DNA from: an uncultured Elusimicrobia bacterium
GTDB lineage: Bacteria; Elusimicrobiota; Elusimicrobia; Elusimicrobiales; Elusimicrobiaceae
Assembly (NCBI GenBank): GCA_945913025.1
Contig: CAMECJ010000002.1
Coordinates: 62,001-126,000 of the forward strand
Direction of reading: 5' to 3'
DNA length: 64,000 bases
Positions 1 through 64,000 of this stretch are shown piece after piece. Within the stretch, counting starts at the first letter, position 1. Each line of letters begins with the position of its first letter. The position numbers and the translations under genes are program-made. The notes beneath the pieces are model-generated. The model did no database searches. It saw only the letters and a list, made by a program, of their open reading frames with translations, and was not told the DNA's origin.

Positions 1-367
1 CCAGGAAGCAGAAGCATTTGGTTTCTTCGCGCAGCAGCATGGCGCCCAGGTTACCGTGGCCGAGGCCTACGGCGCGCTGGTCGGCAACGGAGCCCGGGAT
101 GCAGAAGCTCTGCAGACCCACGCCGATTTTTTCGGCCGCTTCGGCGGCGGTTTTCACGCCGGATTTCAGCGCAATGGCCGCACCCACGGTGTAGGCCCAA
201 ACGGCGTTTTCAAAAGCGATGGGTTGGATGCCTTTTACGATGGCTTCCACGTCAATGCCTTTTTTGGTGCAAATTTCTTTGGCTTCTTCCAAGGAAGCAA
301 TGCCGTTTTCTTTCAAAACGGAATTGATTTTATCAATTCTTCTTTCGTATCCTTCAAACGTAATCAT
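1..367 (-). CDS. GGGtGRT family protein (N-terminal part; cut by window edge)
   Basis: The minus strand encodes about 122 residues beginning MITFEGYERRIDKINSVL and running off the window start without a stop. A ribosome binding site AAGGAGAA lies 8-9 bases before the ATG at 367. The sequence resembles the GGGtGRT protein family, which is usually encoded directly after a NifU-like Fe-S scaffold gene, exactly as here (20-base gap to the gene ending at 388). The biochemical role of the family is not established; the pairing suggests work in Fe-S cluster assembly or a cluster-dependent step. The diagnostic GGGtGRT motif itself is not in the visible part, so the call rests on N-terminal resemblance and on the neighbour. 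Confidence 0.75.
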   Translation of the reverse strand, partial: MITFEGYERRIDKINSVLKENGIASLEEAKEICTKKGIDVEAIVKGIQPIAFENAVWAYTVGAAIALKSGVKTAAEAAEKIGVGLQSFCIPGSVADQRAVGLGHGNLGAMLLREETKCFCFL

Positions 368-387
368 ATCTAATCGTTCTCCTTGGT

Positions 388-1089
388 TTACTCTTTGCGG
401 GGGTCAATTTTTTTGACGGCTTCGTCAAAGCGGCCGTATTTGTTGACGTTTTTCTCAAACGCGGTTTTCGGATCTTCGCCTTTCTTGATGGCGTCCATCA
501 TTTTGCCCAAGTTGACGAATTTATAACCGATGATTTCGCTGTTTTTATCCAGGCCGATTTCAAGCACATACCCTTCGGCCATTTCCAAATAGCGCGCGCC
601 TTTGGCTTCGGTGCCGTACATCGTACCGATTTGGCTGCGGTGGCCTTTACCAAGGTCCTCCATACCCGCGCCGATCGGCAGACCGTCGTCGGAGAAGGCG
701 CTCTGCGTGCGTCCGTAGACGATTTGCAGGAACAACTCGCGCATAGCGGTGTTGATAGCGTCGCACACGAGGTCGGAATTTAAAGCTTCCAAAATGGTTT
801 TGCCGGGGAGAATTTCGGCGGCCATAGCGGCGGAGTGCGTCATACCGGAACAACCCAAGGTTTCCACCAACGCTTCTTTGATGATACCGTTTTTGACGTT
901 CAGCGTCAGTTTGCACGCGCCTTGTTGCGGGGCGCACCAGCCTACACCGTGAGTAAGGCCGCTGATGTCGGTAATCTGTTTGGCTTTGACCCATTTTCCT
1001 TCTTCGGGAATCGGGGCCGGATCGTGCTTGGCGCCTTTGCAAACGCAGCACATATTCTGTACTTCAGGGGTGCATTTTTCGCAGCTCAT
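388..1089 (-). CDS. NifU-like iron-sulfur cluster assembly scaffold protein
   Basis: A 233-residue protein. The N-terminus has a Cys-rich segment (CEKCTPEVQNMCCVCKG, residues 3-19), followed by a NifU/IscU-like domain: Cys in GWCAPQQGAC (about 51-58) and Cys in ETLGCSGMTHSAA (about 76-88), the positions where scaffold proteins bind a transient cluster. The start is supported by AGGAGACC seven bases ahead of the ATG. It forms a two-gene unit with the GGGtGRT gene downstream. The family builds [Fe-S] clusters and passes them to apoproteins. No IscS-type cysteine desulfurase is visible here. The extra N-terminal Cys cluster is longer than in classic IscU and may hold its own metal site (inference). 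Confidence 0.88.
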   Translation of the reverse strand: MSCEKCTPEVQNMCCVCKGAKHDPAPIPEEGKWVKAKQITDISGLTHGVGWCAPQQGACKLTLNVKNGIIKEALVETLGCSGMTHSAAMAAEILPGKTILEALNSDLVCDAINTAMRELFLQIVYGRTQSAFSDDGLPIGAGMEDLGKGHRSQIGTMYGTEAKGARYLEMAEGYVLEIGLDKNSEIIGYKFVNLGKMMDAIKKGEDPKTAFEKNVNKYGRFDEAVKKIDPRKE

Positions 1090-1164
1090 TCTGGTCTCCT
1101 ATGAAAAATAAATCTTTCAATATATTTTACAAAATTTATCCCGCCGTGTTACGCGAAAACAAGA

Positions 1165-1190
1165 CCCCCCGCGGCAAGAGCGGGGGTTTC
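1165..1190 (-). terminator. Rho-independent terminator after the pilin gene
   Basis: CCCCCGC and GCGGGGG pair around a seven-base loop and are followed on the minus strand by GTCTTGTTTT. It lies 17 bases past the stop of the pilin gene at 1207 and probably ends the dapF-dapL-pilin transcript. Confidence 0.65.
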
Positions 1191-1206
1191 GGTAAAACAA
1201 GCACGG

Positions 1207-1716
1207 TTAATCATTAAAAGGTTTTTCGCCTTCCTCGTATAAATCAAGCGAATCGCACACGGCAATACTTTTCGCCGTATCAGCCGTGCAGCGCAAGGAA
1301 GAACTTTTTCCGCCCGTTCCTTTTTGGTACGGATTCCACAAGATATAATCGTACTTAGGCGCGGCGTTACGCTGGGCCGTTACGCTGGGGCAGTCCGTCC
1401 CCGGGATAACGGCATTTGCAGCGGAGTTAATCGTATAGACAAAATCCTTCGTCGTCAACGTGCGTCCGTCTTCGCTCATCGTACCGGACAGCTGTGTAGC
1501 CAATTTTTTAAAAGATACGGGGCATGCATTATCGCCCGTTCGTCCGGCCGCATACGCGTACACGGCATCATTAAGCGCTTTTATAGCGGCCATCGCTTCC
1601 GTGGCGCGGGAACGTTCAATAGAACGCATATACTGCGGCAGTGCCACCGCCGTCAGTATTCCGATAATTAGTACAACGGTCAACATTTCAATTAAAGTAA
1701 AACCCTGTCTGTTCAT
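1207..1716 (-). CDS. Type IV pilin-like protein (PilE/PulG class), pilin 1
   Basis: A 169-residue prepilin. The leader MNRQG is short and positively charged; cleavage by prepilin peptidase is expected between G and F of GFTLIEMLTVV. Mature position 5 is the conserved Glu, followed by a hydrophobic helix (LTVVLIIGILTAVALPQY). The C-terminal globular part has Cys residues that could form the pilin disulfide loop. GGAGG lies five bases before the ATG at 1716; an upstream in-frame start would overlap dapL and has no such site. Unlike five other pilins in this window it has no poly-T promoter and sits 32 bases after dapL, so it may be cotranscribed with dapF-dapL. No pilus assembly gene is nearby. 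Confidence 0.88.
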   Translation of the reverse strand: MNRQGFTLIEMLTVVLIIGILTAVALPQYMRSIERSRATEAMAAIKALNDAVYAYAAGRTGDNACPVSFKKLATQLSGTMSEDGRTLTTKDFVYTINSAANAVIPGTDCPSVTAQRNAAPKYDYILWNPYQKGTGGKSSSLRCTADTAKSIAVCDSLDLYEEGEKPFND

Positions 1717-1748
1717 ATTTCCTCCCATATTGAGTATTGTAGCAAAAA

Positions 1749-2978
1749 TCAAAATGTTAAAGCGGCCACGCGGGCGGCGGCTTCGCGCGTAAGCCCGGGT
1801 GTGTTAAACGCCGTCAGACGGAAAAAACCTTCTCCGCACGAACCAAAACCAACCCCGGGGGTGCCCACCACGCGGGCTTCGGTTAATAATTTATCAAATA
1901 ATCCCCACGAATCAAGCCCCGCCGGTGTTTTCAGCCAAATATACGGCGCATTGTCCCCGCCGTACGCGGTAATACCGGCGTTTTTCAAGGCGGACAAAAT
2001 CACGCGCGCATTCTCTTTATATCCGGCAATCACTTCACGCGTTTGTTTAAAACCTTCCGGAGAATAAACCGCCTCCGCCCCGCGCTGTACGATGTATGGC
2101 ACACCGTTAAATTTGGTGGTCTGGCGGCGCAGCCATAACGCATTTAACGAGGCGTTTCCGCCGCACCCGTCCGAAATGTTCAGCGCCTTGGGCACTACAG
2201 TATACGCACAGCGCGTACCCGTAAAACCAGCCGTTTTGGAGAACGAACGGAACTCCACCGCCACTTTTTCCGCCCCCTCAATTTCGTAAATGGAATGAGG
2301 AATGTCATCATCGGAAATAAAGGCTTCATAGGCGGAATCAAATAAAATGACGCTGTTATGTTCAAGGGCCCAGTCCACCCATTTTTTCAGTTCCGTGCGC
2401 GTTAAGGCCGATCCCGTCGGATTATTGGGCGAGCACAAATACACGATATCGGCGTGTTCTTTGGGCAGTTCGGGCGCGAAATTGTTTTCTTCCACACACG
2501 GCAAATAAACGATACCGCCGTAACGGCCGTTTTCAAACGCGCCCGTACGGCCGGCCATCACGTTGGTATCCAAATAAACGGGATAAACGGGATTTTGGAG
2601 CGCCACTTTGCTGCCAGACGAAAAAAGTTCTTGAAAGTTGGCGACGTCGCTTTTTGCGCCGTCGCTGATAAAAATTTCATCCGCCGACAAATTAATCCCG
2701 CGGGACAAATAATCCCCCTTCAATACGGCTTCGCGCAAGAAAGCGTATCCCTGCTCCGGCCCGTACCCGCGGAAAGTGGCGGCCTCGCCCATTTCGGACA
2801 CGGCTTTATGCATCGCTTCCACGACGGCGGGCACCAGCGGACGCGAAACGTCGCCAATGCCTAAACTGATGACGGTTTCCGTCGGGTTGGCGGCTTTGAA
2901 AGCGGCCACACGTTTGGCAACTGTGGAAAACAAATAACTGCCTTGCAGTTTAAGATAATTGTTATTAATCGTCGTCAT
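1749..2978 (-). CDS. dapL: LL-diaminopimelate aminotransferase
   Basis: A 409-residue fold-type I PLP aminotransferase matching DapL from end to end: N-terminal [13 protein letters not shown], the [13 protein letters not shown] segment, [12 protein letters not shown], and the PLP lysine region [15 protein letters not shown]. DapL converts tetrahydrodipicolinate to LL-2,6-diaminopimelate in one step, bypassing the succinylase and acetylase branches of lysine synthesis. The ATG overlaps the stop of dapF (TAAATGA), so translation is probably coupled; the two genes catalyse consecutive steps. DapL is typical of plants, Chlamydiae, Elusimicrobia and several anaerobic phyla. Confidence 0.95.
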
Positions 2979-3812
2979 TTAATTCTCCGGCCATTCGCCC
3001 GTAAAAACCTCGCGGGCGGGGCCCGTCATAAAAATATTCTTTTGCTCCGGCCATTCAATAAACAGATCTCCGCCGTCCAGTTTAACGGTTATCTTCCGCT
3101 CCGTTTTTCCGTTTAACACGCACGCAGCGGCCGTCGCACACGCGCCCGTTCCGCAGGCGCTCGTAATGCCCGCGCCGCGCTCCCACACGCGCATTCGGAC
3201 GGTTTTATCGTCCAATACTTGCACAAATTCCACATTTGTTTTGCGCGGGAAGGCGACGTGCTTTTCCAATACCGGCCCCAACTCGGCCACAGGAGCGGTT
3301 TGGGCGTTTTCCACAAACGTCACGAAATGCGGGTTTCCCATCGAAACGGCTGTACCAAAAATTTGCGTACCGTTTACGTCCAGCGGAACATTGACGGCGC
3401 GTTCGTCCGCTGCGCCCGTCATCGGAATTTGGCTACGCGTCAAACGCGGCTGATCCATATCCACGCGGACGAGTCCTTTTTCTAAATCAATGATATCCGT
3501 GCGGATAATTCCCGCGAGCGTATCCAGCGAAATCTGTTTTTTATTCGTCCGCTTACGCGTAAACCAATGAAGCGCCACACAGCGAGACGCGTTACCGCAC
3601 ATTTCGGCTTCGGAACCGTCCGAATTGATGATACGCATACGCACGTCCGCCTTGTCAGAAGGCAGGAGGAGTACAAGGCCATCCGCGCCCACGCCGAAGC
3701 GGCGGTCGCACATTTTTACGGCCAAGGAAAAAGGGTCTTGTACAGACAGGGCGGACGCGCCGTCTAAAAATACGAAATCGTTGCCCAGTCCCGTATATTT
3801 GGTAAATTGCAT
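2979..3812 (-). CDS. dapF: Diaminopimelate epimerase
   Basis: A 277-residue cofactor-independent racemase that turns LL- into meso-diaminopimelate for lysine and peptidoglycan. Both catalytic cysteines are present: one in SEAEMCGNASRC (about residue 72) and the other in ITSACGTGACA (about 218). The start FTKYTGLGNDFVFLDG is typical of the family. AAGGA precedes the ATG by nine bases. The gene is first in a dapF-dapL pair. Immediately upstream (3829-4467) is a 101-bp tandem repeat array, so any promoter must lie inside the array's first unit, in the few bases before it, or beyond it. Confidence 0.95.
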   Translation of the reverse strand: MQFTKYTGLGNDFVFLDGASALSVQDPFSLAVKMCDRRFGVGADGLVLLLPSDKADVRMRIINSDGSEAEMCGNASRCVALHWFTRKRTNKKQISLDTLAGIIRTDIIDLEKGLVRVDMDQPRLTRSQIPMTGAADERAVNVPLDVNGTQIFGTAVSMGNPHFVTFVENAQTAPVAELGPVLEKHVAFPRKTNVEFVQVLDDKTVRMRVWERGAGITSACGTGACATAAACVLNGKTERKITVKLDGGDLFIEWPEQKNIFMTGPAREVFTGEWPEN

Positions 3813-3828
3813 AGTTGTAAATCCTTAT

Positions 3829-4467
3829 GAATTGGATCCTGAAACAAGTTCAGGATGACATACTGCGTCTATAAGTCGTCATATTGAATTTATTTCAGTA
3901 TCTAGTCGTTTAAAAAGATTCCTCTTTACGAATTAGATCCTGAAACAAGTTCAGGATGACATACTGCGTCTATAAGTCGTCATACTGAATTTATTTCAGT
4001 ATCCAGTCGTTTAAAAAGATTCCTCTTTACGAATTAGATCCTGAAGCAAGTTCAGGATGACATACTGCATCTATAAGTCGTCATACTGAATTTATTTCAG
4101 TATCCAGTCGTTTAAAAAGATTCCTCTTTACGAATTAGATCCTGAAGCAAGTTCAGGATGACATACTGCGTCTATAAGTCGTCATACTGAATTTATTTCA
4201 GTATCCAGTCGTTTAAAAAGATACTTCTTTATGAATTAGATCCTGAAACAAGTTCAGGATGACATACTGCATCTATAAGTCGTCATACTGAATTTATTTC
4301 AGTATCCAGTCGTTTAAAAAGATTCCTCTTTACGAATTAGATCCTGAAGCAAGTTCAGGATGACATACTGCATCTATAAGTCGTCATACTGAATTTATTT
4401 CAGTATCCAGTCGTTTAAAAAGATACTTCTTTATGAATTAGATCCTGAAACAAGTTCAGGATGACAC
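3829..4467. repeat. 101-bp tandem repeat array, six full units plus a partial seventh, built from paired palindromes
   Basis: Units begin GAATT(G/A)GATCCTGAA at 3829, 3930, 4031, 4132, 4233 and 4334; a seventh starts at 4435 and breaks off near 4467. The spacing is exactly 101 bases each time. Every unit holds two hairpins: ATCCTGAA/TTCAGGAT with loop ACAAG or GCAAG, and ATACTGAA/TTCAGTAT (ATATTGAA in unit 1) with loop TTTAT. Units differ at only a few bases (GCGTCT or GCATCT, GATTCCTCTTTAC or GATACTTCTTTAT), indicating recent expansion. The same hairpins occur singly elsewhere in the window, including inside pilin genes (10363, 45438, 45488, 49580). The array separates dapF from a GIY-YIG gene. 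Confidence 0.97.
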
Positions 4468-4484
4468 TCCCTTAGAATAATAAT

Positions 4485-4769
4485 TTATAACAAACCAGAA
4501 TATAAATCATCCCAATTTTTATTTTTACTTTCCACTAAATTAATCTTCCAAGCACGGTGCCAGCGTTTTAATTGCTTTTCGCGTTCAATAGCGGTAATCA
4601 TTTGGTCAAAAACCTCATAATAAACCAAACGAGAAACACCATAGCGTTTTGTAAATCCGTCCGCCAACTTGGTTTTATGCTCATAAACGCGTTTAAGCAA
4701 ATCAGCCGTCACGCCCACATAAAGCGTACCGTTCTTTTGACTGGCTAAAATATACACATAAGCGGGCAT
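4485..4769 (-). CDS. Small GIY-YIG domain endonuclease-like protein
   Basis: A 94-residue single-domain protein. YVYILASQKNGTLYVGVT contains the two strands of the GIY-YIG core (YVYIL ... LYVGV), followed by the helix with Arg (LLKRVYEH) and the metal-binding Glu region (AIEREKQLKRW). It is of the YhbQ/UvrC-N-like class common as stand-alone genes. A sequence TAAAAT lies exactly six bases before the ATG and no ribosome binding site is seen, so the message may be leaderless. The gene ends 18 bases from the 101-bp palindrome array. Substrate unknown; a role in mobility or upkeep of the adjacent palindromes is only a hypothesis. Confidence 0.88.
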   Translation of the reverse strand: MPAYVYILASQKNGTLYVGVTADLLKRVYEHKTKLADGFTKRYGVSRLVYYEVFDQMITAIEREKQLKRWHRAWKINLVESKNKNWDDLYSGLL

Positions 4770-4838
4770 ATTTTTATTTTATAAAAACGGGCGGGCAATT
4801 TGGTAAGATATTTTTATATTTTACAAGGAGTCTCTTTT

Positions 4839-5381
4839 ATGGAACTTATGCAAGCCATCGCCACGCGCAGAAGTGTGCGTAAATACCAAGATAAACCTGT
4901 AGAGCGGGAAAAAATAAACGATTGTATTGAAGCGGCGCGTTTGGCGCCGTCGGCGTGCAACTCGCAGCCGTGGCATTTTATCGTCATTGACGACCCGCAA
5001 GTGAAAGAAGCGTTTTGCAAAGAAGCCTTTTCCGGCGTATACGGTATGACTAAATGGGCCGAAAAAGCCCCCGTACTGATTGCCGCCGTATCGGACAAAG
5101 GCTCATTTACCAGCCGCATCGGCAATTTTTTCCGCCGCACGGAATTTTATTTGGTGGACCAAGGCATTGCGTGCGAACACCTGGTACTGCGCGCGTGGGA
5201 TTTAGGTTTGGGATCCTGTTGGATTGGCTGGTTAAATTCCGACAAGGCCGAAAAATTTTTCAAACTCCCCAAAGGCAAAAAAATTGAACACTTGATTGCG
5301 CTTGGTTACCCTGCCGAAGAACCGAACGCCCGTCCGCGCGAAACGTTTAACGAAATCGTCAGTTACAATGAATATAAGTAA
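4839..5381 (+). CDS. Nitroreductase family protein (FMN-dependent)
   Basis: A 180-residue protein starting MELMQAIATRRSVRKYQDKP, the family's FMN-phosphate-binding N-terminus (RRSVRKY), with LAPSACNSQPWHFIVI as the second FMN contact and a C-terminal GLGSCWIGW segment. AAGGAG lies before the ATG at 4839; the open frame extends 13 codons upstream but without a better start. Such proteins reduce nitro-compounds, quinones or flavins with NAD(P)H; the physiological substrate cannot be read from sequence. It is monocistronic, preceded by the GIY-YIG gene in the opposite direction and followed by a hairpin. Confidence 0.85.
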   Translation: MELMQAIATRRSVRKYQDKPVEREKINDCIEAARLAPSACNSQPWHFIVIDDPQVKEAFCKEAFSGVYGMTKWAEKAPVLIAAVSDKGSFTSRIGNFFRRTEFYLVDQGIACEHLVLRAWDLGLGSCWIGWLNSDKAEKFFKLPKGKKIEHLIALGYPAEEPNARPRETFNEIVSYNEYK

Positions 5382-5426
5382 ACTACTGTGGACCGCTGTG
5401 CGGAGCAAGATAGACATAATAAATAT

Positions 5427-5450
5427 CCCCCGGCATAGCTGGGGGTTTTT
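5427..5450 (+). terminator. Hairpin with T-run after the nitroreductase gene (possibly the right end of the IS200 copy)
   Basis: CCCCCGGC, loop ATA, then GCTGGGGG and a T5 tract. It fits a Rho-independent terminator for the nitroreductase gene. IS200/IS605 elements also carry such hairpins near their ends, so it may instead belong to the neighbouring insertion. Confidence 0.6.
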
Positions 5451-5518
5451 CACATTGGGGCCCTGCCCCTCCTTACTAGCTAGGCGTGGAACGCCTCTGA
5501 ACTACCTGTCGCTCGCGT

Positions 5519-5974
5519 TCACTTCCGTTCATCCCACGGGCTTTTATCAAATGGCAGCTGGGCTCCCAACTTATCCTCTCTCCGCTGATTTTTGATATAT
5601 TCCGCGATCTTCACTTTGTTCTTCCCTACCGTATCTACATAGTAGCCCCTGCACCAAAACTCTCGGTTCCTATACTTGTACTGCGTATTCCGCCACTGCT
5701 CGTATATTAACAGACTGCTCTTCCCTTTCAAGTATCCCATAAATACCGCTATACTATATTTCGGGGGGATTGATACTAACATGTGAATATGGTCTGGGCC
5801 TACTTCCGCTTCCTCTATTTTTGCCCCTTTCCATTCACATAACTTGCGCAGTATTTTCCCTATATCCGCCCTCTTTTATTTATAAAATATCTGCCGTCTG
5901 TATTTCGGGGCAAACACGATGTGATACTTGCAGTTCCAACTCGTATGTGATAATTTATTTATGTCATTGTCCAT
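5519..5974 (-). pseudogene. tnpA: IS200-like transposase TnpA, interrupted by one nonsense codon
   Basis: From the ATG at 5974 the frame reads MDNDINKLSHTSWNCKYHIV, then FAPKYRRQIFYK, a TAA stop at codon 33 (5876-5878), and continues in the same frame as KRADIGKILRKLCEWKG to a stop at 5519 (151 residues in all). The histidine-hydrophobic-histidine pair of Y1 transposases is intact (GPDHIHMLV), as is the downstream segment YVDTVGKNKVKIAEYI that holds the catalytic Tyr. Related transposases usually have Glu where the stop is, so a single G-to-T change (GAA to TAA) explains it. CAAGGAG precedes the ATG. Otherwise undamaged, so inactivation looks recent. Confidence 0.88.
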
Positions 5975-6106
5975 ATCAATGATCTCCTTGTGCTTTAAAT
6001 TACCTGCTGTCACAGGTAATTTAATTCTAGCACAAGGAGTTTTTCTCTCTGACTCACCGGTTAACCTTTACTGAACCACCGGCCTATCCGGTGGTTTTCA
6101 GCAGAC

Positions 6107-6135
6107 AAAAAGAGCGGACCAGCAAGTCCGCTCTG
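6107..6135 (-). terminator. Terminator of the tRNA-Lys/tRNA-Leu/tig unit
   Basis: On the minus strand AGAGCGGAC, loop TTGCTG, GTCCGCTCT is followed by TTTTTGTC. It lies about 105 bases after the tig stop codon. Confidence 0.8.
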
Positions 6136-6240
6136 AAGTTAAAACTGTTTGTCAGGGGCGTTTCTTACAACTTGAAAACGGCCCGCTCGCCGATACTTCG
6201 CCCCAAGCGTCAATGAAACACTCGGAACAATCGGATCAGC

Positions 6241-7530
6241 TTATTTATATTTGGCCTGAGATTTAAAGAAATCAAACACTTTGCGTTCCGTAAGCGTAGC
6301 CAAAATGTGGGCTTTGCGTTCGTTAAAGAAAGCTTTGATTTTCTTTTCGTCTTCTTTGTTCTGGGCGTTGGAGGCAAGGCTCTTGTCCAACTCCGCCTGC
6401 CAGTCGGCTTCCGCAGCCTCCAGGTTTTCTTTCTTGGCTACGGCGTGTACAATGTAGCCGATGCGCAAGTCTTTTTCCACGGTGGGGCGGATGCGTTCTT
6501 CGAAGCTTTTGCGCTGCTCATCGGTCAGCTGTTCGGGTTTAAGCTGCGTCATGCTGCGCACAAAGTTATTCAAAGAAGATTCGGTATATTCTTCCACCAG
6601 ACTCTGCGGGAGTTCAAAATTGTTCATTTTGACGAGGTGGTTTTCAATCTGGGCGATTTCGTCGCGATTGGAGGCCTGTTTGGCTTCCGCGTCCAGGCTT
6701 TCTTTTACTTTGGCTTTCAAAGCGTCCAGGGTTTCAAAACCCATGTCTTTGGCAAAACTGTCGTCTAAAGCGGGTACAATTTTGTTTTTAATGTCGTCTA
6801 CCGTTACGTGGAAAGCGAGCGTATCGCTCCCTTCTTTGGTTTCAATGTCTTTCACGTCGCCTTTTTTCAGCCCTTTGATACCTTCGGCCAAGGCCGGATT
6901 GGTTTGCGGGGCGGACATTTCCACCAGTTCGCTGTCAGCGCTTAATTTATAATCGTCCGCACCGTTGCGTTTGCCGGTGTAGTGGATAACGGCAAAGCAT
7001 TTATCATCAATAACGGCGCCTTCAGCGGCGCTTTCCAGGCGGGCGTTGGCGTCCAGCACGCGGTTCAAGTTTTCCATCACGTCTTCGTCCGTAGCGGTTT
7101 CGGGTTTTTTAGCGATCTCGATGCCTTTATAGTCGCGCACGTCAAATTCCGGGGCGACGTCCACCGCGATTTCGAAAGCAAATGCTTTTCCGTCGTCAAA
7201 ATTGGCGAAATCGGCTTTGGTAAGAACGGGCACGGCAACCGGATCGAGCTTCGCCTCTGCCACGGCGGCGTTGATGGCGGCTTTGACCGTCAAGTCAAGC
7301 GCGCGTTCTTTAATGTGTCCGCCGAAATTCTGTTTTACTAAATCGAGCGGTACTTTGCCGGCGCGGAAACCCTGCATCTGCGCGCGGGACTGCACCTGCA
7401 CGGCAGCGTTTTGGAAACATTTGGTTACCAGTTCGGGGGCAGCCTCAACGGAAAGCGTAACGCGGCAGCCTTCTTTACCGAGTTGTTTGGTTTTTACTTC
7501 CCCCGCCTGAGCGGTTTTGAAAATGGACAT
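6241..7530 (-). CDS. tig: Trigger factor (ribosome-associated chaperone and peptidyl-prolyl isomerase)
   Basis: A 429-residue protein with trigger factor layout: N-terminal ribosome-binding domain (signature region QGFRAGKVPLDLVKQNFG, near residues 52-70), a central FKBP-like domain (about 150-240) and a long helical C-terminal chaperone domain. The start at 7530 (MSIFKTAQAGEV) follows GAGGAG with an eight-base gap; the longer open frame to 7647 is only a read-through of the upstream tRNA-Leu. Trigger factor shields nascent chains at the exit tunnel. It follows tRNA-Lys and tRNA-Leu on the same strand and may share their promoter at 7780-7809. Confidence 0.93.
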   Translation of the reverse strand: MSIFKTAQAGEVKTKQLGKEGCRVTLSVEAAPELVTKCFQNAAVQVQSRAQMQGFRAGKVPLDLVKQNFGGHIKERALDLTVKAAINAAVAEAKLDPVAVPVLTKADFANFDDGKAFAFEIAVDVAPEFDVRDYKGIEIAKKPETATDEDVMENLNRVLDANARLESAAEGAVIDDKCFAVIHYTGKRNGADDYKLSADSELVEMSAPQTNPALAEGIKGLKKGDVKDIETKEGSDTLAFHVTVDDIKNKIVPALDDSFAKDMGFETLDALKAKVKESLDAEAKQASNRDEIAQIENHLVKMNNFELPQSLVEEYTESSLNNFVRSMTQLKPEQLTDEQRKSFEERIRPTVEKDLRIGYIVHAVAKKENLEAAEADWQAELDKSLASNAQNKEDEKKIKAFFNERKAHILATLTERKVFDFFKSQAKYK

Positions 7531-7571
7531 GCTGTACACTCCTCTTTTTATTCGGACTCGCCGAAATTCTT

Positions 7572-7653
7572 TGGACGGAGAGGGACTCGAACCCTCACGG
7601 ATTGCTCCATACGCTCCTAAGGCGTACGCGTCTACCGGTTCCGCCATCCGTCC
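7572..7653 (-). tRNA. tRNA-Leu (anticodon TAG)
   Basis: Minus-strand acceptor arm GGACGGA/TCCGTCC with discriminator A, D-arm GCGGAACCGGTAGACGC, anticodon stem TACGC/GCGTA with loop CTTAGGA giving anticodon TAG, a short variable arm typical of class II tRNA-Leu, and T-arm GAGGGTTCGAGTCCCTC. CCA is not encoded. Confidence 0.95.
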
Positions 7654-7690
7654 TTTATTTGTTATTTCTTAATTATAGAAAAACTAAAAA

Positions 7691-7763
7691 TGGGCCATGT
7701 GAGGCTCGAACTCACGACCTTACGCTTAAGAGGCGTCTGCTCTACCAACTGAGCTAATGGCCC
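7691..7763 (-). tRNA. tRNA-Lys (anticodon CTT)
   Basis: Minus-strand acceptor GGGCCAT/ATGGCCC with discriminator A, D-arm TAGCTCAGTTGGTAGAGC, anticodon loop CTCTTAA giving CTT, and T-arm GTGAGTTCGAGCCTCAC. About 37 bases upstream of tRNA-Leu on the same strand. Confidence 0.95.
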
Positions 7764-7779
7764 GAAATGGATTATTTAG

Positions 7780-7809
7780 ATTATAGCAAAAAACGGCTGA
7801 GCGGGTAAA
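7780..7809 (-). promoter_or_regulatory. Sigma-70-type promoter for the tRNA-Lys/tRNA-Leu/tig unit
   Basis: On the minus strand TTTACC (7804-7809), an 18-base spacer and TATAAT (7780-7785), with tRNA-Lys beginning 16 bases after the -10 hexamer. Confidence 0.7.
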
Positions 7810-7951
7810 CGCCCCAGAAAGCACATTTTTTAAAGAAGATATTTTTATTTTATCAAATTTTTTCTACAGCAGCAAGAACACCAACTGACGGTTGACAAGC
7901 TGCCGTCCAAACAAATACAATACGAATATCCCACTTATTATAGGAACTTAC

Positions 7952-9814
7952 ATGACAAATAAAACGCTGCCATTACTGTTAGCCGCCTGTGTGGGGATTT
8001 TTACTTTTCTCCCCGCACGCGCACAGGAAGCCTTTGATTTTGCAAATATAGACTCCCTTTTAGAGGAAAATACACTCACCGACGTGTCTAATCGTTACGC
8101 CGCCGTGCTGTACAACTATCTGCCCGAACGCGCTGCACGCTTAGGCTACGATTCCGCCGCTTCGCAATTAAATGACCGTTCCGCCGGCGCACAGAACCAC
8201 ACGCTGCACGCGCTGCAAAATATGCAGGAAAAATTAAAAGATGTAAAGATAAAAAATTTGTCCGAAGCAAAAAAAATCGATTTTCAACTGCTGCAAAACG
8301 CCTTAAATAACGATATCCGCCGCATTGAACAAAACCAAAACAATCCCTTATATTACGCCGAAGTGTTTGACGCACTGTACGACATTTATTTAGATGATTC
8401 TCTCGCCCCCACAAAAAAACGCGCAGACCTTTCCGCACGGATGAGCGCGCTGGCAAACACGGCAGACCAAGCTGAAAAAAACCTGTTCCGTCCATCGGCT
8501 TTTTTGGCACAAATCGCAATGGAAAAAGCATATTACGCTTATCTTTCTTTTGATGAACTGGCGGACTATTTAACACAAAACGCACCCGACGATTTTTCCG
8601 CTGCGCAAGCCCGCACGGACGCGCGCGCAGCCAAACGTTCTGTAAGACAATTGTTTAATTTATTTAAAAAACTGTCCCAAGCAGAGGACGGCCAGGATTT
8701 CCGCTTGGGAGAAGAAGCCTACGCCCAACTGCTTTTGACCGAATACCAAATCAACCTTCCCGTCACTAAATTGGTTAAAAAATTGGAAAACAACACTAAA
8801 ACGGCACGCCAAAATTTATCAGCTGCGCTGGAATTGTTTTTAATACAAACGGATGCAGAAGAAGAAATTACGCTATTGGAAGGCTCCAATGATATTCCGC
8901 AGGCTGCGCCGAAAAAAAAGACAAAAAAGAAAAAAGCAAAAAAAGGAAAACCCGTGTTGAGAAACGCACAGGATTTTTACGCCGTGGCAAAAAGGATCGC
9001 CTATCCTCAAACGGACGAAAACCCTGTGGGTGCGCTTCAGCGTCAAGCCGCTATGTTGTCGGCGGAATTGGCTAAAAAAGACATCTTTTCTGCCAAACAA
9101 ACCGTGTTCAATGTGCGGCAAGAGCCCCGCTACTACGCCTATACGCACGCTTTTGTATTCCGTCCGGCGTACCTTGGTGCTGCCCCGCAATTTTTACTGC
9201 GCCTGCCCGCCGGCAATAATCTAACAAAAGAAGAACAGTTAAAACGCGATTTTAATACGCCCGTTCTTAAACTGCTGACCGCAAAACAATTAGTACCGGG
9301 CGGATACTACCAAGATGCGGCGGGCAAAAATTGGTCCGTTTGGAGAAAATCCTATCCCTCCCCCACCACCGCAAACGGTTGGAAAGAATACGGCGCATTC
9401 ATAGCAAAAGAACAAAATTATATCGTTACCGATGAAGATCTGCTTTTCTATGCGTGGGACGGATACCGCCGCGCCCTGGCCGCCGAAACGGATGCCAAAA
9501 TGCAAACCAAACGTTTTTCTTATACGGATGCGCTTAATTATTTAACGCAGGAGAACGGCTTGGAACAAGCCGAAGCCGAACAAATGCTTAAAGACTCCGC
9601 CGCCCGTGCGGGGGAAGCCGTCAGCCGGCAGGAAGGATTAGAAATTTGGCAAAAGGCGCGCGAAAAATTCCGCAAAAAACTGGGGAAGAAATTCAACGAA
9701 GCGGACTTTCACAAAAAAGCGCTGCAAACGGGCAATGTGCCCCCTGCGGATGTGGAAAAGGAAATCAACCGCCTGTATGAAAAAGACAAAAAGAAGAAAA
9801 AAGATTTCTTTTAA
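7952..9814 (+). CDS. Secreted DUF885-family protein lacking the zinc-binding motif
   Basis: A 620-residue protein with a signal peptide (MTNKTLPLLLAACVGIFTF, cleavage likely after ARA). The body follows DUF885: an N-terminal pattern with PERAARLGYDSAASQLND, then KKIDFQLLQNALNNDI, and a C-terminal part with FAWDG-like helices, LNYLTQENGLEQAEAEQ, a Gly-Glu-Ala segment (AGEAVSRQEG), and DFHKKALQTGNVPPADVEKEI. DUF885 members normally carry HExxPGHH as part of a metallopeptidase-like centre; the corresponding place here (about residues 445-452) reads KQLVPGGY, so both ligands are gone and the protein is probably a pseudoenzyme. A Lys-rich insert (KKKTKKKKAKKGK) lies near residue 315-330. AGGA sits before the ATG at 7952. 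Confidence 0.75.
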   Translation: MTNKTLPLLLAACVGIFTFLPARAQEAFDFANIDSLLEENTLTDVSNRYAAVLYNYLPERAARLGYDSAASQLNDRSAGAQNHTLHALQNMQEKLKDVKIKNLSEAKKIDFQLLQNALNNDIRRIEQNQNNPLYYAEVFDALYDIYLDDSLAPTKKRADLSARMSALANTADQAEKNLFRPSAFLAQIAMEKAYYAYLSFDELADYLTQNAPDDFSAAQARTDARAAKRSVRQLFNLFKKLSQAEDGQDFRLGEEAYAQLLLTEYQINLPVTKLVKKLENNTKTARQNLSAALELFLIQTDAEEEITLLEGSNDIPQAAPKKKTKKKKAKKGKPVLRNAQDFYAVAKRIAYPQTDENPVGALQRQAAMLSAELAKKDIFSAKQTVFNVRQEPRYYAYTHAFVFRPAYLGAAPQFLLRLPAGNNLTKEEQLKRDFNTPVLKLLTAKQLVPGGYYQDAAGKNWSVWRKSYPSPTTANGWKEYGAFIAKEQNYIVTDEDLLFYAWDGYRRALAAETDAKMQTKRFSYTDALNYLTQENGLEQAEAEQMLKDSAARAGEAVSRQEGLEIWQKAREKFRKKLGKKFNEADFHKKALQTGNVPPADVEKEINRLYEKDKKKKKDFF

Positions 9815-9842
9815 ACTTCTTGTTGCAGCTATGCAAAACGAA

Positions 9843-9876
9843 AACGCCTCCGACAAAAATCCGGAGGCGTTTTTAT
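9843..9876. terminator. Bidirectional terminator between the DUF885 gene and pilin 2
   Basis: AAACGCCTCCG and CGGAGGCGTTTTTATT pair around a short loop; T-runs flank both sides, so it can end both converging genes. Confidence 0.85.
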
Positions 9877-9886
9877 TACCCGAAAA

Positions 9887-10411
9887 CTAATCTGCATAGT
9901 AACAGCTGCCGCCGATGTCGCTGCCGCACAAACAAATGTTATTATCCGTCGTATATTTGGTAAATCCTAAATCTCGACAGCCGGGTCCATAACAAGAACG
10001 GCGGCCCGACTTAGGATGAATCCCCAAAAAGAAACTCGTATTTCCGCCGGCCCAGTGCGCTTTAACACGATGAGTTATCGTCTGGTTAGCGCACTGAATC
10101 CACCCCTCATAAGTGAAATTTTTAGATTTTTTTACCTCAATGGACAGAGGGCTGGAACTTCCGATAGTAAAACTCTCACTCGCACTCGGGTTTTCCAAAC
10201 AATAGGTATTTACGGCCGTATTGATGTTTTTCAAATTTACCCAAGCTTCCGATGTACGGCTTTTGAGCACCGCTTTTTGGTATTGCGGCAAAGCTACCGA
10301 TGACAATATGCCAATAATAAGCACAACAACCAACAATTCGATTAAGGTAAAACCTTGTTTATTGGATCCTGAAATAAATTCAGGATGACGGCCAAATGTA
10401 AAACCTTTCAT
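9887..10411 (-). CDS. Type IV pilin-like protein with a palindrome-encoded leader, pilin 2
   Basis: A 174-residue prepilin. Mature part begins FTLIELLVVVLIIGILSSVALPQYQ with Glu5 and the usual hydrophobic helix; cleavage is expected at QG/FTL. The leader MKGFTFGRHPEFISGSNKQG is 20 residues, much longer than the usual 5-7, because a palindromic repeat (10363-10389) is translated in it as RHPEFISGS. The first codons (MKGFT) repeat the GFT found at the true cleavage site 51 bases on. GGAG lies eight bases before the ATG. The C-terminus CLCGSDIGGSCYYAD has paired cysteines and resembles that of pilin 5 (GGSCYTD). It has its own poly-T promoter (10526-10552) and no pilus machinery around it. Confidence 0.87.
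   Translation of the reverse strand: MKGFTFGRHPEFISGSNKQGFTLIELLVVVLIIGILSSVALPQYQKAVLKSRTSEAWVNLKNINTAVNTYCLENPSASESFTIGSSSPLSIEVKKSKNFTYEGWIQCANQTITHRVKAHWAGGNTSFFLGIHPKSGRRSCYGPGCRDLGFTKYTTDNNICLCGSDIGGSCYYAD
10363..10389 (-). repeat. Palindromic repeat inside the pilin 2 leader
   Basis: ATCCTGAA, loop ATAAA, TTCAGGAT plus flanking TGG and GAC; the same element as in the 101-bp array. It is in frame with the pilin and flanked by 10-base direct repeats GTAAAACCTT at 10347-10356 and 10398-10407, 51 bases apart. Confidence 0.93.
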
Positions 10412-10525
10412 ATCATTTTCTCCTTTAAAAAAGTTATCCCGAGTTATTTCTATTCAAATTCAACCGCTTTTGACAAAATAAACCGAAACAGAGAAATGCC
10501 AAACAGAAATCCTCGGAATATTCCT

Positions 10526-10552
10526 ATCGTATCAAAAAAAAAAACGGGTCCC
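10526..10552 (-). promoter_or_regulatory. Poly-T spacer promoter of pilin 2 (T11, weakened -35)
   Basis: Minus strand: GGGACC (10547-10552), CG, eleven T, GA, TACGAT (10526-10531), a 15-base spacer. The four related promoters have TTGACC at the -35 place; here it reads GGGACC and the run is the shortest of the set, so this copy may be off. Confidence 0.6.
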
Positions 10553-11173
10553 CCTCCCTTGCAGTGGCAAGCATTCCGCCCTGGCCGGAGTTTCGTAATA
10601 GACGGTAGCTTTTAGTCAGAAGGGAACAACATAGGGGGTATCCGCCTGTCTGCAAGACCCCAGAGGGCGGGTACCCTTTCTATCCGCACTCCTCTGACTA
10701 GTAAAGCCACACTACTTTAGAAATGACGCATACAAGAGAACAACAACCCAGGAGCTGGGCACCCTTTCCCACCGCACACTTCTGATTAATTAAGCCGTAC
10801 TGTTTTGGATATACCCCAAAGTTATGCTTTACTTTTTGTATCGACAACAAGTAAACAAAAAGATTTTCTATTCTTTTTCTGCTGTCAGAAAAAGAACCAA
10901 AAAGACTGCCCGCACGCGTCCATAAAAAGCATTCTGAAACGGGGTGTTTACAACTCGCTCCGCTCAAACAAATAAAACGCCTTTTCCGTTTCGGACGCTT
11001 TTTATAAACAGGACGAAGGGCGGGAATAAAATAAGGAAACGGATTTTACAGACGGGTTAAGGTAAGGGATAACAGACACAACAGATGTTGGAATCCTGAA
11101 AAGACGCGGAGAGCAAAATATTTTATTTTGCTCTCCGCGCGTATAGTAGAAGTTAAGTACAGAAGTTATTTAA
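10553..11173. other. Gene-free repeat-rich DNA upstream of pilin 2
   Basis: No credible gene. It holds a 65-70-base segment (10567-10634, with CTGGCCGGAGTTTCGTAATA) found again at 49857-49921 upstream of pilin 7; two degenerate copies of a segment with GACTAGTAAAGCC or GATTAATTAAGCC (10655-10810), also seen near 45681-45745; and a block with AGAAAAAGAACCAAAAAGAC (10883-10905) that recurs at 21955-21980 upstream of pilin 3. A long perfect hairpin (11105-11140) closes the stretch: CGCGGAGAGCAAAATA against its complement. Confidence 0.8.
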
Positions 11174-11627
11174 GTGCCGTGCAGATTAGAATAACATTGT
11201 ATAGCTTCGGCTGATTTTTCAGATTTGCGCTAAATTTGCGTTGCCAGTTGCCCGAGGAAGTACTGCTAGGTACACTGAGAGGCAAGGGAACGCAAAGTTG
11301 GGCAAATATGGAAAATTGTTGCCCACACAAGCAATAAAGGATAAGAAATTTTTTTCTTATCCTTTATGCGTAAAACATCAGTTAACACCAGCCGTTATTC
11401 AAGTGCCGTGCAGATTAGAATAACATTGTATAGCTTCGGCTGATTTTTCAGATTTGCGCTAAATTTGCGTTGCCAGTTGCCCGAGGAAGTACTGCTAGGT
11501 ACACTGAGAGGCAAGGGAACGCAAAGTTGGGCAAATATGGAAAATTGTTGCCCACACAAGCAATAAAGGATAAGAAATTTTTTCTTATCCTTTATGCGTA
11601 AAACATCAGTTAACACCAGCCGTTATT
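11174..11627. repeat. Tandem duplicate of a 229-bp structured non-coding element
   Basis: Two nearly identical copies start with GTGCCGTGCAGATTAGAATA at 11174 and 11403; they differ by one T in a T-run (7 versus 6). Each has an internal inverted pair (TTTGCGTT ... AACGCAAA) enclosing GTACTGCTAGGTAC, and ends with a hairpin GGATAAGAAA/TTTCTTATCC and the tail CAGTTAACACCAGCCGTTAT. A diverged third copy lies at 25494-25693, and part of the tail at 22180-22205. The second copy abuts the end of etfA, so its hairpin may serve as the etf operon terminator. Confidence 0.93.
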
Positions 11628-11630
11628 ATC

Positions 11631-12617
11631 TTATTTAAGTGCCTCCAGCATCGCGGGGATTATATCATACAAATCCCCCTCCACCGCATAATTAGCCACT
11701 TTCATAATCGGCGCCTGAGCATCTTTGTTGATGGCAACAATCACGTCCGATCCGCTCATTCCGGCCAAATGCTGAATTTGGCCCGAAATTCCGCACGCGA
11801 TATACAGTTTCGGCTTTACGGTGCGGCCCGTCAGCCCGATTTGGTAGCGGTAATCAATCCAACCGTTATCCACGGGAGCACGCGACGCGGCCACCGCGCC
11901 GCCCAAGCGGTCCGCCAGTTTTTTTAAGAGAGCAAATCCTTCCGCCTTACCCACCCCGCGGCCTCCGGCCACGATAACTTCGGCTTCGGACAAATCCAGC
12001 CCGTCGCCTTCGCTTTTGATAAACTGCAAAAACTTCGCCAAAGACGTATGTTTGGCGGAATTGAACGCTACTTTAACCGTTTCTCCCGTCCGTCCGGCCT
12101 CAAGCGGGGCTTTTTCGTACGACATCGGCCGCAGCGAGCACATCTCCGGACGCGTATGCGCGCAGGTAATGGTCGCCATCAAATTGCCGCCGAACGTCGG
12201 GCGGGTAGCGTGTAATTGGCCGTCTTCTTTGTTAATTATCACTTCAGTCGCGTCGGCGGTCAGCCCCGTGCCGATAAACACAGCCGCTTTGGCTGACAGC
12301 GATCTGCCCAAGTTAGTAGCGGGCAATAAAAATTTATTCGGCTTATATGTGGCCACCATATCAGCGAGAACCTTGGCGTATACGTCATCAACGTAATTTT
12401 CCAATGCAGGGTCGTCGCACACATACACGATGTCCGCCCCATGTTCAAATAAATCTTTGGCACATTTTTCCACATCATGCCCCAACAGCACGGCACACAG
12501 TTTTTCGCCCAAATCATCGGCCAGTTTGCGGCCCGCGTTAAGCAGTTCGTAGGCCGTAGGACTCAATTTGCCGCGTTGGGCTTGTGCACAAATCCAAACA
12601 TTCTTAAAATCTTTCAT
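11631..12617 (-). CDS. etfA: Electron transfer flavoprotein, alpha subunit
   Basis: A 328-residue protein with the EtfA C-terminal FAD-binding domain: VIVAGGRGVGKAEGF (about 211-225), VAASRAPVDNGW, QIGLTGRTVKPKLYIACG and SGQIQHLAGMSGSDVIVAIN. EtfAB carries electrons between acyl-CoA dehydrogenases and a membrane or soluble acceptor. It is the last gene of an acd-etfB-etfA unit. AAGGA lies nine bases before the ATG. In anaerobes such trios often belong to butyryl-CoA dehydrogenase/Etf complexes that bifurcate electrons between crotonyl-CoA and ferredoxin; whether this one does so cannot be settled by eye. Confidence 0.95.
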   Translation of the reverse strand: MKDFKNVWICAQAQRGKLSPTAYELLNAGRKLADDLGEKLCAVLLGHDVEKCAKDLFEHGADIVYVCDDPALENYVDDVYAKVLADMVATYKPNKFLLPATNLGRSLSAKAAVFIGTGLTADATEVIINKEDGQLHATRPTFGGNLMATITCAHTRPEMCSLRPMSYEKAPLEAGRTGETVKVAFNSAKHTSLAKFLQFIKSEGDGLDLSEAEVIVAGGRGVGKAEGFALLKKLADRLGGAVAASRAPVDNGWIDYRYQIGLTGRTVKPKLYIACGISGQIQHLAGMSGSDVIVAINKDAQAPIMKVANYAVEGDLYDIIPAMLEALK

Positions 12618-12630
12618 AAGTTGATAATCC

Positions 12631-13428
12631 TTAAATGTATTTGTTTTCCTTGAGGATTTCCACCAGTTTGGCGGCTTTTTCCTTGGCGGTGGCGCCTTCC
12701 ACGTTCGCGGAGCAGACTTCGCGCTTGGGCACGAACGATTTGACTACGCGCGTCGGGCAGTTTTTCATTCCCAGTTTGTTTTTATCCGCCGCTACGTCGT
12801 CGGCGGTCCATTTGGTCACTTCGGCGCGTTTGGCCGCAATGCGCCCCTTTACGCTGCGCACGCGCGGGCTGTTGATGTCCTTGACCACACTAAGCACGCA
12901 CGGAAAAGGCAGCTCCAGTATTTCGCTTCCGTCCTCCGTCAGCCGTTCTACGGTAATGGACTTTTCGTTAACCGAAACCACTTTTTTGACAAACGCGGCG
13001 TTGGGCCATTTCATCCAAGCCGAAACTTGCGGACCAATGTGTCCGGTATCGCTGTCGTTGGTTTGTTTGCCGCAGATAACGAGGTCCACCGGTTCGATTC
13101 CGTTGATTTTTTCAATACCTTTGGAAAGCGCATAGCTCGTCGACCACGTATCGGAACCCGCAAACGCCATATCGCCCAGTTGGTAGACTTTATCCGCACC
13201 GCGCGCGATACTGTCGCGCAGGACAGCCTCGGCCTGCGGCGGTCCCATCGTAATGACGGACACTGTACCGCCCAGCTGCTCTTTCAACATAACGGCTTCT
13301 TCCAACGCGTATTCATCAAAAGGATTCATCGCGCTCGCCGCGCCGGAACGGATTAAGCAGCCGGTAGCGGGATCAATTTTTACGTTATCGGATTTAGGGG
13401 TTTGCTTCACGCAAGCTACAATATGCAT
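12631..13428 (-). CDS. etfB: Electron transfer flavoprotein, beta subunit
   Basis: A 265-residue EtfB: N-terminal IVACVKQTPKSDNVKIDP, the adenine nucleotide-binding region DLVICGKQTNDSDTGHIGPQ (about 125-145), and VLSVVKDINSPRVRSVKG. It pairs with EtfA, encoded 13 bases downstream, and follows the acyl-CoA dehydrogenase with two bases between its ATG and that gene's stop; GAGGAG serving its start overlaps the end of the dehydrogenase gene. It binds the second nucleotide (FAD in bifurcating Etf, AMP otherwise). Confidence 0.95.
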   Translation of the reverse strand: MHIVACVKQTPKSDNVKIDPATGCLIRSGAASAMNPFDEYALEEAVMLKEQLGGTVSVITMGPPQAEAVLRDSIARGADKVYQLGDMAFAGSDTWSTSYALSKGIEKINGIEPVDLVICGKQTNDSDTGHIGPQVSAWMKWPNAAFVKKVVSVNEKSITVERLTEDGSEILELPFPCVLSVVKDINSPRVRSVKGRIAAKRAEVTKWTADDVAADKNKLGMKNCPTRVVKSFVPKREVCSANVEGATAKEKAAKLVEILKENKYI

Positions 13429-13430
13429 AA

Positions 13431-14666
13431 TTACTCCTCGCCTTCTTTAGAGGCGTATTCTTTAATGAGCGCCGTGATGATTTCGTTCTTTTGAATATGC
13501 ACGGTTCCTTCGTAAATTTGGGTGATTTTAGCGTCACGCATATATTTTTCCAGCGGGAAATCGCGCATATACGCAATACCGCCGCAAAGCGTTACGCACT
13601 CGTCAGCCACTTCCATCGCCACGTTGGAGCAAAACAGTTTGGCTTCGGCGCTGTATTTAGTCCAGCGCGCGCCTTTTAATTTTTTAAGCTCGTCGTGCAC
13701 GGTGGTGCCGTTGGCCAGCGCGTTTTTGACGGCAGGCAAAAATTCTTCGTCCATACGGTGCGTTAAATTGTACACCATCGCGCGGCCGGCTTCCGTCTTG
13801 GCGGCAAGCTCCGCCACTTTATGGCCGAGCGCCTGAAACGTAATAATCGGCTGGCCGAATTGTTTGCGGGTGCGTAAATACGGAATAGTTACGTCCAGCG
13901 CGCCCTGCGCGATACCCACGGCCTGCGCCGCTACGCCCGGGCGGGAATAATCTAACGTTTCCTGCAAATAGAGAAGGCCGCGGCCCTCGCTGCCCAGCAG
14001 GTTTTCTTTCGGTACGCGGACGTTTTCAAAAATCAGTTCGTACGTCGGGTTGGAACGGATACCCATTTTTTCTTCTTTCTTACCAAAGGAAAAACCTTCC
14101 GTTCCTTTTTCAATAACCAAAAGCGAAATGCCGCGCGCGCCGCGGGACGGATTGGTATTGACGGCCACAGTATAAAAATCGGCTTCTTTACCGGTGGAAA
14201 TAAAATGTTTGGCTCCGTTTACCACATAATAGTCGCCGTCTTTAATGGCAGTGGTTTTTAAGGCGGTGGCGTCGGATCCGGCTTCGGGCTCCGTCAGCGC
14301 AAACGCCCACAGCTTTTTACCGCTTGCCAAATCGGGGCACCAGCGTTCGCGCTGTTCTTTGGTGGCGGCCAAATACATCGGAATTGCACCCAAGGCGGAC
14401 GTACCGGGGGTTAAGGCAAGGCCGGCGCAGGCGCGGGATAATTCTTCAAAAGCCATAGCAAGGCACGTAATACCGCCGCCGAGTCCGCCGTATTCCTCGG
14501 GCAGCCACAGGCCAAAAATGCCGGATTTTTTATACTCTTCCAACATTTCTTTGGAAAACTGTTCTTTCGCGTCCATTTCGGCGCGCAGGGGTTTTATTTT
14601 TTTCTGGGCCAGTTCCCGCGTGGTGTTGAGAACCTCTTGCTCCAGTTCGTTAATTGCGTAATCCAT
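13431..14666 (-). CDS. Acyl-CoA dehydrogenase (short-chain/butyryl type likely)
   Basis: A 411-residue flavoenzyme with the family signatures FALTEPEAGSDATAL (about 123-137) and the C-terminal region CVTLCGGIAYMRDFPLEKY; the catalytic Glu is in QIYEGTVHIQ (near 391). GGGAG lies before the ATG. Immediately downstream are etfB and etfA, its electron acceptor, giving a compact fatty-acyl or amino-acid-derived acyl-CoA redox unit. Crotonase, thiolase and hydroxyacyl-CoA dehydrogenase are not in the window, so the pathway (butyrate formation or acyl-CoA oxidation) is unresolved. The gene overlaps the glycosyltransferase gene upstream by 17 bases. Confidence 0.92.
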   Translation of the reverse strand: MDYAINELEQEVLNTTRELAQKKIKPLRAEMDAKEQFSKEMLEEYKKSGIFGLWLPEEYGGLGGGITCLAMAFEELSRACAGLALTPGTSALGAIPMYLAATKEQRERWCPDLASGKKLWAFALTEPEAGSDATALKTTAIKDGDYYVVNGAKHFISTGKEADFYTVAVNTNPSRGARGISLLVIEKGTEGFSFGKKEEKMGIRSNPTYELIFENVRVPKENLLGSEGRGLLYLQETLDYSRPGVAAQAVGIAQGALDVTIPYLRTRKQFGQPIITFQALGHKVAELAAKTEAGRAMVYNLTHRMDEEFLPAVKNALANGTTVHDELKKLKGARWTKYSAEAKLFCSNVAMEVADECVTLCGGIAYMRDFPLEKYMRDAKITQIYEGTVHIQKNEIITALIKEYASKEGEE

Positions 14667-15897
14667 TTTTTACTCCCGGGTTAGATTTTTTGAAATTTCT
14701 GCGTTTTCTGAAAAACCGTCTTTTGCCGCCGTTTTTCTTGGTGGGCGGGACGAGGCTTCTGTACAAGCGTTCCTGCTTTTTAATCATCGTAGAGGACGTA
14801 AATTCGGAAAAATCACGGTGGTCTATAGCCGCTTCAAACCGTTCGCGCAACGCAGCGTGGCGCAGAAGCACTTTTAATTTATCGGCCAATGTGTTGATGT
14901 CGTTGGGTTTAACCAAAAATCCCGTTTTGTTGTCCGTTACCACTTCGCTGATACCGTCCACGTCGTAACAAACGGCGGGAATACGCATCGACATTGCCTC
15001 CAGTAAAGACATCGGCAGCCCTTCGCGCAAAGATACGCTGGCGAACACGTCGCTAATTGCCAAAAGCTCCAGCGCATCGCTTCGCCAGCCAGGGAACAGC
15101 ACTTGTTTTTCAATGCTTAAATTTTTAGCCAAAGTTTCCGCCGTTTGTTTCAGTTGGCCGTCGCCTGTAAAAATGAAATAAACATTTTTCATCTGGCTGA
15201 GCACCTTATAGGCGGCCAGCACAAAATGAAGCGGATTTTTAAGCGGCTTAAAGTTGGAAAGCGCCAATACTACTTTGGCGTTGGCGGGAATTTTTAAAGA
15301 CGCTTTTTTGGCGGCAGGATCAAACTTTAACGGCAAAATAGGATTAAAATTTACGCCCGCGCGGATCAGCTCCGTACGCACGCCCTTGCCGATTCCCAGC
15401 TGCTTGGCTTCGGCCGCGTTTTTGCGCGATACAAAAACCAAAACATCCGTAAATTTGGCGCAGAATTTTTCCACCGCCACAAAAAATTTAAACCGTTTTT
15501 CGCCGTGTTCTTTGGCAAACCCAAGACCGTGGAACGTATGCACCACTTTGGCCTTACGCCAAAAAATCCGTGCAGCCAAACGCCCGAGTACGCCCGCTTT
15601 GGGCGCGTTGGTATGAACAATGTCGGGCTTTACGCGGCGCAGGACGCGCCCCATTTGGAATATAGCCCACAAATCGTACAAAAAGTTTTTGGCACGTACC
15701 TCGTGTCGAAGAGCCGAAAGGAAAAAAACATGTTTTGCATCGCTCTTTATTTTTCCGTCTAAACGGCCGCCAACGCCGCAGGCCAAGTAGGTTTCAAACT
15801 GCTGTTTATTTAAGTTTTTTAACGTCATCAGCACGCTGGCTTGGGCGCCGCCCTGATCCAGACGGGTAATGAAATACAGAATTTTTGTCTTTTCCAT
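14650..15897 (-). CDS. Glycosyltransferase family 4-like protein
   Basis: A 415-residue GT-B glycosyltransferase: N-terminal FITRLDQGGAQASVLMTL, acceptor-side VHTNAPKAGVLGRLAA, and the C-terminal nucleotide-sugar site with VFASVSLREGLPMSLLEAM, the Glu-x7-Glu motif of GT4. Its C-terminus is very basic (KKNGGKRRFFRKRRNFKKS), suggesting contact with membrane phospholipid. The ATG overlaps the stop of the SpoIID-like gene (TTAATTAAATG), so the two are probably translationally coupled. Likely adds a sugar to a surface glycolipid or polysaccharide; donor and acceptor unknown. Confidence 0.85.
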   Translation of the reverse strand: MEKTKILYFITRLDQGGAQASVLMTLKNLNKQQFETYLACGVGGRLDGKIKSDAKHVFFLSALRHEVRAKNFLYDLWAIFQMGRVLRRVKPDIVHTNAPKAGVLGRLAARIFWRKAKVVHTFHGLGFAKEHGEKRFKFFVAVEKFCAKFTDVLVFVSRKNAAEAKQLGIGKGVRTELIRAGVNFNPILPLKFDPAAKKASLKIPANAKVVLALSNFKPLKNPLHFVLAAYKVLSQMKNVYFIFTGDGQLKQTAETLAKNLSIEKQVLFPGWRSDALELLAISDVFASVSLREGLPMSLLEAMSMRIPAVCYDVDGISEVVTDNKTGFLVKPNDINTLADKLKVLLRHAALRERFEAAIDHRDFSEFTSSTMIKKQERLYRSLVPPTKKNGGKRRFFRKRRNFKKSNPGVKNGLRN

Positions 15898-18057
15898 TTA
15901 ATTAACCGTTCCTGTGGTAGTGTTGAGAATGCGGGCATTGGGGAAATAATACTTGATGATATCCATATAGTCCGCTCCTTCTTTGGCTAGTCCGTCCGCG
16001 CCGCGCAGGCAAAGTCCGTCGCCAAGCCCCGTGTCATAACCGCGCACCAAGACGCTTTTGATATTCTTTCCCTTATAAAACGGCACGATATCAAACAGGT
16101 TGGAACGCATAGTGCCCGCGCTTAAAATAAACGCGGTCTCCTGCGGGGACTTCGTTTCATACGAACCCTTGCTGCCTTCAAAACGCATAGACAAAATACG
16201 GCCCTGCGGGGTTATCCGCACGGGAATCATCGCGCGTAAACGGCCTATGTTTTGTTTGTAGGCGAGGCGGTTTTGTATCTCTTTTGCATCATACAAATAA
16301 ATCCACTTTATCTCCGCCCACTGGGTGGGATCCTGCGGACGGGAATATAAATCCGCCGGAGGATTGGACAGCAGATATTTGGAGACGTTAGCGGGCGAGT
16401 ATACGTAACCCGGCCGGACGGATGAATTTTCCAGCGAATCCGCCGTCAGCACGCCGCAGCCGGCATAAAAACCGGCCTGGGCTTCGGTTAGACGGATTTC
16501 GCCGGAATGTTTGGACGCGTCCAGCAAATCTTTAAAAATCAAATTGATTCCTTTAAATTTAAACGAACCGTCGTTATCGGTAATGTGGTAAGCGTGGTTT
16601 GCGCGCTCCTGCACCGCCTGCAAGAGAGCCGAACGGAACACCACCGCAAGCGCTTTTAAAGCGGCCGGCTCTTTTACGTTCTGCGCCTGCGTGGCCAAAA
16701 GCGCGGGGATTAAATCTTCCGCATACACCGTATTGACGAGCGTAAAACCGTTCCCTGCGGGGATAACGGTCAGGGAGCCTTTGAGTTCTTTATCACTTAA
16801 ATCGGCCGCAAAAATGTTTTCGGCGCGCGCGCCGCGCACCAAAAGCGTACGGGACGGATTTTCCAGAGACAGCGTAAACGGACGTTTGGCCGAGAACTCC
16901 ACGTGGCCTTTGGCGTCTTTCAAATCCACGCCGCCCGTTTCGGGGTTAAACACCACCGTTTTTTCCACGTACGAAGGAATGCGAAGCACTTCGCCCAATT
17001 TCTCGTCCGTCACGGCCGCCGTGCCGGACCCCGCCAGCGTAACGGAAACCAGCGGTTGGGGAATTTGTTCGCGGTCGGCATAAAGGGCCATTTTTACTTC
17101 GGCAGACGGAGTGGTTTCCATAACGTGCACAATAGGCTGTTCCAAACGCAGATAAAACAAATAGTCAATACTTTTATCGCCCAGTTGTTTGGCGTATTTT
17201 GCCAATTTTTTCGCCAGCTTTTTATTCTCCGGATCTAAACTGTACAGGGTAGCGTAATACTGCCAAGCGCGCAGGTTGTCTTTTTCTTTTTCGCTTAAAC
17301 GGGCAAATAGCTCCGCCGCGCCGTAATTTTTCTCATCGTGGGAAAGAGCCTGTTGCAAAAATACCGGAGCCAATTTTCGGGACGATTTTCTTTCGCCGGC
17401 AATCCGCCCCAACATATATGCCGTAAACGAAATGGAATACGGGTTAGACGTATAAAGATATTGAAGTTCCTGCGCAGCTTCTTCTTTATTCCCCCCGAAA
17501 TACCACGCCAGCGCAGTCCCCAGTTTAGCGGAGGAAACATATTCAAAATCAGCCGTCAGATACATCATATCGGCAAACGCCTGACGGGATTTTGTATATT
17601 TTCCGGCGGAAAGCAGCATCCACCCTTGGGTAAGCTGGATAAACGGATCGTCCGGACTTAGCGCGGCGGCGCGCGCGATATAAGAGAGCGCCTGTTTAAC
17701 AAGCCCGCGCTGCATAGACAGCACGGCCAGTTCCAAATTAGCCGCGGCGGCGGTTTGTATATCGGGAGAATGTTCAAACGTCTTAAAAGAAAAATAACAT
17801 TCGTCGGCTTCTCCCGCCGCGCACTTCTTGGCGACTGCGGCAATATCGGCGGGCAGCGTGTAATTAAGTACACTTTTATGTAAAATGGTTTCGTTGAGTT
17901 TACCGCCTGCACGGGCGGCGGCTAAAGATGATTTTATAGTTGTAGGGTCTGCTTGCGCCGCAACAGCGGAATCCGCCGCGTTTTGTGCAAAAACCAAAAC
18001 GCCGCACAAGCAAAACGAGGCCGCAAAAAAAAGGCGGAAAAAGAGAGGTTTCCTCAT
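15898..18057 (-). CDS. Secreted TPR plus SpoIID/LytB-domain protein with altered catalytic residues
   Basis: A 719-residue protein with a signal peptide (MRKPLFFRLFFAASFCLCGV, cleavage after VFA), an N-terminal half of TPR-like helices (about 80-290) and a C-terminal SpoIID-type domain: VYAEDLIPALLATQAQ, PAALKALAVVFRSAL, and GYDTGLGDGLCLRGADGLA (about 671-690). SpoIID cleaves denuded peptidoglycan glycan strands. Where SpoIID has its catalytic Glu (PSEMP) this protein has Gln457 (ATQAQ), and the GHGVGMSQ-like segment has Thr for His. It may be inactive or altered. TATAAT lies six bases before the ATG at 18057 and no ribosome binding site is seen. Confidence 0.8.
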   Translation of the reverse strand: MRKPLFFRLFFAASFCLCGVLVFAQNAADSAVAAQADPTTIKSSLAAARAGGKLNETILHKSVLNYTLPADIAAVAKKCAAGEADECYFSFKTFEHSPDIQTAAAANLELAVLSMQRGLVKQALSYIARAAALSPDDPFIQLTQGWMLLSAGKYTKSRQAFADMMYLTADFEYVSSAKLGTALAWYFGGNKEEAAQELQYLYTSNPYSISFTAYMLGRIAGERKSSRKLAPVFLQQALSHDEKNYGAAELFARLSEKEKDNLRAWQYYATLYSLDPENKKLAKKLAKYAKQLGDKSIDYLFYLRLEQPIVHVMETTPSAEVKMALYADREQIPQPLVSVTLAGSGTAAVTDEKLGEVLRIPSYVEKTVVFNPETGGVDLKDAKGHVEFSAKRPFTLSLENPSRTLLVRGARAENIFAADLSDKELKGSLTVIPAGNGFTLVNTVYAEDLIPALLATQAQNVKEPAALKALAVVFRSALLQAVQERANHAYHITDNDGSFKFKGINLIFKDLLDASKHSGEIRLTEAQAGFYAGCGVLTADSLENSSVRPGYVYSPANVSKYLLSNPPADLYSRPQDPTQWAEIKWIYLYDAKEIQNRLAYKQNIGRLRAMIPVRITPQGRILSMRFEGSKGSYETKSPQETAFILSAGTMRSNLFDIVPFYKGKNIKSVLVRGYDTGLGDGLCLRGADGLAKEGADYMDIIKYYFPNARILNTTTGTVN

Positions 18058-18063
18058 ATACAA

Positions 18064-18069
18064 ATTATA
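18064..18069 (-). promoter_or_regulatory. -10 hexamer TATAAT of a probable leaderless transcript (SpoIID-like gene)
   Basis: TATAAT ends six bases before the ATG at 18057, which places transcription start on or next to the start codon. No clear -35 sequence. Confidence 0.5.
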
Positions 18070-18321
18070 CCAAATTAGGGAAATAAAAACGCCCCGCGCA
18101 CCAACCGGCCCATAGGGTTTCAGCAGCGGACGGTTTTACGAAGCAGCGGATTGTGGATGACAACCCGCCAAAACGCCGGAGCCCAAACGCGGCGCATCGC
18201 GTAACGCGTACGGCGGCGGACGGAAAAGTCCCGCAAACGCCTGGCTTCGTTTGAGCTACCGTTTCACGGCATCTTCATACGTTTTATTCTTACCGGAAAT
18301 TTACGGCCCGCCGGTTAAAAG

Positions 18322-18350
18322 TTGGACAAAGATATTGTACACTATATAAA
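18322..18350 (+). promoter_or_regulatory. Sigma-70-type promoter of the radical SAM gene
   Basis: TTGGAC (18322-18327), a 17-base spacer and TATAAA (18345-18350). The 250 bases before it (18070-18321) show no gene or clear repeat. Confidence 0.6.
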
Positions 18351-18381
18351 TAATTTTCGCCAGGGAGGAAAGACACTGCTT

Positions 18382-19197
18382 ATGATTACCATTGCTGCCG
18401 CATCCGTCAAAACATACCTGTCCAAATCAAAAATACAGGGATTTGATTACGTCATTAACCCCTACATCGGCTGTCCGCACAAATGCGTATACTGTTACGC
18501 CGAATATATGCGCAAATTTACCGGCCACCCCGAAGAATGGGGCGATTTTTTGGACGTTAAAATGTGTGAAACACCGTTAAAACCCGCCAAATTGTTTCGC
18601 ACGCGCGTAATGCTCAGTTCCGTTACCGATCCGTATAATCCTTACGAAAAGCAATATGAACAAACGCGCAAAATGTTAAAGCAGTTGGAATACTGCCAAG
18701 CCTATGTATCCATTTTAACCAAATCCGCGCTTGTTTTGCGCGATATCGATCTGCTCAAAAAAATGCCCCAAGCGGAAGTAGCGCTATCCTTCTCTTCTAC
18801 GGACGAACGCTTTCGGGAATTGGCTGAATCCGGCGCGTCCGGCGTGGCGGAAAAAATCAACGCGCTCAAAACGCTGCACGAAAACGGGATTAGAACCGCC
18901 GTTATGGCCGCCCCGCTGCTGCCCGCTATCAGCGACTGGAAGGCTATCATTGAAGCCACCCGCCCCTATACAGACCGTTACGGTTTTGACAGTTTAAATA
19001 TGCGCCCCGCTTACCAGAAAAAAGTAATGGCTTTCATCGGTATGTATTATCCGGATTTATTACCCCTCTACGCCGATATTTACTTAAAAGAAGAAACAGC
19101 TTATTGGACGAAACTGGAACAGGAAATCACGCAGTATTGCCAAGCGCAAAACATTGCCGCAGAGGTTTACTTTTCACGCTCCAAGCCGTTCGGCTGA
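18382..19197 (+). CDS. Radical SAM protein of the spore photoproduct lyase-like (SPL/Rv2578c) type
   Basis: A 271-residue protein. The 4Fe-4S motif is GCPHKCVYCYA (C-x3-C-x2-C, about residues 30-40), preceded by GFDYVINPYI and followed by VMLSSVTDPYNPYEKQYEQT, the layout of SplB-like radical SAM proteins. The product is unknown and there is no sporulation context. GGGAGG lies 13 bases before the ATG at 18382; an in-frame CTG two codons earlier would have a seven-base gap, so the true start may be that CTG. Single gene with its own promoter and terminator. Confidence 0.83.
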   Translation: MITIAAASVKTYLSKSKIQGFDYVINPYIGCPHKCVYCYAEYMRKFTGHPEEWGDFLDVKMCETPLKPAKLFRTRVMLSSVTDPYNPYEKQYEQTRKMLKQLEYCQAYVSILTKSALVLRDIDLLKKMPQAEVALSFSSTDERFRELAESGASGVAEKINALKTLHENGIRTAVMAAPLLPAISDWKAIIEATRPYTDRYGFDSLNMRPAYQKKVMAFIGMYYPDLLPLYADIYLKEETAYWTKLEQEITQYCQAQNIAAEVYFSRSKPFG

Positions 19198-19238
19198 CAC
19201 CCGGACACCGCACACGCGAGATGCAATCCCCCAAATAA

Positions 19239-19268
19239 AAAACCGAGGCTTTTAAGGCTTCGGTTTTT
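19239..19268. terminator. Terminator between the radical SAM gene and the PTS gene
   Basis: AAAACCGAGGC, loop TTTTAA, GGCTTCGGTTTTTT; A and T runs on both sides make it usable in both directions for these converging genes. Confidence 0.85.
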
Positions 19269-19278
19269 TGGGGAAAAA

Positions 19279-20673
19279 TCAATGGGCGTCTTCGGCGGGA
19301 GGATCATCAAATCCCAGCCACCACGCAAAGGCAAACCCCGCCAAGACGGCCGTCAAATAACCCGCCGCATAAAACAACACGCTGTGTGCATTGGCAAGTG
19401 CCAGCAACAATACCAACCCCGATACGCCAAATGGAATCGCCGACGCCACGTGAAAGGACGCCACCACCGCCCCGCCCAACGACGCACCGAGACACGCCGC
19501 GATAAAGGGTTTAAAAAGCGGAAGCGTTACCCCGTAAATCAGCGGCTCGCCTATACCCAACAGTCCTACGGGCAGCGCGTTTTTAATCAGCGTTTTAAAG
19601 CGGGCGTTTTTTGTCTTAAATAATACGGCAAACGCCGCGCCCACCTGGCCCGCACCCGCCATACACAAAATAGGAAACAACGGATTGGAACCGAGGGAAT
19701 CCATCAGCTGCTGGTGAATGGGAACCAAACTTTGGTGTACGCCCAACATCACAAGCGGCAGAAACGTACCGCCCAGTACGGCGCCCACAGGCACGCCGCC
19801 GCGCGCCAATAGTTCCTGCGTAACGGAGGATAGTCCGTCCGACAGCCATCCGGCAAGCGGCTGAATAAAAAGAAGCGCCAACGGGCCGACAATCAAAATC
19901 GTCAGCATAGGCGTTAAAAACATTTCCATACTGCCCTTAATCCAAACACGCAGACGTTTTTCCAGCATACTGCCCACCCAGCAGACAAACAATACCGCCA
20001 GCACGCCGCCTTTCCCCGCTACAAACGTGGAACCGAAAAGCGTTACCGACGAAAGCTGAGGCGCATTCAAAATACCCGCAAAAGCCAAGCCTAGCGCGGG
20101 AGAACCGCCAAATTCTTTATTGGCGTTGTAGCCCACAATCGCGCTCAGATAAAAGAAAATCCCTTTACCCAAAATATCCAATAGCGCAATTACATTGGGA
20201 TCATTGGCCAAAAGCGTCTTGGAGAGTAAATTGCCGATACCGATAATCAACCCGCAGCCGATATACGCCGGAATAAGCGGTAAAAAGATATTGCCGATTT
20301 TTCCGCACGCGCGGCTGATGCGGCTGGAATACTTGCGTTTGACGGAAGCTTTTGCAACTGCGGCGAAATCATCCGGACTGATTTTTATACCCGAACGCGG
20401 TTTACCGTCAAGCGTATTAAACGAGTGACGTTCGTTAAAATAAGCGGCTAATTTGGTAGAGGTAGACGGCCCGACAATCAGCTGGTGCTGTACGCCGGAA
20501 TAAAAATACCCCGCCACATCTTTGATGCGCCGAAGATTCTCCACCTTTACCAGTTCTTCGTTTTTTACCGTAAAGCGGAGCCGCGTCATACAGCAGCCCA
20601 GGGCGGAAATATTATCCGCTCCTCCGGCGGCTTCCAAAATTTTTTCATACATATATTTTAAATCAGCGGGCAT
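19279..20673 (-). CDS. PTS transporter, EIIBC component of the glucose/N-acetylmuramate/sucrose superfamily
   Basis: A 464-residue fusion of EIIB and EIIC. EIIB is at the N-terminus with the phosphorylated Cys in ALGCCMTRLRFTVK (about residues 25-38). EIIC follows with about ten membrane segments and the substrate-binding GIGEPLIYGV motif (near 385). The B-C order and the layout recall MurP (N-acetylmuramate) and sucrose/trehalose permeases; there is no EIIA domain, so EIIA(Glc) must act from elsewhere. Substrate not decided. GGAGG lies before the ATG at 20673, which overlaps the end of the carbonic anhydrase gene by 11 bases; an upstream in-frame start has no such site. Confidence 0.88.
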   Translation of the reverse strand: MPADLKYMYEKILEAAGGADNISALGCCMTRLRFTVKNEELVKVENLRRIKDVAGYFYSGVQHQLIVGPSTSTKLAAYFNERHSFNTLDGKPRSGIKISPDDFAAVAKASVKRKYSSRISRACGKIGNIFLPLIPAYIGCGLIIGIGNLLSKTLLANDPNVIALLDILGKGIFFYLSAIVGYNANKEFGGSPALGLAFAGILNAPQLSSVTLFGSTFVAGKGGVLAVLFVCWVGSMLEKRLRVWIKGSMEMFLTPMLTILIVGPLALLFIQPLAGWLSDGLSSVTQELLARGGVPVGAVLGGTFLPLVMLGVHQSLVPIHQQLMDSLGSNPLFPILCMAGAGQVGAAFAVLFKTKNARFKTLIKNALPVGLLGIGEPLIYGVTLPLFKPFIAACLGASLGGAVVASFHVASAIPFGVSGLVLLLALANAHSVLFYAAGYLTAVLAGFAFAWWLGFDDPPAEDAH

Positions 20674-21283
20674 TGTTTTCCTCCGTCGGTACGAACGTCC
20701 ACACGCCTTCGGCATCGTTCCAGCGTTCCATTCGTCCGTCGTCTATGTGAAAATAAAATCCTTCCAATTTTAAACCGCGGGAAGATTCTTCTTCGGCCAC
20801 AAAATCAATAGAGTGCAAGTGGGCCAGTTGGTCCAACACATTGTTTTTAACGGCTGCTTCCAAGGTTTTCCCCCGATAGCAGGTATGGGTGCGGTCCAGC
20901 CACGCGCGCAGTTCGGGCGGAAGTTCTTCCAAGTGTTTCAATTTGGCTACGGCGTTGCAATCGCTGTGTCCTAAAATGACGATGTTTTGCACCTGCAGAT
21001 TTTTTACCGCAAACCGCAAAGAAGCCACCATCGAAAAATCGTCCTTGTCAATTTGGTTAAGCATATTGCGGTGGACGCAGATATGGCCGTCGTTCGTGTC
21101 AAAAATAGCTTCGGGGCAGACACGGCTGTCGAAACAGCTTACCACCATAGAATGCGGGTTTTGCGTATCGGCAATCTGTTCGGCGTGCAGCGCACAAAAA
21201 CCTTTGCGGACGGGATTGCCGTTAAAAAAATTGTGGTATCCGGCGAGCAGCCGGCGCATACCTTCATTGGGAGGATTATTCAT
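20663..21283 (-). CDS. Beta-class carbonic anhydrase
   Basis: A 206-residue protein with the zinc ligands of beta-carbonic anhydrases: Cys50 and the Asp52-Arg54 dyad in VVSCFDSRVCPE, then His106 and Cys109 in ILGHSDCNAV. It interconverts CO2 and bicarbonate. The gene overlaps the PTS EIIBC gene downstream, an odd pairing without obvious metabolic logic. TACAAT-ATAATT stands directly before the ATG with no ribosome binding site, suggesting a leaderless message. Bicarbonate supply could serve carboxylating steps. Confidence 0.92.
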   Translation of the reverse strand: MNNPPNEGMRRLLAGYHNFFNGNPVRKGFCALHAEQIADTQNPHSMVVSCFDSRVCPEAIFDTNDGHICVHRNMLNQIDKDDFSMVASLRFAVKNLQVQNIVILGHSDCNAVAKLKHLEELPPELRAWLDRTHTCYRGKTLEAAVKNNVLDQLAHLHSIDFVAEEESSRGLKLEGFYFHIDDGRMERWNDAEGVWTFVPTEENNAR

Positions 21284-21377
21284 AATTATATTGTAGCAAT
21301 TTAACGGGCCGCGGGAAACTTGCGCTTTGATAACGCCAAAAAAGGAAGAACGGCAAAAAAGAAGAACACCCCTTAAA

Positions 21378-21866
21378 TTAGGGCAATCTATAGTAGGAGT
21401 CAGACGCCGAAGAGAGGGGAACCCCGCCCAAACTTTTACATACGCGCGTCGCCGTCACGTCCGAATGTAAAGGGCGGCACCAGCGTTGCCCGTTGTGGGG
21501 CAAATAATACATTAAATAATTTTGCCGGCAGTATACGGTAGGAATAGTTCCGTCTCCGCTTCCGTCAAACAAAGTGCACAGGGTTTTTCCGTCCGGACTG
21601 CGAATAAAGCTTTTCCCCAGTTCGGTCAATTCCCAGCCGGAGGGGACATCAATGTCTAAATCTTCAAACGAAATCGTATACGTTCCGTTTGCCATAAAAT
21701 AAAGTTCTTCCGCTTTTTTAAACGAATGCGTTAACGTCATCAGCTGGATGTACCGGCTTTTTGCCACCGCAACCTGGTACTGCGGCAGTGCCACGGCTGC
21801 CAAAATACCGATAATTAACACAACGACTAACAGCTCGATAAGCGTAAATCCGCGTTTTTGATACAT
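21378..21866 (-). CDS. Type IV pilin-like protein, pilin 3
   Basis: A 162-residue prepilin with a standard leader MYQKRG followed by FTLIELLVVVLIIGILAAVA; Glu5 and the hydrophobic helix are intact. The globular part contains EELYFMANGTYTISFEDLDI, shared in pattern with pilin 4 (EQVYYMANGTYTTHFADLDI), so the two are recent paralogues in their core. Several Cys lie in the C-terminal third (about four). The ribosome binding site GGGGGA is inside a 10-base palindrome GGATATATCC directly before the ATG at 21866, an arrangement shared only with pilin 7. The promoter is of the poly-T type (21903-21930), giving a short leader. Confidence 0.9.
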   Translation of the reverse strand: MYQKRGFTLIELLVVVLIIGILAAVALPQYQVAVAKSRYIQLMTLTHSFKKAEELYFMANGTYTISFEDLDIDVPSGWELTELGKSFIRSPDGKTLCTLFDGSGDGTIPTVYCRQNYLMYYLPHNGQRWCRPLHSDVTATRVCKSLGGVPLSSASDSYYRLP

Positions 21867-21902
21867 AGGATATATCCCCCTTATAAAAGCAGTCATAATC
21901 CC

Positions 21903-21930
21903 AATTTATCAAAAAAAAAAAACGGGTCAA
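21903..21930 (-). promoter_or_regulatory. Poly-T spacer promoter of pilin 3 (T12)
   Basis: Minus strand: TTGACC (21925-21930), CG, twelve T, GA, TAAATT (21903-21908); spacer of 16 bases. Confidence 0.65.
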
Positions 21931-22201
21931 GGCCCTTCTTCTTTTTCTAACAGTAGAAAAAGAACCAAAAAGACTGCCCTGCCGCACCCATAAAATTCAG
22001 TTCCGTACGGCGCATTTTACAACTCGCCTGCGGCTCAGACAAATAAAATGCTTATCCCGTACGGAACGTATTTTATAGACGGGTTAAGGCAGGGAATAAC
22101 AACAAAAACAGGTTTTGGAAAATTGTTTATTCTAAACAGTAAAGCGGAGCAGAAAAATATTTTCTGCTCCGCTTACGTAAATCGTCCGTTACCAACAGCT
22201 G
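21931..22201. repeat. Dispersed non-coding repeat block upstream of pilin 3
   Basis: Gene-free. The stretch with AGAAAAAGAACCAAAAAGAC, CAACTCGCCTGCGGCTCAGA and AGACGGGTTAAGGCAGGGAA corresponds in the same order to 10880-11070. It ends with AAGCGGAGCAGAAAA/TTTTCTGCTCCGCTT (22142-22174), a long hairpin that probably terminates the SWIB gene, and a tail AACAGCTGTTATTTA like that of the 229-bp element. Confidence 0.8.
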
Positions 22202-22459
22202 TTATTTAGAGAGGTGTTTGGACAAATACTTGCTCATGTCAAACATGCTGATCTGTTTTTTGCCTTCGAAAATCGGGGCGAGCTTAGCATCAGAGTTGAT
22301 CATGCGTTTGTTTTTGGCGTCCTGCAAGCCGTTTTTCTTGATGTAGTCCCACATTTTTTTCACGACTTCGGTGCGGGGCAGCGCTGCGGATCCCACCACG
22401 ACGGCCAATTCGGCGCTGGGGGTTAAAGGGGCCATAAATTTAGCGTTAGCTTTTGCCAT
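22202..22459 (-). CDS. SWIB/MDM2 domain protein
   Basis: An 85-residue protein that is essentially one SWIB domain: MAPLTPSAELAVVVGSAALP, then EVVKKMWDYIKKNGLQDAKN and INSDAKLAPIFEGKKQISMF. In bacteria such small SWIB proteins are found mainly in Chlamydiae and a few other phyla, where a link to chromatin or DNA topology is assumed but not shown. AGGAG precedes the start. Single gene with its own terminator hairpin (22142-22174). Confidence 0.9.
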   Translation of the reverse strand: MAKANAKFMAPLTPSAELAVVVGSAALPRTEVVKKMWDYIKKNGLQDAKNKRMINSDAKLAPIFEGKKQISMFDMSKYLSKHLSK

Positions 22460-22565
22460 ATTGTTAATTCTCCTGTGTAGTAAGATGAAATATTGTTTCT
22501 TTTATTTTAGTAAATTTGGGACCCTATTGTACATAGGGCCCCGTTTATAAATTCCGTCAGACGGA

Positions 22566-24182
22566 TTATTTTACTTTCGGCGCGGCGGCCAACACTTCCT
22601 TAGAGCAGCCGTCCTCGTACTTTTTGAAGTTTTCGATAAACGATTTGGCCAAGGCTTCATATTTTACCATATATTCGTCCTTGTTGGTCCAAGAGTTGAT
22701 CGGGTTCAAAATTTCAGACGGTACGCCCTCGCATTCGGTCGGGATTTGGAAGCCGAACACCGGATCGGTAATAAAGTTTACTTTCGCCAGTTTTCCTTCC
22801 AACGCCGCATTGAGCAGCGCGCGGGTGTATTTAATGCTGATGCGGTGGCCGACGCCGTACGGGCCGCCGATCCACCCCGTGTTGACGAGCCAGCAATCCA
22901 CATTATGTTCCTGAATTTTCTTTTTCAAGAGTTCCGCATACACGGACGGGTGCAAGGGCATAAAAGGACCGCCGAAGCAGGTAGAGAACGTGCTGGTGGG
23001 TTCTTTTACGCCTTTTTCCGTACCGGCCACTTTGGCGGTGTAACCGCTGATGAAGTGATACAAAGCCTGGTCGGGGCTAAGTTTGGAAATGGGCGGCATA
23101 ACGCCGAAAGCGTCGCAGGTCAGGAAAATGATGTTTTTCGGGTGCGTGGCGCGTTTGCTCTCCACCGCGTTGTCAATAAAATTCAGCGGATAGCAGGCGC
23201 GGGTGTTTTCGGTCAGCGTATCGTCGTCCAAATCGAGTTTGCCGGTTTCCGGATCAAACACCACGTTTTCCAATACGGTGCCGAAACGGTGCGTGGTGGA
23301 AAAAATTTGCGGTTCGGCTTCTTTGCTCAATTTAATTACTTTGGCATAGCAGCCGCCTTCAAAGTTAAACACGCCGTCGTTATCCCAGCCGTGTTCGTCG
23401 TCGCCGATAAGGCCGCGGGTAATGTCGGCGGACAGGGTGGTTTTGCCGGTGCCGGAAAGGCCGAAGAAGATGGCGCTGTCCTGCTTGTCGCCCACGTTGG
23501 CGGAGCAGTGCATCGTCATAATGCCTTTCTGCGGCAGGAGGAAATTCATAATGGTAAACAGCGCTTTTTTGTTTTCGCCGCCGTATTCGGAGCCGATTAC
23601 GAGTACGATTTTCTTTTCAAAGTTGATGAGAATAGCGGTTTCGGAAACGGTGCCGTCGGCGGCCGGATCCACTTTCATTTTGGGCAGGCAGACGAGCGTA
23701 AATTCCGGCACGAACGATTTTAATTCTTCCTGTTTGGGTTCAATGAACATATTTTTTACAAACAGGTTCGTCCAAGCGCATTCGGTAATCGCGCGCACTT
23801 TTAAGCGGGACGCTTCGCTGGAGCCGACGTACGCGTCGCGCACGAACAGTTCTTTATCCTGCACGTAGGCTTGCACTTTGGCGAAAATTTTGTCGAAATA
23901 TTCGGGCTTAATGCCTTTGTTGCTTTTGCAGTAGAAAAGTTTGCCTTCTACATCTTTGGTTTCCACAAAGTAGCGGTCGTTGGGGCTGCGGCCGGTGTGT
24001 TTGCCGGTGCTTACGCACAAGGGTCCGCCGTAGACGATGTTGCCTTCTTCGCGTTTTAAAGCTTCTTCATATAAGGCCGGAGTGGAGTAGTTCCAATACA
24101 CGGTTTTGTCGGTTTTGAGTCCCGCGTTTTCAAGTCCAAAGTCCGGTTTAAAAAAATCCGGTTTAGCATTTACTGTTTTCAT
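22566..24182 (-). CDS. pckA: Phosphoenolpyruvate carboxykinase (ATP)
   Basis: A 538-residue enzyme of the ATP-dependent class. The P-loop is FFGLSGTGKTTLSAD (about residues 240-254), preceded by the phosphate/metal site MTMHCSANVG and followed by IGDDEHGWDNDGVFNFEGGC. It interconverts oxaloacetate and PEP; in gut anaerobes it often works as an anaplerotic, ATP-forming carboxylation. GAGGGATTAATC precedes the ATG. It follows the aminotransferase gene by two bases, so amino-acid carbon (aspartate to oxaloacetate to PEP) could flow through the pair. Confidence 0.96.
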   Translation of the reverse strand: MKTVNAKPDFFKPDFGLENAGLKTDKTVYWNYSTPALYEEALKREEGNIVYGGPLCVSTGKHTGRSPNDRYFVETKDVEGKLFYCKSNKGIKPEYFDKIFAKVQAYVQDKELFVRDAYVGSSEASRLKVRAITECAWTNLFVKNMFIEPKQEELKSFVPEFTLVCLPKMKVDPAADGTVSETAILINFEKKIVLVIGSEYGGENKKALFTIMNFLLPQKGIMTMHCSANVGDKQDSAIFFGLSGTGKTTLSADITRGLIGDDEHGWDNDGVFNFEGGCYAKVIKLSKEAEPQIFSTTHRFGTVLENVVFDPETGKLDLDDDTLTENTRACYPLNFIDNAVESKRATHPKNIIFLTCDAFGVMPPISKLSPDQALYHFISGYTAKVAGTEKGVKEPTSTFSTCFGGPFMPLHPSVYAELLKKKIQEHNVDCWLVNTGWIGGPYGVGHRISIKYTRALLNAALEGKLAKVNFITDPVFGFQIPTECEGVPSEILNPINSWTNKDEYMVKYEALAKSFIENFKKYEDGCSKEVLAAAPKVK

Positions 24183-24184
24183 GA

Positions 24185-25393
24185 TTAATCCCTCGTTACA
24201 ATTTTATCCCCGATTGTAATCTCGTTCGGAGCCGTTTTATCAAGCGCCCAGCGGATGCGGCGCACGCCTTCTGTAATAGAAGCCTTGTCCGCACAAAAGC
24301 TGATACGCAAATACCCTTCGGCCCCAAACGCCCGACCGGGCACTACGGCCACCAACGCTTTTTCCAACAAATACTGCGCAAGCGCGTTGGAATCCGCGTT
24401 ATAGTGGCTGAAATCTGCGAAAGAATAGAAGGTTCCCGCCGGTTTCACAACCCGCACATTTGGAATTTTACTCAGTTCCTCCAAAAGGGCGTTGCGGTTT
24501 TCTTCCAATATCTTCCGTAAATTCGAAATGCAGCTTTGGTCGCCGTTTAAAGCGGCCGCGGCGGCAACTTCGGACAAATCGCTGTTGCAGGACGTACTTT
24601 GCGCCTGCATACGGCCCATCGCCGCAATAAGCTCCTCGTCTGCCGACACCGCCCACCCGATACGAAGTCCGGTAAGGCCGTACAGCTTCGATACGCCGTT
24701 AATGATGACAAGATTTTTGCCCTCTTTGGCATACGCGCACGGATTAGGGACGGTTTTGCCGTCAAAAACAAGTTGGTGGTAAATATCGTCCATTACCAAA
24801 AAGATGTCTTTCTTCTCGGCAAATTCCACCACCGTTTTAATAAAATTTTCCCCGTAAATTCGGCCCGAGGGGTTGCACGGGCTGTTAAGGATAATCGCCT
24901 TGGTTTTGGGCGTTACTGTGGCCAACAGCTGCGCCGCGGTTACCTGAAGTCCCTTTTCCGGCCGCACGATGACAGGAGTTCCCCCCGCCATCCGCACCAT
25001 TTCCGGATAGCTGACCCAGTAAGGCGCGGCAAAAAGAACTTCGTCGCCTTGATTGATAGCGGCCAACAAAAAATTAAATAGTGCCTGTTTGGCCCCCGCA
25101 CTAATAAGTACATTGCCAGCCTGAAAACGGCGGCCGTAGTATTTTGCGGTATAATTTAAAACAGCTTCTTTTAAAGCAGGTGTACCGGAGCTGGGCGAGT
25201 ATTTGATTTTGCGGCTTTGTGCCTTTTCAATAATCGCCTCCACCGACGCATGAGGAGCGGGATAGGCAGGCTCGCCCCCGCCTAAATGGATGACGGCCTT
25301 TCCCGCGGCTTTGAGCGCGCGGGCCTGGGCGTTTATTTTTAAAGTCGGCGAATCGCCGATTTGCAAAGCTAGTTTACTTAACGCAAGCGACAT
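24185..25393 (-). CDS. Class I pyridoxal-phosphate aminotransferase (aspartate aminotransferase-like)
   Basis: A 402-residue fold-type I aminotransferase of the Igamma/Ibeta type: IHLGGGEPAYPAP near the start, KYSPSSGTPALKEA, the ILNSPCNPSGRIY segment, and the PLP lysine in VSKLYGLTGLRIGW (about 236-249). It likely transfers the amino group of aspartate or a related amino acid to 2-oxoglutarate. AGAGGGA serves the start. It lies two bases ahead of pckA, forming an aminotransferase-PEPCK pair. Exact substrate range cannot be read from sequence. Confidence 0.9.
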   Translation of the reverse strand: MSLALSKLALQIGDSPTLKINAQARALKAAGKAVIHLGGGEPAYPAPHASVEAIIEKAQSRKIKYSPSSGTPALKEAVLNYTAKYYGRRFQAGNVLISAGAKQALFNFLLAAINQGDEVLFAAPYWVSYPEMVRMAGGTPVIVRPEKGLQVTAAQLLATVTPKTKAIILNSPCNPSGRIYGENFIKTVVEFAEKKDIFLVMDDIYHQLVFDGKTVPNPCAYAKEGKNLVIINGVSKLYGLTGLRIGWAVSADEELIAAMGRMQAQSTSCNSDLSEVAAAAALNGDQSCISNLRKILEENRNALLEELSKIPNVRVVKPAGTFYSFADFSHYNADSNALAQYLLEKALVAVVPGRAFGAEGYLRISFCADKASITEGVRRIRWALDKTAPNEITIGDKIVTRD

Positions 25394-25493
25394 AATTTCC
25401 CTCTATCGACATTTTACCATTTAAATTTAAAAAATGGGCAGGTTGTTTTTCGGGTACTTGGGTACGCTGGGAAAAAGAACGGTTTTCAGCACA

Positions 25494-25693
25494 GCTGTTA
25501 TTCAGGTGCCGTGCAGGACAGAATAACATTGCGTTACTTCGGCTGATTTGTCAAATTCGCTTTAGATTGTGCGGGCCAGTTAGGCACATAGGCGTGCCTG
25601 AATAGTACGCCAAGCCCAAGGCACGCAAAAGTAAAGCGGAGCAGAAAAAAACTTTCTGCTCCGCTTACGCAAATTGCAAAATAACATCAGTTT
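25494..25693. repeat. Diverged copy of the 229-bp non-coding element
   Basis: Begins AGGTGCCGTGCAGGACAGAA, continues TTACTTCGGCTGATTTGTCA and GCACGCAAAAG, and matches 11174-11402 in order. Its hairpin is AAGCGGAGCAGAAA/TTTCTGCTCCGCTT (25634-25665), the same stem as at 22142, instead of GGATAAGAAA. It abuts the stop of the large minus-strand gene, again placing the hairpin where a terminator is needed. The remainder of the gap (25394-25493) shows nothing. Confidence 0.85.
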
Positions 25694-28237
25694 TTATTTA
25701 TCCACCGCGCGGTCTTCTATCTGCTCCGTAAAGGTAATATGATTGCGGTGAATCGTCCCCGACAAGGCAGGCACCTCTTTACGGACGAAATACTCCGGCA
25801 CAATCCTCAGCTTTCCGTCCACCCAACGCAAGCGGTTCACTTTTTTAAGCGGGAAGAAATCCGGCGTAAACAGAGCCAGGTAGGCGCCCAAGCCGCCGCC
25901 GTCCAAGAACGGAGGCAAATTATTCTGTCCCGCCAAACGGGCATGCGGGTAAATGGTGGCTTTTAAATGCGGAATAAAATGCAACACGCCTTCGGCGCGC
26001 TGGACGCTTAATAAATCGCGCGTCGCGTCTAATCCGTCGCCGACCATCGTGCTGGCGCGGAGTTGGTCTAAATCCGGCTTTTTTAAATCTTTGACATACG
26101 GCACGGTAGCCAGCGTCATCACGCGCGGCGTTCTCGTTTCCATATCAAACGACACTACAGGTACATTTTGAAACTCCACAGGCGTAAAGCGGTTGACGGT
26201 GGAGGTGCCGTCATACCCCGGGCGGACAGCTCCGGCATATCCTCCGTCGGAAAATGACATTTGGCACACGCCGCCCACTTTGTCAAAATTATTTACTTTA
26301 ATGGTAAGCGAAGACGGATCACTCCCCCCTGCGGCCAACATAGAACTCTGCCCGCCGCCCGACACGCTGAACGATTTGCTCCATTCGTCCACCATCACGT
26401 TACCGAACTCTTCCAAGGTTAAATAACGGTCTCTGCGGCCGAGGACGAAAAAGTCCTGCACGCGGTCCCACCAGGAGCGTTTTTGTCCGCCGAAACGGTT
26501 GATATATTCTTGCGCGGCCAAGTTGCGGCGTTCGTTTTCCAATGCCACCCATTTGGGGCTGTTCAAATAAAACTCCGGTGTGCTTCCTTCTTCAAAAAAC
26601 GCGGAACGGCGCGTCTGCGTGAAATACTCCGCCAGTGAAACGGTTTTGCCGTCCCCTATTTCAACGGGTTTACGCCACAGCTCGTTAACCAATGTGCGGT
26701 CCGCCCGAAAACCGGGGCGTTCAATTTCTTCCACAAGTGCACGCCAGTTGCGGCGCAGACCGGCGGACATAGCGGGATCATTCGCATACGAAAATCCCTG
26801 CTCGAACGTATAATCTTCCAAGGCTGTGGCCATTTCTTTCAGTTCCACGTTATGCAGGAAAATGGAGCCGTCTTCTTCAGCCAGTTCCACAAAACGCTTA
26901 ATATTTTTGTTAAATTTATTTTTGTAATACCCCGCCGGTAAACGCTGCGTACCCGGGATTAACTTATTGTCATACATAAAATCCGGCAGACGGCCTGTTT
27001 GGCGGATAGGATCTAAAATCACGCGTTCAGCCTCTTCCAACGGCATATAATAAAAGTACTCCATTATATTGTTGGCCTTGGCGGCAGACATACCGCGGAT
27101 CGCTTCAATCTGGTCCCGCGGCTGGAAATAGCCGTTGCGGTAGAATTCCATCCAATCTTTGATTACCTGTTCTTCGTCCTGCAAGCCGGAGGGAAAACGT
27201 TTGGTAATCGGGTTGGGACGGATATTTTCCTCAAATGTAGGGGCGGGAAGAGTGATTTGTCCCAAATCCAAAGAAAGCGCAGACAAATCGATCTCTTCCA
27301 ATTCCAACGAAGGCGCGGACAAATCAATTTGCATAGCCTGCAAAGCCAGCTCTTGCACGGACGCAGGCTGCGCCTCCGGAACAGCCGTTTTGGCTTGCGC
27401 ATCCGACGCACGGGCAGAGCGCAAGCGGGAAGCCGTCTCCAAATACTCAGAGGCAGCTCTGGAAGAAAAATCAAACAAACTTAACCCGGGACGACTGACC
27501 AACTCCATAGTTCCTTTAAAAGGCTGAACGTTTACGGGCTGTACGGGCTCCGATTTGGCAGGAATACGCACGGCGTAATGTTCCTGCCGTAAAAATTTGA
27601 CAAACGCTTCATACGCTTCCGTACGCGGTGCAACCGCAAGCAGCATTTCCAAATGAATAATATCATTTAAGGCCAACAGGGCGCGTGCGGAAGCCGTAAA
27701 AGCCAAAGGTTCCAGTTCCCCCGCTTCCAGCTTATGGTACAGTTTAATTAAAGCGACGCCGTCCTGTAATGTTCCATACCACCCCAGGCCGTAAGCATTC
27801 CCCAGCGCTTCCATTGCCAAGCGGGCTTCTTCGCTGCTTGGGTCCATCGGAGAAACAGCACTTGCCGGCCGTGTATTCAACCTGCCGGAATAGGTAACTA
27901 TATTGCTCCTAAACAAACCCAACGCACGGGAAGACTGGTCCAGAGAAATGTGGATATTTTTATGATTGGAAAGCGTCAAAAATTCATTACACACCAACTG
28001 GGGAGCTTCCGGCACAGCCAAAACTGACGGTACCATCCGATTAAATACCGTTCCTGCCGCTACCAAACGGCGCACTTGCGCCGCCGGCATTAACCCCGCA
28101 CGCTCTAACTGTACCTGCACGCGAGCGGTCAGCGCGGACGGAGGAACATGTTTACTTGCTTTCCACAAATTCTTCCACTGCGCCTGGGCAGGTACGCACA
28201 CACAAATACCCATTAAACAAACGATCAAACGTTTCAT
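25694..28237 (-). CDS. Large secreted protein of unknown function
   Basis: An 847-residue protein with a clear signal peptide (MKRLIVCLMGICVCVPAQA). No family is recognised. Visible parts: an N-terminal helical region (about 25-270), a low-complexity stretch of Leu/Ser/Glu repeats (LSAPSLELEEIDLSALSLDL, near 320-345), then a region rich in aromatic and charged residues, and a C-terminal part with beta-like segments (FTPDFFPLKKVNRLRWVDGK). There are few Cys. The start MKRL at 28237 has only a weak ribosome binding site, but a TATAAT further upstream (28275-28280) gives a plausible promoter. Monocistronic. It could be a cell-envelope or exported structural protein; I give no function. Confidence 0.7.
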   Translation of the reverse strand: MKRLIVCLMGICVCVPAQAQWKNLWKASKHVPPSALTARVQVQLERAGLMPAAQVRRLVAAGTVFNRMVPSVLAVPEAPQLVCNEFLTLSNHKNIHISLDQSSRALGLFRSNIVTYSGRLNTRPASAVSPMDPSSEEARLAMEALGNAYGLGWYGTLQDGVALIKLYHKLEAGELEPLAFTASARALLALNDIIHLEMLLAVAPRTEAYEAFVKFLRQEHYAVRIPAKSEPVQPVNVQPFKGTMELVSRPGLSLFDFSSRAASEYLETASRLRSARASDAQAKTAVPEAQPASVQELALQAMQIDLSAPSLELEEIDLSALSLDLGQITLPAPTFEENIRPNPITKRFPSGLQDEEQVIKDWMEFYRNGYFQPRDQIEAIRGMSAAKANNIMEYFYYMPLEEAERVILDPIRQTGRLPDFMYDNKLIPGTQRLPAGYYKNKFNKNIKRFVELAEEDGSIFLHNVELKEMATALEDYTFEQGFSYANDPAMSAGLRRNWRALVEEIERPGFRADRTLVNELWRKPVEIGDGKTVSLAEYFTQTRRSAFFEEGSTPEFYLNSPKWVALENERRNLAAQEYINRFGGQKRSWWDRVQDFFVLGRRDRYLTLEEFGNVMVDEWSKSFSVSGGGQSSMLAAGGSDPSSLTIKVNNFDKVGGVCQMSFSDGGYAGAVRPGYDGTSTVNRFTPVEFQNVPVVSFDMETRTPRVMTLATVPYVKDLKKPDLDQLRASTMVGDGLDATRDLLSVQRAEGVLHFIPHLKATIYPHARLAGQNNLPPFLDGGGLGAYLALFTPDFFPLKKVNRLRWVDGKLRIVPEYFVRKEVPALSGTIHRNHITFTEQIEDRAVDK

Positions 28238-28362
28238 ACTATATACGTCCCAAAAAAGAAGACTCTTTTTATTATGATAAATTATACACACTCAAACAAG
28301 AGCCATAAGGCCTATACGAAATTAGGCCCCTGCCAAGCGGTATCCAAACCGCAAACGTAAAA

Positions 28363-29202
28363 CTACTTTTTATCCGGCAGAGCGGCCAACTTTTCCGCCA
28401 GCGCAGCGAGGGCCTCTTCACGCACCTGCTCAATGCGCCCGTCGTCCACTGCCGCAGCTACGGACGGATTTAACGGCAGCCGTAATACGGGCGAGATATT
28501 AAACGCTTTGCCCAGTTCGTCTGCGCGGGATCTGCCGAATACCGGCAGTTCTTTGCCGCATTCCGTGCATTTTAGATAGCTCATATTTTCCACAAGCCCC
28601 AGCACGGGCACGTTCATCATCTGCGCCATTTTGACGGCTTTGCCCACAATCATTTTAACCAGGTCCTGCGGCGTAGAAACAATGACAATGCCGTCCACGG
28701 GCAAACTTTGAAATACCGTCAGCGTTACATCCCCCGTCCCGGGCGGCATATCAATAAACAGGTAATCCACATCTTTCCAGATGACATCTGTCCAAAACTG
28801 CCTCACCGTACCTGTGATAAGGGAGCCTCTCCAGATGACGGGGTCTGTTTCCTTTTCCAAAAGCAGATTTAAAGACATTACCTGCACACCGCCCGTACTG
28901 GTAACGGGATAAATGCCGTCTTGGTCGCCCGTGGCGCGTTCGTGAATGCCGAACATTTTGGGTACGGACGGACCGGTAATGTCCGCATCCAGCACGCCGC
29001 AGGAAAACCCGCGCCGCGTCATTTCCGCCGCCAATAACCCCGTAACCAAGGATTTCCCTACCCCGCCTTTTCCGCTCACCACGCCGACAACATGTCTAAT
29101 GCGGGACAAAAGATGCGGTTTATCTTTAACCATTTCGCCCTGTTTGCGGCTTGCGCAGTTTGCGCTGCAGGAAGAACAATCGTGAGAACAGTTTTCGCTC
29201 AT
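28363..29202 (-). CDS. Mrp/NBP35-type P-loop ATPase, Fe-S carrier
   Basis: A 279-residue protein. N-terminal Cys cluster ENCSHDCSSCSANCASRK (about residues 3-20), then the deviant Walker A VVSGKGGVGKSLVTGLLAAE (about 42-61), Walker B-like LFIDMPPGTGD (about 149-159), and a C-terminal pair of cysteines in YLKCTECGKELP (near 210) that forms the CxxC cluster site of the family. Such proteins bind and transfer [4Fe-4S] clusters. AGGAG precedes the start. It lies 12 bases after the next gene upstream's region end and shares the minus strand with the GDYXXLXY cluster, but no functional link is evident. Confidence 0.9.
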   Translation of the reverse strand: MSENCSHDCSSCSANCASRKQGEMVKDKPHLLSRIRHVVGVVSGKGGVGKSLVTGLLAAEMTRRGFSCGVLDADITGPSVPKMFGIHERATGDQDGIYPVTSTGGVQVMSLNLLLEKETDPVIWRGSLITGTVRQFWTDVIWKDVDYLFIDMPPGTGDVTLTVFQSLPVDGIVIVSTPQDLVKMIVGKAVKMAQMMNVPVLGLVENMSYLKCTECGKELPVFGRSRADELGKAFNISPVLRLPLNPSVAAAVDDGRIEQVREEALAALAEKLAALPDKK

Positions 29203-29214
29203 ATTACAAAACTC

Positions 29215-29688
29215 CTACTTCATCCAATTAAAATTTTTGTCCGTCAACCCGACGACGGACAACGTATTTTTGCCGATTTTGCGCACGGCGGCGTAACGGG
29301 CGTTTGCATACTTGTTGCCCGTTCCTTCCTGAAAGAAAAACTGGTGCGGCACGCGGTAGCGGCCGTGCTCGTAACGTACAGTAATGCACGCGGCCCCTTC
29401 CGCATTTAACTTCAATACGCCCACCTGCGTAATTTCCTGCCGTTCGCCCTCTTTGCGTTCACGCGTTTCTTGCACTACGCACAGCTTGGCGTCCTTGCGT
29501 TCGGCCTTGTTTTCAAACGCATAGGCAAGCCGCATATAATCGCCCATTAAAAGCGCGCGCGGGTCCGCGGGAACCATTTCCAAATAAAACGTATCCGATA
29601 AAGCGCGCATACGGTGCGTCATCCACGCGCAGACCGCCAGCGCACCGCATAACAAAACGCACACGCAAAAGAAAATTTTACCGCGCAT
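29215..29688 (-). CDS. GDYXXLXY domain protein
   Basis: A 157-residue protein with one N-terminal membrane segment (IFFCVCVLLCGALAVCAWM) and the diagnostic GDYMRLAY near residues 49-56. The family is almost always encoded next to DUF4401 and DUF2157 membrane proteins, as here. Function unknown; an envelope role is assumed. AGGAGG lies before the ATG, which overlaps the end of the DUF4401 gene. Confidence 0.88.
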   Translation of the reverse strand: MRGKIFFCVCVLLCGALAVCAWMTHRMRALSDTFYLEMVPADPRALLMGDYMRLAYAFENKAERKDAKLCVVQETRERKEGERQEITQVGVLKLNAEGAACITVRYEHGRYRVPHQFFFQEGTGNKYANARYAAVRKIGKNTLSVVGLTDKNFNWMK

Positions 29689-30664
29689 ATTTCCTCCTTA
29701 CCCCCGCATAGGCAGCCAGCACGCATATGCCTGCCAACGTCAGCCAGCCGGATTTTGCAAGCAGCGTTGTATTCATATCATAATACATGCCCGCCAGCCC
29801 CGCGGCAAAGCCCGCCATTCCAACCCACTCCAACAAGCGTTCGCGCAAATAATATCCCGCCGCGCACGCCACAAGCCCCGCCAACGCATACACGGACAGC
29901 CAACACGCCAAAACTACAATCAGCGCGCAAATAAGCGCACGCGTTTTAAAAGAAACGGGCAGACGAGAGGCGCAAAAAGCCGCTATTCCCGCAAACAGCA
30001 CAAGCGCAAGGTTTATCCCCGCCGATTCCAACAGAAAAATCAGCCCCGCGCCGCAGGCAATCACGCCCGCATACGCAAGCGGTTTTAAAGCAATACGGCG
30101 GGAAGCAAAAATCCACAACGCGCCGCCAAAGAAGAGAGCGCACAGAACCGCGCCTACCATTTCCATGCCCTCTGCGGAACGCAAGAGTCCGTTTTGCGTA
30201 TAATCCAAAAGCGCAACAAGCGCCCACGTGCAAAAGAACAAACGGTCTATTTTGGCTTTAAAAAACGGGTAACTAAGAGCGGCCACCGCGCAAAAGCTAA
30301 ACGCAATCCATTCTTTTGCGTAATCTAAAGAAAAAACAAGCCAGCCAATCAGTTCCATACGGCCAATAATTCCGATTACCAAACCCAACTGGGCGCAAAA
30401 AACATATCCCCAGTCTGCCCTGCCTTCGTTCTTGGCGGAAAGCCACCACCCTGCCGCAGTAAACACCACCCCGATAACAATACGCGGCAACGCCCGATCC
30501 CAAAACAGCCTGCCGCCCAACAACAAAACGGCACAACTGATAAGCGCGCCGATGAGCAACATTCCCTGTACGAGCTTCGGCGGGTACGCTTCGCGCGTTT
30601 TTAAATACGCTTCGGCCGCCTCGCGTTTTTCCTGCGGCACCAAAGCTAACATTTCCGTATTCAT
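29678..30664 (-). CDS. DUF4401-type integral membrane protein
   Basis: A 328-residue, very hydrophobic protein with about ten membrane segments after a soluble N-terminus (MNTEMLALVPQEKREAAEAY). The position between DUF2157 and GDYXXLXY genes, with overlapping starts and stops on both sides, fits DUF4401. No catalytic motif is visible. Function unknown. Confidence 0.72.
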   Translation of the reverse strand: MNTEMLALVPQEKREAAEAYLKTREAYPPKLVQGMLLIGALISCAVLLLGGRLFWDRALPRIVIGVVFTAAGWWLSAKNEGRADWGYVFCAQLGLVIGIIGRMELIGWLVFSLDYAKEWIAFSFCAVAALSYPFFKAKIDRLFFCTWALVALLDYTQNGLLRSAEGMEMVGAVLCALFFGGALWIFASRRIALKPLAYAGVIACGAGLIFLLESAGINLALVLFAGIAAFCASRLPVSFKTRALICALIVVLACWLSVYALAGLVACAAGYYLRERLLEWVGMAGFAAGLAGMYYDMNTTLLAKSGWLTLAGICVLAAYAGVRRKYAR

Positions 30665-31569
30665 TTAGCCCCCTTTATATATCGGATACCGCGCCAAGCG
30701 GCTACGCCGGCCCCGCAAAAGAGTACGGCACACATAAGCCCAATTCCAAAAAAACCGCATATAACACCCCGCTCCACCAAAACCACACATAAAAAGGCAG
30801 CCAGCGAGAACGCTCCTCCGCACAGCACCGTGGGGCTTTTCAGTTTAAGTCCCGCGCATGAGGCGAGCGCGCAAAAAACGGGCAGAACCCAATACTTGGG
30901 GTCCGCGTGGTAACGGTGCCAATTCACGGCGATTAACAGGCCGTACCCCGTTAAAAACGCCCACAGCGGCACGAACACCCACGGGCGGAAATCAGCGGGC
31001 CACTTTTTAAAATAAATGACGGTTTCCGTTACCGCCCACACGGTTAGCCCAATACTAAATGTAGGCCAGTAAACTTCCTTATAAGCGAGTTTTCCGCTTA
31101 CATAAATGTAAAAAACATAAAACGCCGCCAACCATACCCAGCGTACGCCGCTTACGGCGGCCAATACGGTCAAAATTATGCTCCACGTGCCAAATAACTC
31201 ATATACAAACGCGCCCGTCTGAAATTCCTGCCCGTACACGGCCAGGAACGTTCCGGCGAAAACGCCCGCCCCCACACAGCACGCCTGGCCGGGGCCGGAT
31301 TTTACCCCCCATTTCCACGCGCCCGCGCCGCAAAGCAGAATACCCAAGAGCGGCAGGGCAAATTTGTAAAGAATGCCCAATGTGTCCCAGTTATACGCAA
31401 AAAAGCAAACCACACCCGCCAGCACAAGCGCAGCCCCGACGGACAAAAGACGCCTTAACAGCCAGCTTTGCACGGGTTCCCGTGCCGTTTGCGGCAAGGC
31501 TTTATCGTATGTTTCGCGCGTAATAAAACCGCGCAGTAAAAATTCGTCTAACAGTGATTTTTGTATCAT
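30661..31569 (-). CDS. DUF2157 integral membrane protein
   Basis: A 302-residue protein: a soluble N-terminal region (MIQKSLLDEFLLRGFITRET) with the DUF2157 pattern, then about nine membrane segments. It heads the DUF2157-DUF4401-GDYXXLXY cluster, a conserved membrane module of unknown function found in many bacteria. The ATG at 31569 is preceded at six bases by TATAAT and has no ribosome binding site, so the mRNA is probably leaderless; a start five codons earlier (31584) would lie inside the promoter. Confidence 0.82.
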   Translation of the reverse strand: MIQKSLLDEFLLRGFITRETYDKALPQTAREPVQSWLLRRLLSVGAALVLAGVVCFFAYNWDTLGILYKFALPLLGILLCGAGAWKWGVKSGPGQACCVGAGVFAGTFLAVYGQEFQTGAFVYELFGTWSIILTVLAAVSGVRWVWLAAFYVFYIYVSGKLAYKEVYWPTFSIGLTVWAVTETVIYFKKWPADFRPWVFVPLWAFLTGYGLLIAVNWHRYHADPKYWVLPVFCALASCAGLKLKSPTVLCGGAFSLAAFLCVVLVERGVICGFFGIGLMCAVLFCGAGVAAWRGIRYIKGAK

Positions 31570-31575
31570 ATTTTG

Positions 31576-31616
31576 ATTATACAAAATGTCTTACGCTGTG
31601 CCGCAAAAGCTATAAT
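31576..31616. promoter_or_regulatory. Divergent pair of -10 hexamers giving two leaderless transcripts
   Basis: TATAAT on the minus strand (31576-31581) ends six bases before the DUF2157 ATG; TATAAT on the plus strand (31611-31616) ends six bases before the hydrolase ATG. Only 29 bases separate the hexamers, so the two promoters overlap and polymerases would compete. Confidence 0.6.
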
Positions 31617-31622
31617 ATTACT

Positions 31623-32462
31623 ATGTATTGGATTTTCTCCCTTTTATTGGCCGCTTTTTTGGTGTGGTATGCGCTTTCCCGCACGGGCGCGCACGTGATT
31701 TTCCGCCCGCAGAAAAAACGCTGGCCGATGAAACTGCCGTTTGAAAATATATCTTTCCCCGCGCCGGACGGCAAATTGATTACAGGGGTCTATCTGCCCG
31801 CAAAAGACGGAAATCCCACGCTTTTATTTTTCCACGGACGCGGCGGAAACGTATCGCACTTTGAAAAATTCGCACTTGCTTACGCGCCGCACGGCTACGG
31901 AATTTTGATGACGGATTACCGCGGATTTGGATTAAGCGGGGGTAATCCGTCCCAAACACATATGCTTGAGGACGGAGTTTGCGCCGCGCGGTTTCTGCTA
32001 AAAGAGAAAAAAATCCGGCCGCAGGACATCGTTATTTTCGGGCACTCGTTGGGTAACGCGGCCGCCCTGCACGTATCGGCCACCTTAGGCAAACTGCCGT
32101 GGAGGGCCGTTATTTTGCAAAGTCCGTTTTTATCTACGCCTGATATGGCCGTTTGTTTTGTAACGCATACCTACGAGCCGAAAAGTTTCTTCTACCGCAC
32201 TTATAAAGCGTTTGTTACGCCCTTTTTATGGTGCAACCGTTTTGAAAACACGCTGCCCGCGCAAAAATTAGCCGCGCCCGTACTGGTGTGTATGAGCAAA
32301 ACAGACGCGACGATTCCGTGGAAGATGACGGCGCGCCTCGCTGATTTTATCCCACACGCCAAACGCTTTTTATCGCCAATCGGCGGCCACGACGAATTTA
32401 TTTGGGCGGCAAATGCAGCGGACGAATTTATCAGGCAAACGGCGAGGGAGCATACCACGTAA
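31623..32462 (+). CDS. Alpha/beta hydrolase (BEM46/YtxM-like), membrane-anchored
   Basis: A 279-residue protein with an N-terminal hydrophobic anchor (MYWIFSLLLAAFLVWYALS). The oxyanion-hole segment is LFFHGRGGNVSHF; the nucleophile elbow is FGHSLGNAAAL (Ser in GHSLG, near 148); Asp in MSKTDATIPW and His in GGHDEFIW complete the triad. Typical of small esterase/acyl hydrolases at the cytoplasmic membrane; substrate unknown. Leaderless start with TATAAT six bases before the ATG; a longer open frame upstream (to 31554) is not used. Confidence 0.88.
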   Translation: MYWIFSLLLAAFLVWYALSRTGAHVIFRPQKKRWPMKLPFENISFPAPDGKLITGVYLPAKDGNPTLLFFHGRGGNVSHFEKFALAYAPHGYGILMTDYRGFGLSGGNPSQTHMLEDGVCAARFLLKEKKIRPQDIVIFGHSLGNAAALHVSATLGKLPWRAVILQSPFLSTPDMAVCFVTHTYEPKSFFYRTYKAFVTPFLWCNRFENTLPAQKLAAPVLVCMSKTDATIPWKMTARLADFIPHAKRFLSPIGGHDEFIWAANAADEFIRQTAREHTT

Positions 32463-32470
32463 AAGTTTGG

Positions 32471-32476
32471 TATAAT
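32471..32476 (+). promoter_or_regulatory. -10 hexamer TATAAT upstream of tRNA-Ser
   Basis: TATAAT lies 44 bases before the tRNA-Ser 5' end, in the gap after the hydrolase gene; the -35 region is poor. Confidence 0.45.
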
Positions 32477-32520
32477 AAAGGAAGCGTTCGTTAGCCTGCC
32501 ACTCGGTGAACGCGTGAAAG

Positions 32521-32605
32521 GGAGAGGTGTGTGAGTGGTTGAAACAGCAGGTCTCGAAAACCTGTAAACCGCAAGGTTTCGAGGGTTCAAATCCCTCCCT
32601 CTCCG
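32521..32605 (+). tRNA. tRNA-Ser (anticodon CGA)
   Basis: Acceptor GGAGAGG/CCTCTCC with discriminator G, D-arm GAGTGGTTGAAACAGC, anticodon stem CAGGT/ACCTG with loop CTCGAAA (anticodon CGA), a variable arm AAACCGCAAGGTTTC, and T-arm GAGGGTTCAAATCCCTC. CCA is not encoded. Confidence 0.95.
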
Positions 32606-32613
32606 TTGAATTT

Positions 32614-32640
32614 AAAAAGCACCTTTACAGGTGCTTTTTT
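32614..32640 (+). terminator. Terminator of tRNA-Ser
   Basis: AAAAGCACCT, loop TTAC, AGGTGCTTTTTT immediately downstream of the tRNA. The remaining gap to 32813 shows no gene. Confidence 0.85.
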
Positions 32641-32813
32641 AATTCATAAGAGAGCGTGGAGCAACGCAAACTCCCCCCGCGGGCCGCCTAACCGCGCAGA
32701 AATTGGAAAGGCAGAGCTCTGTTTTTGTTTAAAACAAACCCCGAAAGGAAAAAACCGCAGGACGCGGCCCTATAGTCCGTGGCTTTCTTTGGCTGTTTAT
32801 TAAAAACATAACG

Positions 32814-33305
32814 TTAAAAATAATAAATCGCATATGACCCGCTAGGAGAATCAGATGTATTCTCGTTATGCCCCGTCATTGTGCGGCATAAATCATGTCC
32901 TTTCTGATTATCGCGGGAATGTACCCAACACGAAGAAGAAACGGCATTACCCCAATACCGCATATACCATACTTCTCCTGTTCCAAATTTTATGTTACAT
33001 TGACCATATCCTGTATTGTGTAACTGGCAATTCCCCCATTTCTCTATATATCTATCCCCATCGTCATGCTCCTGTATCTTTTGCTTATCGGGAACGTCTA
33101 TATCCAAATCAGCAAAATGCGTGGTATACGTGCCGTTAGCCATATAATAGACCTGCTCGGCCTTATACAAACTTTCCACCAGCGTTTGCGCCTGAACATA
33201 CCTTGCCTTCCCAACGGCTGTTTCATACTTCGGCAGTGCAACGGCAGCTAAAATACCAATAATCAACACCACAACTAACAACTCTATTAGCGTAAATCCT
33301 TTCAT
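32814..33305 (-). CDS. Type IV pilin-like protein, pilin 4
   Basis: A 163-residue prepilin with the minimal leader MKG and mature start FTLIELLVVVLIIGILAAVA. Its first codons, ATG AAA GGA TTT ACG, are the uninterrupted form of the site that carries insertions in pilins 2, 5 and 7. The core (VYYMANGTYTTHFADLDIDV) is closely related to pilin 3. Cys residues in the C-terminal half (CQLHNTGYGQC, SSSCWVH, HDLC) could form two disulfides. GAGGAGG precedes the ATG at 33305. The 5' leader of about 250 bases, up to the poly-T promoter at 33558-33585, is homologous in its upstream part to that of pilin 5. Confidence 0.9.
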   Translation of the reverse strand: MKGFTLIELLVVVLIIGILAAVALPKYETAVGKARYVQAQTLVESLYKAEQVYYMANGTYTTHFADLDIDVPDKQKIQEHDDGDRYIEKWGNCQLHNTGYGQCNIKFGTGEVWYMRYWGNAVSSSCWVHSRDNQKGHDLCRTMTGHNENTSDSPSGSYAIYYF

Positions 33306-33557
33306 CTTATTTTCCTCCTCAATTATGGTTTGCGGCTTTATTTGTGACGTCATCCCGTAGTGCCTTTATACGGGATCTCGCTCGTGCGAAACGACAGATT
33401 CCGGATTGCAACCCTCCAAAATGACGCAATAAAACGCGTAGGCCGCCAAACCCGCCGCGTTAAGTCATCCTGAGTCGTTTCTGCTCAGAATCTACCGATT
33501 TTAACGAAATAAACCCCCATCGGGAGATCCCGTACAGAAACCCTACGGAATAACCCT

Positions 33558-33585
33558 ATCGTATCAAAAAAAAAAAACGGGTCAA
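33558..33585 (-). promoter_or_regulatory. Poly-T spacer promoter of pilin 4 (T12)
   Basis: Minus strand: TTGACC (33580-33585), CG, twelve T, GA, TACGAT (33558-33563); spacer of 16 bases. Between it and the gene lie a palindrome of the ATCCCGTA/TACGGGAT type and one of the CCTGAG/CTCAGA type. Confidence 0.65.
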
Positions 33586-33840
33586 GGAGCGATCCGCCCC
33601 GCCCGTTCCCTCCGCGCCCGCGCAAGCAAGCCGAAAATTTTTATGCCTGCATTTGCCGAAGAAATACTTGACAGCCCAATGCCCCCCGCACTGAAGCCCG
33701 TGACATTTCGGTTTCGCTAATAAAGAACTCCCCCCGCTTACGCCGGAGGGAGAGGGATACATTACTTTAAAAAGTACCTGCGAAAGTTTTTTTAATTTAT
33801 AACCTTCGCAAGCTTGCAGCTTGTTTTGCAGACAACCTCG
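33586..33840. other. Gene-free stretch between the pilin 4 promoter and the restriction enzyme remnant
   Basis: No coding sequence can be supported. The right part has an inverted pair AAAGTACCTGCGAAAG/ATAACCTTCGCAAGCTT of weak symmetry. The left part is GC-rich and shows no similarity to the other pilin upstream regions. Confidence 0.5.
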
Positions 33841-34245
33841 TTATACAACAGAGGTTACCGTCTCATATAAATAAGGAATATCGTTATATCTAATACGCAA
33901 CTTGGTACCGTGGTTATGCCCTGTGCGCGCATCAAAATCAATATATATTAACCCTTTCTCTATACTCTGGATAAACTTTTTTAAGTTTACTTTTTTTAAC
34001 ATCAGGACGCTGTTATAGAAAAAATACTCTTTACCGTTTGCTTTTTTAACATCCGCTCTGACAAAAAAACAATTCGTTAGCTTTGTGCCCACTTTTACAT
34101 ACAAGTCGTTAAATCCCCAATAAGGCACCTCCGGTAAATTACCCAGTCCTATACCTTGACGAACTTGCTCCAACCATTGTTGATGCCGCTCAGCAACCTT
34201 GGTGCTGTCAAACACAACTTCTATTTTTCTTCTGCACGATTTACG
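33841..34245 (-). pseudogene. Fragment of a type II restriction endonuclease (MvaI/BcnI-like C-terminal part)
   Basis: The intact part from 34215 (124 residues) holds NDLYVKVGTKLTNCFFVRAD, then YFFYNSVLMLKKVNLKKFIQ, IEKGLIYIDFDARTGHNHGT and KLRIRYNDIPYLYE. The pattern of a Tyr-rich strand, then YIDFDAR..HNHGT near the end, resembles the C-terminal half of MvaI/BcnI-type endonucleases. The same frame stays open upstream to about 34240 (EVVFDSTK), overlapping the methyltransferase remnant in another frame, so the N-terminal half including the catalytic centre is missing. Base composition is more AT-rich than the neighbours, in keeping with a transferred system now decaying. Confidence 0.6.
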
Positions 34246-34813
34246 TTTATTTTAAAACCACGGTCCGTAAAAGTTTGTCCGTTTATAGTCATTCGAAAGG
34301 ATCGTTCACTAGCAGGATATTTTGTACCGGCTTTATCGTGTTTCCACTTAGCAATTAAATAAATTACTTCATACGTCGGTAAAAAATATCCGGCATTAAA
34401 ATTAATACCGCCTTTTCGACGCCATATAATAATTTGCCGGATGGGAAAATCTTGTACGATTTCGCGGCGGTCTTGTATAAGTCCGTCTTGCACGCGCCAC
34501 TTATGATTATAGAAAATGGCACCGGTGTCTTTTATCAAACGAAACATTTCCTGCAAACATTCTTTTTGCCATTTACAATACTGCTCGTATGGCATATTAT
34601 CATCATAAGTGACATACCCTTTGATAAGGGGGCATTTGGCCACTTCCCCCCTTTGCCGCATTTCATACCATTGCCTGTAGAATTTTTAAGGTTGTACGGC
34701 GGGGAAGTTACCACTAAGTCCACACAGCCGTCGGGCATTGTACGCATAACGTCCAAACAGTCGCCGCAAACTATTTTATCAATAAGTGTATCAAGGTTAT
34801 TAGGTGTGCTCAT
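34221..34813 (-). pseudogene. Remnant of a type II DNA methyltransferase, frameshifted and truncated
   Basis: From ATG 34813 the frame reads MSTPNNLDTLIDKIVCGDCL and reaches the catalytic motif IV TSPPYNLKNSTGNGMK, typical of N4-cytosine/N6-adenine enzymes of the beta class. After GGKWPNAPL the frame is lost; it continues one frame over as IKGYVTYDDNMPYEQYCKWQ to a stop at 34221. One extra C in the five-C tract (34628-34632 on the plus strand as G) would rejoin both parts exactly. The SAM-binding FxGxG motif, which in this class follows at the C-terminus, is absent: the sequence runs straight into the endonuclease fragment. So an internal deletion fused the two genes of a restriction-modification pair. 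Confidence 0.85.
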
Positions 34814-34916
34814 ACGTAGACATATTGTAACGAATTTACACACATCTCTTTATTCACGTTTCAACAAGCCGCCGCTAGCATGCGGGGACTTTATCAAAAG
34901 ATTCTTCCTTTCTACA

Positions 34917-35801
34917 TTATGCCGGTTCCACGTGAATCATAATGTGTTTGACGTTCTCAAACCGTTTTTCCACTTCGTCGTGCACCAACGAGGCGATATC
35001 GTGCGCCCGCGTTAGACTTAAATTCCCGTCTACGGCTATTTCCGCATCAATGTAAATTTTATTGCCAAACTGGCGCGTCTGTACGCTGTTTACACGCACT
35101 ACGCCGGAAATTTGCGCTATAAAATGCCGCAGGTTCCGATCGTATTCTTCCCCGCAGGAAGTGTCCAGCATTTTAGAAACGGCGTCCTTTAAAATATCGT
35201 ACGATACTTTTAAAATGCACAATGCAATTACCGCGCTTGCGAGCGGGTCCAATACGGGAAACCCCAACATCGCGCCGCCTACGCCGGCCAAAGAGCCGAC
35301 AGAGGAAAATGCATCCGAACGGTGGTGCCACGCGTCGGCCATAAACGCGGAAGAATTTAAAAGTTTTGCATAGTAACGCGTGTACCAGTACATCGCTTCT
35401 TTTACAATAATGGAAATCACCGCCGCCCACAACGCTATCGCCCGCGGAACGGCAAAATCCGCATCGTTTCCGGCCAACACTTTGCGCACGCCTTCATAAC
35501 CGATAAACGCCCCCGTAAGCGCCAAAATCGTCCCCAAAATAAGCGCGGCCACGCACTCTAACCGTTCGTGCCCGTAGGGATGTTCTTTATCAGCGGCCTT
35601 GGCCGACATCCGCACCCCCAGCCACGCCACAAATGTGGCAAACACGTCCGACAGTGAATGTACCGCGTCGGACACCATCGCACCCGAATGGCCGAAAATA
35701 CCCGCAAAAAACTTAAACGCAGAAAGAATAATGTTCCCCGCAATACCCACAAACGATACGCGGTTTACGATTTGTTGTTCAGCTTGGGAAGAACATGTCA
35801 T
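34917..35801 (-). CDS. Cation diffusion facilitator family transporter (zinc/iron/manganese efflux)
   Basis: A 294-residue membrane protein with six predicted segments. The metal site is formed by Asp in MVSDAVHSLSDVFATF (TM2, near 44-48) and the HxxxD pair in FMADAWHHRSDAFSSV (TM5, near 153-161). The C-terminal cytoplasmic domain (about 205-294, IYIDAEIAVDGNLSLTRAHD) is the CDF dimerisation and sensing fold. Cations leave in exchange for protons. AAGG lies before the ATG. The HHxxD form of TM5 does not by itself decide between Zn, Fe and Mn. Confidence 0.92.
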   Translation of the reverse strand: MTCSSQAEQQIVNRVSFVGIAGNIILSAFKFFAGIFGHSGAMVSDAVHSLSDVFATFVAWLGVRMSAKAADKEHPYGHERLECVAALILGTILALTGAFIGYEGVRKVLAGNDADFAVPRAIALWAAVISIIVKEAMYWYTRYYAKLLNSSAFMADAWHHRSDAFSSVGSLAGVGGAMLGFPVLDPLASAVIALCILKVSYDILKDAVSKMLDTSCGEEYDRNLRHFIAQISGVVRVNSVQTRQFGNKIYIDAEIAVDGNLSLTRAHDIASLVHDEVEKRFENVKHIMIHVEPA

Positions 35802-35887
35802 AAAAACCTTCTTTATATCAAGATATATATATTATAGCTTTTTAAAAACAAGGCCTGCCCGCACGCCTTTTTGTTAAAATATAAGTA

Positions 35888-36835
35888 ATGACCCGCTTAA
35901 AAACCGTTTTTTTCGGCACGCCCGATATCGCCGTGCCTTTTTTGGAACTTACCCGCGAACTGACCGATTTGCAGCTCGCCGTCACGCAGGCCGACAAGCC
36001 GCGCGGACGCGGTATGGAAATTTCTCCCTGCCCCGTAAAAGCGCGCGCGCTGGAGTTAAACATACCCGTTTTATCCCCCGAAAAATTAAAAGACAGTTTT
36101 GACCAAATCGCCGCCGTTCCGTTTGAGTTGGGTATCGTAGTGGCGTACGGAAAAATCTTCCGCCCGAATTTTTTGGCTCTGCCCAAACTGGGGCTTATTA
36201 ATGTGCATTTTTCGCTGCTGCCGCACTTGCGCGGCGCGGCGCCCGTTCAGCAAGCGCTTATTCAGGGATATACGCAAACGGGCGTTTCCACCTTTTGGAT
36301 CCGCGAAGGAATGGACGACGGCCCTCTGTTTTTACAAAAAGAAATCCCCATTCTGCCGCAAGACAACGCGCGCACCTTATTTGAAAAACTCGTTCCCTTG
36401 GGCTTGGAAGCGCTGAAAGAAACCCTCACGCGCGCCCAAAACGGCGACTTGCCCCAACTTCCGCAAGCGGGCAAACCGACACTCGCGCCGATGATTGCAA
36501 AAGAGGACGCGTTTTTGCGCCCCGCCGAACTGGACGCCCTGACCCTTCACAACAAAGTGCGCGGCCTTGCGTGCGGGCCCAAGCCGAAAATCCCGTTTAC
36601 CCGTAACGGCAAAACGGAATGGCTGCAAATCGTACGCACGGAGCCTGCCGAAAACCAACAGGCGGAAGCGGGCACTGCGCTTTGCGTTGAACGAAACAAG
36701 GGAATTTTAGTAAAATGTAAAGAAGGAAGTTTATGGCTTTGCGAGGTGCACCCCGCCGGTAAAAAACCGATGTCCGCCGAAGCGTTTGCCAACGGACGCG
36801 GCCTCAAATCGGGCGAAAAGGTGTTTGTAGAATAA
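35888..36835 (+). CDS. fmt: Methionyl-tRNA formyltransferase
   Basis: A 315-residue protein with the formyltransferase core: KTVFFGTPDIAVPFLELT at the start, TQADKPRGRGMEISPCPVK, and the catalytic region INVHFSLLPHLRGAAPVQQA (Asn, His; about 103-122), then the C-terminal OB-like tRNA-binding domain. It formylates initiator Met-tRNA. TAAAAT ends seven bases before the ATG with no ribosome binding site, suggesting a leaderless transcript that continues into the PASTA gene and rpe through overlapping stop-start codons. Confidence 0.95.
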   Translation: MTRLKTVFFGTPDIAVPFLELTRELTDLQLAVTQADKPRGRGMEISPCPVKARALELNIPVLSPEKLKDSFDQIAAVPFELGIVVAYGKIFRPNFLALPKLGLINVHFSLLPHLRGAAPVQQALIQGYTQTGVSTFWIREGMDDGPLFLQKEIPILPQDNARTLFEKLVPLGLEALKETLTRAQNGDLPQLPQAGKPTLAPMIAKEDAFLRPAELDALTLHNKVRGLACGPKPKIPFTRNGKTEWLQIVRTEPAENQQAEAGTALCVERNKGILVKCKEGSLWLCEVHPAGKKPMSAEAFANGRGLKSGEKVFVE

Positions 36836-37833
36836 TGGCCGACAACAATCAAAGTTTTGAAGATTTTTTAAAGAAAAAGAAAAAATCCCACCGCGCCACA
36901 TGGATTGTGGCGGGCGTAGTGGCCGCGTTTTTTATCGCGCTTATCGCCGTATCTGCCGACTGGGTCATCGGCGCCTTGGTGCATACCCGCAAGGAAGTTA
37001 CCGTACCCGATTTAACTAGAAAACCCGTTACGCAAGCCCTTGATATGCTGGCCGCCAGTAATTTGGCGTTAAAACAGGCGGGAGTGGAATTTGCGCAAAG
37101 CGTTCCCCCTGGGTCCGTACTGCGCCAGATTCCCTCAGCCGGTTCCACCGTGCGCGAAGGACGCGTTATCCGCGTTTGGATCAGCCAAGGCGATGAAATG
37201 GTGTTTGTTCCCAACACCGTAGGAAGCGATTGGCGCGCGGCGCAGCTGGCTGTGCGGCAGGCGGGGCTTATGGTGGAAAAAGTCGATAATGCGTACTCCG
37301 TAACTTACGAAAAGGGCATCATCGTCGCCCAATCACCCAAGGCCGACAGTATGGTGCAAAAGGGCGGAAAAGTGTCGCTTGTGTTATCCAACGGTGCGCC
37401 GCCGGCGAGCGTAATTTTGGTTCCCAACTTTAAGAGTAAAAAACTGGCCGAAGCCACCCTGTGGGCCAGCGCGCAAAATATCAATTTAATCATTAAAGAA
37501 GATGAACACTCTGTGTTTCCCAACGGCTCTATCGCTTCCCAACAGCCGGAAGCGGACACGCAAATTGTGCCCAATGGTAATTTGGAAGTAGTCGTCAGCC
37601 GCCGCGCAATTAACGACGAAGAAAAGAGCTATCACCTGCATTATGAAATGCCGCAAGGCAAAAACGCCAGCCGCGTACGCGTAACGTTGGAAGATGCTAC
37701 CGGCGACCGTGAAATTTTAAACGAAACAAAACAGCCGGGATCAAAAATAGACCTTGAAATCCCCTACTCCGGACGCGCCACGGTGCGCGTATTTACGGAC
37801 GGAATTTTGGTGCGCGAACGGGAGGTGGAATGA
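36835..37833 (+). CDS. Membrane-anchored protein with three PASTA domains
   Basis: A 332-residue protein: a short basic cytoplasmic tail (FLKKKKKSHRATW), one membrane helix (about 22-48), then three PASTA repeats starting near EVTVPDLTRKPVTQALDMLA, EMVFVPNTVGSDWRAAQLAV and SVILVPNFKSKKLAEATLWA, and a C-terminal beta domain of about 70 residues. PASTA domains bind peptidoglycan or beta-lactams, usually on Ser/Thr kinases or class B PBPs; here there is no kinase domain. It is embedded between fmt and rpe with overlapping codons (TAATG and ATGA), an arrangement that suggests cotranscription rather than shared function. Confidence 0.9.
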   Translation: MADNNQSFEDFLKKKKKSHRATWIVAGVVAAFFIALIAVSADWVIGALVHTRKEVTVPDLTRKPVTQALDMLAASNLALKQAGVEFAQSVPPGSVLRQIPSAGSTVREGRVIRVWISQGDEMVFVPNTVGSDWRAAQLAVRQAGLMVEKVDNAYSVTYEKGIIVAQSPKADSMVQKGGKVSLVLSNGAPPASVILVPNFKSKKLAEATLWASAQNINLIIKEDEHSVFPNGSIASQQPEADTQIVPNGNLEVVVSRRAINDEEKSYHLHYEMPQGKNASRVRVTLEDATGDREILNETKQPGSKIDLEIPYSGRATVRVFTDGILVREREVE

Positions 37834-38525
37834 AAAACGCTTCCAAAATGCCCCGCGCAAATGGTAAAATATCTATTGCGCCCTCCATCCTGTCCGCCGA
37901 TTTATACAAACTCGGCGAAGAAGTAAAAACGGTGGAGACCGCGGGAGCGGACTGGCTGCACGTAGACGTAATGGACGGACACTTTGTGCCGAATTTAAGT
38001 TTCGGGCCGTCCGTCGTCAGTTCTTTGAACGGAAAAACAAATTTACCTTTAGACGTACACTTAATGGTGGAAGAGCCTTTGCGCTTTATCGAGCCGTTTG
38101 CCAAGGCCGGCGCGGACCTTTTGACCGTGCATATCGAAGCCAAGGACGACGTGGCCTTTGCGCTGGAACAGATTAAAAATTCCGGCGTAAAAGCGGGCCT
38201 TTCCATCAAACCCGACACGGATCCGGAACGGATTACCCCGTATTTGGACCGGTTGGATTTAGTGCTTGTAATGAGCGTATACCCGGGCTTCGGCGGGCAG
38301 GCGTTTTTGCCCGAAGCCGAAGAACAAATCAAACGGGTACGCCAAAAGATTCACGCTTCCGGCCGCGCGATTTGGCTGGAAACGGACGGCGGCATTAACG
38401 CAGAGACGGCCCCCTTGGCAGCACGGGCGGGCGCGGACGCGTTAGTGGCCGGCAGTGCAATTTTCAAAGCCGCGGACCCTGTAACGGCCCTCAACCAAAT
38501 CAGACAGGCGGCCTCGGACATTTAA
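37830..38525 (+). CDS. rpe: Ribulose-phosphate 3-epimerase
   Basis: A 231-residue TIM-barrel enzyme: ISIAPSILSADLYKLGEEVK, WLHVDVMDGHFVPNLSFGP with the metal His/Asp residues, LDVHLMVEEP, VLVMSVYPGFGGQAF and ETDGGINAETAPLAARAGAD. It interconverts ribulose 5-phosphate and xylulose 5-phosphate. GGAGG precedes the ATG, whose ATGA overlaps the PASTA gene's stop. About 14 residues longer at the N-terminus than usual. With rpiB, gmhA and pgi near the window end it belongs to pentose/heptose phosphate metabolism. Confidence 0.95.
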   Translation: MKNASKMPRANGKISIAPSILSADLYKLGEEVKTVETAGADWLHVDVMDGHFVPNLSFGPSVVSSLNGKTNLPLDVHLMVEEPLRFIEPFAKAGADLLTVHIEAKDDVAFALEQIKNSGVKAGLSIKPDTDPERITPYLDRLDLVLVMSVYPGFGGQAFLPEAEEQIKRVRQKIHASGRAIWLETDGGINAETAPLAARAGADALVAGSAIFKAADPVTALNQIRQAASDI

Positions 38526-38533
38526 TTATTAGT

Positions 38534-38553
38534 CTTTTGCGCCAACGCAAAAG
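38534..38553 (+). promoter_or_regulatory. Perfect hairpin between rpe and rpsP
   Basis: CTTTTGCG, loop CCAA, CGCAAAAG, ending 11 bases before the AAGGAG of rpsP. It has no T-run, so it is not a standard terminator; it may be an mRNA processing or regulatory structure. Confidence 0.5.
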
Positions 38554-38573
38554 CATCATAAGGAGAGTTATAA

Positions 38574-38822
38574 ATGGCAGTAGTTATCAGATTACAGAGA
38601 GTCGGCAAAAAAGCCCAGCCTCAGTACAGAGTCGTCGCGATTGAAAAATCTTCCGCGGTCGGCAAAGAAGCGAAAGAAGTGTTGGGCCAGTATCACCCTT
38701 GCAACCCCAATACGGCCGAACAAGTAAAACTCAATATGCCCAGAGTGGAATATTGGATGAAAGTCGGCGCAAAACCGTCTGAAACCGTCGCCAGCTTGAT
38801 TAAAAAAGCCAGCGCCAAATAA
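38574..38822 (+). CDS. rpsP: 30S ribosomal protein S16
   Basis: An 82-residue S16: VVIRLQRVGKKAQPQYRVVA, then LGQYHPCNPNTAEQVKLN and VEYWMKVGAKPSETVASLIK. AAGGAG with an eight-base gap to the ATG. First gene of the rpsP-khpA-trmD-rplS cluster; the usual rimM is missing between khpA and trmD. Confidence 0.97.
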   Translation: MAVVIRLQRVGKKAQPQYRVVAIEKSSAVGKEAKEVLGQYHPCNPNTAEQVKLNMPRVEYWMKVGAKPSETVASLIKKASAK

Positions 38823-38837
38823 ACTGCGGTGCGCGTT

Positions 38838-39068
38838 ATGAAAGAACTCGCGACGCTGCTGTTAAAATCCCTTTCTTCTACGCCCGAAAACGTGGTGGTG
38901 GAAGAAAAAGTGGAACAAAACAAAGTTTATCTGTCCACGAAAGTGGACGCCGCCGACAAAGGTAAAGTGATTGGCAAGGACGGCTGTATCATTAAAGCCG
39001 TACGCACCGTGTTAAACGCGGCTGCCGCCAACCAGGATAAAAAAGTTACCCTAAAGCTGGAAGACTAA
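38838..39068 (+). CDS. khpA: KH-domain RNA-binding protein KhpA
   Basis: A 76-residue single KH domain with the GxxG loop in GKVIGKDGCIIKAVRTVL (about 44-61). Homologues bind RNA, often with KhpB, and the gene regularly sits between rpsP and rimM or trmD, as here. ATG 38838 is chosen because the sequence MKELATLLLKSL is the family start; a GTG nine bases earlier is possible. Its stop overlaps the trmD start (TAATG). Confidence 0.92.
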   Translation: MKELATLLLKSLSSTPENVVVEEKVEQNKVYLSTKVDAADKGKVIGKDGCIIKAVRTVLNAAAANQDKKVTLKLED

Positions 39069-39787
39069 TGAAAATAGACGTTATCACCGCTTTTGAAGAA
39101 ATGATAGACCACGCACTCTCTCACAGCATTGTGGGGCGGGCGCGCAAAGCGGGGATAATCAAGTTGGCTACGTTAAGCCCCCGCGCATTTGCGGAGGACA
39201 AACACAAAACCATAGACGACCGCCCTTACGGCGGCGGGCCCGGGATGTTAATGAAAGCCGAGCCGCTGTATCAGGCGATTAACAAGTTGCGCAAAAAAAC
39301 GTCGTACGTCGTACTAACCAGTCCGCGCGGCCAAACTTTTAACCAAGAACTGGCTAAAAAATTGGCAAAAAAACGCCACCTCATTTTCGTGTGCGGGCAT
39401 TATGAAGGTATCGACGCGCGGATTTATCCCGAGGTGGATTTAGAAGTATCTTTAGGCAACTTCATTTTGACGGGCGGAGAACTCGCCGCCTGCACAATGA
39501 TAGACGCAATTACGCGGCTGCAAAAAGGCACTTTTAAAAAAGAAGGCGTAACGGTTACGGAGTCGTTTGAGGAAAATTTGTTGGAAGCCCCGCAGTATAC
39601 GCGCCCCGAAGTATGGCGCGGACAAAAAGTACCGGCGGTGCTGCTTAACGGAAACCACAAAGAAATTGAAGCGTGGAAACGCGAACAAGCTTTACAATTA
39701 ACAAAACAGTTAAGACCCGATTTGCTTGAAACCGCCTCTCTAAAGCCAAAAAAGGTCTCTAAGAAAAAAACGATTCGGAGGAAGTAA
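39068..39787 (+). CDS. trmD: tRNA (guanine-N1)-methyltransferase
   Basis: A 239-residue SPOUT methyltransferase that makes m1G37: [20 protein letters not shown], then [20 protein letters not shown], the knot region [20 protein letters not shown] and [20 protein letters not shown]. The C-terminus is extended by a Lys-rich tail ([14 protein letters not shown]). Its start overlaps the khpA stop and rplS follows 5 bases after its own stop. Confidence 0.96.
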
Positions 39788-39792
39788 GTTTT

Positions 39793-40185
39793 ATGAATAT
39801 CAACGACATTAAACACAATCTCAAAACCAACATTCCGCAGTTCAAAGCCGGCGACACCGTGCGCGTGAAAGTAAAAGTAGTCGAAGGCGACAACGAAAGA
39901 CTTCAGGCTTTTGACGGCGTAGTAATCGCCCGCCGCGGTTCCGGCATCAGCGAAACTTTTACCGTGCGCAAAATTTCGTTCGGCGTGGGCGTGGAACGCA
40001 TTTTCCCGATTCACTCCCCCCGCGTGGACAGCATTGAAGTCCTCAAGATCGGCAAAGTAAGAAGAGCCAAACTCAACTACTTAACCAAACTCTCCGGTAA
40101 AGCCGCCCGCTTGCAGGAACTCAAAAAACCTGCCGCCAAAACCGAAGATGAAGCTCCGGCCGAAGCGGCCCAAGAGGCGAAATAA
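39793..40185 (+). CDS. rplS: 50S ribosomal protein L19
   Basis: A 130-residue L19: [60 protein letters not shown] and VRRAKLNYL. It has an Ala/Glu-rich extension at the C-terminus ([15 protein letters not shown]) beyond the usual length. CGGAGG precedes the start. Last gene of the cluster, followed by a strong terminator. Confidence 0.97.
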
Positions 40186-40216
40186 GTTACCCGAGGTAAC
40201 CGAACTCCGATTCAAC

Positions 40217-40247
40217 CCCGCGCATCAGTTTTGCGCGGGGTTTTTTG
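40217..40247 (+). terminator. Terminator of the rpsP-rplS operon
   Basis: CCCCGCGC, loop ATCAGTTTT, GCGCGGGG followed by T6. Confidence 0.92.
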
Positions 40248-40249
40248 TA

Positions 40250-40600
40250 ACGACAGATTCCGGATGACAACTTTCCGGAATGACCTAAAGGGTGTTTCCG
40301 CAATAACGTAAGGAGTGTTTCCACAATGACAACGCTTACACTATTCATTAAGCCGTCATCCCGTAATGTCCTTATATAGGATCTCGTTGTTATTCATTAG
40401 GTCAGCCTGAGTCTGGCGGCCCGCAGGCTGGGGCGCACAGCTTTTGGCAATTAGGCCTGGAAATTTACCTTTTAAAAAAGTGGCCTAATTGCAAAAAAGG
40501 TCATCCCGTAGTGTTTCTATACGGGATCTGCTTCTTTTTCCCCGAAGATACCGTATAAAAACTGCGGGGAATAATAAAACGCCGTTATTCTGCACGGAAA
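40250..40600. repeat. Mixed short palindromic repeats, no gene
   Basis: ATTCCGGAT ... TCCGGAAT (40257-40283); ATCCCGTAAT with a decayed partner (40365-40382); a long stem CAATTAGGCC ... GGCCTAATTG with a 24-base loop (40449-40492); and ATCCCGTAG/ATACGGGAT (40503-40529). The segment 40253-40378 is shared, with small differences, with 49947-50045 upstream of pilin 7, so it is a dispersed duplicate. Confidence 0.85.
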
Positions 40601-40626
40601 AGCGTTAATTTGCTACACTTATTTAT

Positions 40627-41070
40627 ATGAAAAAATTTTCTCTTTTACTGGCTGCGCTCTGCCTCTGCGCGTGCGCCAAATACCAAACCGTTACCATTAC
40701 CCTGCCGGACGGATTTACCATTAACGCCCGGGTGGCCGACACTCCCGAAAAGAAAGAAAAAGGGTTGATGTTTGTTACACACCTGCCCGAAAATGAGGGA
40801 ATGCTTTTTGTATCCGACGAGGACGAGCTCCAACAATTTTGGATGAAAAATACGCTGATTAATTTGGATATGGTATTTATCTTGGCGGATCAAACCGTTT
40901 CCTTCGTTGCCGAGGATGTAGAACACACCTATACCTATACGCCCGATTATGACATTCCCCGCGTGACGGGCTTCGGGCGGTACGTGCTGGAACTGCCCGC
41001 CAAAACAGCTGTCAAACACGGGGTAAAAGAAGGCGCACAACTTGCGTTTTCGCTGCCGGAGAAAAAATGA
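40627..41070 (+). CDS. DUF192 lipoprotein
   Basis: A 147-residue protein with a lipoprotein signal (MKKFSLLLAALCLCACAK; lipobox Leu-x-x-Cys ending at one of the three Cys). The body is DUF192: NARVADTPEKKEKGLMFVTH, then EGMLFVSDEDELQQFWMKNT and INLDMVFILAD. The fold is known from structures, the function is not. TACACT lies seven bases before the ATG and no ribosome binding site is seen. The stop overlaps the start of the M20 peptidase gene. Confidence 0.9.
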   Translation: MKKFSLLLAALCLCACAKYQTVTITLPDGFTINARVADTPEKKEKGLMFVTHLPENEGMLFVSDEDELQQFWMKNTLINLDMVFILADQTVSFVAEDVEHTYTYTPDYDIPRVTGFGRYVLELPAKTAVKHGVKEGAQLAFSLPEKK

Positions 41071-42521
41071 AAAAAACGGCTCTGGCTTTTCTGCTTTGCT
41101 TCTGCTTCTTGGCCGCACACGCGGAGCAAGACCCGTGGACCGCGCTTAATCAGGAAGCCAAACGCCATTTAATCAACCTCATTAATATAGACACCTCTCT
41201 TCCGGAGCCGGACGAAATTGCCGCTGCGCGCTATCTGTATAAAGAGCTGAACAAACACCGCATAGACTGGGATATTTTTATCCCCAATCAAGGACGCGCC
41301 AACCTGATGGCCCGCATCAAAGGGAGCGATCCGTCTAAAAAACCGCTTTTGCTTATTTCACATCTGGATACGGCCCCCGCCGCCGAAGGCTGGAGCTATC
41401 CGCCCTTCAAAGCCACCGTTGAAAAAGGCAATATCTACGGCTTGGGTGCAACGGACGCCAAAAATTATACCGCGGCTTACCTGGCATTATTCACGTGGCT
41501 TAAAGACCAAGGGATTTCCCCCCAGCGCGACATCATTTTCCTAGCGACCTCCGGCGAAGAATCCGGCAGTGAAACGGGTATTTTATGGCTCGGCGGAGCC
41601 CACTGGGATAAAATCAATGCGGGGTTTGCGCTGAACGAAGGCGGCGGCATCATTAAAAATAAGGACGGGGCAGACATTATTTTTGCCGAAGCTTCCACCA
41701 AAATGTATATGAACGTCAAAGTAACCGCTTACGGAACGGGCGTCCACTCTTCTATGCCGGTAAACGACAACGCCGTCTACCTGCTTTCGCAGGCGCTCGC
41801 CAAAATCGCCGCCTACGATCCGCCGGCAAAAATTACCTCCACCGCGCGGTCTTTTTTTAAAGCCATCGCCCCCCTGCAAGACGAGGACGGCCGCACCACC
41901 ATCAACTTTCTGCTTTCCGGCGCGCCGCAAAACCAAGCCTCCGCCGCCGAAATTATGGCGCTAGACCCATTCTTCCGATCCCAATTAAAAGATACCTTAA
42001 ACCCCACTGTCCTTTCCGCCAGTAAAGATACGGGTTCCGCCAGCGGCGAAGCCAGCGCGGTCATCAATGTGCGCCTGCTGCCGGAATCGGATCCGGACGA
42101 ATTTTTCGAGAACCTCAAAAAATTATTTGAAGGGAACGAAAACATCAGTCTGGAAATTCTGGAACGCCCCCAAACGCCGTTTCCCGCGCCGATGGACGGC
42201 ACGGATGAATTATTTGCGTCCATTTCTAAGACGGCGGGCAAACTGCTGCCCGACGCCATTACGGTGCCCGGGATGAGCCCCGCTTCGGGCGATAATGAAT
42301 TTTTACGCAAAAAAGGCGTTATTACCTACGGACTGGGGCCGGATATGGATCCGCTGTCCGACAATACCGCCCACGCGCCGGATGAATTTATCAGCGAACG
42401 GGATTTCTTCAACCAGCTCCGGTTTATTTCCGGAATCGTATTTGATTTTGCCTACGGAAAAGACTTGCTTCCGCTTACGCCACAGGACGCACCGTCTGCA
42501 GACGATAAATCTAAAAACTAA
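41067..42521 (+). CDS. Secreted M20-family metallopeptidase
   Basis: A 484-residue protein with a signal peptide (MKKTALAFLLCFCFLAAHA). Metal sites of the M20 fold are visible: the first ligand His and catalytic Asp in LLISHLDTAPA (about 93-103), the bridging Asp in YGLGATDAKNY, the catalytic Glu pair in ATSGEESGSETG, a later ligand in ALNEGGG, and a C-terminal His in PLSDNTAHAPDEF. A dimerisation domain lies in the middle (about 205-360). Likely a zinc di- or aminopeptidase acting on exported peptides. Its ATG overlaps the stop of the DUF192 gene (ATGA), so the two are coupled. Confidence 0.92.
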   Translation: MKKTALAFLLCFCFLAAHAEQDPWTALNQEAKRHLINLINIDTSLPEPDEIAAARYLYKELNKHRIDWDIFIPNQGRANLMARIKGSDPSKKPLLLISHLDTAPAAEGWSYPPFKATVEKGNIYGLGATDAKNYTAAYLALFTWLKDQGISPQRDIIFLATSGEESGSETGILWLGGAHWDKINAGFALNEGGGIIKNKDGADIIFAEASTKMYMNVKVTAYGTGVHSSMPVNDNAVYLLSQALAKIAAYDPPAKITSTARSFFKAIAPLQDEDGRTTINFLLSGAPQNQASAAEIMALDPFFRSQLKDTLNPTVLSASKDTGSASGEASAVINVRLLPESDPDEFFENLKKLFEGNENISLEILERPQTPFPAPMDGTDELFASISKTAGKLLPDAITVPGMSPASGDNEFLRKKGVITYGLGPDMDPLSDNTAHAPDEFISERDFFNQLRFISGIVFDFAYGKDLLPLTPQDAPSADDKSKN

Positions 42522-42600
42522 CAAATCATTTCCTAAAAGCCGCAGAAAAAATGCTGCTTCCTTTTTACCAAAAACGCTGTCCGGCAAGGGATACAAGTGG

Positions 42601-42606
42601 TATAAT
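42601..42606 (+). promoter_or_regulatory. -10 hexamer TATAAT for metK and its leader peptide
   Basis: TATAAT ends six bases before the ATG of a 16-codon leader reading frame that runs into metK. Confidence 0.55.
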
Positions 42607-42612
42607 ATAACT

Positions 42613-42663
42613 ATGGAACCACCCCTCCCCCTCAAATTTAATCCGGTTCCGTATATCATATGA
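42613..42663 (+). CDS. Possible 16-residue leader peptide coupled to metK
   Basis: The frame encodes [16 protein letters not shown] and stops with TGA that overlaps the metK ATG (ATATGA). The ATG is six bases after TATAAT, the leaderless pattern seen at other genes here, whereas metK itself has no ribosome binding site. Its proline pairs and overlap suggest translational coupling or an attenuation role. It is short, so chance cannot be excluded. Confidence 0.4.
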
Positions 42664-43820
42664 TTAAACAAGGAAAATGCTTCTTTACGTCCGAGTCCGT
42701 CTCAAAAGGACATCCGGACAAAGTCTGCGACCAAATCTCGGACGCCATTTTGGATGAAATTTTAAAGAAAGACAAAACAGCCCGCGTAGCCTGTGAAACG
42801 TACATTACCAGAGGGCTCGTTATCATCGGCGGGGAAATTACCACCCGCACGTGGGTGGACGTGGAACAAATTGCGCGCGACGTCATCAAAAACATCGGCT
42901 ACAACGACGCCAAATACGGTTTTAACTATAAAACCTGTGCGGTAATCAACGTCATCGGCAAACAATCGCCCGACATCAGCCAAGGCGTGGATGTAGGCGG
43001 CGCGGGCGACCAAGGGCTGATGGTGGGCTATGCCGTCAATGAAACTAAAGAATTTATGCCGCTGTCGCTCGTGTTATCCCACGAAATTTTGAAAAATCTG
43101 GAAAAAGCGCGCACCACGGGCAAACTGCCCTATTTGGGGCCCGACGCCAAAAGTCAGGTAACCGTGGAATATCAAGACGGCAAACCCGTCCGCGTGGACA
43201 CGGTGGTCGTTTCCACCCAGCACACCGAAGAAATTTTGGACAAATCCGGCAACAAAATTACCGAAAAATCCAAAAAGGAAATCGAGGCCGCGGCCATTTC
43301 GCCCGCCGTCAAAAAATGGATGGACAAAAACACCAAAATCTACATCAATCCCACGGGTAAATTCGTTATCGGCGGCCCGCAGTCCGACACCGGCCTGACC
43401 GGACGCAAAATCATCGTAGACACCTACGGCGGACGCTGCCCTCACGGCGGCGGAGCGTTTTCCGGCAAGGATCCGACGAAAGTGGACCGATCTGCTGCGT
43501 ATATGGCGCGCTATATTGCCAAAAACATCGTGGCGGCAAAACTGGCGCACGAATGCACCGTGCAAATCGCGTACGCTATCGGGCGCGACGAGCCCGTCGG
43601 ATTCTATGTAGATACCGACGGAACAGGCGTATTGCCGGATGAAAAACTGGCACAAATCGCCCGCAAGCTTTTCCCGCTTACGCCGCGCGGTATCATTGAG
43701 CACTTTAAATTAAGAAATCCCATTTATTGCCCCACGGCGGCCTACGGCCATTTCGGCCGCGAAGAATTCGCTTGGGAAAAAACGGATAAAGTAAACGCAC
43801 TTCAAAAAGCCGCAAAATAA
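42660..43820 (+). CDS. metK: S-adenosylmethionine synthetase
   Basis: A 386-residue enzyme with the family motifs [20 protein letters not shown] (about 12-31), [12 protein letters not shown] (about 115-126), and the phosphate-binding loop [20 protein letters not shown] (about 262-281). It makes SAM from methionine and ATP. No SAM riboswitch is recognised upstream. The ATG at 42660 lacks a ribosome binding site and overlaps a short upstream frame, so initiation may rely on coupling. Confidence 0.97.
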
Positions 43821-43825
43821 TATCT

Positions 43826-43858
43826 CCCCGAAGGGCAGCCGCCCTTCGGGATTTTTTA
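43826..43858 (+). terminator. Terminator of metK
   Basis: CCCGAAGGGC, loop AGCC, GCCCTTCGGG, then ATTTTTT. Confidence 0.92.
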
Positions 43859-43878
43859 AACAACACGAGGAACAACCT

Positions 43879-44331
43879 ATGAAATCCCGCGTACAACTTG
43901 CCAAAAACCGCCACAAAAACGGTTATAATTGTGCCCAAGCCGTTGCCTGCACCTATTGCGATCTCTTGGATATGGACGAAAAAACAGCCTTTCGCGCCGC
44001 GGAAGCCTACGGGCTTGGTATCGCCAAGCGGTACGAAATGTGCGGCTCCGTTTGCGCGATGATGATGCTGGCCGGACTCAAAAACAGCGACGGCAATATG
44101 CAAGCCCCCGCCACCAAATTTTCCACCTTTGATTTGGGCGGCCACATGATTAAACAGTTTGAAAACTGGAACACCACTTCCTGCTGCGCTCTTCTGCGCG
44201 GAACGGACGGCAAAACCGACCGTCTGCGTTCCTGCCGCGGCTGCGTGGCCGATTGCGCGCGCATTGTGGAGGACCAACTGTTCCCGGGGCTTTTTGAACC
44301 CTACGAAGATCGTTCACCGGAGGAAGAATAA
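43879..44331 (+). CDS. C_GCAxxG_C_C family redox protein
   Basis: A 150-residue Cys-rich protein (about 11 Cys): HKNGYNCAQAVACTYCDLLD near the start, then YEMCGSVCAMMMLAG, NTTSCCALLRG and LRSCRGCVADCARI. This pattern matches the C_GCAxxG_C_C family, often near redox enzymes and thought to bind a cluster or undergo thiol chemistry; function unproven. Its stop overlaps the start of the DJ-1-type gene (TAATG). GAGG precedes the ATG. Confidence 0.85.
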   Translation: MKSRVQLAKNRHKNGYNCAQAVACTYCDLLDMDEKTAFRAAEAYGLGIAKRYEMCGSVCAMMMLAGLKNSDGNMQAPATKFSTFDLGGHMIKQFENWNTTSCCALLRGTDGKTDRLRSCRGCVADCARIVEDQLFPGLFEPYEDRSPEEE

Positions 44332-44867
44332 TGAAAATTTGTATGATTGTAACAGACGGATTTGAAGAAATCGAAGCCGTTGGCACTTACGCCATCTTGC
44401 GCCGCGGCGGCCTTACCGTAGACGTCTACTCGCTGTTGGATAAAGACGCCACGGGCCGCTTCGGGCTGACGGTTACGAATCTGCGGCCGTTTTCGCAATT
44501 CAATGCAGAAGAATACGGCGCACTCGTTATCCCGGGTGGGCCGGAATACAAAGCGCTGGAAGCCAGCCAAGACGTACAGGCGATTATCAAACAGTTTATA
44601 GACGCGGGCAAACTGGTAGCCGCCATTTGCGCCGGCCCGACGATTTTAGGCCGCGCCGGCTATTTAAAAGGCAAAAAATATACGTGCTTTACGTCTATGA
44701 ACGAGGACTTCGGCGGCGAGTATCAAGAAGATTACGCCGTGCGCGACGGGAACCTCATTACCGGCAAAAGCGCGGCGGCAACGATTGATTTCGGATTTTT
44801 GATTTTGGAAGCGGCGGCCGGCAAAGAAACGGCTGACAAAACGAAAAAAGAGATTTATTATAAATAA
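44331..44867 (+). CDS. DJ-1/PfpI family protein
   Basis: A 178-residue protein: MKICMIVTDGFEEIEAVGTY with the conserved Glu near residue 13-14, the nucleophile elbow LVAAICAGPTILGRAGYL (Cys near 100) and GEYQEDYAVRDGNLITGKSA. The pattern is closest to the DJ-1/ThiJ/YajL branch, linked to glyoxal or oxidative stress defence. Cotranscribed with the Cys-rich protein gene upstream. Exact activity not known. Confidence 0.9.
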   Translation: MKICMIVTDGFEEIEAVGTYAILRRGGLTVDVYSLLDKDATGRFGLTVTNLRPFSQFNAEEYGALVIPGGPEYKALEASQDVQAIIKQFIDAGKLVAAICAGPTILGRAGYLKGKKYTCFTSMNEDFGGEYQEDYAVRDGNLITGKSAAATIDFGFLILEAAAGKETADKTKKEIYYK

Positions 44868-44899
44868 GACACAAAGTAAAAACTCACAAAAATAACTAT

Positions 44900-44927
44900 C
44901 CCCCGATATATAGATCGGGGGATTTAT
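44900..44927. terminator. Terminator between the DJ-1-type gene and pilin 5
   Basis: CCCCCGAT, loop ATATAG, ATCGGGGG followed by ATTTATT; usable by both converging genes. Confidence 0.75.
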
Positions 44928-44939
44928 TCTCATCTAAAA

Positions 44940-45533
44940 CTAATCTGTATAGCAACTTCCGCCGTTTAATCGTCCGGTAATACAAGCATCTGATTTTCCC
45001 ATACCTATTTTTTTGCAAACTGCGCCGGATTTATCGTCCTCACATTGGCGATGGCCATTACAATATCGTAAAACATAGGTATCACTGGAATTTCTCCGAG
45101 TTGCGCTGGGGGCATATGTACTGTCTCCGCACCCGGCATCGTGAACATAATACGACCAATTTTTTGTATTAAAAGTTTGTCCCGAAGACACAACTTGTCC
45201 ATTTTCATCAGTAAACGACAAATCCAAGTCCGCCCAAGAGTTTGCTCCGTTTGGATTTCCTCCCATTATATAGACAGAATTAGCCGCATAAATAGATTTT
45301 AACGTGGACCACGCTTCCGTCGCACGACTTTTTTCCACCGCTTTCGTGTACTGCGGCAGCGCTACCGACGATAAGATACCAATGATAAGTACAACAACCA
45401 ACAATTCTATCAACGTAAAACCTTTAGTCGCATTGCCATACTGAACTTGTTTCAGTATCCAAGCAGAAGATTTTATTTTATTAACAACTGGATTCTGAAA
45501 TAAATTCAGAATGACGACAAACAAACCTTTCAT
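44940..45533 (-). CDS. Type IV pilin-like protein with two palindromes in its leader, pilin 5
   Basis: A 197-residue prepilin; the mature part starts FTLIELLVVVLIIGILSSVA. The leader is 38 residues long and includes VVILNLFQNPVV and WILKQVQYGN, each the translation of a palindromic repeat (45488-45514 and 45438-45460). The codons at the start (MKGL) and at the cleavage site (TKGF) share AAAGGTTT, 105 bases apart. GGAGG lies before the ATG at 45533; this start is used rather than the one five codons earlier. The C-terminus CITGRLNGGSCYTD has the pilin disulfide loop pattern and resembles pilin 2. It has a poly-T promoter (45651-45678). Confidence 0.88.
   Translation of the reverse strand: MKGLFVVILNLFQNPVVNKIKSSAWILKQVQYGNATKGFTLIELLVVVLIIGILSSVALPQYTKAVEKSRATEAWSTLKSIYAANSVYIMGGNPNGANSWADLDLSFTDENGQVVSSGQTFNTKNWSYYVHDAGCGDSTYAPSATRRNSSDTYVLRYCNGHRQCEDDKSGAVCKKIGMGKSDACITGRLNGGSCYTD
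45438..45514 (-). repeat. Two palindromic repeats inside the pilin 5 leader
   Basis: ATACTGAA/TTCAGTAT (45438-45458, loop CTTGT) and ATTCTGAA/TTCAGAAT (45491-45511, loop ATAAA). The order and spacing are like one unit of the 101-bp array. Flanking direct repeats AAACCTTT lie at 45418-45425 and 45523-45530. Confidence 0.93.
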
Positions 45534-45650
45534 TTTATTTTCCTCCATTTAAAAAGGTCATTCTGAGTCGCTTCTGCTCAGGATCTACCGATTTTAACGT
45601 AATAAACCACAACCGAAAGATCCCACGCAAAAAACCTACGGAATAACCCT

Positions 45651-45678
45651 ATCATATCAAAAAAAAAAAACGGGTCAA
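45651..45678 (-). promoter_or_regulatory. Poly-T spacer promoter of pilin 5 (T12)
   Basis: Minus strand: TTGACC (45673-45678), CG, twelve T, GA, TATGAT (45651-45656); spacer of 16 bases. The best -10 match of the five. The transcribed leader (45534-45650) is homologous to that of pilin 4. Confidence 0.68.
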
Positions 45679-45765
45679 GACCCAGAGGCAGGGGGCTCCC
45701 TTCTTGTCCGCACGCTTTTGATTAGTTGAGCCAAATTGTTTTAGGGTATGCCGCTTAACAAAAGA

Positions 45766-45793
45766 ACCCCCCGGCGTTAATACGCCGGGGGGC
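45766..45793 (-). terminator. Strong hairpin between the Cys-rich pilin gene and pilin 5
   Basis: CCCCCCGGCGT, loop TAAT, ACGCCGGGGGG. With a second one at 45858-45880 and a weaker AT-rich stem at 45807-45838 it separates two genes on the same strand. The stretch 45679-45765 resembles 10655-10810 and has no gene. Confidence 0.6.
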
Positions 45794-45857
45794 CTGTACA
45801 TACCAAATAAATCCCCCAAGCCTCCTCGGGAGATTTATTTCCATTGTATCTACACAA

Positions 45858-45884
45858 ACGGGCGGCTTCTAACCGCCCGTTTTA
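45858..45884 (-). terminator. Terminator of the Cys-rich pilin-like gene
   Basis: ACGGGCGG, loop CTTCTAA, CCGCCCGT with T/A runs on both sides, 16 bases past the stop at 45900. Confidence 0.75.
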
Positions 45885-45899
45885 AAACTACAGCATAAC

Positions 45900-47530
45900 T
45901 TAATATATCGGATTTCCACCGTTATCCTCGTCCCTTACGCACATCCACTTTTCAACAGAAGCCCCGTAAACTACTACATGCGTGTCCTGCATATATACCC
46001 TGCAATCTTCTCCCACCTTCTGTAGAAATGTAGAAGAAGACGTATAGGCAGCCGACGGAATACCGGCGGCCCTACATCGTGTTTTGTTGGACTGGTTAGT
46101 ATCTTGGGCCTCTTTACACTGCTTTTGATAATCATCAATATCTTGCATACTCAAGTCGAGTGTAAGGTCAGAATAACGCACGGCAGGATTATCAATATGA
46201 TCTGTGTCGGTTTGGCACTTCTGGCCTTCGAGCGTAATGCCTTCACAAGTTTCCAAGTATCCCAAAGTAGATCCTTGGTAATCATTGCCATATAAGCAAC
46301 ACACTGTTTCAGCTGGAAAATTATCTGAGTTATATACCTGTGTCCAGTTTCCTGTCAGGTGATAGGCCGTATGATCACAAGAGTCAGCATCGCCGCAACG
46401 TTGGCAAAGCTTCTGAAACTGGCCTTCGTCATAACGATCAAACAAGGTCTTAGGTATCTCCGTACCGGAAAAATCACACCATGAAGCTCCAGACTGGCCT
46501 ATCGCGAAACCATACTGTGCAAAGCCACCCGGAGAGTTCCATCCCCAAAAATCACTACGCAAAGCGATATTAGGATAATCCTCTCCGTAACGAAGAGCGG
46601 CCAATTCTTTTGAAGATTTTATCCAATAGGGATATACGCAATCCCCTCCAGACTTGAAACCGCCGGCCTCTTCACAGCTTTGACAACAATTGGACGGAGA
46701 TAAAGGGGTATCGTAATCCCAATTTCCAGAAACAAGCCCGTTCGCTTTGCAGTATAATGTTAATGTACCGGCATTATCTTTATCTGCACATGTTTCCGTT
46801 GGTTCCGTCGGACACTCGCTCTCATCTTTCACATCGCAGTCATCAAAACCGCCTTCCACCCATTCGCCCGTGGTTGTATCGCACGTTACCGTTTGGGTTT
46901 GGTGGCCGCATTTATTACACTCCCTGCTTGTGGGCGGTTTCGTTCCCGTACATTCTTTCGGCTTCGGCGCACACTTCCGTCCTGCCATATCTCGTCTTCC
47001 GTACAACATTTCTCCTGGTTCGGGTTACATTCACAACTATATGGGTCAATATCGCAAGCGCCGGGAGAAGTATTCTCAGGGCCCGCACAATTTTCAGGAG
47101 ATTCCTGGTAATCCGGTTTCCCTTTTAGCTCCTCGCACGTCGGATACTCCTTGTTTAACTTACTGCAATCCTTCCCGTCGCAACAAATTCGCCCGTCAGC
47201 ATACGACAGCATTTTTAACGTGTAAGAGTATTTATCCTTTCGGGTTGCATCTATCCCGCGTCCCGCTAACGCTATCGTAAAGTTCTTCGTTTCGTTATTT
47301 TTTACAATATCCGTCATCTCGGACATCTGCGTTAAATACCGCTTGTCCAACGCACACCGTTTTTCCTGCTCCGTGCGTACGGACGCCATCAGCTCTTCCG
47401 CTTCCGTCGTTTTACGCGTTTCGATTACTTTATTAAATTTCGGCAGAACCGCCGCGGATAATACCCCTATCACGATGACCACTACCAGCAACTCGGTCAA
47501 CGTGAAGGCTTTCTTCTCGTTTTTTCTCAT
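45900..47530 (-). pseudogene. Large Cys-rich type IV pilin-like (tip/minor pilin) protein with one frameshift, pilin 6
   Basis: From ATG 47530 the frame reads MRKNEKKA, then FTLTELLVVVIVIGVLSAAV; the residue before the cleavage site is Ala instead of Gly. The pilin core leads into Cys-rich sequence (CCDGKDC, CDIDPYSCECNPNQEKCC) up to EDEIWQDG near 46978. There the frame is lost; the next one continues as KCAPKPKECTGTKPPTSREC to 45900. One missing base in GACGG-AAGTGT explains the break. Joined, the protein has about 543 residues and about 40 Cys, including a CNKCGHQTQTVTCDTTTGEW block. Its size and Cys content suggest a pilus-tip or adhesin-like minor pilin. Sequencing error is possible. GAGGAGG precedes the ATG. 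Confidence 0.78.
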
Positions 47531-47806
47531 ACGTCCCTCCTCAGTGTTATTACCATGCAAAAAAAGAATGCGGGAAGTTGCTTTTTCTGCGTTTCTATAT
47601 CTCTGAGAAAGGACTGGCCGGACAAAATCGTCCCCAAACACTATAAAAGCGTTTTTAGGCGTGCGACAATTACAAATATAAACAGCCAGTCTCTCCTCAG
47701 TATTAAGTTTAATAAAAAAACACCAATAAAACAAGTCCCGAGCCCTGACGGGATAAAACGGACACTCCCGTTTTTACGCACCAAAGCCCGAAGCAGGATA
47801 TGATAA

Positions 47807-48985
<1,179 letters not shown>

Positions 48986-48994
48986 TCTGTACGC

Positions 48995-49027
48995 AAAAAC
49001 ACCTCGGACAATATCCGGGGCGTTTTT
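48995..49027 (+). terminator. Terminator of tgt
   Basis: AAAACACCTCGGA, loop CAATA, TCCGGGGCGTTTTT (one or two mismatches), directly after the tgt stop. Confidence 0.75.
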
Positions 49028-49081
49028 GCTTATCTCAAGCCTCTGTTATGCAGGGGATATTGATTAATAGGCCTGATTATA

Positions 49082-49777
49082 TTACTCCAAAATGAAACGA
49101 TATTTTCCCGTGTCATATTCTACCGGATTCATTCCCCCCATACTACTGCATACTTGAAAGGAAGTCTTATCAGCAAAACAATATTTTAGGGAATAGGGTA
49201 ACGATTGATCCAAAAAAACAGTATATCCCATATACGGAGCACCACGCGTACAACCTACATAGGAGAAACGCTCTACCTTCACACTGCAATGAAATCTACC
49301 CGCTATTTGATAGCCTGTATTATCCGCAAATCCCGTAACCGGAAACGAAATATCTAATAAATTAATATCCGTGGTATATGCTCCTGTAGTCATAAAAAAA
49401 ACTTCTTCTGCATTTTTGAGCATATGGACGGCCTGCATCATCTCACTATAGCGGGATTTCAGCACAGCTGTTTGATATTGCGGGAGTGCCACCGCCGACA
49501 AAATACCGATAATTAATACAACCACGAGCAATTCAATTAACGTAAAACCCATTTTACTGGACCCTGAAACCGGATAACTGGATCCTGAAACAAGTTCAGG
49601 ATGACGGCAACAATGTATAGCCGTCAGTTCAGGGTGACGGCAAGACGTAAAACCTTTCCTTGTCATTCCAGGACACCGCATGGTGAACCGGGAATCCAGA
49701 TTTAAATAAGGATTACAACTACTATTAAACAGACTAGATTCAGGGTCCACGTCCGGAATGACGACTTCCTTTACCAT
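49082..49777 (-). CDS. Type IV pilin-like protein with a very long repeat-derived leader, pilin 7
   Basis: A 231-residue prepilin whose mature part starts FTLIELLVVVLIIGILSAVA. From the ATG at 49777 the leader has about 77 residues, mostly translated palindromes: CRHPELVSGSS, CRHPELTA and VVIPDVDPESS. The embedded MTRKGFT (residues 38-44) and the true KMGFT site share ACGTAAAACC (plus strand), 105 bases apart. Start 49777 is chosen because GGGGGATATATCCTATG matches pilin 3 exactly; internal ATGs (49666 and the Met just before the cleavage Gly) are alternatives. Whether such a leader is still exported and cleaved is unknown. Poly-T promoter at 49812-49840. Confidence 0.82.
   Translation of the reverse strand: MVKEVVIPDVDPESSLFNSSCNPYLNLDSRFTMRCPGMTRKGFTSCRHPELTAIHCCRHPELVSGSSYPVSGSSKMGFTLIELLVVVLIIGILSAVALPQYQTAVLKSRYSEMMQAVHMLKNAEEVFFMTTGAYTTDINLLDISFPVTGFADNTGYQIAGRFHCSVKVERFSYVGCTRGAPYMGYTVFLDQSLPYSLKYCFADKTSFQVCSSMGGMNPVEYDTGKYRFILE
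49556..49700 (-). repeat. Palindromic repeats inside the pilin 7 leader
   Basis: ATCCTGAA/TTCAGGAT (49581-49602, loop ACAAG), a partial copy ACCCTGAAAC (49561-49570), a partial TTCAGGGT (49628-49635), and ATTCC ... GGAAT (49664-49695). Direct repeats ACGTAAAACC lie at 49540-49549 and 49645-49654. Confidence 0.9.
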
Positions 49778-49811
49778 AGGATATATCCCCCTACTACTCA
49801 GAATTATCCCT

Positions 49812-49840
49812 ATGTTATCAAAAAAAAAAAAACGGGTCAA
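49812..49840 (-). promoter_or_regulatory. Poly-T spacer promoter of pilin 7 (T13)
   Basis: Minus strand: TTGACC (49835-49840), CG, thirteen T, GA, TAACAT (49812-49817); the spacer is 17 bases, the optimum for sigma-70, and the longest of the set. Confidence 0.65.
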
Positions 49841-50322
49841 GACCCTTGCAGGGGACAGGCATTCCGTCCTGGCCGGAGTTTCGTAATAGACGGTAGCTTT
49901 TAGTTAGAAGGGAACAACATACGGAATTTCGTTGTTACGAAACAACAGATTCCGGATTACAACTTTCCGGAATGACCTAAAGGGTGTTTCCGGAATGACA
50001 ACGCTTACACTATTCATTAAGCCGTCATCCCGTAATGTCCTTATACGGGATCTCGCTCGTGCGAAACAACAAATTCCGGATGATAACCTTCCGGAATGAC
50101 GGGGGAGTGCGGCAGAAATGTCGGGGCAGGGCGACCTTCCGGGATGACGCTAGGGGCATGGCCGGAATGACGGCAGAACGATGCTGCCGCAAGGGCAACG
50201 GGAGTGTGTCCGCAATAACGCGGGAAAGTGTTTCCGCAAGGACACGGTAACACCGCACAAATGGCGCGGGTAAAATTGCCTGCGGTCATTTCAGCGGAGG
50301 GGAACATACTATCAAGATGTTT
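49841..50322. repeat. Gene-free array of short palindromes upstream of pilin 7
   Basis: Contains the segment 49857-49921 shared with 10567-10634; 49947-50045 shared with 40253-40378; hairpins ATTCCGGAT/TCCGGAAT (49951-49975 and 50077-50099) and ATCCCGTAA/TACGGGAT (50029-50051); and many decayed CCGGAATGAC units. No coding sequence is supported. Confidence 0.85.
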
Positions 50323-50661
50323 TTACAACCGTTCCTTCGCCTGGCGGCTGCGGCGATAGGATTCCCCCCACTCGGCAATCGTGCCCAGTACGGGGCGCAA
50401 CGACTCACCCGTATTGGAAAGCGTATATTCCACGCGCGGGGGCACCTCAGCATACACTTTACGCAGTACCAGCTGGTTTTCCTCCAAACCGCGCAAGTTG
50501 TCCGTCAGCACTTTTTGGGAGCACCCCACACTGCGGCGCAGCTGGCCGAAACGCTTGGTGCCGGTCAGCAAATCGCGGATAATTAAAACCTTCCATTTAT
50601 TGCCCACCAACTGCAAAAACAGTCCCACAGGGCACGGGTGAAAATCTTTTTTATTCAGCAT
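50323..50661 (-). CDS. HxlR-family winged-helix transcriptional regulator
   Basis: A 112-residue regulator: CPVGLFLQLVGNKWKVLIIR at the start, RFGQLRRSVGCSQKVLTDNL (recognition helix region) and a C-terminal dimer helix. The N-terminal Cys (near residue 10, in HPCPVG) is the position where some HxlR proteins sense aldehydes or oxidants. GGAG precedes the ATG. It is divergent from a cupin gene, whose promoter contains a palindrome that could be its operator. Confidence 0.9.
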   Translation of the reverse strand: MLNKKDFHPCPVGLFLQLVGNKWKVLIIRDLLTGTKRFGQLRRSVGCSQKVLTDNLRGLEENQLVLRKVYAEVPPRVEYTLSNTGESLRPVLGTIAEWGESYRRSRQAKERL

Positions 50662-50715
50662 TGTTTTTGCTCCATTAGTTACTTTTTTAATACTACATTA
50701 CAAAATAGTGCCTAC

Positions 50716-50744
50716 TTTACAAAATAAATGTAAACCGATAAGAT
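50716..50744 (+). promoter_or_regulatory. Promoter of the cupin gene with an overlapping palindromic operator
   Basis: TTTACA (50716-50721), a 17-base spacer and TAAGAT (50739-50744). The -35 hexamer is the left arm of TTTACA-N7-TGTAAA (50716-50734), a likely HxlR binding site; a half-copy, TTACAAAATAGTG, lies 18 bases upstream. Confidence 0.6.
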
Positions 50745-50778
50745 AAATATACCAAATTTTTGCAAACAGGAGACAAGT

Positions 50779-51219
50779 ATGAAAAACTTAACCGTAAAAA
50801 ATCACGAAAAAGAACAAGGACAAAAAATGAGTTTAAACGGGGCGGAATTTGTTTTGAAAGAAATTATTCCGGCTTCGGACGTAACCAAATGCCACGCCAA
50901 CTTTGTGGAAGTGGAACCCAAACACTTTGCCTACGGATACCACTGGCACGAAGTAAACGAAGAAGTCTTTTACATCATTAAAGGTACGGCGGCCGTACGC
51001 ACTAAGGACGGGGAAATTACCCTCCGCGCGGGAGACGCCGTCACTTTCCCCACAGGGCCGGAAGGGACGCACGTTATCCGCAACGCGTCGGACACCGAAA
51101 AACTGGTTTATTTGGATTTCGGCACCGAAAGTGCTTTGGAAATTGCCCATTTTCCGGACATTAAAAAAATGCTCGTCCTCGCGCCGCACGCCAAAGGAAT
51201 GACGGACGATATACAATAA
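50779..51219 (+). CDS. Cupin-domain protein
   Basis: A 146-residue protein with one cupin barrel: motif 1 in YGYHWHEVNEEVFYIIKGTA (two His and a Glu, about 53-72) and motif 2 in FPTGPEGTHVIRNASD (His near 101). It can bind a metal; the reaction is unknown. CAGGAG precedes the ATG. Divergent from the HxlR gene, so it is probably its target; cupins in such pairs are often induced by reactive compounds (inference). Confidence 0.87.
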   Translation: MKNLTVKNHEKEQGQKMSLNGAEFVLKEIIPASDVTKCHANFVEVEPKHFAYGYHWHEVNEEVFYIIKGTAAVRTKDGEITLRAGDAVTFPTGPEGTHVIRNASDTEKLVYLDFGTESALEIAHFPDIKKMLVLAPHAKGMTDDIQ

Positions 51220-51241
51220 TCCGGTGTAATGTCCGCCCAAA

Positions 51242-51278
51242 TAAAAATCTCCCCTGCCAAACAGGGGAGATTTTTATT
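51242..51278. terminator. Bidirectional terminator between the cupin and YrbL-like genes
   Basis: AAAAATCTCCCCTG, loop CCAAA, CAGGGGAGATTTTT. Confidence 0.92.
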
Positions 51279-51861
51279 TTTTAAGAACCGGCTCAATTCT
51301 TCGCGTCATAAAACGCTGCCACTTGCGCTTGATTTGCCTGCGGCCCAAAAAAGGGATATATTGGGCTATCGGTATTCCGTTCATACTGCCCACCCCGTCA
51401 ATCAGCACCAGGCGCGTACGCTCCGCCCCGCACTGAAGCAATACATTGGGCGCAGTTAAATCGCAGGGAAGTACATTATAACGCAGCAGATAATGGAGCA
51501 ATTCATCCAACAGCGCTTTTGTTTCCGGCAGGAGGCTTCCCCCAAAAACACCCCGCCCTTCCTCCAAATAAGCGGTTAACGGACGGGAGACGCTTCCGTC
51601 CGCATCCAAGACAGCTTCCTGCTTAAATCCCACATAACCGGCGACTTTTACCTCCCCCTTAAACTGCGGGATATGCAGGAAAGGCACTCCTTTTTTCTGC
51701 AAAAACCGAAAATAACGGATTTCCCGCCGCGTTTGTTTTTGCGCGTTTAACGGACTTAGTTTAATTACACAGTCCTTCTCCTTGGGAGAACGAAAAACAA
51801 TCCGCTCGGTTCCCTGCCCCAAAAGAAAAGGACGCAGTTCATCCATTGTAAATGTATCCAT
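51274..51861 (-). CDS. YrbL-like (PhoP regulatory network) kinase-fold protein
   Basis: A 195-residue protein: FLLGQGTERIVFRSPKEKDC at the start (a glycine-loop-like strand), VIKLSP with a lysine, EIRYFRFLQKKG, and the catalytic-loop-like LPCDLTAPNVLLQC followed by LVLIDGVGSMN, which together look like a small protein-kinase-like fold (the Asp and Asn of the loop and a later Asp are present). YrbL in enterobacteria is PhoP-regulated; no PhoPQ system is in the window. Acting on LPS or a small molecule is possible. A TATAAT lies at 51906-51911, about 45 bases upstream. Confidence 0.8.
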   Translation of the reverse strand: MDTFTMDELRPFLLGQGTERIVFRSPKEKDCVIKLSPLNAQKQTRREIRYFRFLQKKGVPFLHIPQFKGEVKVAGYVGFKQEAVLDADGSVSRPLTAYLEEGRGVFGGSLLPETKALLDELLHYLLRYNVLPCDLTAPNVLLQCGAERTRLVLIDGVGSMNGIPIAQYIPFLGRRQIKRKWQRFMTRRIEPVLKK

Positions 51862-52010
51862 AGCGACCCCGACGATTTCTACCTACCGGTAAGTATATAA
51901 TGCAAATTATACCAAAATTTTTGATCGTTTTTGCTATAACCGTATACGCACCGGCAAAAATTTATGCGGGGAACATAAACAACAAGCGCGCTTCTAATCC
52001 TAAAAATAGC

Positions 52011-52039
52011 TTTCCAACCGTGGTTCCGTTTTCTATAAT
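52011..52039 (+). promoter_or_regulatory. Promoter of the moxR-bat operon
   Basis: TTTCCA (52011-52016), a 17-base spacer, TATAAT (52034-52039); the transcribed leader holds a small GC-rich hairpin and GGAGGGAGA before the ATG at 52086. Confidence 0.6.
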
Positions 52040-52085
52040 ATAAAAAGAAACAGCCGCACCGCGCGGCGGGCCACGGAGGGAGAAT

Positions 52086-53069
52086 ATGGACATCACGACT
52101 ATCAATAAACAAGTCCAGCAGGAAAGCCTTTTTTTACAAGATTTAAGAAGGGAAGTCGGCAAAGTCATCGTAGGGCAGGACGCGCTGGTGGAGAAAATGC
52201 TCGTCGCGCTGTTGGCCGACGGACATATTTTAATTGAAGGCGTTCCCGGTCTTGCCAAAACCTTGGCCGTCAAAACGCTGGCGCAGGCCATTCACGCCCA
52301 GTTTCAGCGCATCCAGTTTACGCCGGATTTGCTGCCCGCCGATATTACCGGCACCTTGATTTTTAACCCCAAAGACGGAATGTTCTACCCCAAACGCGGC
52401 CCCGTGTTTTCCAACTTTGTGCTGGCCGACGAAATTAACCGTTCCCCCGCCAAAGTGCAAAGTGCTCTCTTGGAGGCGATGCAGGAGAGGCAGGTCACCA
52501 TCGGCGAGCAAACGTATAAATTGCCCGAGCCGTTTATGGTTATGGCCACGCAAAACCCCGTGGAGCAGGAAGGCACATACCCCCTTCCCGAAGCGCAGGT
52601 GGACCGCTTTATGCTTAAAGTGCTCGTCACGTATCCCACTAAAGAAGAGGAAAAACTGATTTTGGAACGGATGGCGGGACACAAAAAATTTGAACTCAAT
52701 ACCCAAGTGACGCCGGAAATGATTTTAAAAGCCCGTACCGTGACGGACGGAATTTACGTGGACGAAAAAATAAAAAACTACATCGTAGACCTTGTTTTCG
52801 CCACGCGCGACCCGAAAGGCGCCGGACTTGAAAAACTGGCTTCGTTTATTTCCTACGGCGCCAGCCCGCGCGCGACCATTTGCCTTACGCAGGCCGCCAA
52901 GGCGTACGCCTTCTTAAACGGACGCGGCTTCGTTACGCCCGAGGACATTAAAGCCGTCGGCCTTGACGTACTGCGCCACCGCGTGCTTTTATCGTACGAA
53001 GCGGAAGCGGAAAACGTAACATCCGACCAAATCGTCAAGCAAATCTTTGACGCCGTCGACGTGCCGTAA
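52086..53069 (+). CDS. MoxR-type AAA+ ATPase
   Basis: A 327-residue AAA+ protein of the AAA_3/MoxR type. Walker A is GVPGLAKT (residues 52-59), Walker B and the following segment are in VLADEINRSPAKVQSALLEA, sensor 1 in VMATQNPVEQEGTYPLPEAQ, and a C-terminal lid follows (PRATICLTQAAKAYAFL). MoxR ATPases act as chaperones that assist metal insertion or folding of VWA-domain partners. It heads an operon with DUF58 and Bat genes. Confidence 0.95.
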   Translation: MDITTINKQVQQESLFLQDLRREVGKVIVGQDALVEKMLVALLADGHILIEGVPGLAKTLAVKTLAQAIHAQFQRIQFTPDLLPADITGTLIFNPKDGMFYPKRGPVFSNFVLADEINRSPAKVQSALLEAMQERQVTIGEQTYKLPEPFMVMATQNPVEQEGTYPLPEAQVDRFMLKVLVTYPTKEEEKLILERMAGHKKFELNTQVTPEMILKARTVTDGIYVDEKIKNYIVDLVFATRDPKGAGLEKLASFISYGASPRATICLTQAAKAYAFLNGRGFVTPEDIKAVGLDVLRHRVLLSYEAEAENVTSDQIVKQIFDAVDVP

Positions 53070-53089
53070 TTTCCGCACGGGGGTAAAAC

Positions 53090-53980
53090 GTGGACACCGC
53101 GGACATTTTAAAAAAAGTACGCCAAATTGAAATCCAGACGAACAAACTGGTTTCGGAGACCTTCGCCGGAGAGTATTTAAGCGCGTTTAAAGGGCAGGGC
53201 ATCGAATTTGCCGAAGTGCGCGAATACAACGCCGGCGACGACATCCGCTCCATCGACTGGAACGTTACCGCACGCACCGGCGTACCGTATATCAAAAAAT
53301 ATAACGAAGAACGCGAACTGACGCTCATCATCGCGTGCGACGTTTCCGCCTCGCTTCAATTCGGCTCTACCGACAAACTCAAGCAGGACGCCGCCGCCGA
53401 GCTGGCGGCCTTATTCGCGTTTTCCGCCCTAAAAAATAATGATAAAGTGGGGCTGATGCTGTTTTCGGACCAAATTGAACTGTTTGTTCCCCCCAAAAAA
53501 GGCAAAAAGCACATTTTGCGCCTGATTCGCGAAGTAGTGGCGTTTGAACCCAAAAGCAAAGGAACCGACATCGGCTTGTGCCTGGAAACGCTGACCAAAG
53601 TAATGAAACGCCAAGGCATTTTGATTTTGATTTCGGATTTTTTGACCCCCGCTGAATCGTTCTCCAAATCTTTTAAACTGGCCGCCAAAAAATTCGACTT
53701 AATCCCTGTCATTCTAAAGGACAAACTGGAAGAAAAGCTGCCGCGCCTGGGCGTCTGTTTGGACGTAACCGACCCCGAAACGGGCGAAGAAGATTTAATT
53801 TCGCTGTCTTCCTGCGAAACCGACGGCGCGCTGCACGGTTACCGTACCCGCCTGAGGCAAGAACTCCGCGCGCTGTTTAATCCGTATAAAATTGAATCTA
53901 TTTTGGTGGACACCGCAGAACCGCCGTCGGATCCGGTCATTGCATTTTTTAAACGCCGCGCCAAAAAAATAAGGAGATAA
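53090..53980 (+). CDS. DUF58 domain protein (VWA-like)
   Basis: A 296-residue protein beginning with GTG at 53090, supported by GGGGGT upstream and the position 20 bases after moxR. It has the DUF58 signature EVREYNAGDDIRSIDWNVTA and a VWA-like domain with a MIDAS-type DVSASLQFG (near 84-92). DUF58 proteins accompany MoxR in most genomes and are presumed to be client or partner proteins at the membrane. Confidence 0.93.
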   Translation: MDTADILKKVRQIEIQTNKLVSETFAGEYLSAFKGQGIEFAEVREYNAGDDIRSIDWNVTARTGVPYIKKYNEERELTLIIACDVSASLQFGSTDKLKQDAAAELAALFAFSALKNNDKVGLMLFSDQIELFVPPKKGKKHILRLIREVVAFEPKSKGTDIGLCLETLTKVMKRQGILILISDFLTPAESFSKSFKLAAKKFDLIPVILKDKLEEKLPRLGVCLDVTDPETGEEDLISLSSCETDGALHGYRTRLRQELRALFNPYKIESILVDTAEPPSDPVIAFFKRRAKKIRR

Positions 53981-53983
53981 CCG

Positions 53984-54892
53984 GTGAAAAAACTTTTTTC
54001 TTTCCTTATATTAGCTGTTATATCGCCGCTTTCCGCCCAAGAATTAAATTTGGTGGAAAAGAATGCGCCGGAAAAAGTAACCTTCGCACAGCCGTTTACG
54101 CTAAGTTACGGTGTCCGCTACACGCCTGATTACCAAGTACAAGTAGACAAGGAATCTTTCTCCCGCGATTTTGAAATTCAAACGCAGTCGGTACAGCAGG
54201 ACTCCCCTGGAACCACCACGTTTAATTTTACCGTCCTGCCGTTTACGCTCGGCAAATCCACCTTTACGGTCACCTTTTTACTTACCCAAAACGGCAAAAC
54301 AGCTGCTACGCTTGAAGAACCCTTATATATTACCGTTTCGCCTGCAAAAACATTTAACGACAAAAATTTCCGCGAAATCCGCGCGCCGAAAATTCCTGCG
54401 GGGTGGCTGACGTGGCTGCTCGCCGCGCTGGCTGCATTGGCCTTCGTTGCCGTCGTGTACGCATGGCGCAAAAAAATGCAGGAAAAATCCCTTTCCGTGC
54501 ACCAAGAACCGGAAGATACCCGCCCTGCGCAAGAAATTGCGTTATCCAAAATTGACGCGCTTCTTAACAGCGGTCTGTGGGAACAGCAGCAGTACAAACT
54601 GTTTTACATTACACTGTCCGATATTCTGCGGGAATACCTGTGGCGGCGGTTTCAAATTGACGCGTCAGCCGATACGTCGGCGGAACTTTTGCGACGCGTA
54701 AAACATATACCCGCGATGCCTCCTTTATTATTTACCCTGCGAAACTTTTTAACCTCGGGAGATCTCGTCAAGTTTGCTAAAGCCGTTCCCGAAGAAGAGG
54801 TGCGCAATAAAGACGTGCAGATCCTGCGTACAATCATTCGCGAAACTTCGCCGGAAGAAATGCTGCCCGCCGCTCAGGAGGCCGAAAAATGA
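53984..54892 (+). CDS. Membrane protein of the Bat cluster (BatD/DUF4381-like)
   Basis: A 302-residue protein with a signal peptide (MKKLFSFLILAVISPLSAQ), an extracytoplasmic beta domain (about 20-135), one membrane helix (WLTWLLAALAALAFVAVVYA) and a cytoplasmic helical tail. Genes of this layout lie between DUF58 and batA in Bacteroidetes-type clusters. It starts with GTG after AGGAGATAACC. The function is unknown. Its stop overlaps the batA start. Confidence 0.75.
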   Translation: MKKLFSFLILAVISPLSAQELNLVEKNAPEKVTFAQPFTLSYGVRYTPDYQVQVDKESFSRDFEIQTQSVQQDSPGTTTFNFTVLPFTLGKSTFTVTFLLTQNGKTAATLEEPLYITVSPAKTFNDKNFREIRAPKIPAGWLTWLLAALAALAFVAVVYAWRKKMQEKSLSVHQEPEDTRPAQEIALSKIDALLNSGLWEQQQYKLFYITLSDILREYLWRRFQIDASADTSAELLRRVKHIPAMPPLLFTLRNFLTSGDLVKFAKAVPEEEVRNKDVQILRTIIRETSPEEMLPAAQEAEK

Positions 54893-56016
54893 TTTATTTC
54901 TTTATCATCAGTTTGGGGCTTCTGTTGGGAACGCTTATCGCTTCGCTGTTTATCCGTACCCAATCCAAATGGCTGACGGCCGCTGTCGCCGCGGCGGGAG
55001 CGGCGGCTTTTTCCGCCGCGTGTGCCTTACTGTTTGTACATCTGGCCGGAAACCGTGCCGAATTTATGCACCCGTGGGCGTTTTTACTGCTCGTTTTGCC
55101 TTTCGGCGTATTTCTGGCGCACACCTTACTGTGCGGTGCGTTGACAAGACGGATTAACTACTCTATGGCACACCTAAAAATAGAACAAAAATCTTTGCGC
55201 GTCTTATTTACACGCTGGCTGCCCGTTACGATCTATACGGCAGCGCTTATTTTAATGATTATCGCTCTTGCCCGCCCCGTACGGGTGGACCGCACCGTTT
55301 TACCCCCTTCGGAAGGGATTGACATTATTCTGCTGATGGATGTATCAGCTTCTATGCAAAAGATAGACTTCTATCCGAACCGTTTCATCGCCGCCCAACA
55401 AACGGCGGACCGTTTTATCGCTAAACGCCCGAATGACCGTATCGGCGCAGTGGCATTTGCCAAAGCTGCAATGCTCCAAGCGCCGCTGACGCTGGACCAC
55501 GATGCTTTAAGGGAGTACATTAATTCTTTATATGTAGGAATAGTAAACCCCGATTATACCGCTATCGGCGATGCAATCGGCGTGGCTGCCAACCACCTAA
55601 AAGACAGTAAGGCCAAAAGCAAGATAATTATTTTGTTGACGGACGGAGACTCCAACGCCGGAACCATTGAACCGTTAATGGCCGCCAAAGCTGCCGCCGC
55701 ATACGGCATACGCGTCTATACGGTGGGAACCGCCAGCGCACCGGACCGTAACCCGTATGCCAGTTCTACAGATGAAATTAACGAAGGACTGATGATGGAA
55801 ATCGCCTCTTTAACGGGCGGCAAATACTACCGCGCCAACAACGAAAAAGAACTTGCTAAAATTTACGACACCATCAACGAACTCGAAAAAACAGAATTCG
55901 CGCCCAGCGCCACAATCCACCGGACGGATTATTTCCAACCGGTTCTGCTGCTCGCGCTTTTGTGTGCGCTTTTGGCGCTTACGCTTGAAAAATTATTTTT
56001 AATCAAGGTGCCTTAA
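54889..56016 (+). CDS. batA: BatA-like VWA-domain membrane protein
   Basis: A 375-residue protein with three membrane segments in the N-terminal part, a VWA domain with an intact MIDAS (LLMDVSASMQK, Asp-x-Ser-x-Ser near 156-160; later TLLTDGDSNAG) and a final membrane helix. The membrane part at the N-terminus is longer than in batB. BatA and BatB were named for Bacteroides aerotolerance; they are thought to form a complex at the inner membrane. ATGA overlap with the previous gene. Confidence 0.9.
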   Translation: MIYFFIISLGLLLGTLIASLFIRTQSKWLTAAVAAAGAAAFSAACALLFVHLAGNRAEFMHPWAFLLLVLPFGVFLAHTLLCGALTRRINYSMAHLKIEQKSLRVLFTRWLPVTIYTAALILMIIALARPVRVDRTVLPPSEGIDIILLMDVSASMQKIDFYPNRFIAAQQTADRFIAKRPNDRIGAVAFAKAAMLQAPLTLDHDALREYINSLYVGIVNPDYTAIGDAIGVAANHLKDSKAKSKIIILLTDGDSNAGTIEPLMAAKAAAAYGIRVYTVGTASAPDRNPYASSTDEINEGLMMEIASLTGGKYYRANNEKELAKIYDTINELEKTEFAPSATIHRTDYFQPVLLLALLCALLALTLEKLFLIKVP

Positions 56017-56017
56017 T

Positions 56018-57055
56018 ATGGAACTTTTCGCACATCCTTTTTACTTTGTGTATTTCCTGCCCGCGGCGGGGCTGACTGCCCTCGTCTTTTGGGCCGGAGG
56101 CAAATTAAAACGCCGCGCCATACACTTTTTGTTCGGGCCGCAGGCTTATCAAAAGCTGACCCAAAATCTTCGTCCGGCGGCCAAATGGCGGACGGCTCTG
56201 TTCTTTTTGGCGGAGTTTTTTCTCTTTGCCGCGCTGGCCGGCCCCCAATGGGGTACGGAAATCATTGAAGCGCAGGGGGCGTTCGCGCAGACGGTTATCG
56301 CCGTAGACGTTTCCGCTTCTATGCGCGCGCGGGACTTGCGGCCCGACCGCTTGGATAATGCCAAAAATATGCTGCGGATGCTGGTCAGCAGCTTAAAAGA
56401 AGAACGCATCGGCATTATTGCGTTTACGTCACAGGCGTTCGTACAATGCCCGATTACCACGGACGAGGACGCCTTGCAATACTTTATTTCCGCCTTGCAG
56501 CCCAATATGCTGCCCGTAAACGGCACTTCGCTTGCCGCGCCCGTGTCGCTTGCGGCCAGAATGCTTTCCAAATACCCGGGGCAAAAGGCCCTTATCCTGC
56601 TGACGGACGGCGAAGACCATCAGCCCAAAGACCTGGAACAAGCCAAACAGACCGCCGCCCAGCACGGGGTGCGCATTATTGCCATCGGTATCGGCACCAA
56701 GGAAGGCACGCTGATTCCCGATGAAACCGATAGTGCGGGGAATATTTTATCCTACAAAAAAGACAGACAGGGTAATACCGTCGTTTCCAAATTGGACGAA
56801 AAAACGCTCGCCGAACTGGCACAGGCCTCCGGCGGGGTATACATTTCTTACACGACGCCCGCCCAAGTGGCGGCCAAGGTGGAAGAATCCCTGCGCGGGC
56901 TGGATAAAACACTCTCCAGCTCGGTAAAACGCGCAGCATACAAAAACCGCTACCAAATTCCGCTTTTGCTGGCAATGTTCTGCCTGACGGGCTACCTGCT
57001 CTGGCCGCGCGGACGTAAACCGCAAGACGGACAAAACGGGAAAAAAGAAATATAA
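56018..57055 (+). CDS. batB: BatB-like VWA-domain membrane protein
   Basis: A 345-residue paralogue of BatA: two N-terminal membrane segments, a MIDAS in VIAVDVSASMRARDL (near 90-100), TDGEDHQPKD later, and a final membrane helix (QIPLLLAMFCLTGYLLW). It follows batA by one base, the usual batA-batB order. Confidence 0.9.
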   Translation: MELFAHPFYFVYFLPAAGLTALVFWAGGKLKRRAIHFLFGPQAYQKLTQNLRPAAKWRTALFFLAEFFLFAALAGPQWGTEIIEAQGAFAQTVIAVDVSASMRARDLRPDRLDNAKNMLRMLVSSLKEERIGIIAFTSQAFVQCPITTDEDALQYFISALQPNMLPVNGTSLAAPVSLAARMLSKYPGQKALILLTDGEDHQPKDLEQAKQTAAQHGVRIIAIGIGTKEGTLIPDETDSAGNILSYKKDRQGNTVVSKLDEKTLAELAQASGGVYISYTTPAQVAAKVEESLRGLDKTLSSSVKRAAYKNRYQIPLLLAMFCLTGYLLWPRGRKPQDGQNGKKEI

Positions 57056-57060
57056 AAAGG

Positions 57061-57066
57061 TAAAAT
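57061..57066 (+). promoter_or_regulatory. Possible internal -10 hexamer TAAAAT before batC
   Basis: TAAAAT ends six bases before the batC ATG, and batC has no clear ribosome binding site; the position inside the operon may mean an extra leaderless transcript or coincidence. Confidence 0.35.
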
Positions 57067-57072
57067 AAGAGT

Positions 57073-57723
57073 ATGAGAAAACCGCTTTTGTTTTTGCTAA
57101 TGTTCGCTGCCTGCTCCGCTTCGGCCGGAGTACAGGCGGATTTGCGCGAAAGCGGAAAACTGTATCAAGAACAAAAATATGGTCAGGCACTCGCCAAATA
57201 CAACGAAATTCTGCGCTACTCCCCCCAGAATGAGGAGGCATCTTTCGGGGCGGGGGCGGCAGCTTATTCTTTAAAAGACTACGGTACGGCTGAAGCCGCA
57301 TTTAAACAAGCCGTCCGTCAGGAAGGGAAACTGCAGCAAGATGCGTTGTTTAATTTAGGTAACGCCTATTACCGCGCGGGAGATAAACAGCAAGCCCAAG
57401 AAATCTACCGCCAAGCCATTTTGAAAAATCCCAACGATAAAGAAGCCGTCCACAATTTACAGCTTATTTTGGAAGAACAGCAAAACCAAAACGACCAAAA
57501 TAATCAAAACAATCAAAACCAAAACCAAAATTCCTCCAACCAAAGCGGCGGCGGAAACAATAACGATCAAAATTCCTCAGCGGATCAACAACAAAACTCC
57601 GCCCAGGATAAAGAAAATAAAGACGCAGCCCAACGTATTATGCAGATGGCGCGCGAAAACGAATACAAAAAACCGCAGGCAGCAGGGGCGGCCCAAGACG
57701 ATACGGTGGAAAAAGACTGGTAA
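57073..57723 (+). CDS. batC: BatC-like TPR protein
   Basis: A 216-residue exported protein with a signal peptide (MRKPLLFLLMFAACSASAG) and three TPR repeats (about 25-135: GQALAKYNEILRYSPQNEEA, YGTAEAAFKQAV and DKQQAQEIYRQA), then a long Gln/Asn-rich linker (about 140-190) and a charged end (AAQDDTVEKDW). BatC partners with the Bat VWA proteins. The low-complexity tail fits an extended, flexible region. Confidence 0.88.
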   Translation: MRKPLLFLLMFAACSASAGVQADLRESGKLYQEQKYGQALAKYNEILRYSPQNEEASFGAGAAAYSLKDYGTAEAAFKQAVRQEGKLQQDALFNLGNAYYRAGDKQQAQEIYRQAILKNPNDKEAVHNLQLILEEQQNQNDQNNQNNQNQNQNSSNQSGGGNNNDQNSSADQQQNSAQDKENKDAAQRIMQMARENEYKKPQAAGAAQDDTVEKDW

Positions 57724-57725
57724 TT

Positions 57726-59495
57726 ATGAAAAAGATATTTTTATTTCTTTCCCTTCTTCTAAGTGCAAGCGTATGGGCCGCAGCCCAAGTAACCCTAACC
57801 GCCTCCGTTGACAAAAATACGCTCACGCTGGACGATGAAATAACGCTCTCCGTACGGGTGACGGGAGCCTCGGGCAACGTCATTATGCCACAGCTGCCCA
57901 GTCTGCCCGCTTTTAACGTCTATTCACAAGAGATGGAACAAAGCACTATCAACGGAAACACCACGCTCGAGTTTCGCTATGTACTGCTTCCGCGTTTTGC
58001 AGGGCAAGCCACTATTGGAGCGGTAACCTTCAAACACAACGGCAAAACGTATAAAACAGCACCTATTTCCATACGGATTTACCGCAACGCGCAAATCCTT
58101 CCCGCCGCGCAACAGCGCGCGCGGGTAAAAACAGTTGAAAAGGCTGACCCGTCTTTGCCGCCGTTGGAAGCGTCTCTGGCCAACCAAGCGTATGCGCGCG
58201 GAGACGAAAAATACTTTTTAATCTCAGCCGTCAGCAATAAAACGCCGTACGTCAACGAACCGTTTATGCTCGCCGTGCGTTTTTATTATACCCAGCAGTT
58301 TTACGAAGCGCCTTATCAGAAACCGTCCGTGACTAACCTCTTTATGCAGTCCGCCACAACGGCACAAGGCTCGCAGGTTATCGGCGGAATACTGTACCGC
58401 TACCAAGAGCAGCGTTACCTGTTGGTTGCGGCAAATGCTGGAACGGCAGAAATCGGGCCGGCCTCCGTACAATACCAAACGGGCTCGTCGCCGCTGTCGG
58501 CCTTTGACCGTCTGTTCGGCGGAGCCGCCATATCCGAAGTTAAAACCGCCGAATCCGCCCCCATTACTATTCAGGTCCGCGCCCTTCCGGCAGGAGGAAA
58601 ACCTGACTCTTTCTACGGTGCAGTGGGTAAAGACTACACGCTCTCCGCCCACGCCGATCCCGTTAATGTGGAAGCAGGAGAAGCCGTCAACGTAACCGTA
58701 ACCGTTAAAGGGCCCGATAATTTAAAATCCACCGGAGACTTAAATTTTCCCCCGATGAACGGATTTAAAGTTTATCCCGCCGCGCCCGAATCCGGCTCCT
58801 TGCCGTCCTCTAACGGTTCTGCCCTCGGTTACAAAACCTTTAAAACCGTGATTGTTCCTTCCGCATCCGGCGTGTATATGGTACCGTCCGTCAAATGGTC
58901 CTATTTTAATCCACAGACCAAGACTTACCAAACGCTGCACACAAATCCCATAAAACTTACGGTAACTCCGTCCACTAAAACCGAAAACGGATTTAATTTT
59001 GCTTCCGCGTCCAACACATCCAACGGACTGCAAACCCTCGGAAGCGATGTGCGGTATTTAAAAACCGCTTATGCGCCCGAATCCGGCATACTGGCGAAAC
59101 TGCCCCAATACAAACAATTAAACGCTTTCTTTTTATTCTTACTGGCCGCCAGCGCATTATTTGCCGCTATAGGAAAGAAATCCATCGCCCAAAAACGCGC
59201 TTTTTCCGATGCAAAACGCGCCCTCAAACAGGCCAACACGGAAGAAGCCGTAGCCGATGCCGTATCGGCCTATTTACAAAAAAAACTACATATCAGTACC
59301 GGAAGTCTGCCCTTAAAATCCATTTTGGCCGCTTTAAAACAGCACGGCGTAAAACCGTCTACGGTTGAGGCGTTTTCGCTGTTGTGGCAGCGCTTGGACG
59401 CAGCGCGTTTTGCCCCGGGAGCAAACGACAGCGCCACCAACCTTTCCACACAGGCGCTCGACGTGCTTAAACTGCTTGAGGAGGAAACGAGATGA
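57726..59495 (+). CDS. batD: BatD-like protein
   Basis: A 589-residue protein: signal peptide (MKKIFLFLSLLLSASVWAA), several beta-sandwich domains (BatD signature in QVTLTASVDKNTLTLDDEIT and the pattern VNVTVTVKGPDNLKSTGDLN), a membrane helix near 460-480 (LNAFFLFLLAASALFAAIGK) and a cytoplasmic helical C-terminus. The family is of unknown function, probably large periplasmic parts of the Bat complex. The start of batE overlaps its stop (ATGA). Confidence 0.9.
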   Translation: MKKIFLFLSLLLSASVWAAAQVTLTASVDKNTLTLDDEITLSVRVTGASGNVIMPQLPSLPAFNVYSQEMEQSTINGNTTLEFRYVLLPRFAGQATIGAVTFKHNGKTYKTAPISIRIYRNAQILPAAQQRARVKTVEKADPSLPPLEASLANQAYARGDEKYFLISAVSNKTPYVNEPFMLAVRFYYTQQFYEAPYQKPSVTNLFMQSATTAQGSQVIGGILYRYQEQRYLLVAANAGTAEIGPASVQYQTGSSPLSAFDRLFGGAAISEVKTAESAPITIQVRALPAGGKPDSFYGAVGKDYTLSAHADPVNVEAGEAVNVTVTVKGPDNLKSTGDLNFPPMNGFKVYPAAPESGSLPSSNGSALGYKTFKTVIVPSASGVYMVPSVKWSYFNPQTKTYQTLHTNPIKLTVTPSTKTENGFNFASASNTSNGLQTLGSDVRYLKTAYAPESGILAKLPQYKQLNAFFLFLLAASALFAAIGKKSIAQKRAFSDAKRALKQANTEEAVADAVSAYLQKKLHISTGSLPLKSILAALKQHGVKPSTVEAFSLLWQRLDAARFAPGANDSATNLSTQALDVLKLLEEETR

Positions 59496-60220
59496 CGCGT
59501 AAATTATTGCTTTTCGCGGCTGCCGGCCTGTTGCTTTTAGCAAATTCCCTTTGGGCACAGAACGGAATGGAACAAGCCGAAGAAGCTTACCGCCAAGGCA
59601 AGTTTTCGGCCGCCCTCGGACTGTATGAAGAAGAATTAAAAAATCGCCCAAACGACCCTTTTGTTTACTACAATATAGGAAATTGCTATTTTAAAATGGG
59701 CAGCAAAGGTTTAGCCGCGGCCAATTACTACCGCGCGTTTAAACTGGCCCCGCGGGATTCGGACATCCGCCATAATCTTTCCTTTGCGCTTTCTTCCGGA
59801 GGGGAACGGTTTGTTCCGGCGGGAATGCCGGTAGTGCTCCACCAAGCTTTTTTCGCGTTGTCATACGAGGAGCTTCAAGGGCTGTTTTTACTGCTCTTCT
59901 GGATAAGCTGCACGCTGGGAAGCGTATGGCTTGTCAAACGCAAATTTGGCCGCGTGCTGGCAACAGTTGTTATTGTATTTATGCTGTGCGGCGGGTGGCT
60001 GTGGTGGCGCCATACACTTGAAACCGAACCGCTTGCGGTGGTAGCCGCGCCTTCCGCCGAAATACGCAGCGGCCCGGGAACCAATTTCCCCGCCAGCGCA
60101 ACGGCAGCGCAAGGCCACTTGCTTTTAGTGCTGGACGGAAAAGATTCGTGGTATAACGTTATCGTTAAATCCCAAGGCTTAAAGGGTTGGGTGGAAAAAA
60201 GCGCGGTGGAAAAAATTTAA
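59492..60220 (+). CDS. batE: BatE-like TPR and SH3-domain protein
   Basis: A 242-residue protein: signal peptide (MTRKLLLFAAAGLLLLANSL), TPR repeats (about 25-100: YRQGKFSAALGLYEEELKNR, FVYYNIGNCYFKMGSKGLAA), a membrane pair (GLFLLLFWISCTLGSVWLV, VIVFMLCGGWLWW) and a C-terminal bacterial SH3 domain (AAPSAEIRSGPGTNFPASAT, near 182-240). The last gene of the Bat operon. The SH3 domain suggests contact with cell wall. Confidence 0.9.
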   Translation: MTRKLLLFAAAGLLLLANSLWAQNGMEQAEEAYRQGKFSAALGLYEEELKNRPNDPFVYYNIGNCYFKMGSKGLAAANYYRAFKLAPRDSDIRHNLSFALSSGGERFVPAGMPVVLHQAFFALSYEELQGLFLLLFWISCTLGSVWLVKRKFGRVLATVVIVFMLCGGWLWWRHTLETEPLAVVAAPSAEIRSGPGTNFPASATAAQGHLLLVLDGKDSWYNVIVKSQGLKGWVEKSAVEKI

Positions 60221-60238
60221 TTTTTAAAAGAGGTGTTT

Positions 60239-60796
60239 ATGTTTGTACAAAATCAAGCCGAAGAACTGATTAAAGCCGTTACATACGTCAAAGAACACTT
60301 GGCGGATAAAGTAGAACAACTGGCCGACGAAGTAATCAAAGCGTTCAAAAACGGAAATAAAGTGATTTTAATGGGGAACGGCGGCAGCGCGGGCGACGCG
60401 CAGCACATTGCCGCGGAATTTGTGGGCCGCTTTAAAAAAGAACGCCCTTCCCTGCCGGCGTTGGCGTTAAATACCAACACCTCCACGATTACCGCTATCG
60501 GCAACGATTACTCGTATGATGTAGTTTTTTCACGCCAGATTGACGGTTTTGCCAAGGAAGGGGACGTTGTCATCGGTATTTCCACTTCCGGCAACAGCAA
60601 AAACGTATACCTCGCTTTGGCGCTTGCCAAACGTAAAGGCTGCGTGACGGCCGGATTTTTGGGCAAAGACGGCGGAATCATTAAAGAAGTATGCGATATC
60701 CCCCTTACCGTAGCCGTAAAAGACACGCCGCACATTCAGGCCTGCCACATTTTTATGGGCCATTGTATGTGCGACTTGGTGGATCAGGCGTATTAA
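60239..60796 (+). CDS. gmhA: Phosphoheptose isomerase (SIS domain)
   Basis: A 185-residue SIS-domain enzyme: ILMGNGGSAGDAQHIAAEFV (phosphosugar loop, near 43-62), RFKKERPSLPALALNTNTST and GISTSGNSKNVYLALALAKR. The family converts sedoheptulose 7-phosphate to D-glycero-D-manno-heptose 7-phosphate for LPS core or S-layer glycan. GAGG lies before the ATG at 60239; a GTG two codons earlier is in the same frame. No hldE or waa genes are near; rpiB follows one base later. Confidence 0.93.
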   Translation: MFVQNQAEELIKAVTYVKEHLADKVEQLADEVIKAFKNGNKVILMGNGGSAGDAQHIAAEFVGRFKKERPSLPALALNTNTSTITAIGNDYSYDVVFSRQIDGFAKEGDVVIGISTSGNSKNVYLALALAKRKGCVTAGFLGKDGGIIKEVCDIPLTVAVKDTPHIQACHIFMGHCMCDLVDQAY

Positions 60797-60797
60797 T

Positions 60798-61250
60798 ATG
60801 AAAATAGCCGTCGGATGCGATCACGCGGGTTTCCCGCTTAAAGAAACCGTTATCAACCAAATAAAACGTTTGGGGCACGAGGTTATTGACTGCGGGACGT
60901 TTTCCTGCGAACGGGCCGACTACCCCGACTATGCCGATAAAGCGGCCAAGTTGGTTGCCGCGGGTGAAGCCGATCGCGCTATTTTAATCTGCGGCAGCGG
61001 CGTAGGCGTTTGCGTAACAGCGAATAAAACAAAAGGCATACGCGCCTGCGTCTGCCACGACGCGTACAGCGCCAAACAAGCCGTGGAACACGACGCGCTG
61101 AACGTACTGTGTTTGGGTGCGCGGATTATCGGCACCGCCGTAGCCAAGGAGCTGACGGAACGATTTTTAAATGCGTCTTTTTTGACAGGCACCCGCCACG
61201 AAGGACGCTTAAACAAAGTAAAAGCGATTGAAGAAGCAAATTTTAAATAA
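60798..61250 (+). CDS. rpiB: Ribose 5-phosphate isomerase B
   Basis: A 150-residue RpiB: KIAVGCDHAGFPLKETVINQ, DYPDYADKAAKLVAAGEADR, and LICGSGVGVCVTANKTKGIR with the catalytic Cys (near 72) and the anion-hole residues. It interconverts ribose and ribulose 5-phosphates. One base after gmhA and 37 bases before pgi, forming a three-gene sugar-phosphate isomerase cluster. Confidence 0.95.
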   Translation: MKIAVGCDHAGFPLKETVINQIKRLGHEVIDCGTFSCERADYPDYADKAAKLVAAGEADRAILICGSGVGVCVTANKTKGIRACVCHDAYSAKQAVEHDALNVLCLGARIIGTAVAKELTERFLNASFLTGTRHEGRLNKVKAIEEANFK

Positions 61251-61287
61251 GGCCCCAGCGGTCTTTATAAAAAGGATGAAGAAACGT

Positions 61288-62952
61288 ATGAATACACAAG
61301 CAACACCTATGGCCGAAGGAATTATCCGTGAAGGCGAAATTAAACTGGAAGGACTGGAATTTAATACCAAATTCTGGGCCAAGGATCCCACTCTCTGGAA
61401 ACACGATAAAGAACACATTGAATTTATCCCTAAATTTCTAGGCTGGCAAAAAGTGTACGATTGGACGCTGAAACATCTTGATGAAGTACAAACTTTTGCA
61501 AATGACGTAAAACAAAATTTCAAACATTGTGTGATTATGGGCATGGGCGGATCTTCGCTCGCCCCCGAAGTATTCCGCAGCGTATTCGGCAAACAGGAAG
61601 GCTGGCCGGAACTCATCGTGCTTGACACCACCAACCCCGACTGGGTCGCCTCTGCGCGCGAACGCATTAATCCGGCGGAAACCCTGTTTATCTTCGCCAG
61701 CAAATCCGGCGGCACGGTAGAACCGTCCTCCCAGTTTGCGTATTTTATGGACGAAGTAAAAAAATCCGGCATAAAAGAAGCGGGCCAAAACTTCGCCGCC
61801 ATTACTGACCCGGGCACCGGACTGGAAACGCTGGCTAAAAAACACAATTTCCGCAAAATCTTCTTAAATCCGGCCGACATCGGCGGACGCTTTTCCGCAC
61901 TGTCGCTGTTCGGTATCGTACCCGCCGCCGTTATGGGGGTGGATGTAAAGAAAATTCTGACGATTGCCCAAGAACAAGCCGCCACCTTCGCGCCGGAAGC
62001 CCCGATTAAAGACAACGCCGCCGTAAAACTCGGCGCGTTTATGGGCGCCTGCAACGTCAACCATTCAAAAGATAAACTGACACTTTTAACCCCTTCCGAT
62101 TTTGCCACGTTCGGTTTATGGGCGGAACAGCTGGTAGCTGAATCCACCGGTAAAGAAGGCAAAGGTATCGTTCCCGTGGCAGGCGAACCGCTTCGCAAAA
62201 ATTTCGACTACCGCGAGGACCGCTTCTTCGTGCACCTTTCTACCGGAAGCGAGGACGACAAACGCGTCAGCGCCGTTTCCGACGATTTGGCCAAACGCGG
62301 TTACCCCGTAATGACGATTGAACTGCCTAATACCTACTACTTGGGCGCGATGTTCCTCTTGTGGGAAATTGCCACCGCCGCCGCAGGAGCCATCTTGAGC
62401 ATTGACCCCTTCGACCAACCCAACGTACAGGAAGCTAAAACACTGGCCAAAAACATTTTAGCCGAACTCAGCGCGGGCAAAATTCCTGCTGAAATCAACG
62501 CTCCCCTGCTCGTTTCCAAAGATATCGCGGGAGACGTGAAACTGAGTACGCTGGCGCAAGATTTATATTCCATTTTGGAAAGCAACGATTATGTAGCTGT
62601 ACTGCCTTATTTGAACCCGTCTAAAGACGTGGACGAAGCGGTACTCGCCCTGCGCGATAAAATTATGGAACGCACCAAACGCGCCGTTTTGTTCGGTTAT
62701 GGTCCGCGGTATTTACACTCTACCGGCCAGCTCCATAAAGGGGACGGCAACAACGGCGTATTTTTGATTTTATCCGCCGACCCGAAAAACGACGTCAAAA
62801 TTCCGGGGCAGAATTACACGTTCGGCCAACTCTGCAACGCGCAGGCTCTGGGCGATTTTCAGGCGCTGGAATCCAAGGGCCGCCGCGTCATTAAAGTACA
62901 CTTGGCGCAGCCTGTGGCGGAAGGAATTAAAAAAATCAGCGACCAGTTCTAA
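61288..62952 (+). CDS. pgi: Glucose-6-phosphate isomerase (long form, as in transaldolase-PGI fusions)
   Basis: A 554-residue protein with two SIS domains: CVIMGMGGSSLAPEVFRSVF (near 75-95), IFASKSGGTVEPSSQFAYFM and, in the second domain, GYPVMTIELPNTYYLGAMFL and ALFGYGP-like RAVLFGYGPRYLHSTGQLHK. The sequence is closer to the C-terminal part of bifunctional transaldolase/PGI proteins than to classical PGI; no transaldolase domain is present here. The start at 61288 follows AAGGA at 11 bases; an ATG 12 bases earlier is less well placed. Confidence 0.88.
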   Translation: MNTQATPMAEGIIREGEIKLEGLEFNTKFWAKDPTLWKHDKEHIEFIPKFLGWQKVYDWTLKHLDEVQTFANDVKQNFKHCVIMGMGGSSLAPEVFRSVFGKQEGWPELIVLDTTNPDWVASARERINPAETLFIFASKSGGTVEPSSQFAYFMDEVKKSGIKEAGQNFAAITDPGTGLETLAKKHNFRKIFLNPADIGGRFSALSLFGIVPAAVMGVDVKKILTIAQEQAATFAPEAPIKDNAAVKLGAFMGACNVNHSKDKLTLLTPSDFATFGLWAEQLVAESTGKEGKGIVPVAGEPLRKNFDYREDRFFVHLSTGSEDDKRVSAVSDDLAKRGYPVMTIELPNTYYLGAMFLLWEIATAAAGAILSIDPFDQPNVQEAKTLAKNILAELSAGKIPAEINAPLLVSKDIAGDVKLSTLAQDLYSILESNDYVAVLPYLNPSKDVDEAVLALRDKIMERTKRAVLFGYGPRYLHSTGQLHKGDGNNGVFLILSADPKNDVKIPGQNYTFGQLCNAQALGDFQALESKGRRVIKVHLAQPVAEGIKKISDQF

Positions 62953-62964
62953 CCTTGCCATCTT

Positions 62965-63000
62965 AAAAGGGCGGTCCGCTTTTTACGGCCGCCCTTTTTA
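62965..63000 (+). terminator. Terminator of the gmhA-rpiB-pgi cluster
   Basis: AAAAGGGCGG, loop region, CCGCCCTTTTTATTT, ending ten bases before the miaB ATG. Confidence 0.85.
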
Positions 63001-63009
63001 TTTATCACT

Positions 63010-64000
63010 ATGAAAAAAGTTTTTATTCAAACCTACGGCTGCCAAATGAATATCGCCGATTCGGAAGAAATGTTCGCCCATCTCGCCGCGCGCGGGATGA
63101 CGCATACCGACAATTTGGACGAAGCCGATGTGGTACTTATCAACACCTGCACCGTGCGCGACCACGCCGAACACCGCGCCGTTTCGTTTTTGGGCAGACT
63201 GGGCGCGTGGAAAAGGGAAAAATCCGGACGCCGTGTAATTTTTGCCGGCTGCGCCGCACAGCGTTTGGGGGAAAAATTAAAAAAACATTACCCCTTTTTA
63301 GATATTCTTTCCGGCGCCAAAAACATTGAAAACTTTGGCGACACGCTGGACAACAGCGGCCTTTTTCCCGCCGAGTCCCCCCAAGGCGAACTTCTCAAAC
63401 CGAATTTGACGGGATACGTCACCATTATGCGCGGGTGCAATTTTGCGTGCACCTACTGCATTGTTCCCACGGTGCGCGGCCCCATTAAATGTTTGCCGCA
63501 GGACGAAATTTTGGAAGCCGTCCGCCGAAAAACCGCCCAAGGCGCCAAAGAAATTATGCTGTTGGGGCAAACCGTCAACGCTTATACCGACGGGAACACC
63601 TCATTTGCCGACCTGTTAAACCGCGTAAGCGAAGTTTCGGGTGTACAGCGCGTGCGCTTTACCAGCCCGCACCCCATTTATTTTACGCCCGCGTTTTTGG
63701 AAGCCGTCAAAAGCAATCCCAAAATTGCCCGTCACGTACATCTGCCCGCCCAAAGCGGTTCTTCCAAAGTATTAGCCGAAATGAAACGCGGCTATACGCG
63801 CGAAACGCTTTTGGAAAAAATACGGGCGTTAAAGGAAATCGGTATGAACATCTCCACCGATTTGATTGTCGGGTTTCCGACGGAAACGGAAGCGGACTTC
63901 GATCAAACCTTGACGCTTGTGGAAGAAGCGGGGTTTTCCGCCGCGTTTTGTTACAAATACTCCCCCCGCGAAGGTACGCCGGCGGCCAAGATGACACTCC
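63010..64000 (+). CDS. miaB: tRNA-2-methylthio-N6-dimethylallyladenosine synthase (cut by the window end)
   Basis: The N-terminal 330 residues of a methylthiotransferase: first cluster Cys residues in FIQTYGCQMNIADSEEM, INTCTVRDHAEHRA and FAGCAAQRLGE; then the radical SAM motif MRGCNFACTYCIVPTVRGPI (C-x3-C-x2-C, near 145-152), and LLGQTVNAYT. The sequence RGPI and SAM-domain pattern fit MiaB rather than MtaB or RimO, but the C-terminal TRAM domain is beyond the window. No ribosome binding site precedes the ATG, which lies just after a terminator; initiation could be leaderless. Confidence 0.9.
   Translation, partial: MKKVFIQTYGCQMNIADSEEMFAHLAARGMTHTDNLDEADVVLINTCTVRDHAEHRAVSFLGRLGAWKREKSGRRVIFAGCAAQRLGEKLKKHYPFLDILSGAKNIENFGDTLDNSGLFPAESPQGELLKPNLTGYVTIMRGCNFACTYCIVPTVRGPIKCLPQDEILEAVRRKTAQGAKEIMLLGQTVNAYTDGNTSFADLLNRVSEVSGVQRVRFTSPHPIYFTPAFLEAVKSNPKIARHVHLPAQSGSSKVLAEMKRGYTRETLLEKIRALKEIGMNISTDLIVGFPTETEADFDQTLTLVEEAGFSAAFCYKYSPREGTPAAKMTL

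Follow-up and report, generated by a model that had tools for sequence, protein, structure and literature searches.

A Pilin Gene with an Interrupted Cysteine-Rich Tail and Its Probable Family of Modular Pilins with Exchangeable Tails in Gut Elusimicrobiaceae

Introduction

On the minus strand of a contig (C2) of an uncultured Elusimicrobia bacterium, a gene that opens as a pilin runs into a long cysteine-rich sequence and loses its reading frame on the way. This raises two questions, namely whether the two pieces form one gene and what the break between them represents, and what kind of protein the unbroken gene would encode. The locus was analyzed within a stretch of 64,000 nucleotides (the window, G000:C2:62001-126000) of a genome of 1.76 Mb in 27 contigs (G000). 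Our answer is that the gene is probably an interrupted copy of a multi-copy family of modular pilins with exchangeable tails, carried by gut Elusimicrobiaceae; the frame break itself is ordinary, and of greater interest is the family with its differing tails.

One Gene with a One-Base Offset

The pilin frame obtained by ORF analysis starts on the minus strand with an ATG at 47530, preceded by GAGGAGG, and ends at a stop codon at 46888-46886 after 214 aa. Bounded above by a stop codon at 47027-47025, another frame stays open down to the stop at 45902-45900. The region of the frame change comprises the following features:

46889-47024, minus strand: the sole stretch in which both frames are open, and hence the sole room for a change of frame
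46976-46978, minus strand: frame-break point, a one-base offset, located by the ORFs and by homology

The place of the break within the overlap is set by homology, the first frame matching relatives up to WQDG (46978) and the second from about KC (46976), where reading resumes one frame over for 358 residues. The useful piece of the first frame comprises 184 aa with 11 Cys, and the piece in the second frame comprises 358 aa with 25 Cys. The second piece aligns along its whole length with genes of other species, uninterrupted ones included, and is matched at E ≤ 1e-5 in 22 of 101 genomes including its own (21 of the 100 others), mostly through the Cys module only; these matches, together with the lack of any further stop in 358 codons, indicate that it is coding. 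Across the position of the break, locus L215 of genome G042 has EVWQDGKCVPEEP within a single open frame, a relative's intact version of the junction being EVWQDGKCVP, and the same Cys module is unbroken in members from G008, G016, and G001. Since both frames are homologous to unbroken relatives, the locus is read as one gene with a one-base offset. An earlier interpretation made from the letters alone (the sequence-only reading) had placed a single break near 46976-46978 and joined EIWQDG to KCAPKPKECTG; the ORFs and the homology on both sides bear out the break, the open frame of L215 supports the join, and the comparison with orthologues that it had proposed finds the module intact in all four of these genomes.

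A Pilin Base, Cysteine-Rich Modules, and a Variable Tail

From its start to its end, the gene is composed of the following parts:

47081-47530, minus strand: constant type IV pilin base, residues 1-150, with the class III signal KKA/FTLTE (profiles and structure)
46971-47056, minus strand: first Cys module, CDIDPYSCECNPNQEKCCTEDEIWQDG followed by KC, split by the frame break (unbroken homologues in G042, G008, G016, and G001)
46836-46952, minus strand: second Cys module, ECTGTKPPTSRECNKCGHQTQTVTCDTTTGEW...C, similar in appearance to a thrombospondin repeat, with three predicted strands
45903-46811, minus strand: variable Cys-rich tail (long relatives in G029, G035, and G045)

The pilin start that had been read at 47530 is confirmed by the signal KKA/FTLTELL and by scores above the cut-offs of PF07963 (26.2 bits, cut-off 21.2) and TIGR02532 (26.6, cut-off 16.3). 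The base has the class III signal peptide with Glu5 of a type IV pilin, and its AlphaFold model (mean pLDDT 87.2), with a helix at residues 11-60 and four strands, predicts the long N-terminal helix and small sheet domain of this class. With VIA-align, the first 17 rows were all pilins or pilus subunits (one of them a PilA fusion), with Z scores from 8.3 to 4.4; the best match was PilV of N. meningitidis (Z 8.3, rmsd 2.2, 87 aligned), unrelated rows began at Z 4.4, and a Z near 8 can reflect a common arrangement. Foldseek returned nothing for the base at E ≤ 0.001; a sequence profile of the base matches solved pilins (best E 2.2e-9), in agreement with the structural matches. The pilin fold is complete by about residue 138-150, with the extra parts sitting behind it as in modular pilins, and the truncated product of 214 residues retains the entire fold.

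The sequence-only reading described about 450 residues of Cys-rich sequence behind the pilin start, and within it a stretch, CGHQTQTVTCDTTTGEW, spaced like disulfide-rich repeat modules. The richness in Cys stands, the length is closer to 425 residues since this part begins near residue 116, and CGHQTQTVTCDTTTGEW proves to be part of a module recurring in many relatives. The second Cys module looks similar to the thrombospondin type 1 repeat in its spacing CG.QT.TVTC...TG.W and in its three predicted strands; the TSP_1 profile matches neither the focal second piece nor ten relatives. The focal second piece has no Pfam match and no relative of solved structure, in both cases at E ≤ 1, and in ten members with long frames Pfam recognises only the N-terminal pilin motif (N_methyl) at E ≤ 0.01. 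Structure prediction gave a poor model for the 358-residue piece (mean pLDDT 39.1, from two sequences), which does not allow a fold to be assigned to the tail. The tail has no second match in its own genome at E ≤ 0.01 and no viral relatives in the viral contig set, and the PilY1 profile (PF05567) found no match here, nor in the control genomes, so PilY1 may still be present.

The Family and Its Recurrent Sites

At E ≤ 1e-12, all but two (G020 and G051) of the 61 genus genomes searched (Elusimicrobiaceae, G000-G060) gave a match to the pilin base, 59 in total, and it is weakly matched in five genomes of another family of the order. The titled relatives are named as Elusimicrobiaceae, Elusimicrobiales, or uncultured Elusimicrobium, are mostly labelled as MAGs, and in several cases derive from rumen or gut. 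At the DNA level, a search of 66 genus genomes found, besides the own genome, one genome with two short matches. A description of this pilin family was not found in the titles and abstracts of the literature searched.

The family members have a common pilin base of about 150 residues and differing Cys-rich tails. From 99 members, 17 that run off their stretch and two without a start region were set aside, leaving 80 distinct members; duplicates, of which a few may remain, were recognised by identical starts and left out. The frames of 72 of these 80 end in a stop codon after 343-896 aa, a range that describes frame length only, and the other 8 are shorter. The tail continues in another frame in five members (L061, which is the focal copy, L069, L074, L083, and L183), and L094 is cut short; L187, which stops inside the base, lies outside the 80 counted. 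L184 and L206 are tail-less, with 167-169 aa and no recognisable continuation. The own genome holds three family copies (on C2, C7, and C10), each with a start codon and the pilin base.

Family members recur beside the same genes across species, among them tgt (in eight genomes), ispE/trx/polA, and clpP; we take these to be the right names for the neighbours, tgt being presumably the gene of queuine tRNA-ribosyltransferase. L184 and L206 both occupy the tgt site, in two genomes. The focal gene lies at the same kind of site:

47816-48985, plus strand: tgt, the neighbour common to the focal gene and seven other members (ORF list and comparison of loci)

Separate Evolution of Base and Tail

The focal gene and its sibling on contig C7 are alike only in part, with the following block in common:

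47082-47484, minus strand: block of 403 bases identical to the C7 sibling gene

Outside this block, the first 45 columns are 73% identical and the tails are unlike, as is the upstream DNA (123 of 223 columns identical); the C10 copy is 83% alike. At least 100 identical bases are shared by 11 of 58 within-genome pairs of members versus 6 of 1833 between-genome pairs, four of the latter six linking closely related genomes whose genes are near-identical (G014/G053/G021 and G008/G016). The three own copies, from three sites, group at 100/99 in an N-terminal tree of 73 rows. In the same tree, the nearest base row came from the same genome for 35 of the 53 rows that had such a partner (18 did not follow), and from the same site for 8 of 32 rows with a partner there; where both choices existed (22 rows), ten followed the genome only, three the site only, and seven neither. 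Close species are grouped by site at tgt (L128, L144, and L146) and at serC (L136 and L145). Trees with one clade per site were rejected by the AU test, with p 2.2e-55 for tgt (six rows) and 1.7e-6 for trx-polA (five rows), for site clades chosen after the tree was seen.

Among 2080 tail pairs, 476 have a match at 1e-3 and 52 align over at least 60% of the shorter tail; among the 45 pairs from the same site, 29 have no match at 1e-3 and nine align over at least 60% of the shorter tail, one of the nine being a tandem pair. The focal tail has in common with the other tgt-site members only a module of 47 residues (in three of them), with nothing at 1e-3 in two others, and its best relative among those compared is L148, at another site in another species (38% over 242 residues). 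Exchange is not constant, given the rows that are not grouped by genome and the same-site tails that still align. The clearest sign in the sequences that a base was replaced alone is L128 at tgt, with a tail 98-99% identical to those of L144 and L146 and a base only 87% identical. The presence of a ComEC domain in the genome makes the uptake of DNA, foreign tails included, possible.

The likeness of bases within a genome might instead reflect new duplications landing in the same hot spots, without conversion between resident copies, and the stretches of G105, G035, and G049, where no family member was found adjoining tgt, fit such arrivals. We consider this the less likely reading. A duplicate of the whole gene would carry its 5' end along, yet the 5' end and upstream DNA of the focal gene differ from those of its C7 sibling, and the mismatch between tail and base in L128 occurs at one and the same site.

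Possibly Rearranged Loci and Contig Ends

In the sister species G105, whose tgt protein is 99% identical to the focal neighbour, the gene adjoining tgt is an ordinary pilin, which suggests that the focal copy may be the newer arrival at this site. The best match of this G105 pilin in the focal genome is L065 on contig C7 (72% over 897 bases), and the match on its right-hand side falls in promoter DNA that many pilins carry (82% over 264 bases with L209, 74% over 233 bases with the focal flank). A reading of G105 as an empty site with both focal flanks was rejected on these grounds, so the comparison gives no proof that C2 is correctly joined across the 403-base repeat. A chimeric join or a tail swap between C2 and C7 through this repeat is possible. 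The site in G023 and that on C7 have two downstream genes in common, with no match to the three upstream ones.

In G024, G029, and G031, contigs break off within a family gene with exactly 141 shared bases, and k141 stands in the record titles for two of these three sources. We infer that such ends are what would be expected if an assembler of that word length broke at repeats, and repeats are where MAG assemblies fail.

Two further observations concern the arrangement of pilin genes. L179 and L200 (RUG486) have tgt and polA flanks joined around one family member, and in RUG486 the contig with the other half of the polA locus runs out within the pilin base; this represents either a rearrangement between copies or a chimeric contig. 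In G105, different ordinary pilins (L257 on C94 and L253 on C75) adjoin tgt and a DJ-1-like gene. It appears that pilin genes trade positions next to conserved neighbours.

Nature of the Frame Break

The break is best regarded either as a mutation by which the tail was recently lost or as an error of the assembly at the base level, and nothing that would mark a programmed or reversible switch was found. The sequence-only reading had allowed for a second kind of on/off switch, a proposal that the locus does not support. Programmed frameshifting or slippage, by which the gene would act as a switch or yield two products, needs a clean join and the conservation of both pieces, as observed here, and is nevertheless very improbable: the overlap at 47024-46889 holds no run of five or more equal bases (the simple-sequence test covered single-base runs) and no -1 slippery heptamer (X XXY YYZ) in phase, which speaks against a switch, and relatives read the same module in one frame.

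A real and recent inactivation of the tail, after which the copy would persist as a tail-less pilin or as a donor for recombination, has close to an even chance. It is in keeping with the other four of the 80 members that have the tail in another frame, with the shortened L094 and L187, and with the naturally tail-less L184 and L206 at the tgt site; among the three shortest frames of the 111 own matches to the pilin motif, there are also one with an in-frame stop and two 5' relics, and the truncated product is predicted to keep the whole pilin fold. However, the other broken copies are found in uncultured assemblies and may be errors too, and the focal tail shows no decay beyond the single offset. 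A tail without other damage in 358 codons is also what an assembly error would leave in a gene that is intact in the cell, a reading to which we give serious weight, somewhat below an even chance. The available text of PMC11017572 documents apparent pseudogenes that arise from errors of assembly, and the titled relatives are MAGs or uncultured assemblies, as the own genome may be. Against an error of this kind, no other plainly broken gene was seen by eye in the ORF listing of the window, so the assembly is not visibly full of indels, and there is no homopolymer at the break. The break lies about 100 bases beyond the 403-base repeat, in single-copy DNA; the surrounding 241 bases occur only once in the own genome, which makes collapsed repeats unlikely at this point. 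The frame breaks and contig ends in the family call for read-level checks.

Proposed Mechanism and Comparison with Known Systems

In architecture, the gene resembles that of a modular minor pilin. In the mechanism that we propose, the complete pilin fold, about 140 residues long, would hold the secreted protein in a pilus, and the Cys modules and the large Cys-rich tail, with putative disulfides, would be grafted behind it for display. The displayed tail would most likely bind a host, food, or microbial surface, and the candidate role of tip adhesin suggested by the sequence-only reading fits the precedent of modular pilins. The pilin base would often be homogenised by recombination between the copies of one genome, with tails that differ between copies, sites, and species. 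As printed, the focal copy would give a tail-less pilin of 214 residues with no displayed tail, a product that could join the pilus without it; tail-less members occur at the tgt site in two genomes.

The modular pilins PilB and PilC of Streptococcus sanguinis combine a small pilin module with a bulky extra module, and more than 1,200 proteins in 264 architectures are counted as modular pilins in InterPro, in the available text of PMC8179133. The proteins described here are similar to PilB and PilC in having the extra module behind a complete small pilin; unlike them, their extra parts are Cys-rich, have no Pfam match where tested, and differ among the copies of one family. The comparison was made by Pfam only, whereas the criterion of that work is an extra module recognised as an InterPro domain (PMC8179133, as far as its available text goes); the lack of a Pfam match leaves room for a domain in the extra parts. 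By analogy with the vWA module of PilB, reported there as displayed on the pilus, the intact form may display its disulfide-rich tail on a pilus.

In the displacement of Rhs C-termini, the conserved core evolves separately from the variable C-terminus, and genomes differ by gains and losses (PMC2935791, available text). The base and the tail likewise evolve apart as core and tip, not at every site; in contrast to Rhs, the protein is a pilin and no dissociated tips were found by homology. Broken and tandem members aside, no orphan or dissociated tails were detected by homology in 116 downstream stretches (some genes being represented twice), a search in which diverged relics could be missed. 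At L101, a small ORF that follows the family gene's stop codon by 59 bases ends in SVYKCVKK, like some tail ends; it is a possible relic tail and was not found by homology.

The antigenic variation of Neisseria pilE/pilS offers a third comparison, since there a pilin gene is altered by gene conversion between copies, as appears to happen here. Unlike pilE/pilS, it is the 5' base that is shared and the tail that differs, all three own copies retain a start codon and the base, and the focal tail is found once in its genome at the threshold given above.

Taken further, and only tentatively, the family could form a dispersed, recombining repertoire of pilus adhesins with a homogenised base at several recurring sites, swapped Cys-rich binding tails, interrupted copies as stored or shed tails, and strain-specific sets. 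If the proposed function is true, little-studied gut bacteria would carry many new disulfide-rich binding domains on their pili and would provide a naturally occurring example of tails being exchanged on an unchanging pilin.

Other Pilins and a Putative Pilin Promoter Element

The genome contains 111 matches to the pilin N-terminal motif, a very large number for 1.76 Mb. Three other own pilins are damaged, L210 (G000:C9:20900-23200), L208, and L209, with one in-frame stop and two 5' relics among them. The following features of the window belong to ordinary pilins or to the element found near them:

44940-45548, minus strand: ordinary pilin next door (ORF list), with TTGACCCG-T12 upstream at 45659-45678
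21915-21930, 33570-33585, 45663-45678, and 49825-49840, minus strand: TTGACCCG-T sites, with T runs of 12-13

The element TTGACCCG followed by at least eight T occurs 47 times in the genome, with none for the reversed control, and 44 of the 47 sites are followed, on the same strand, by a pilin start no more than 700 bases downstream, where about one was expected. It is absent upstream of the focal gene and present upstream of the C7 sibling. TATNAT follows within 12 bases at four sites. From its sequence, the element reads as a putative -35 box with a T-tract spacer, and a length-variable pilin promoter is possible.
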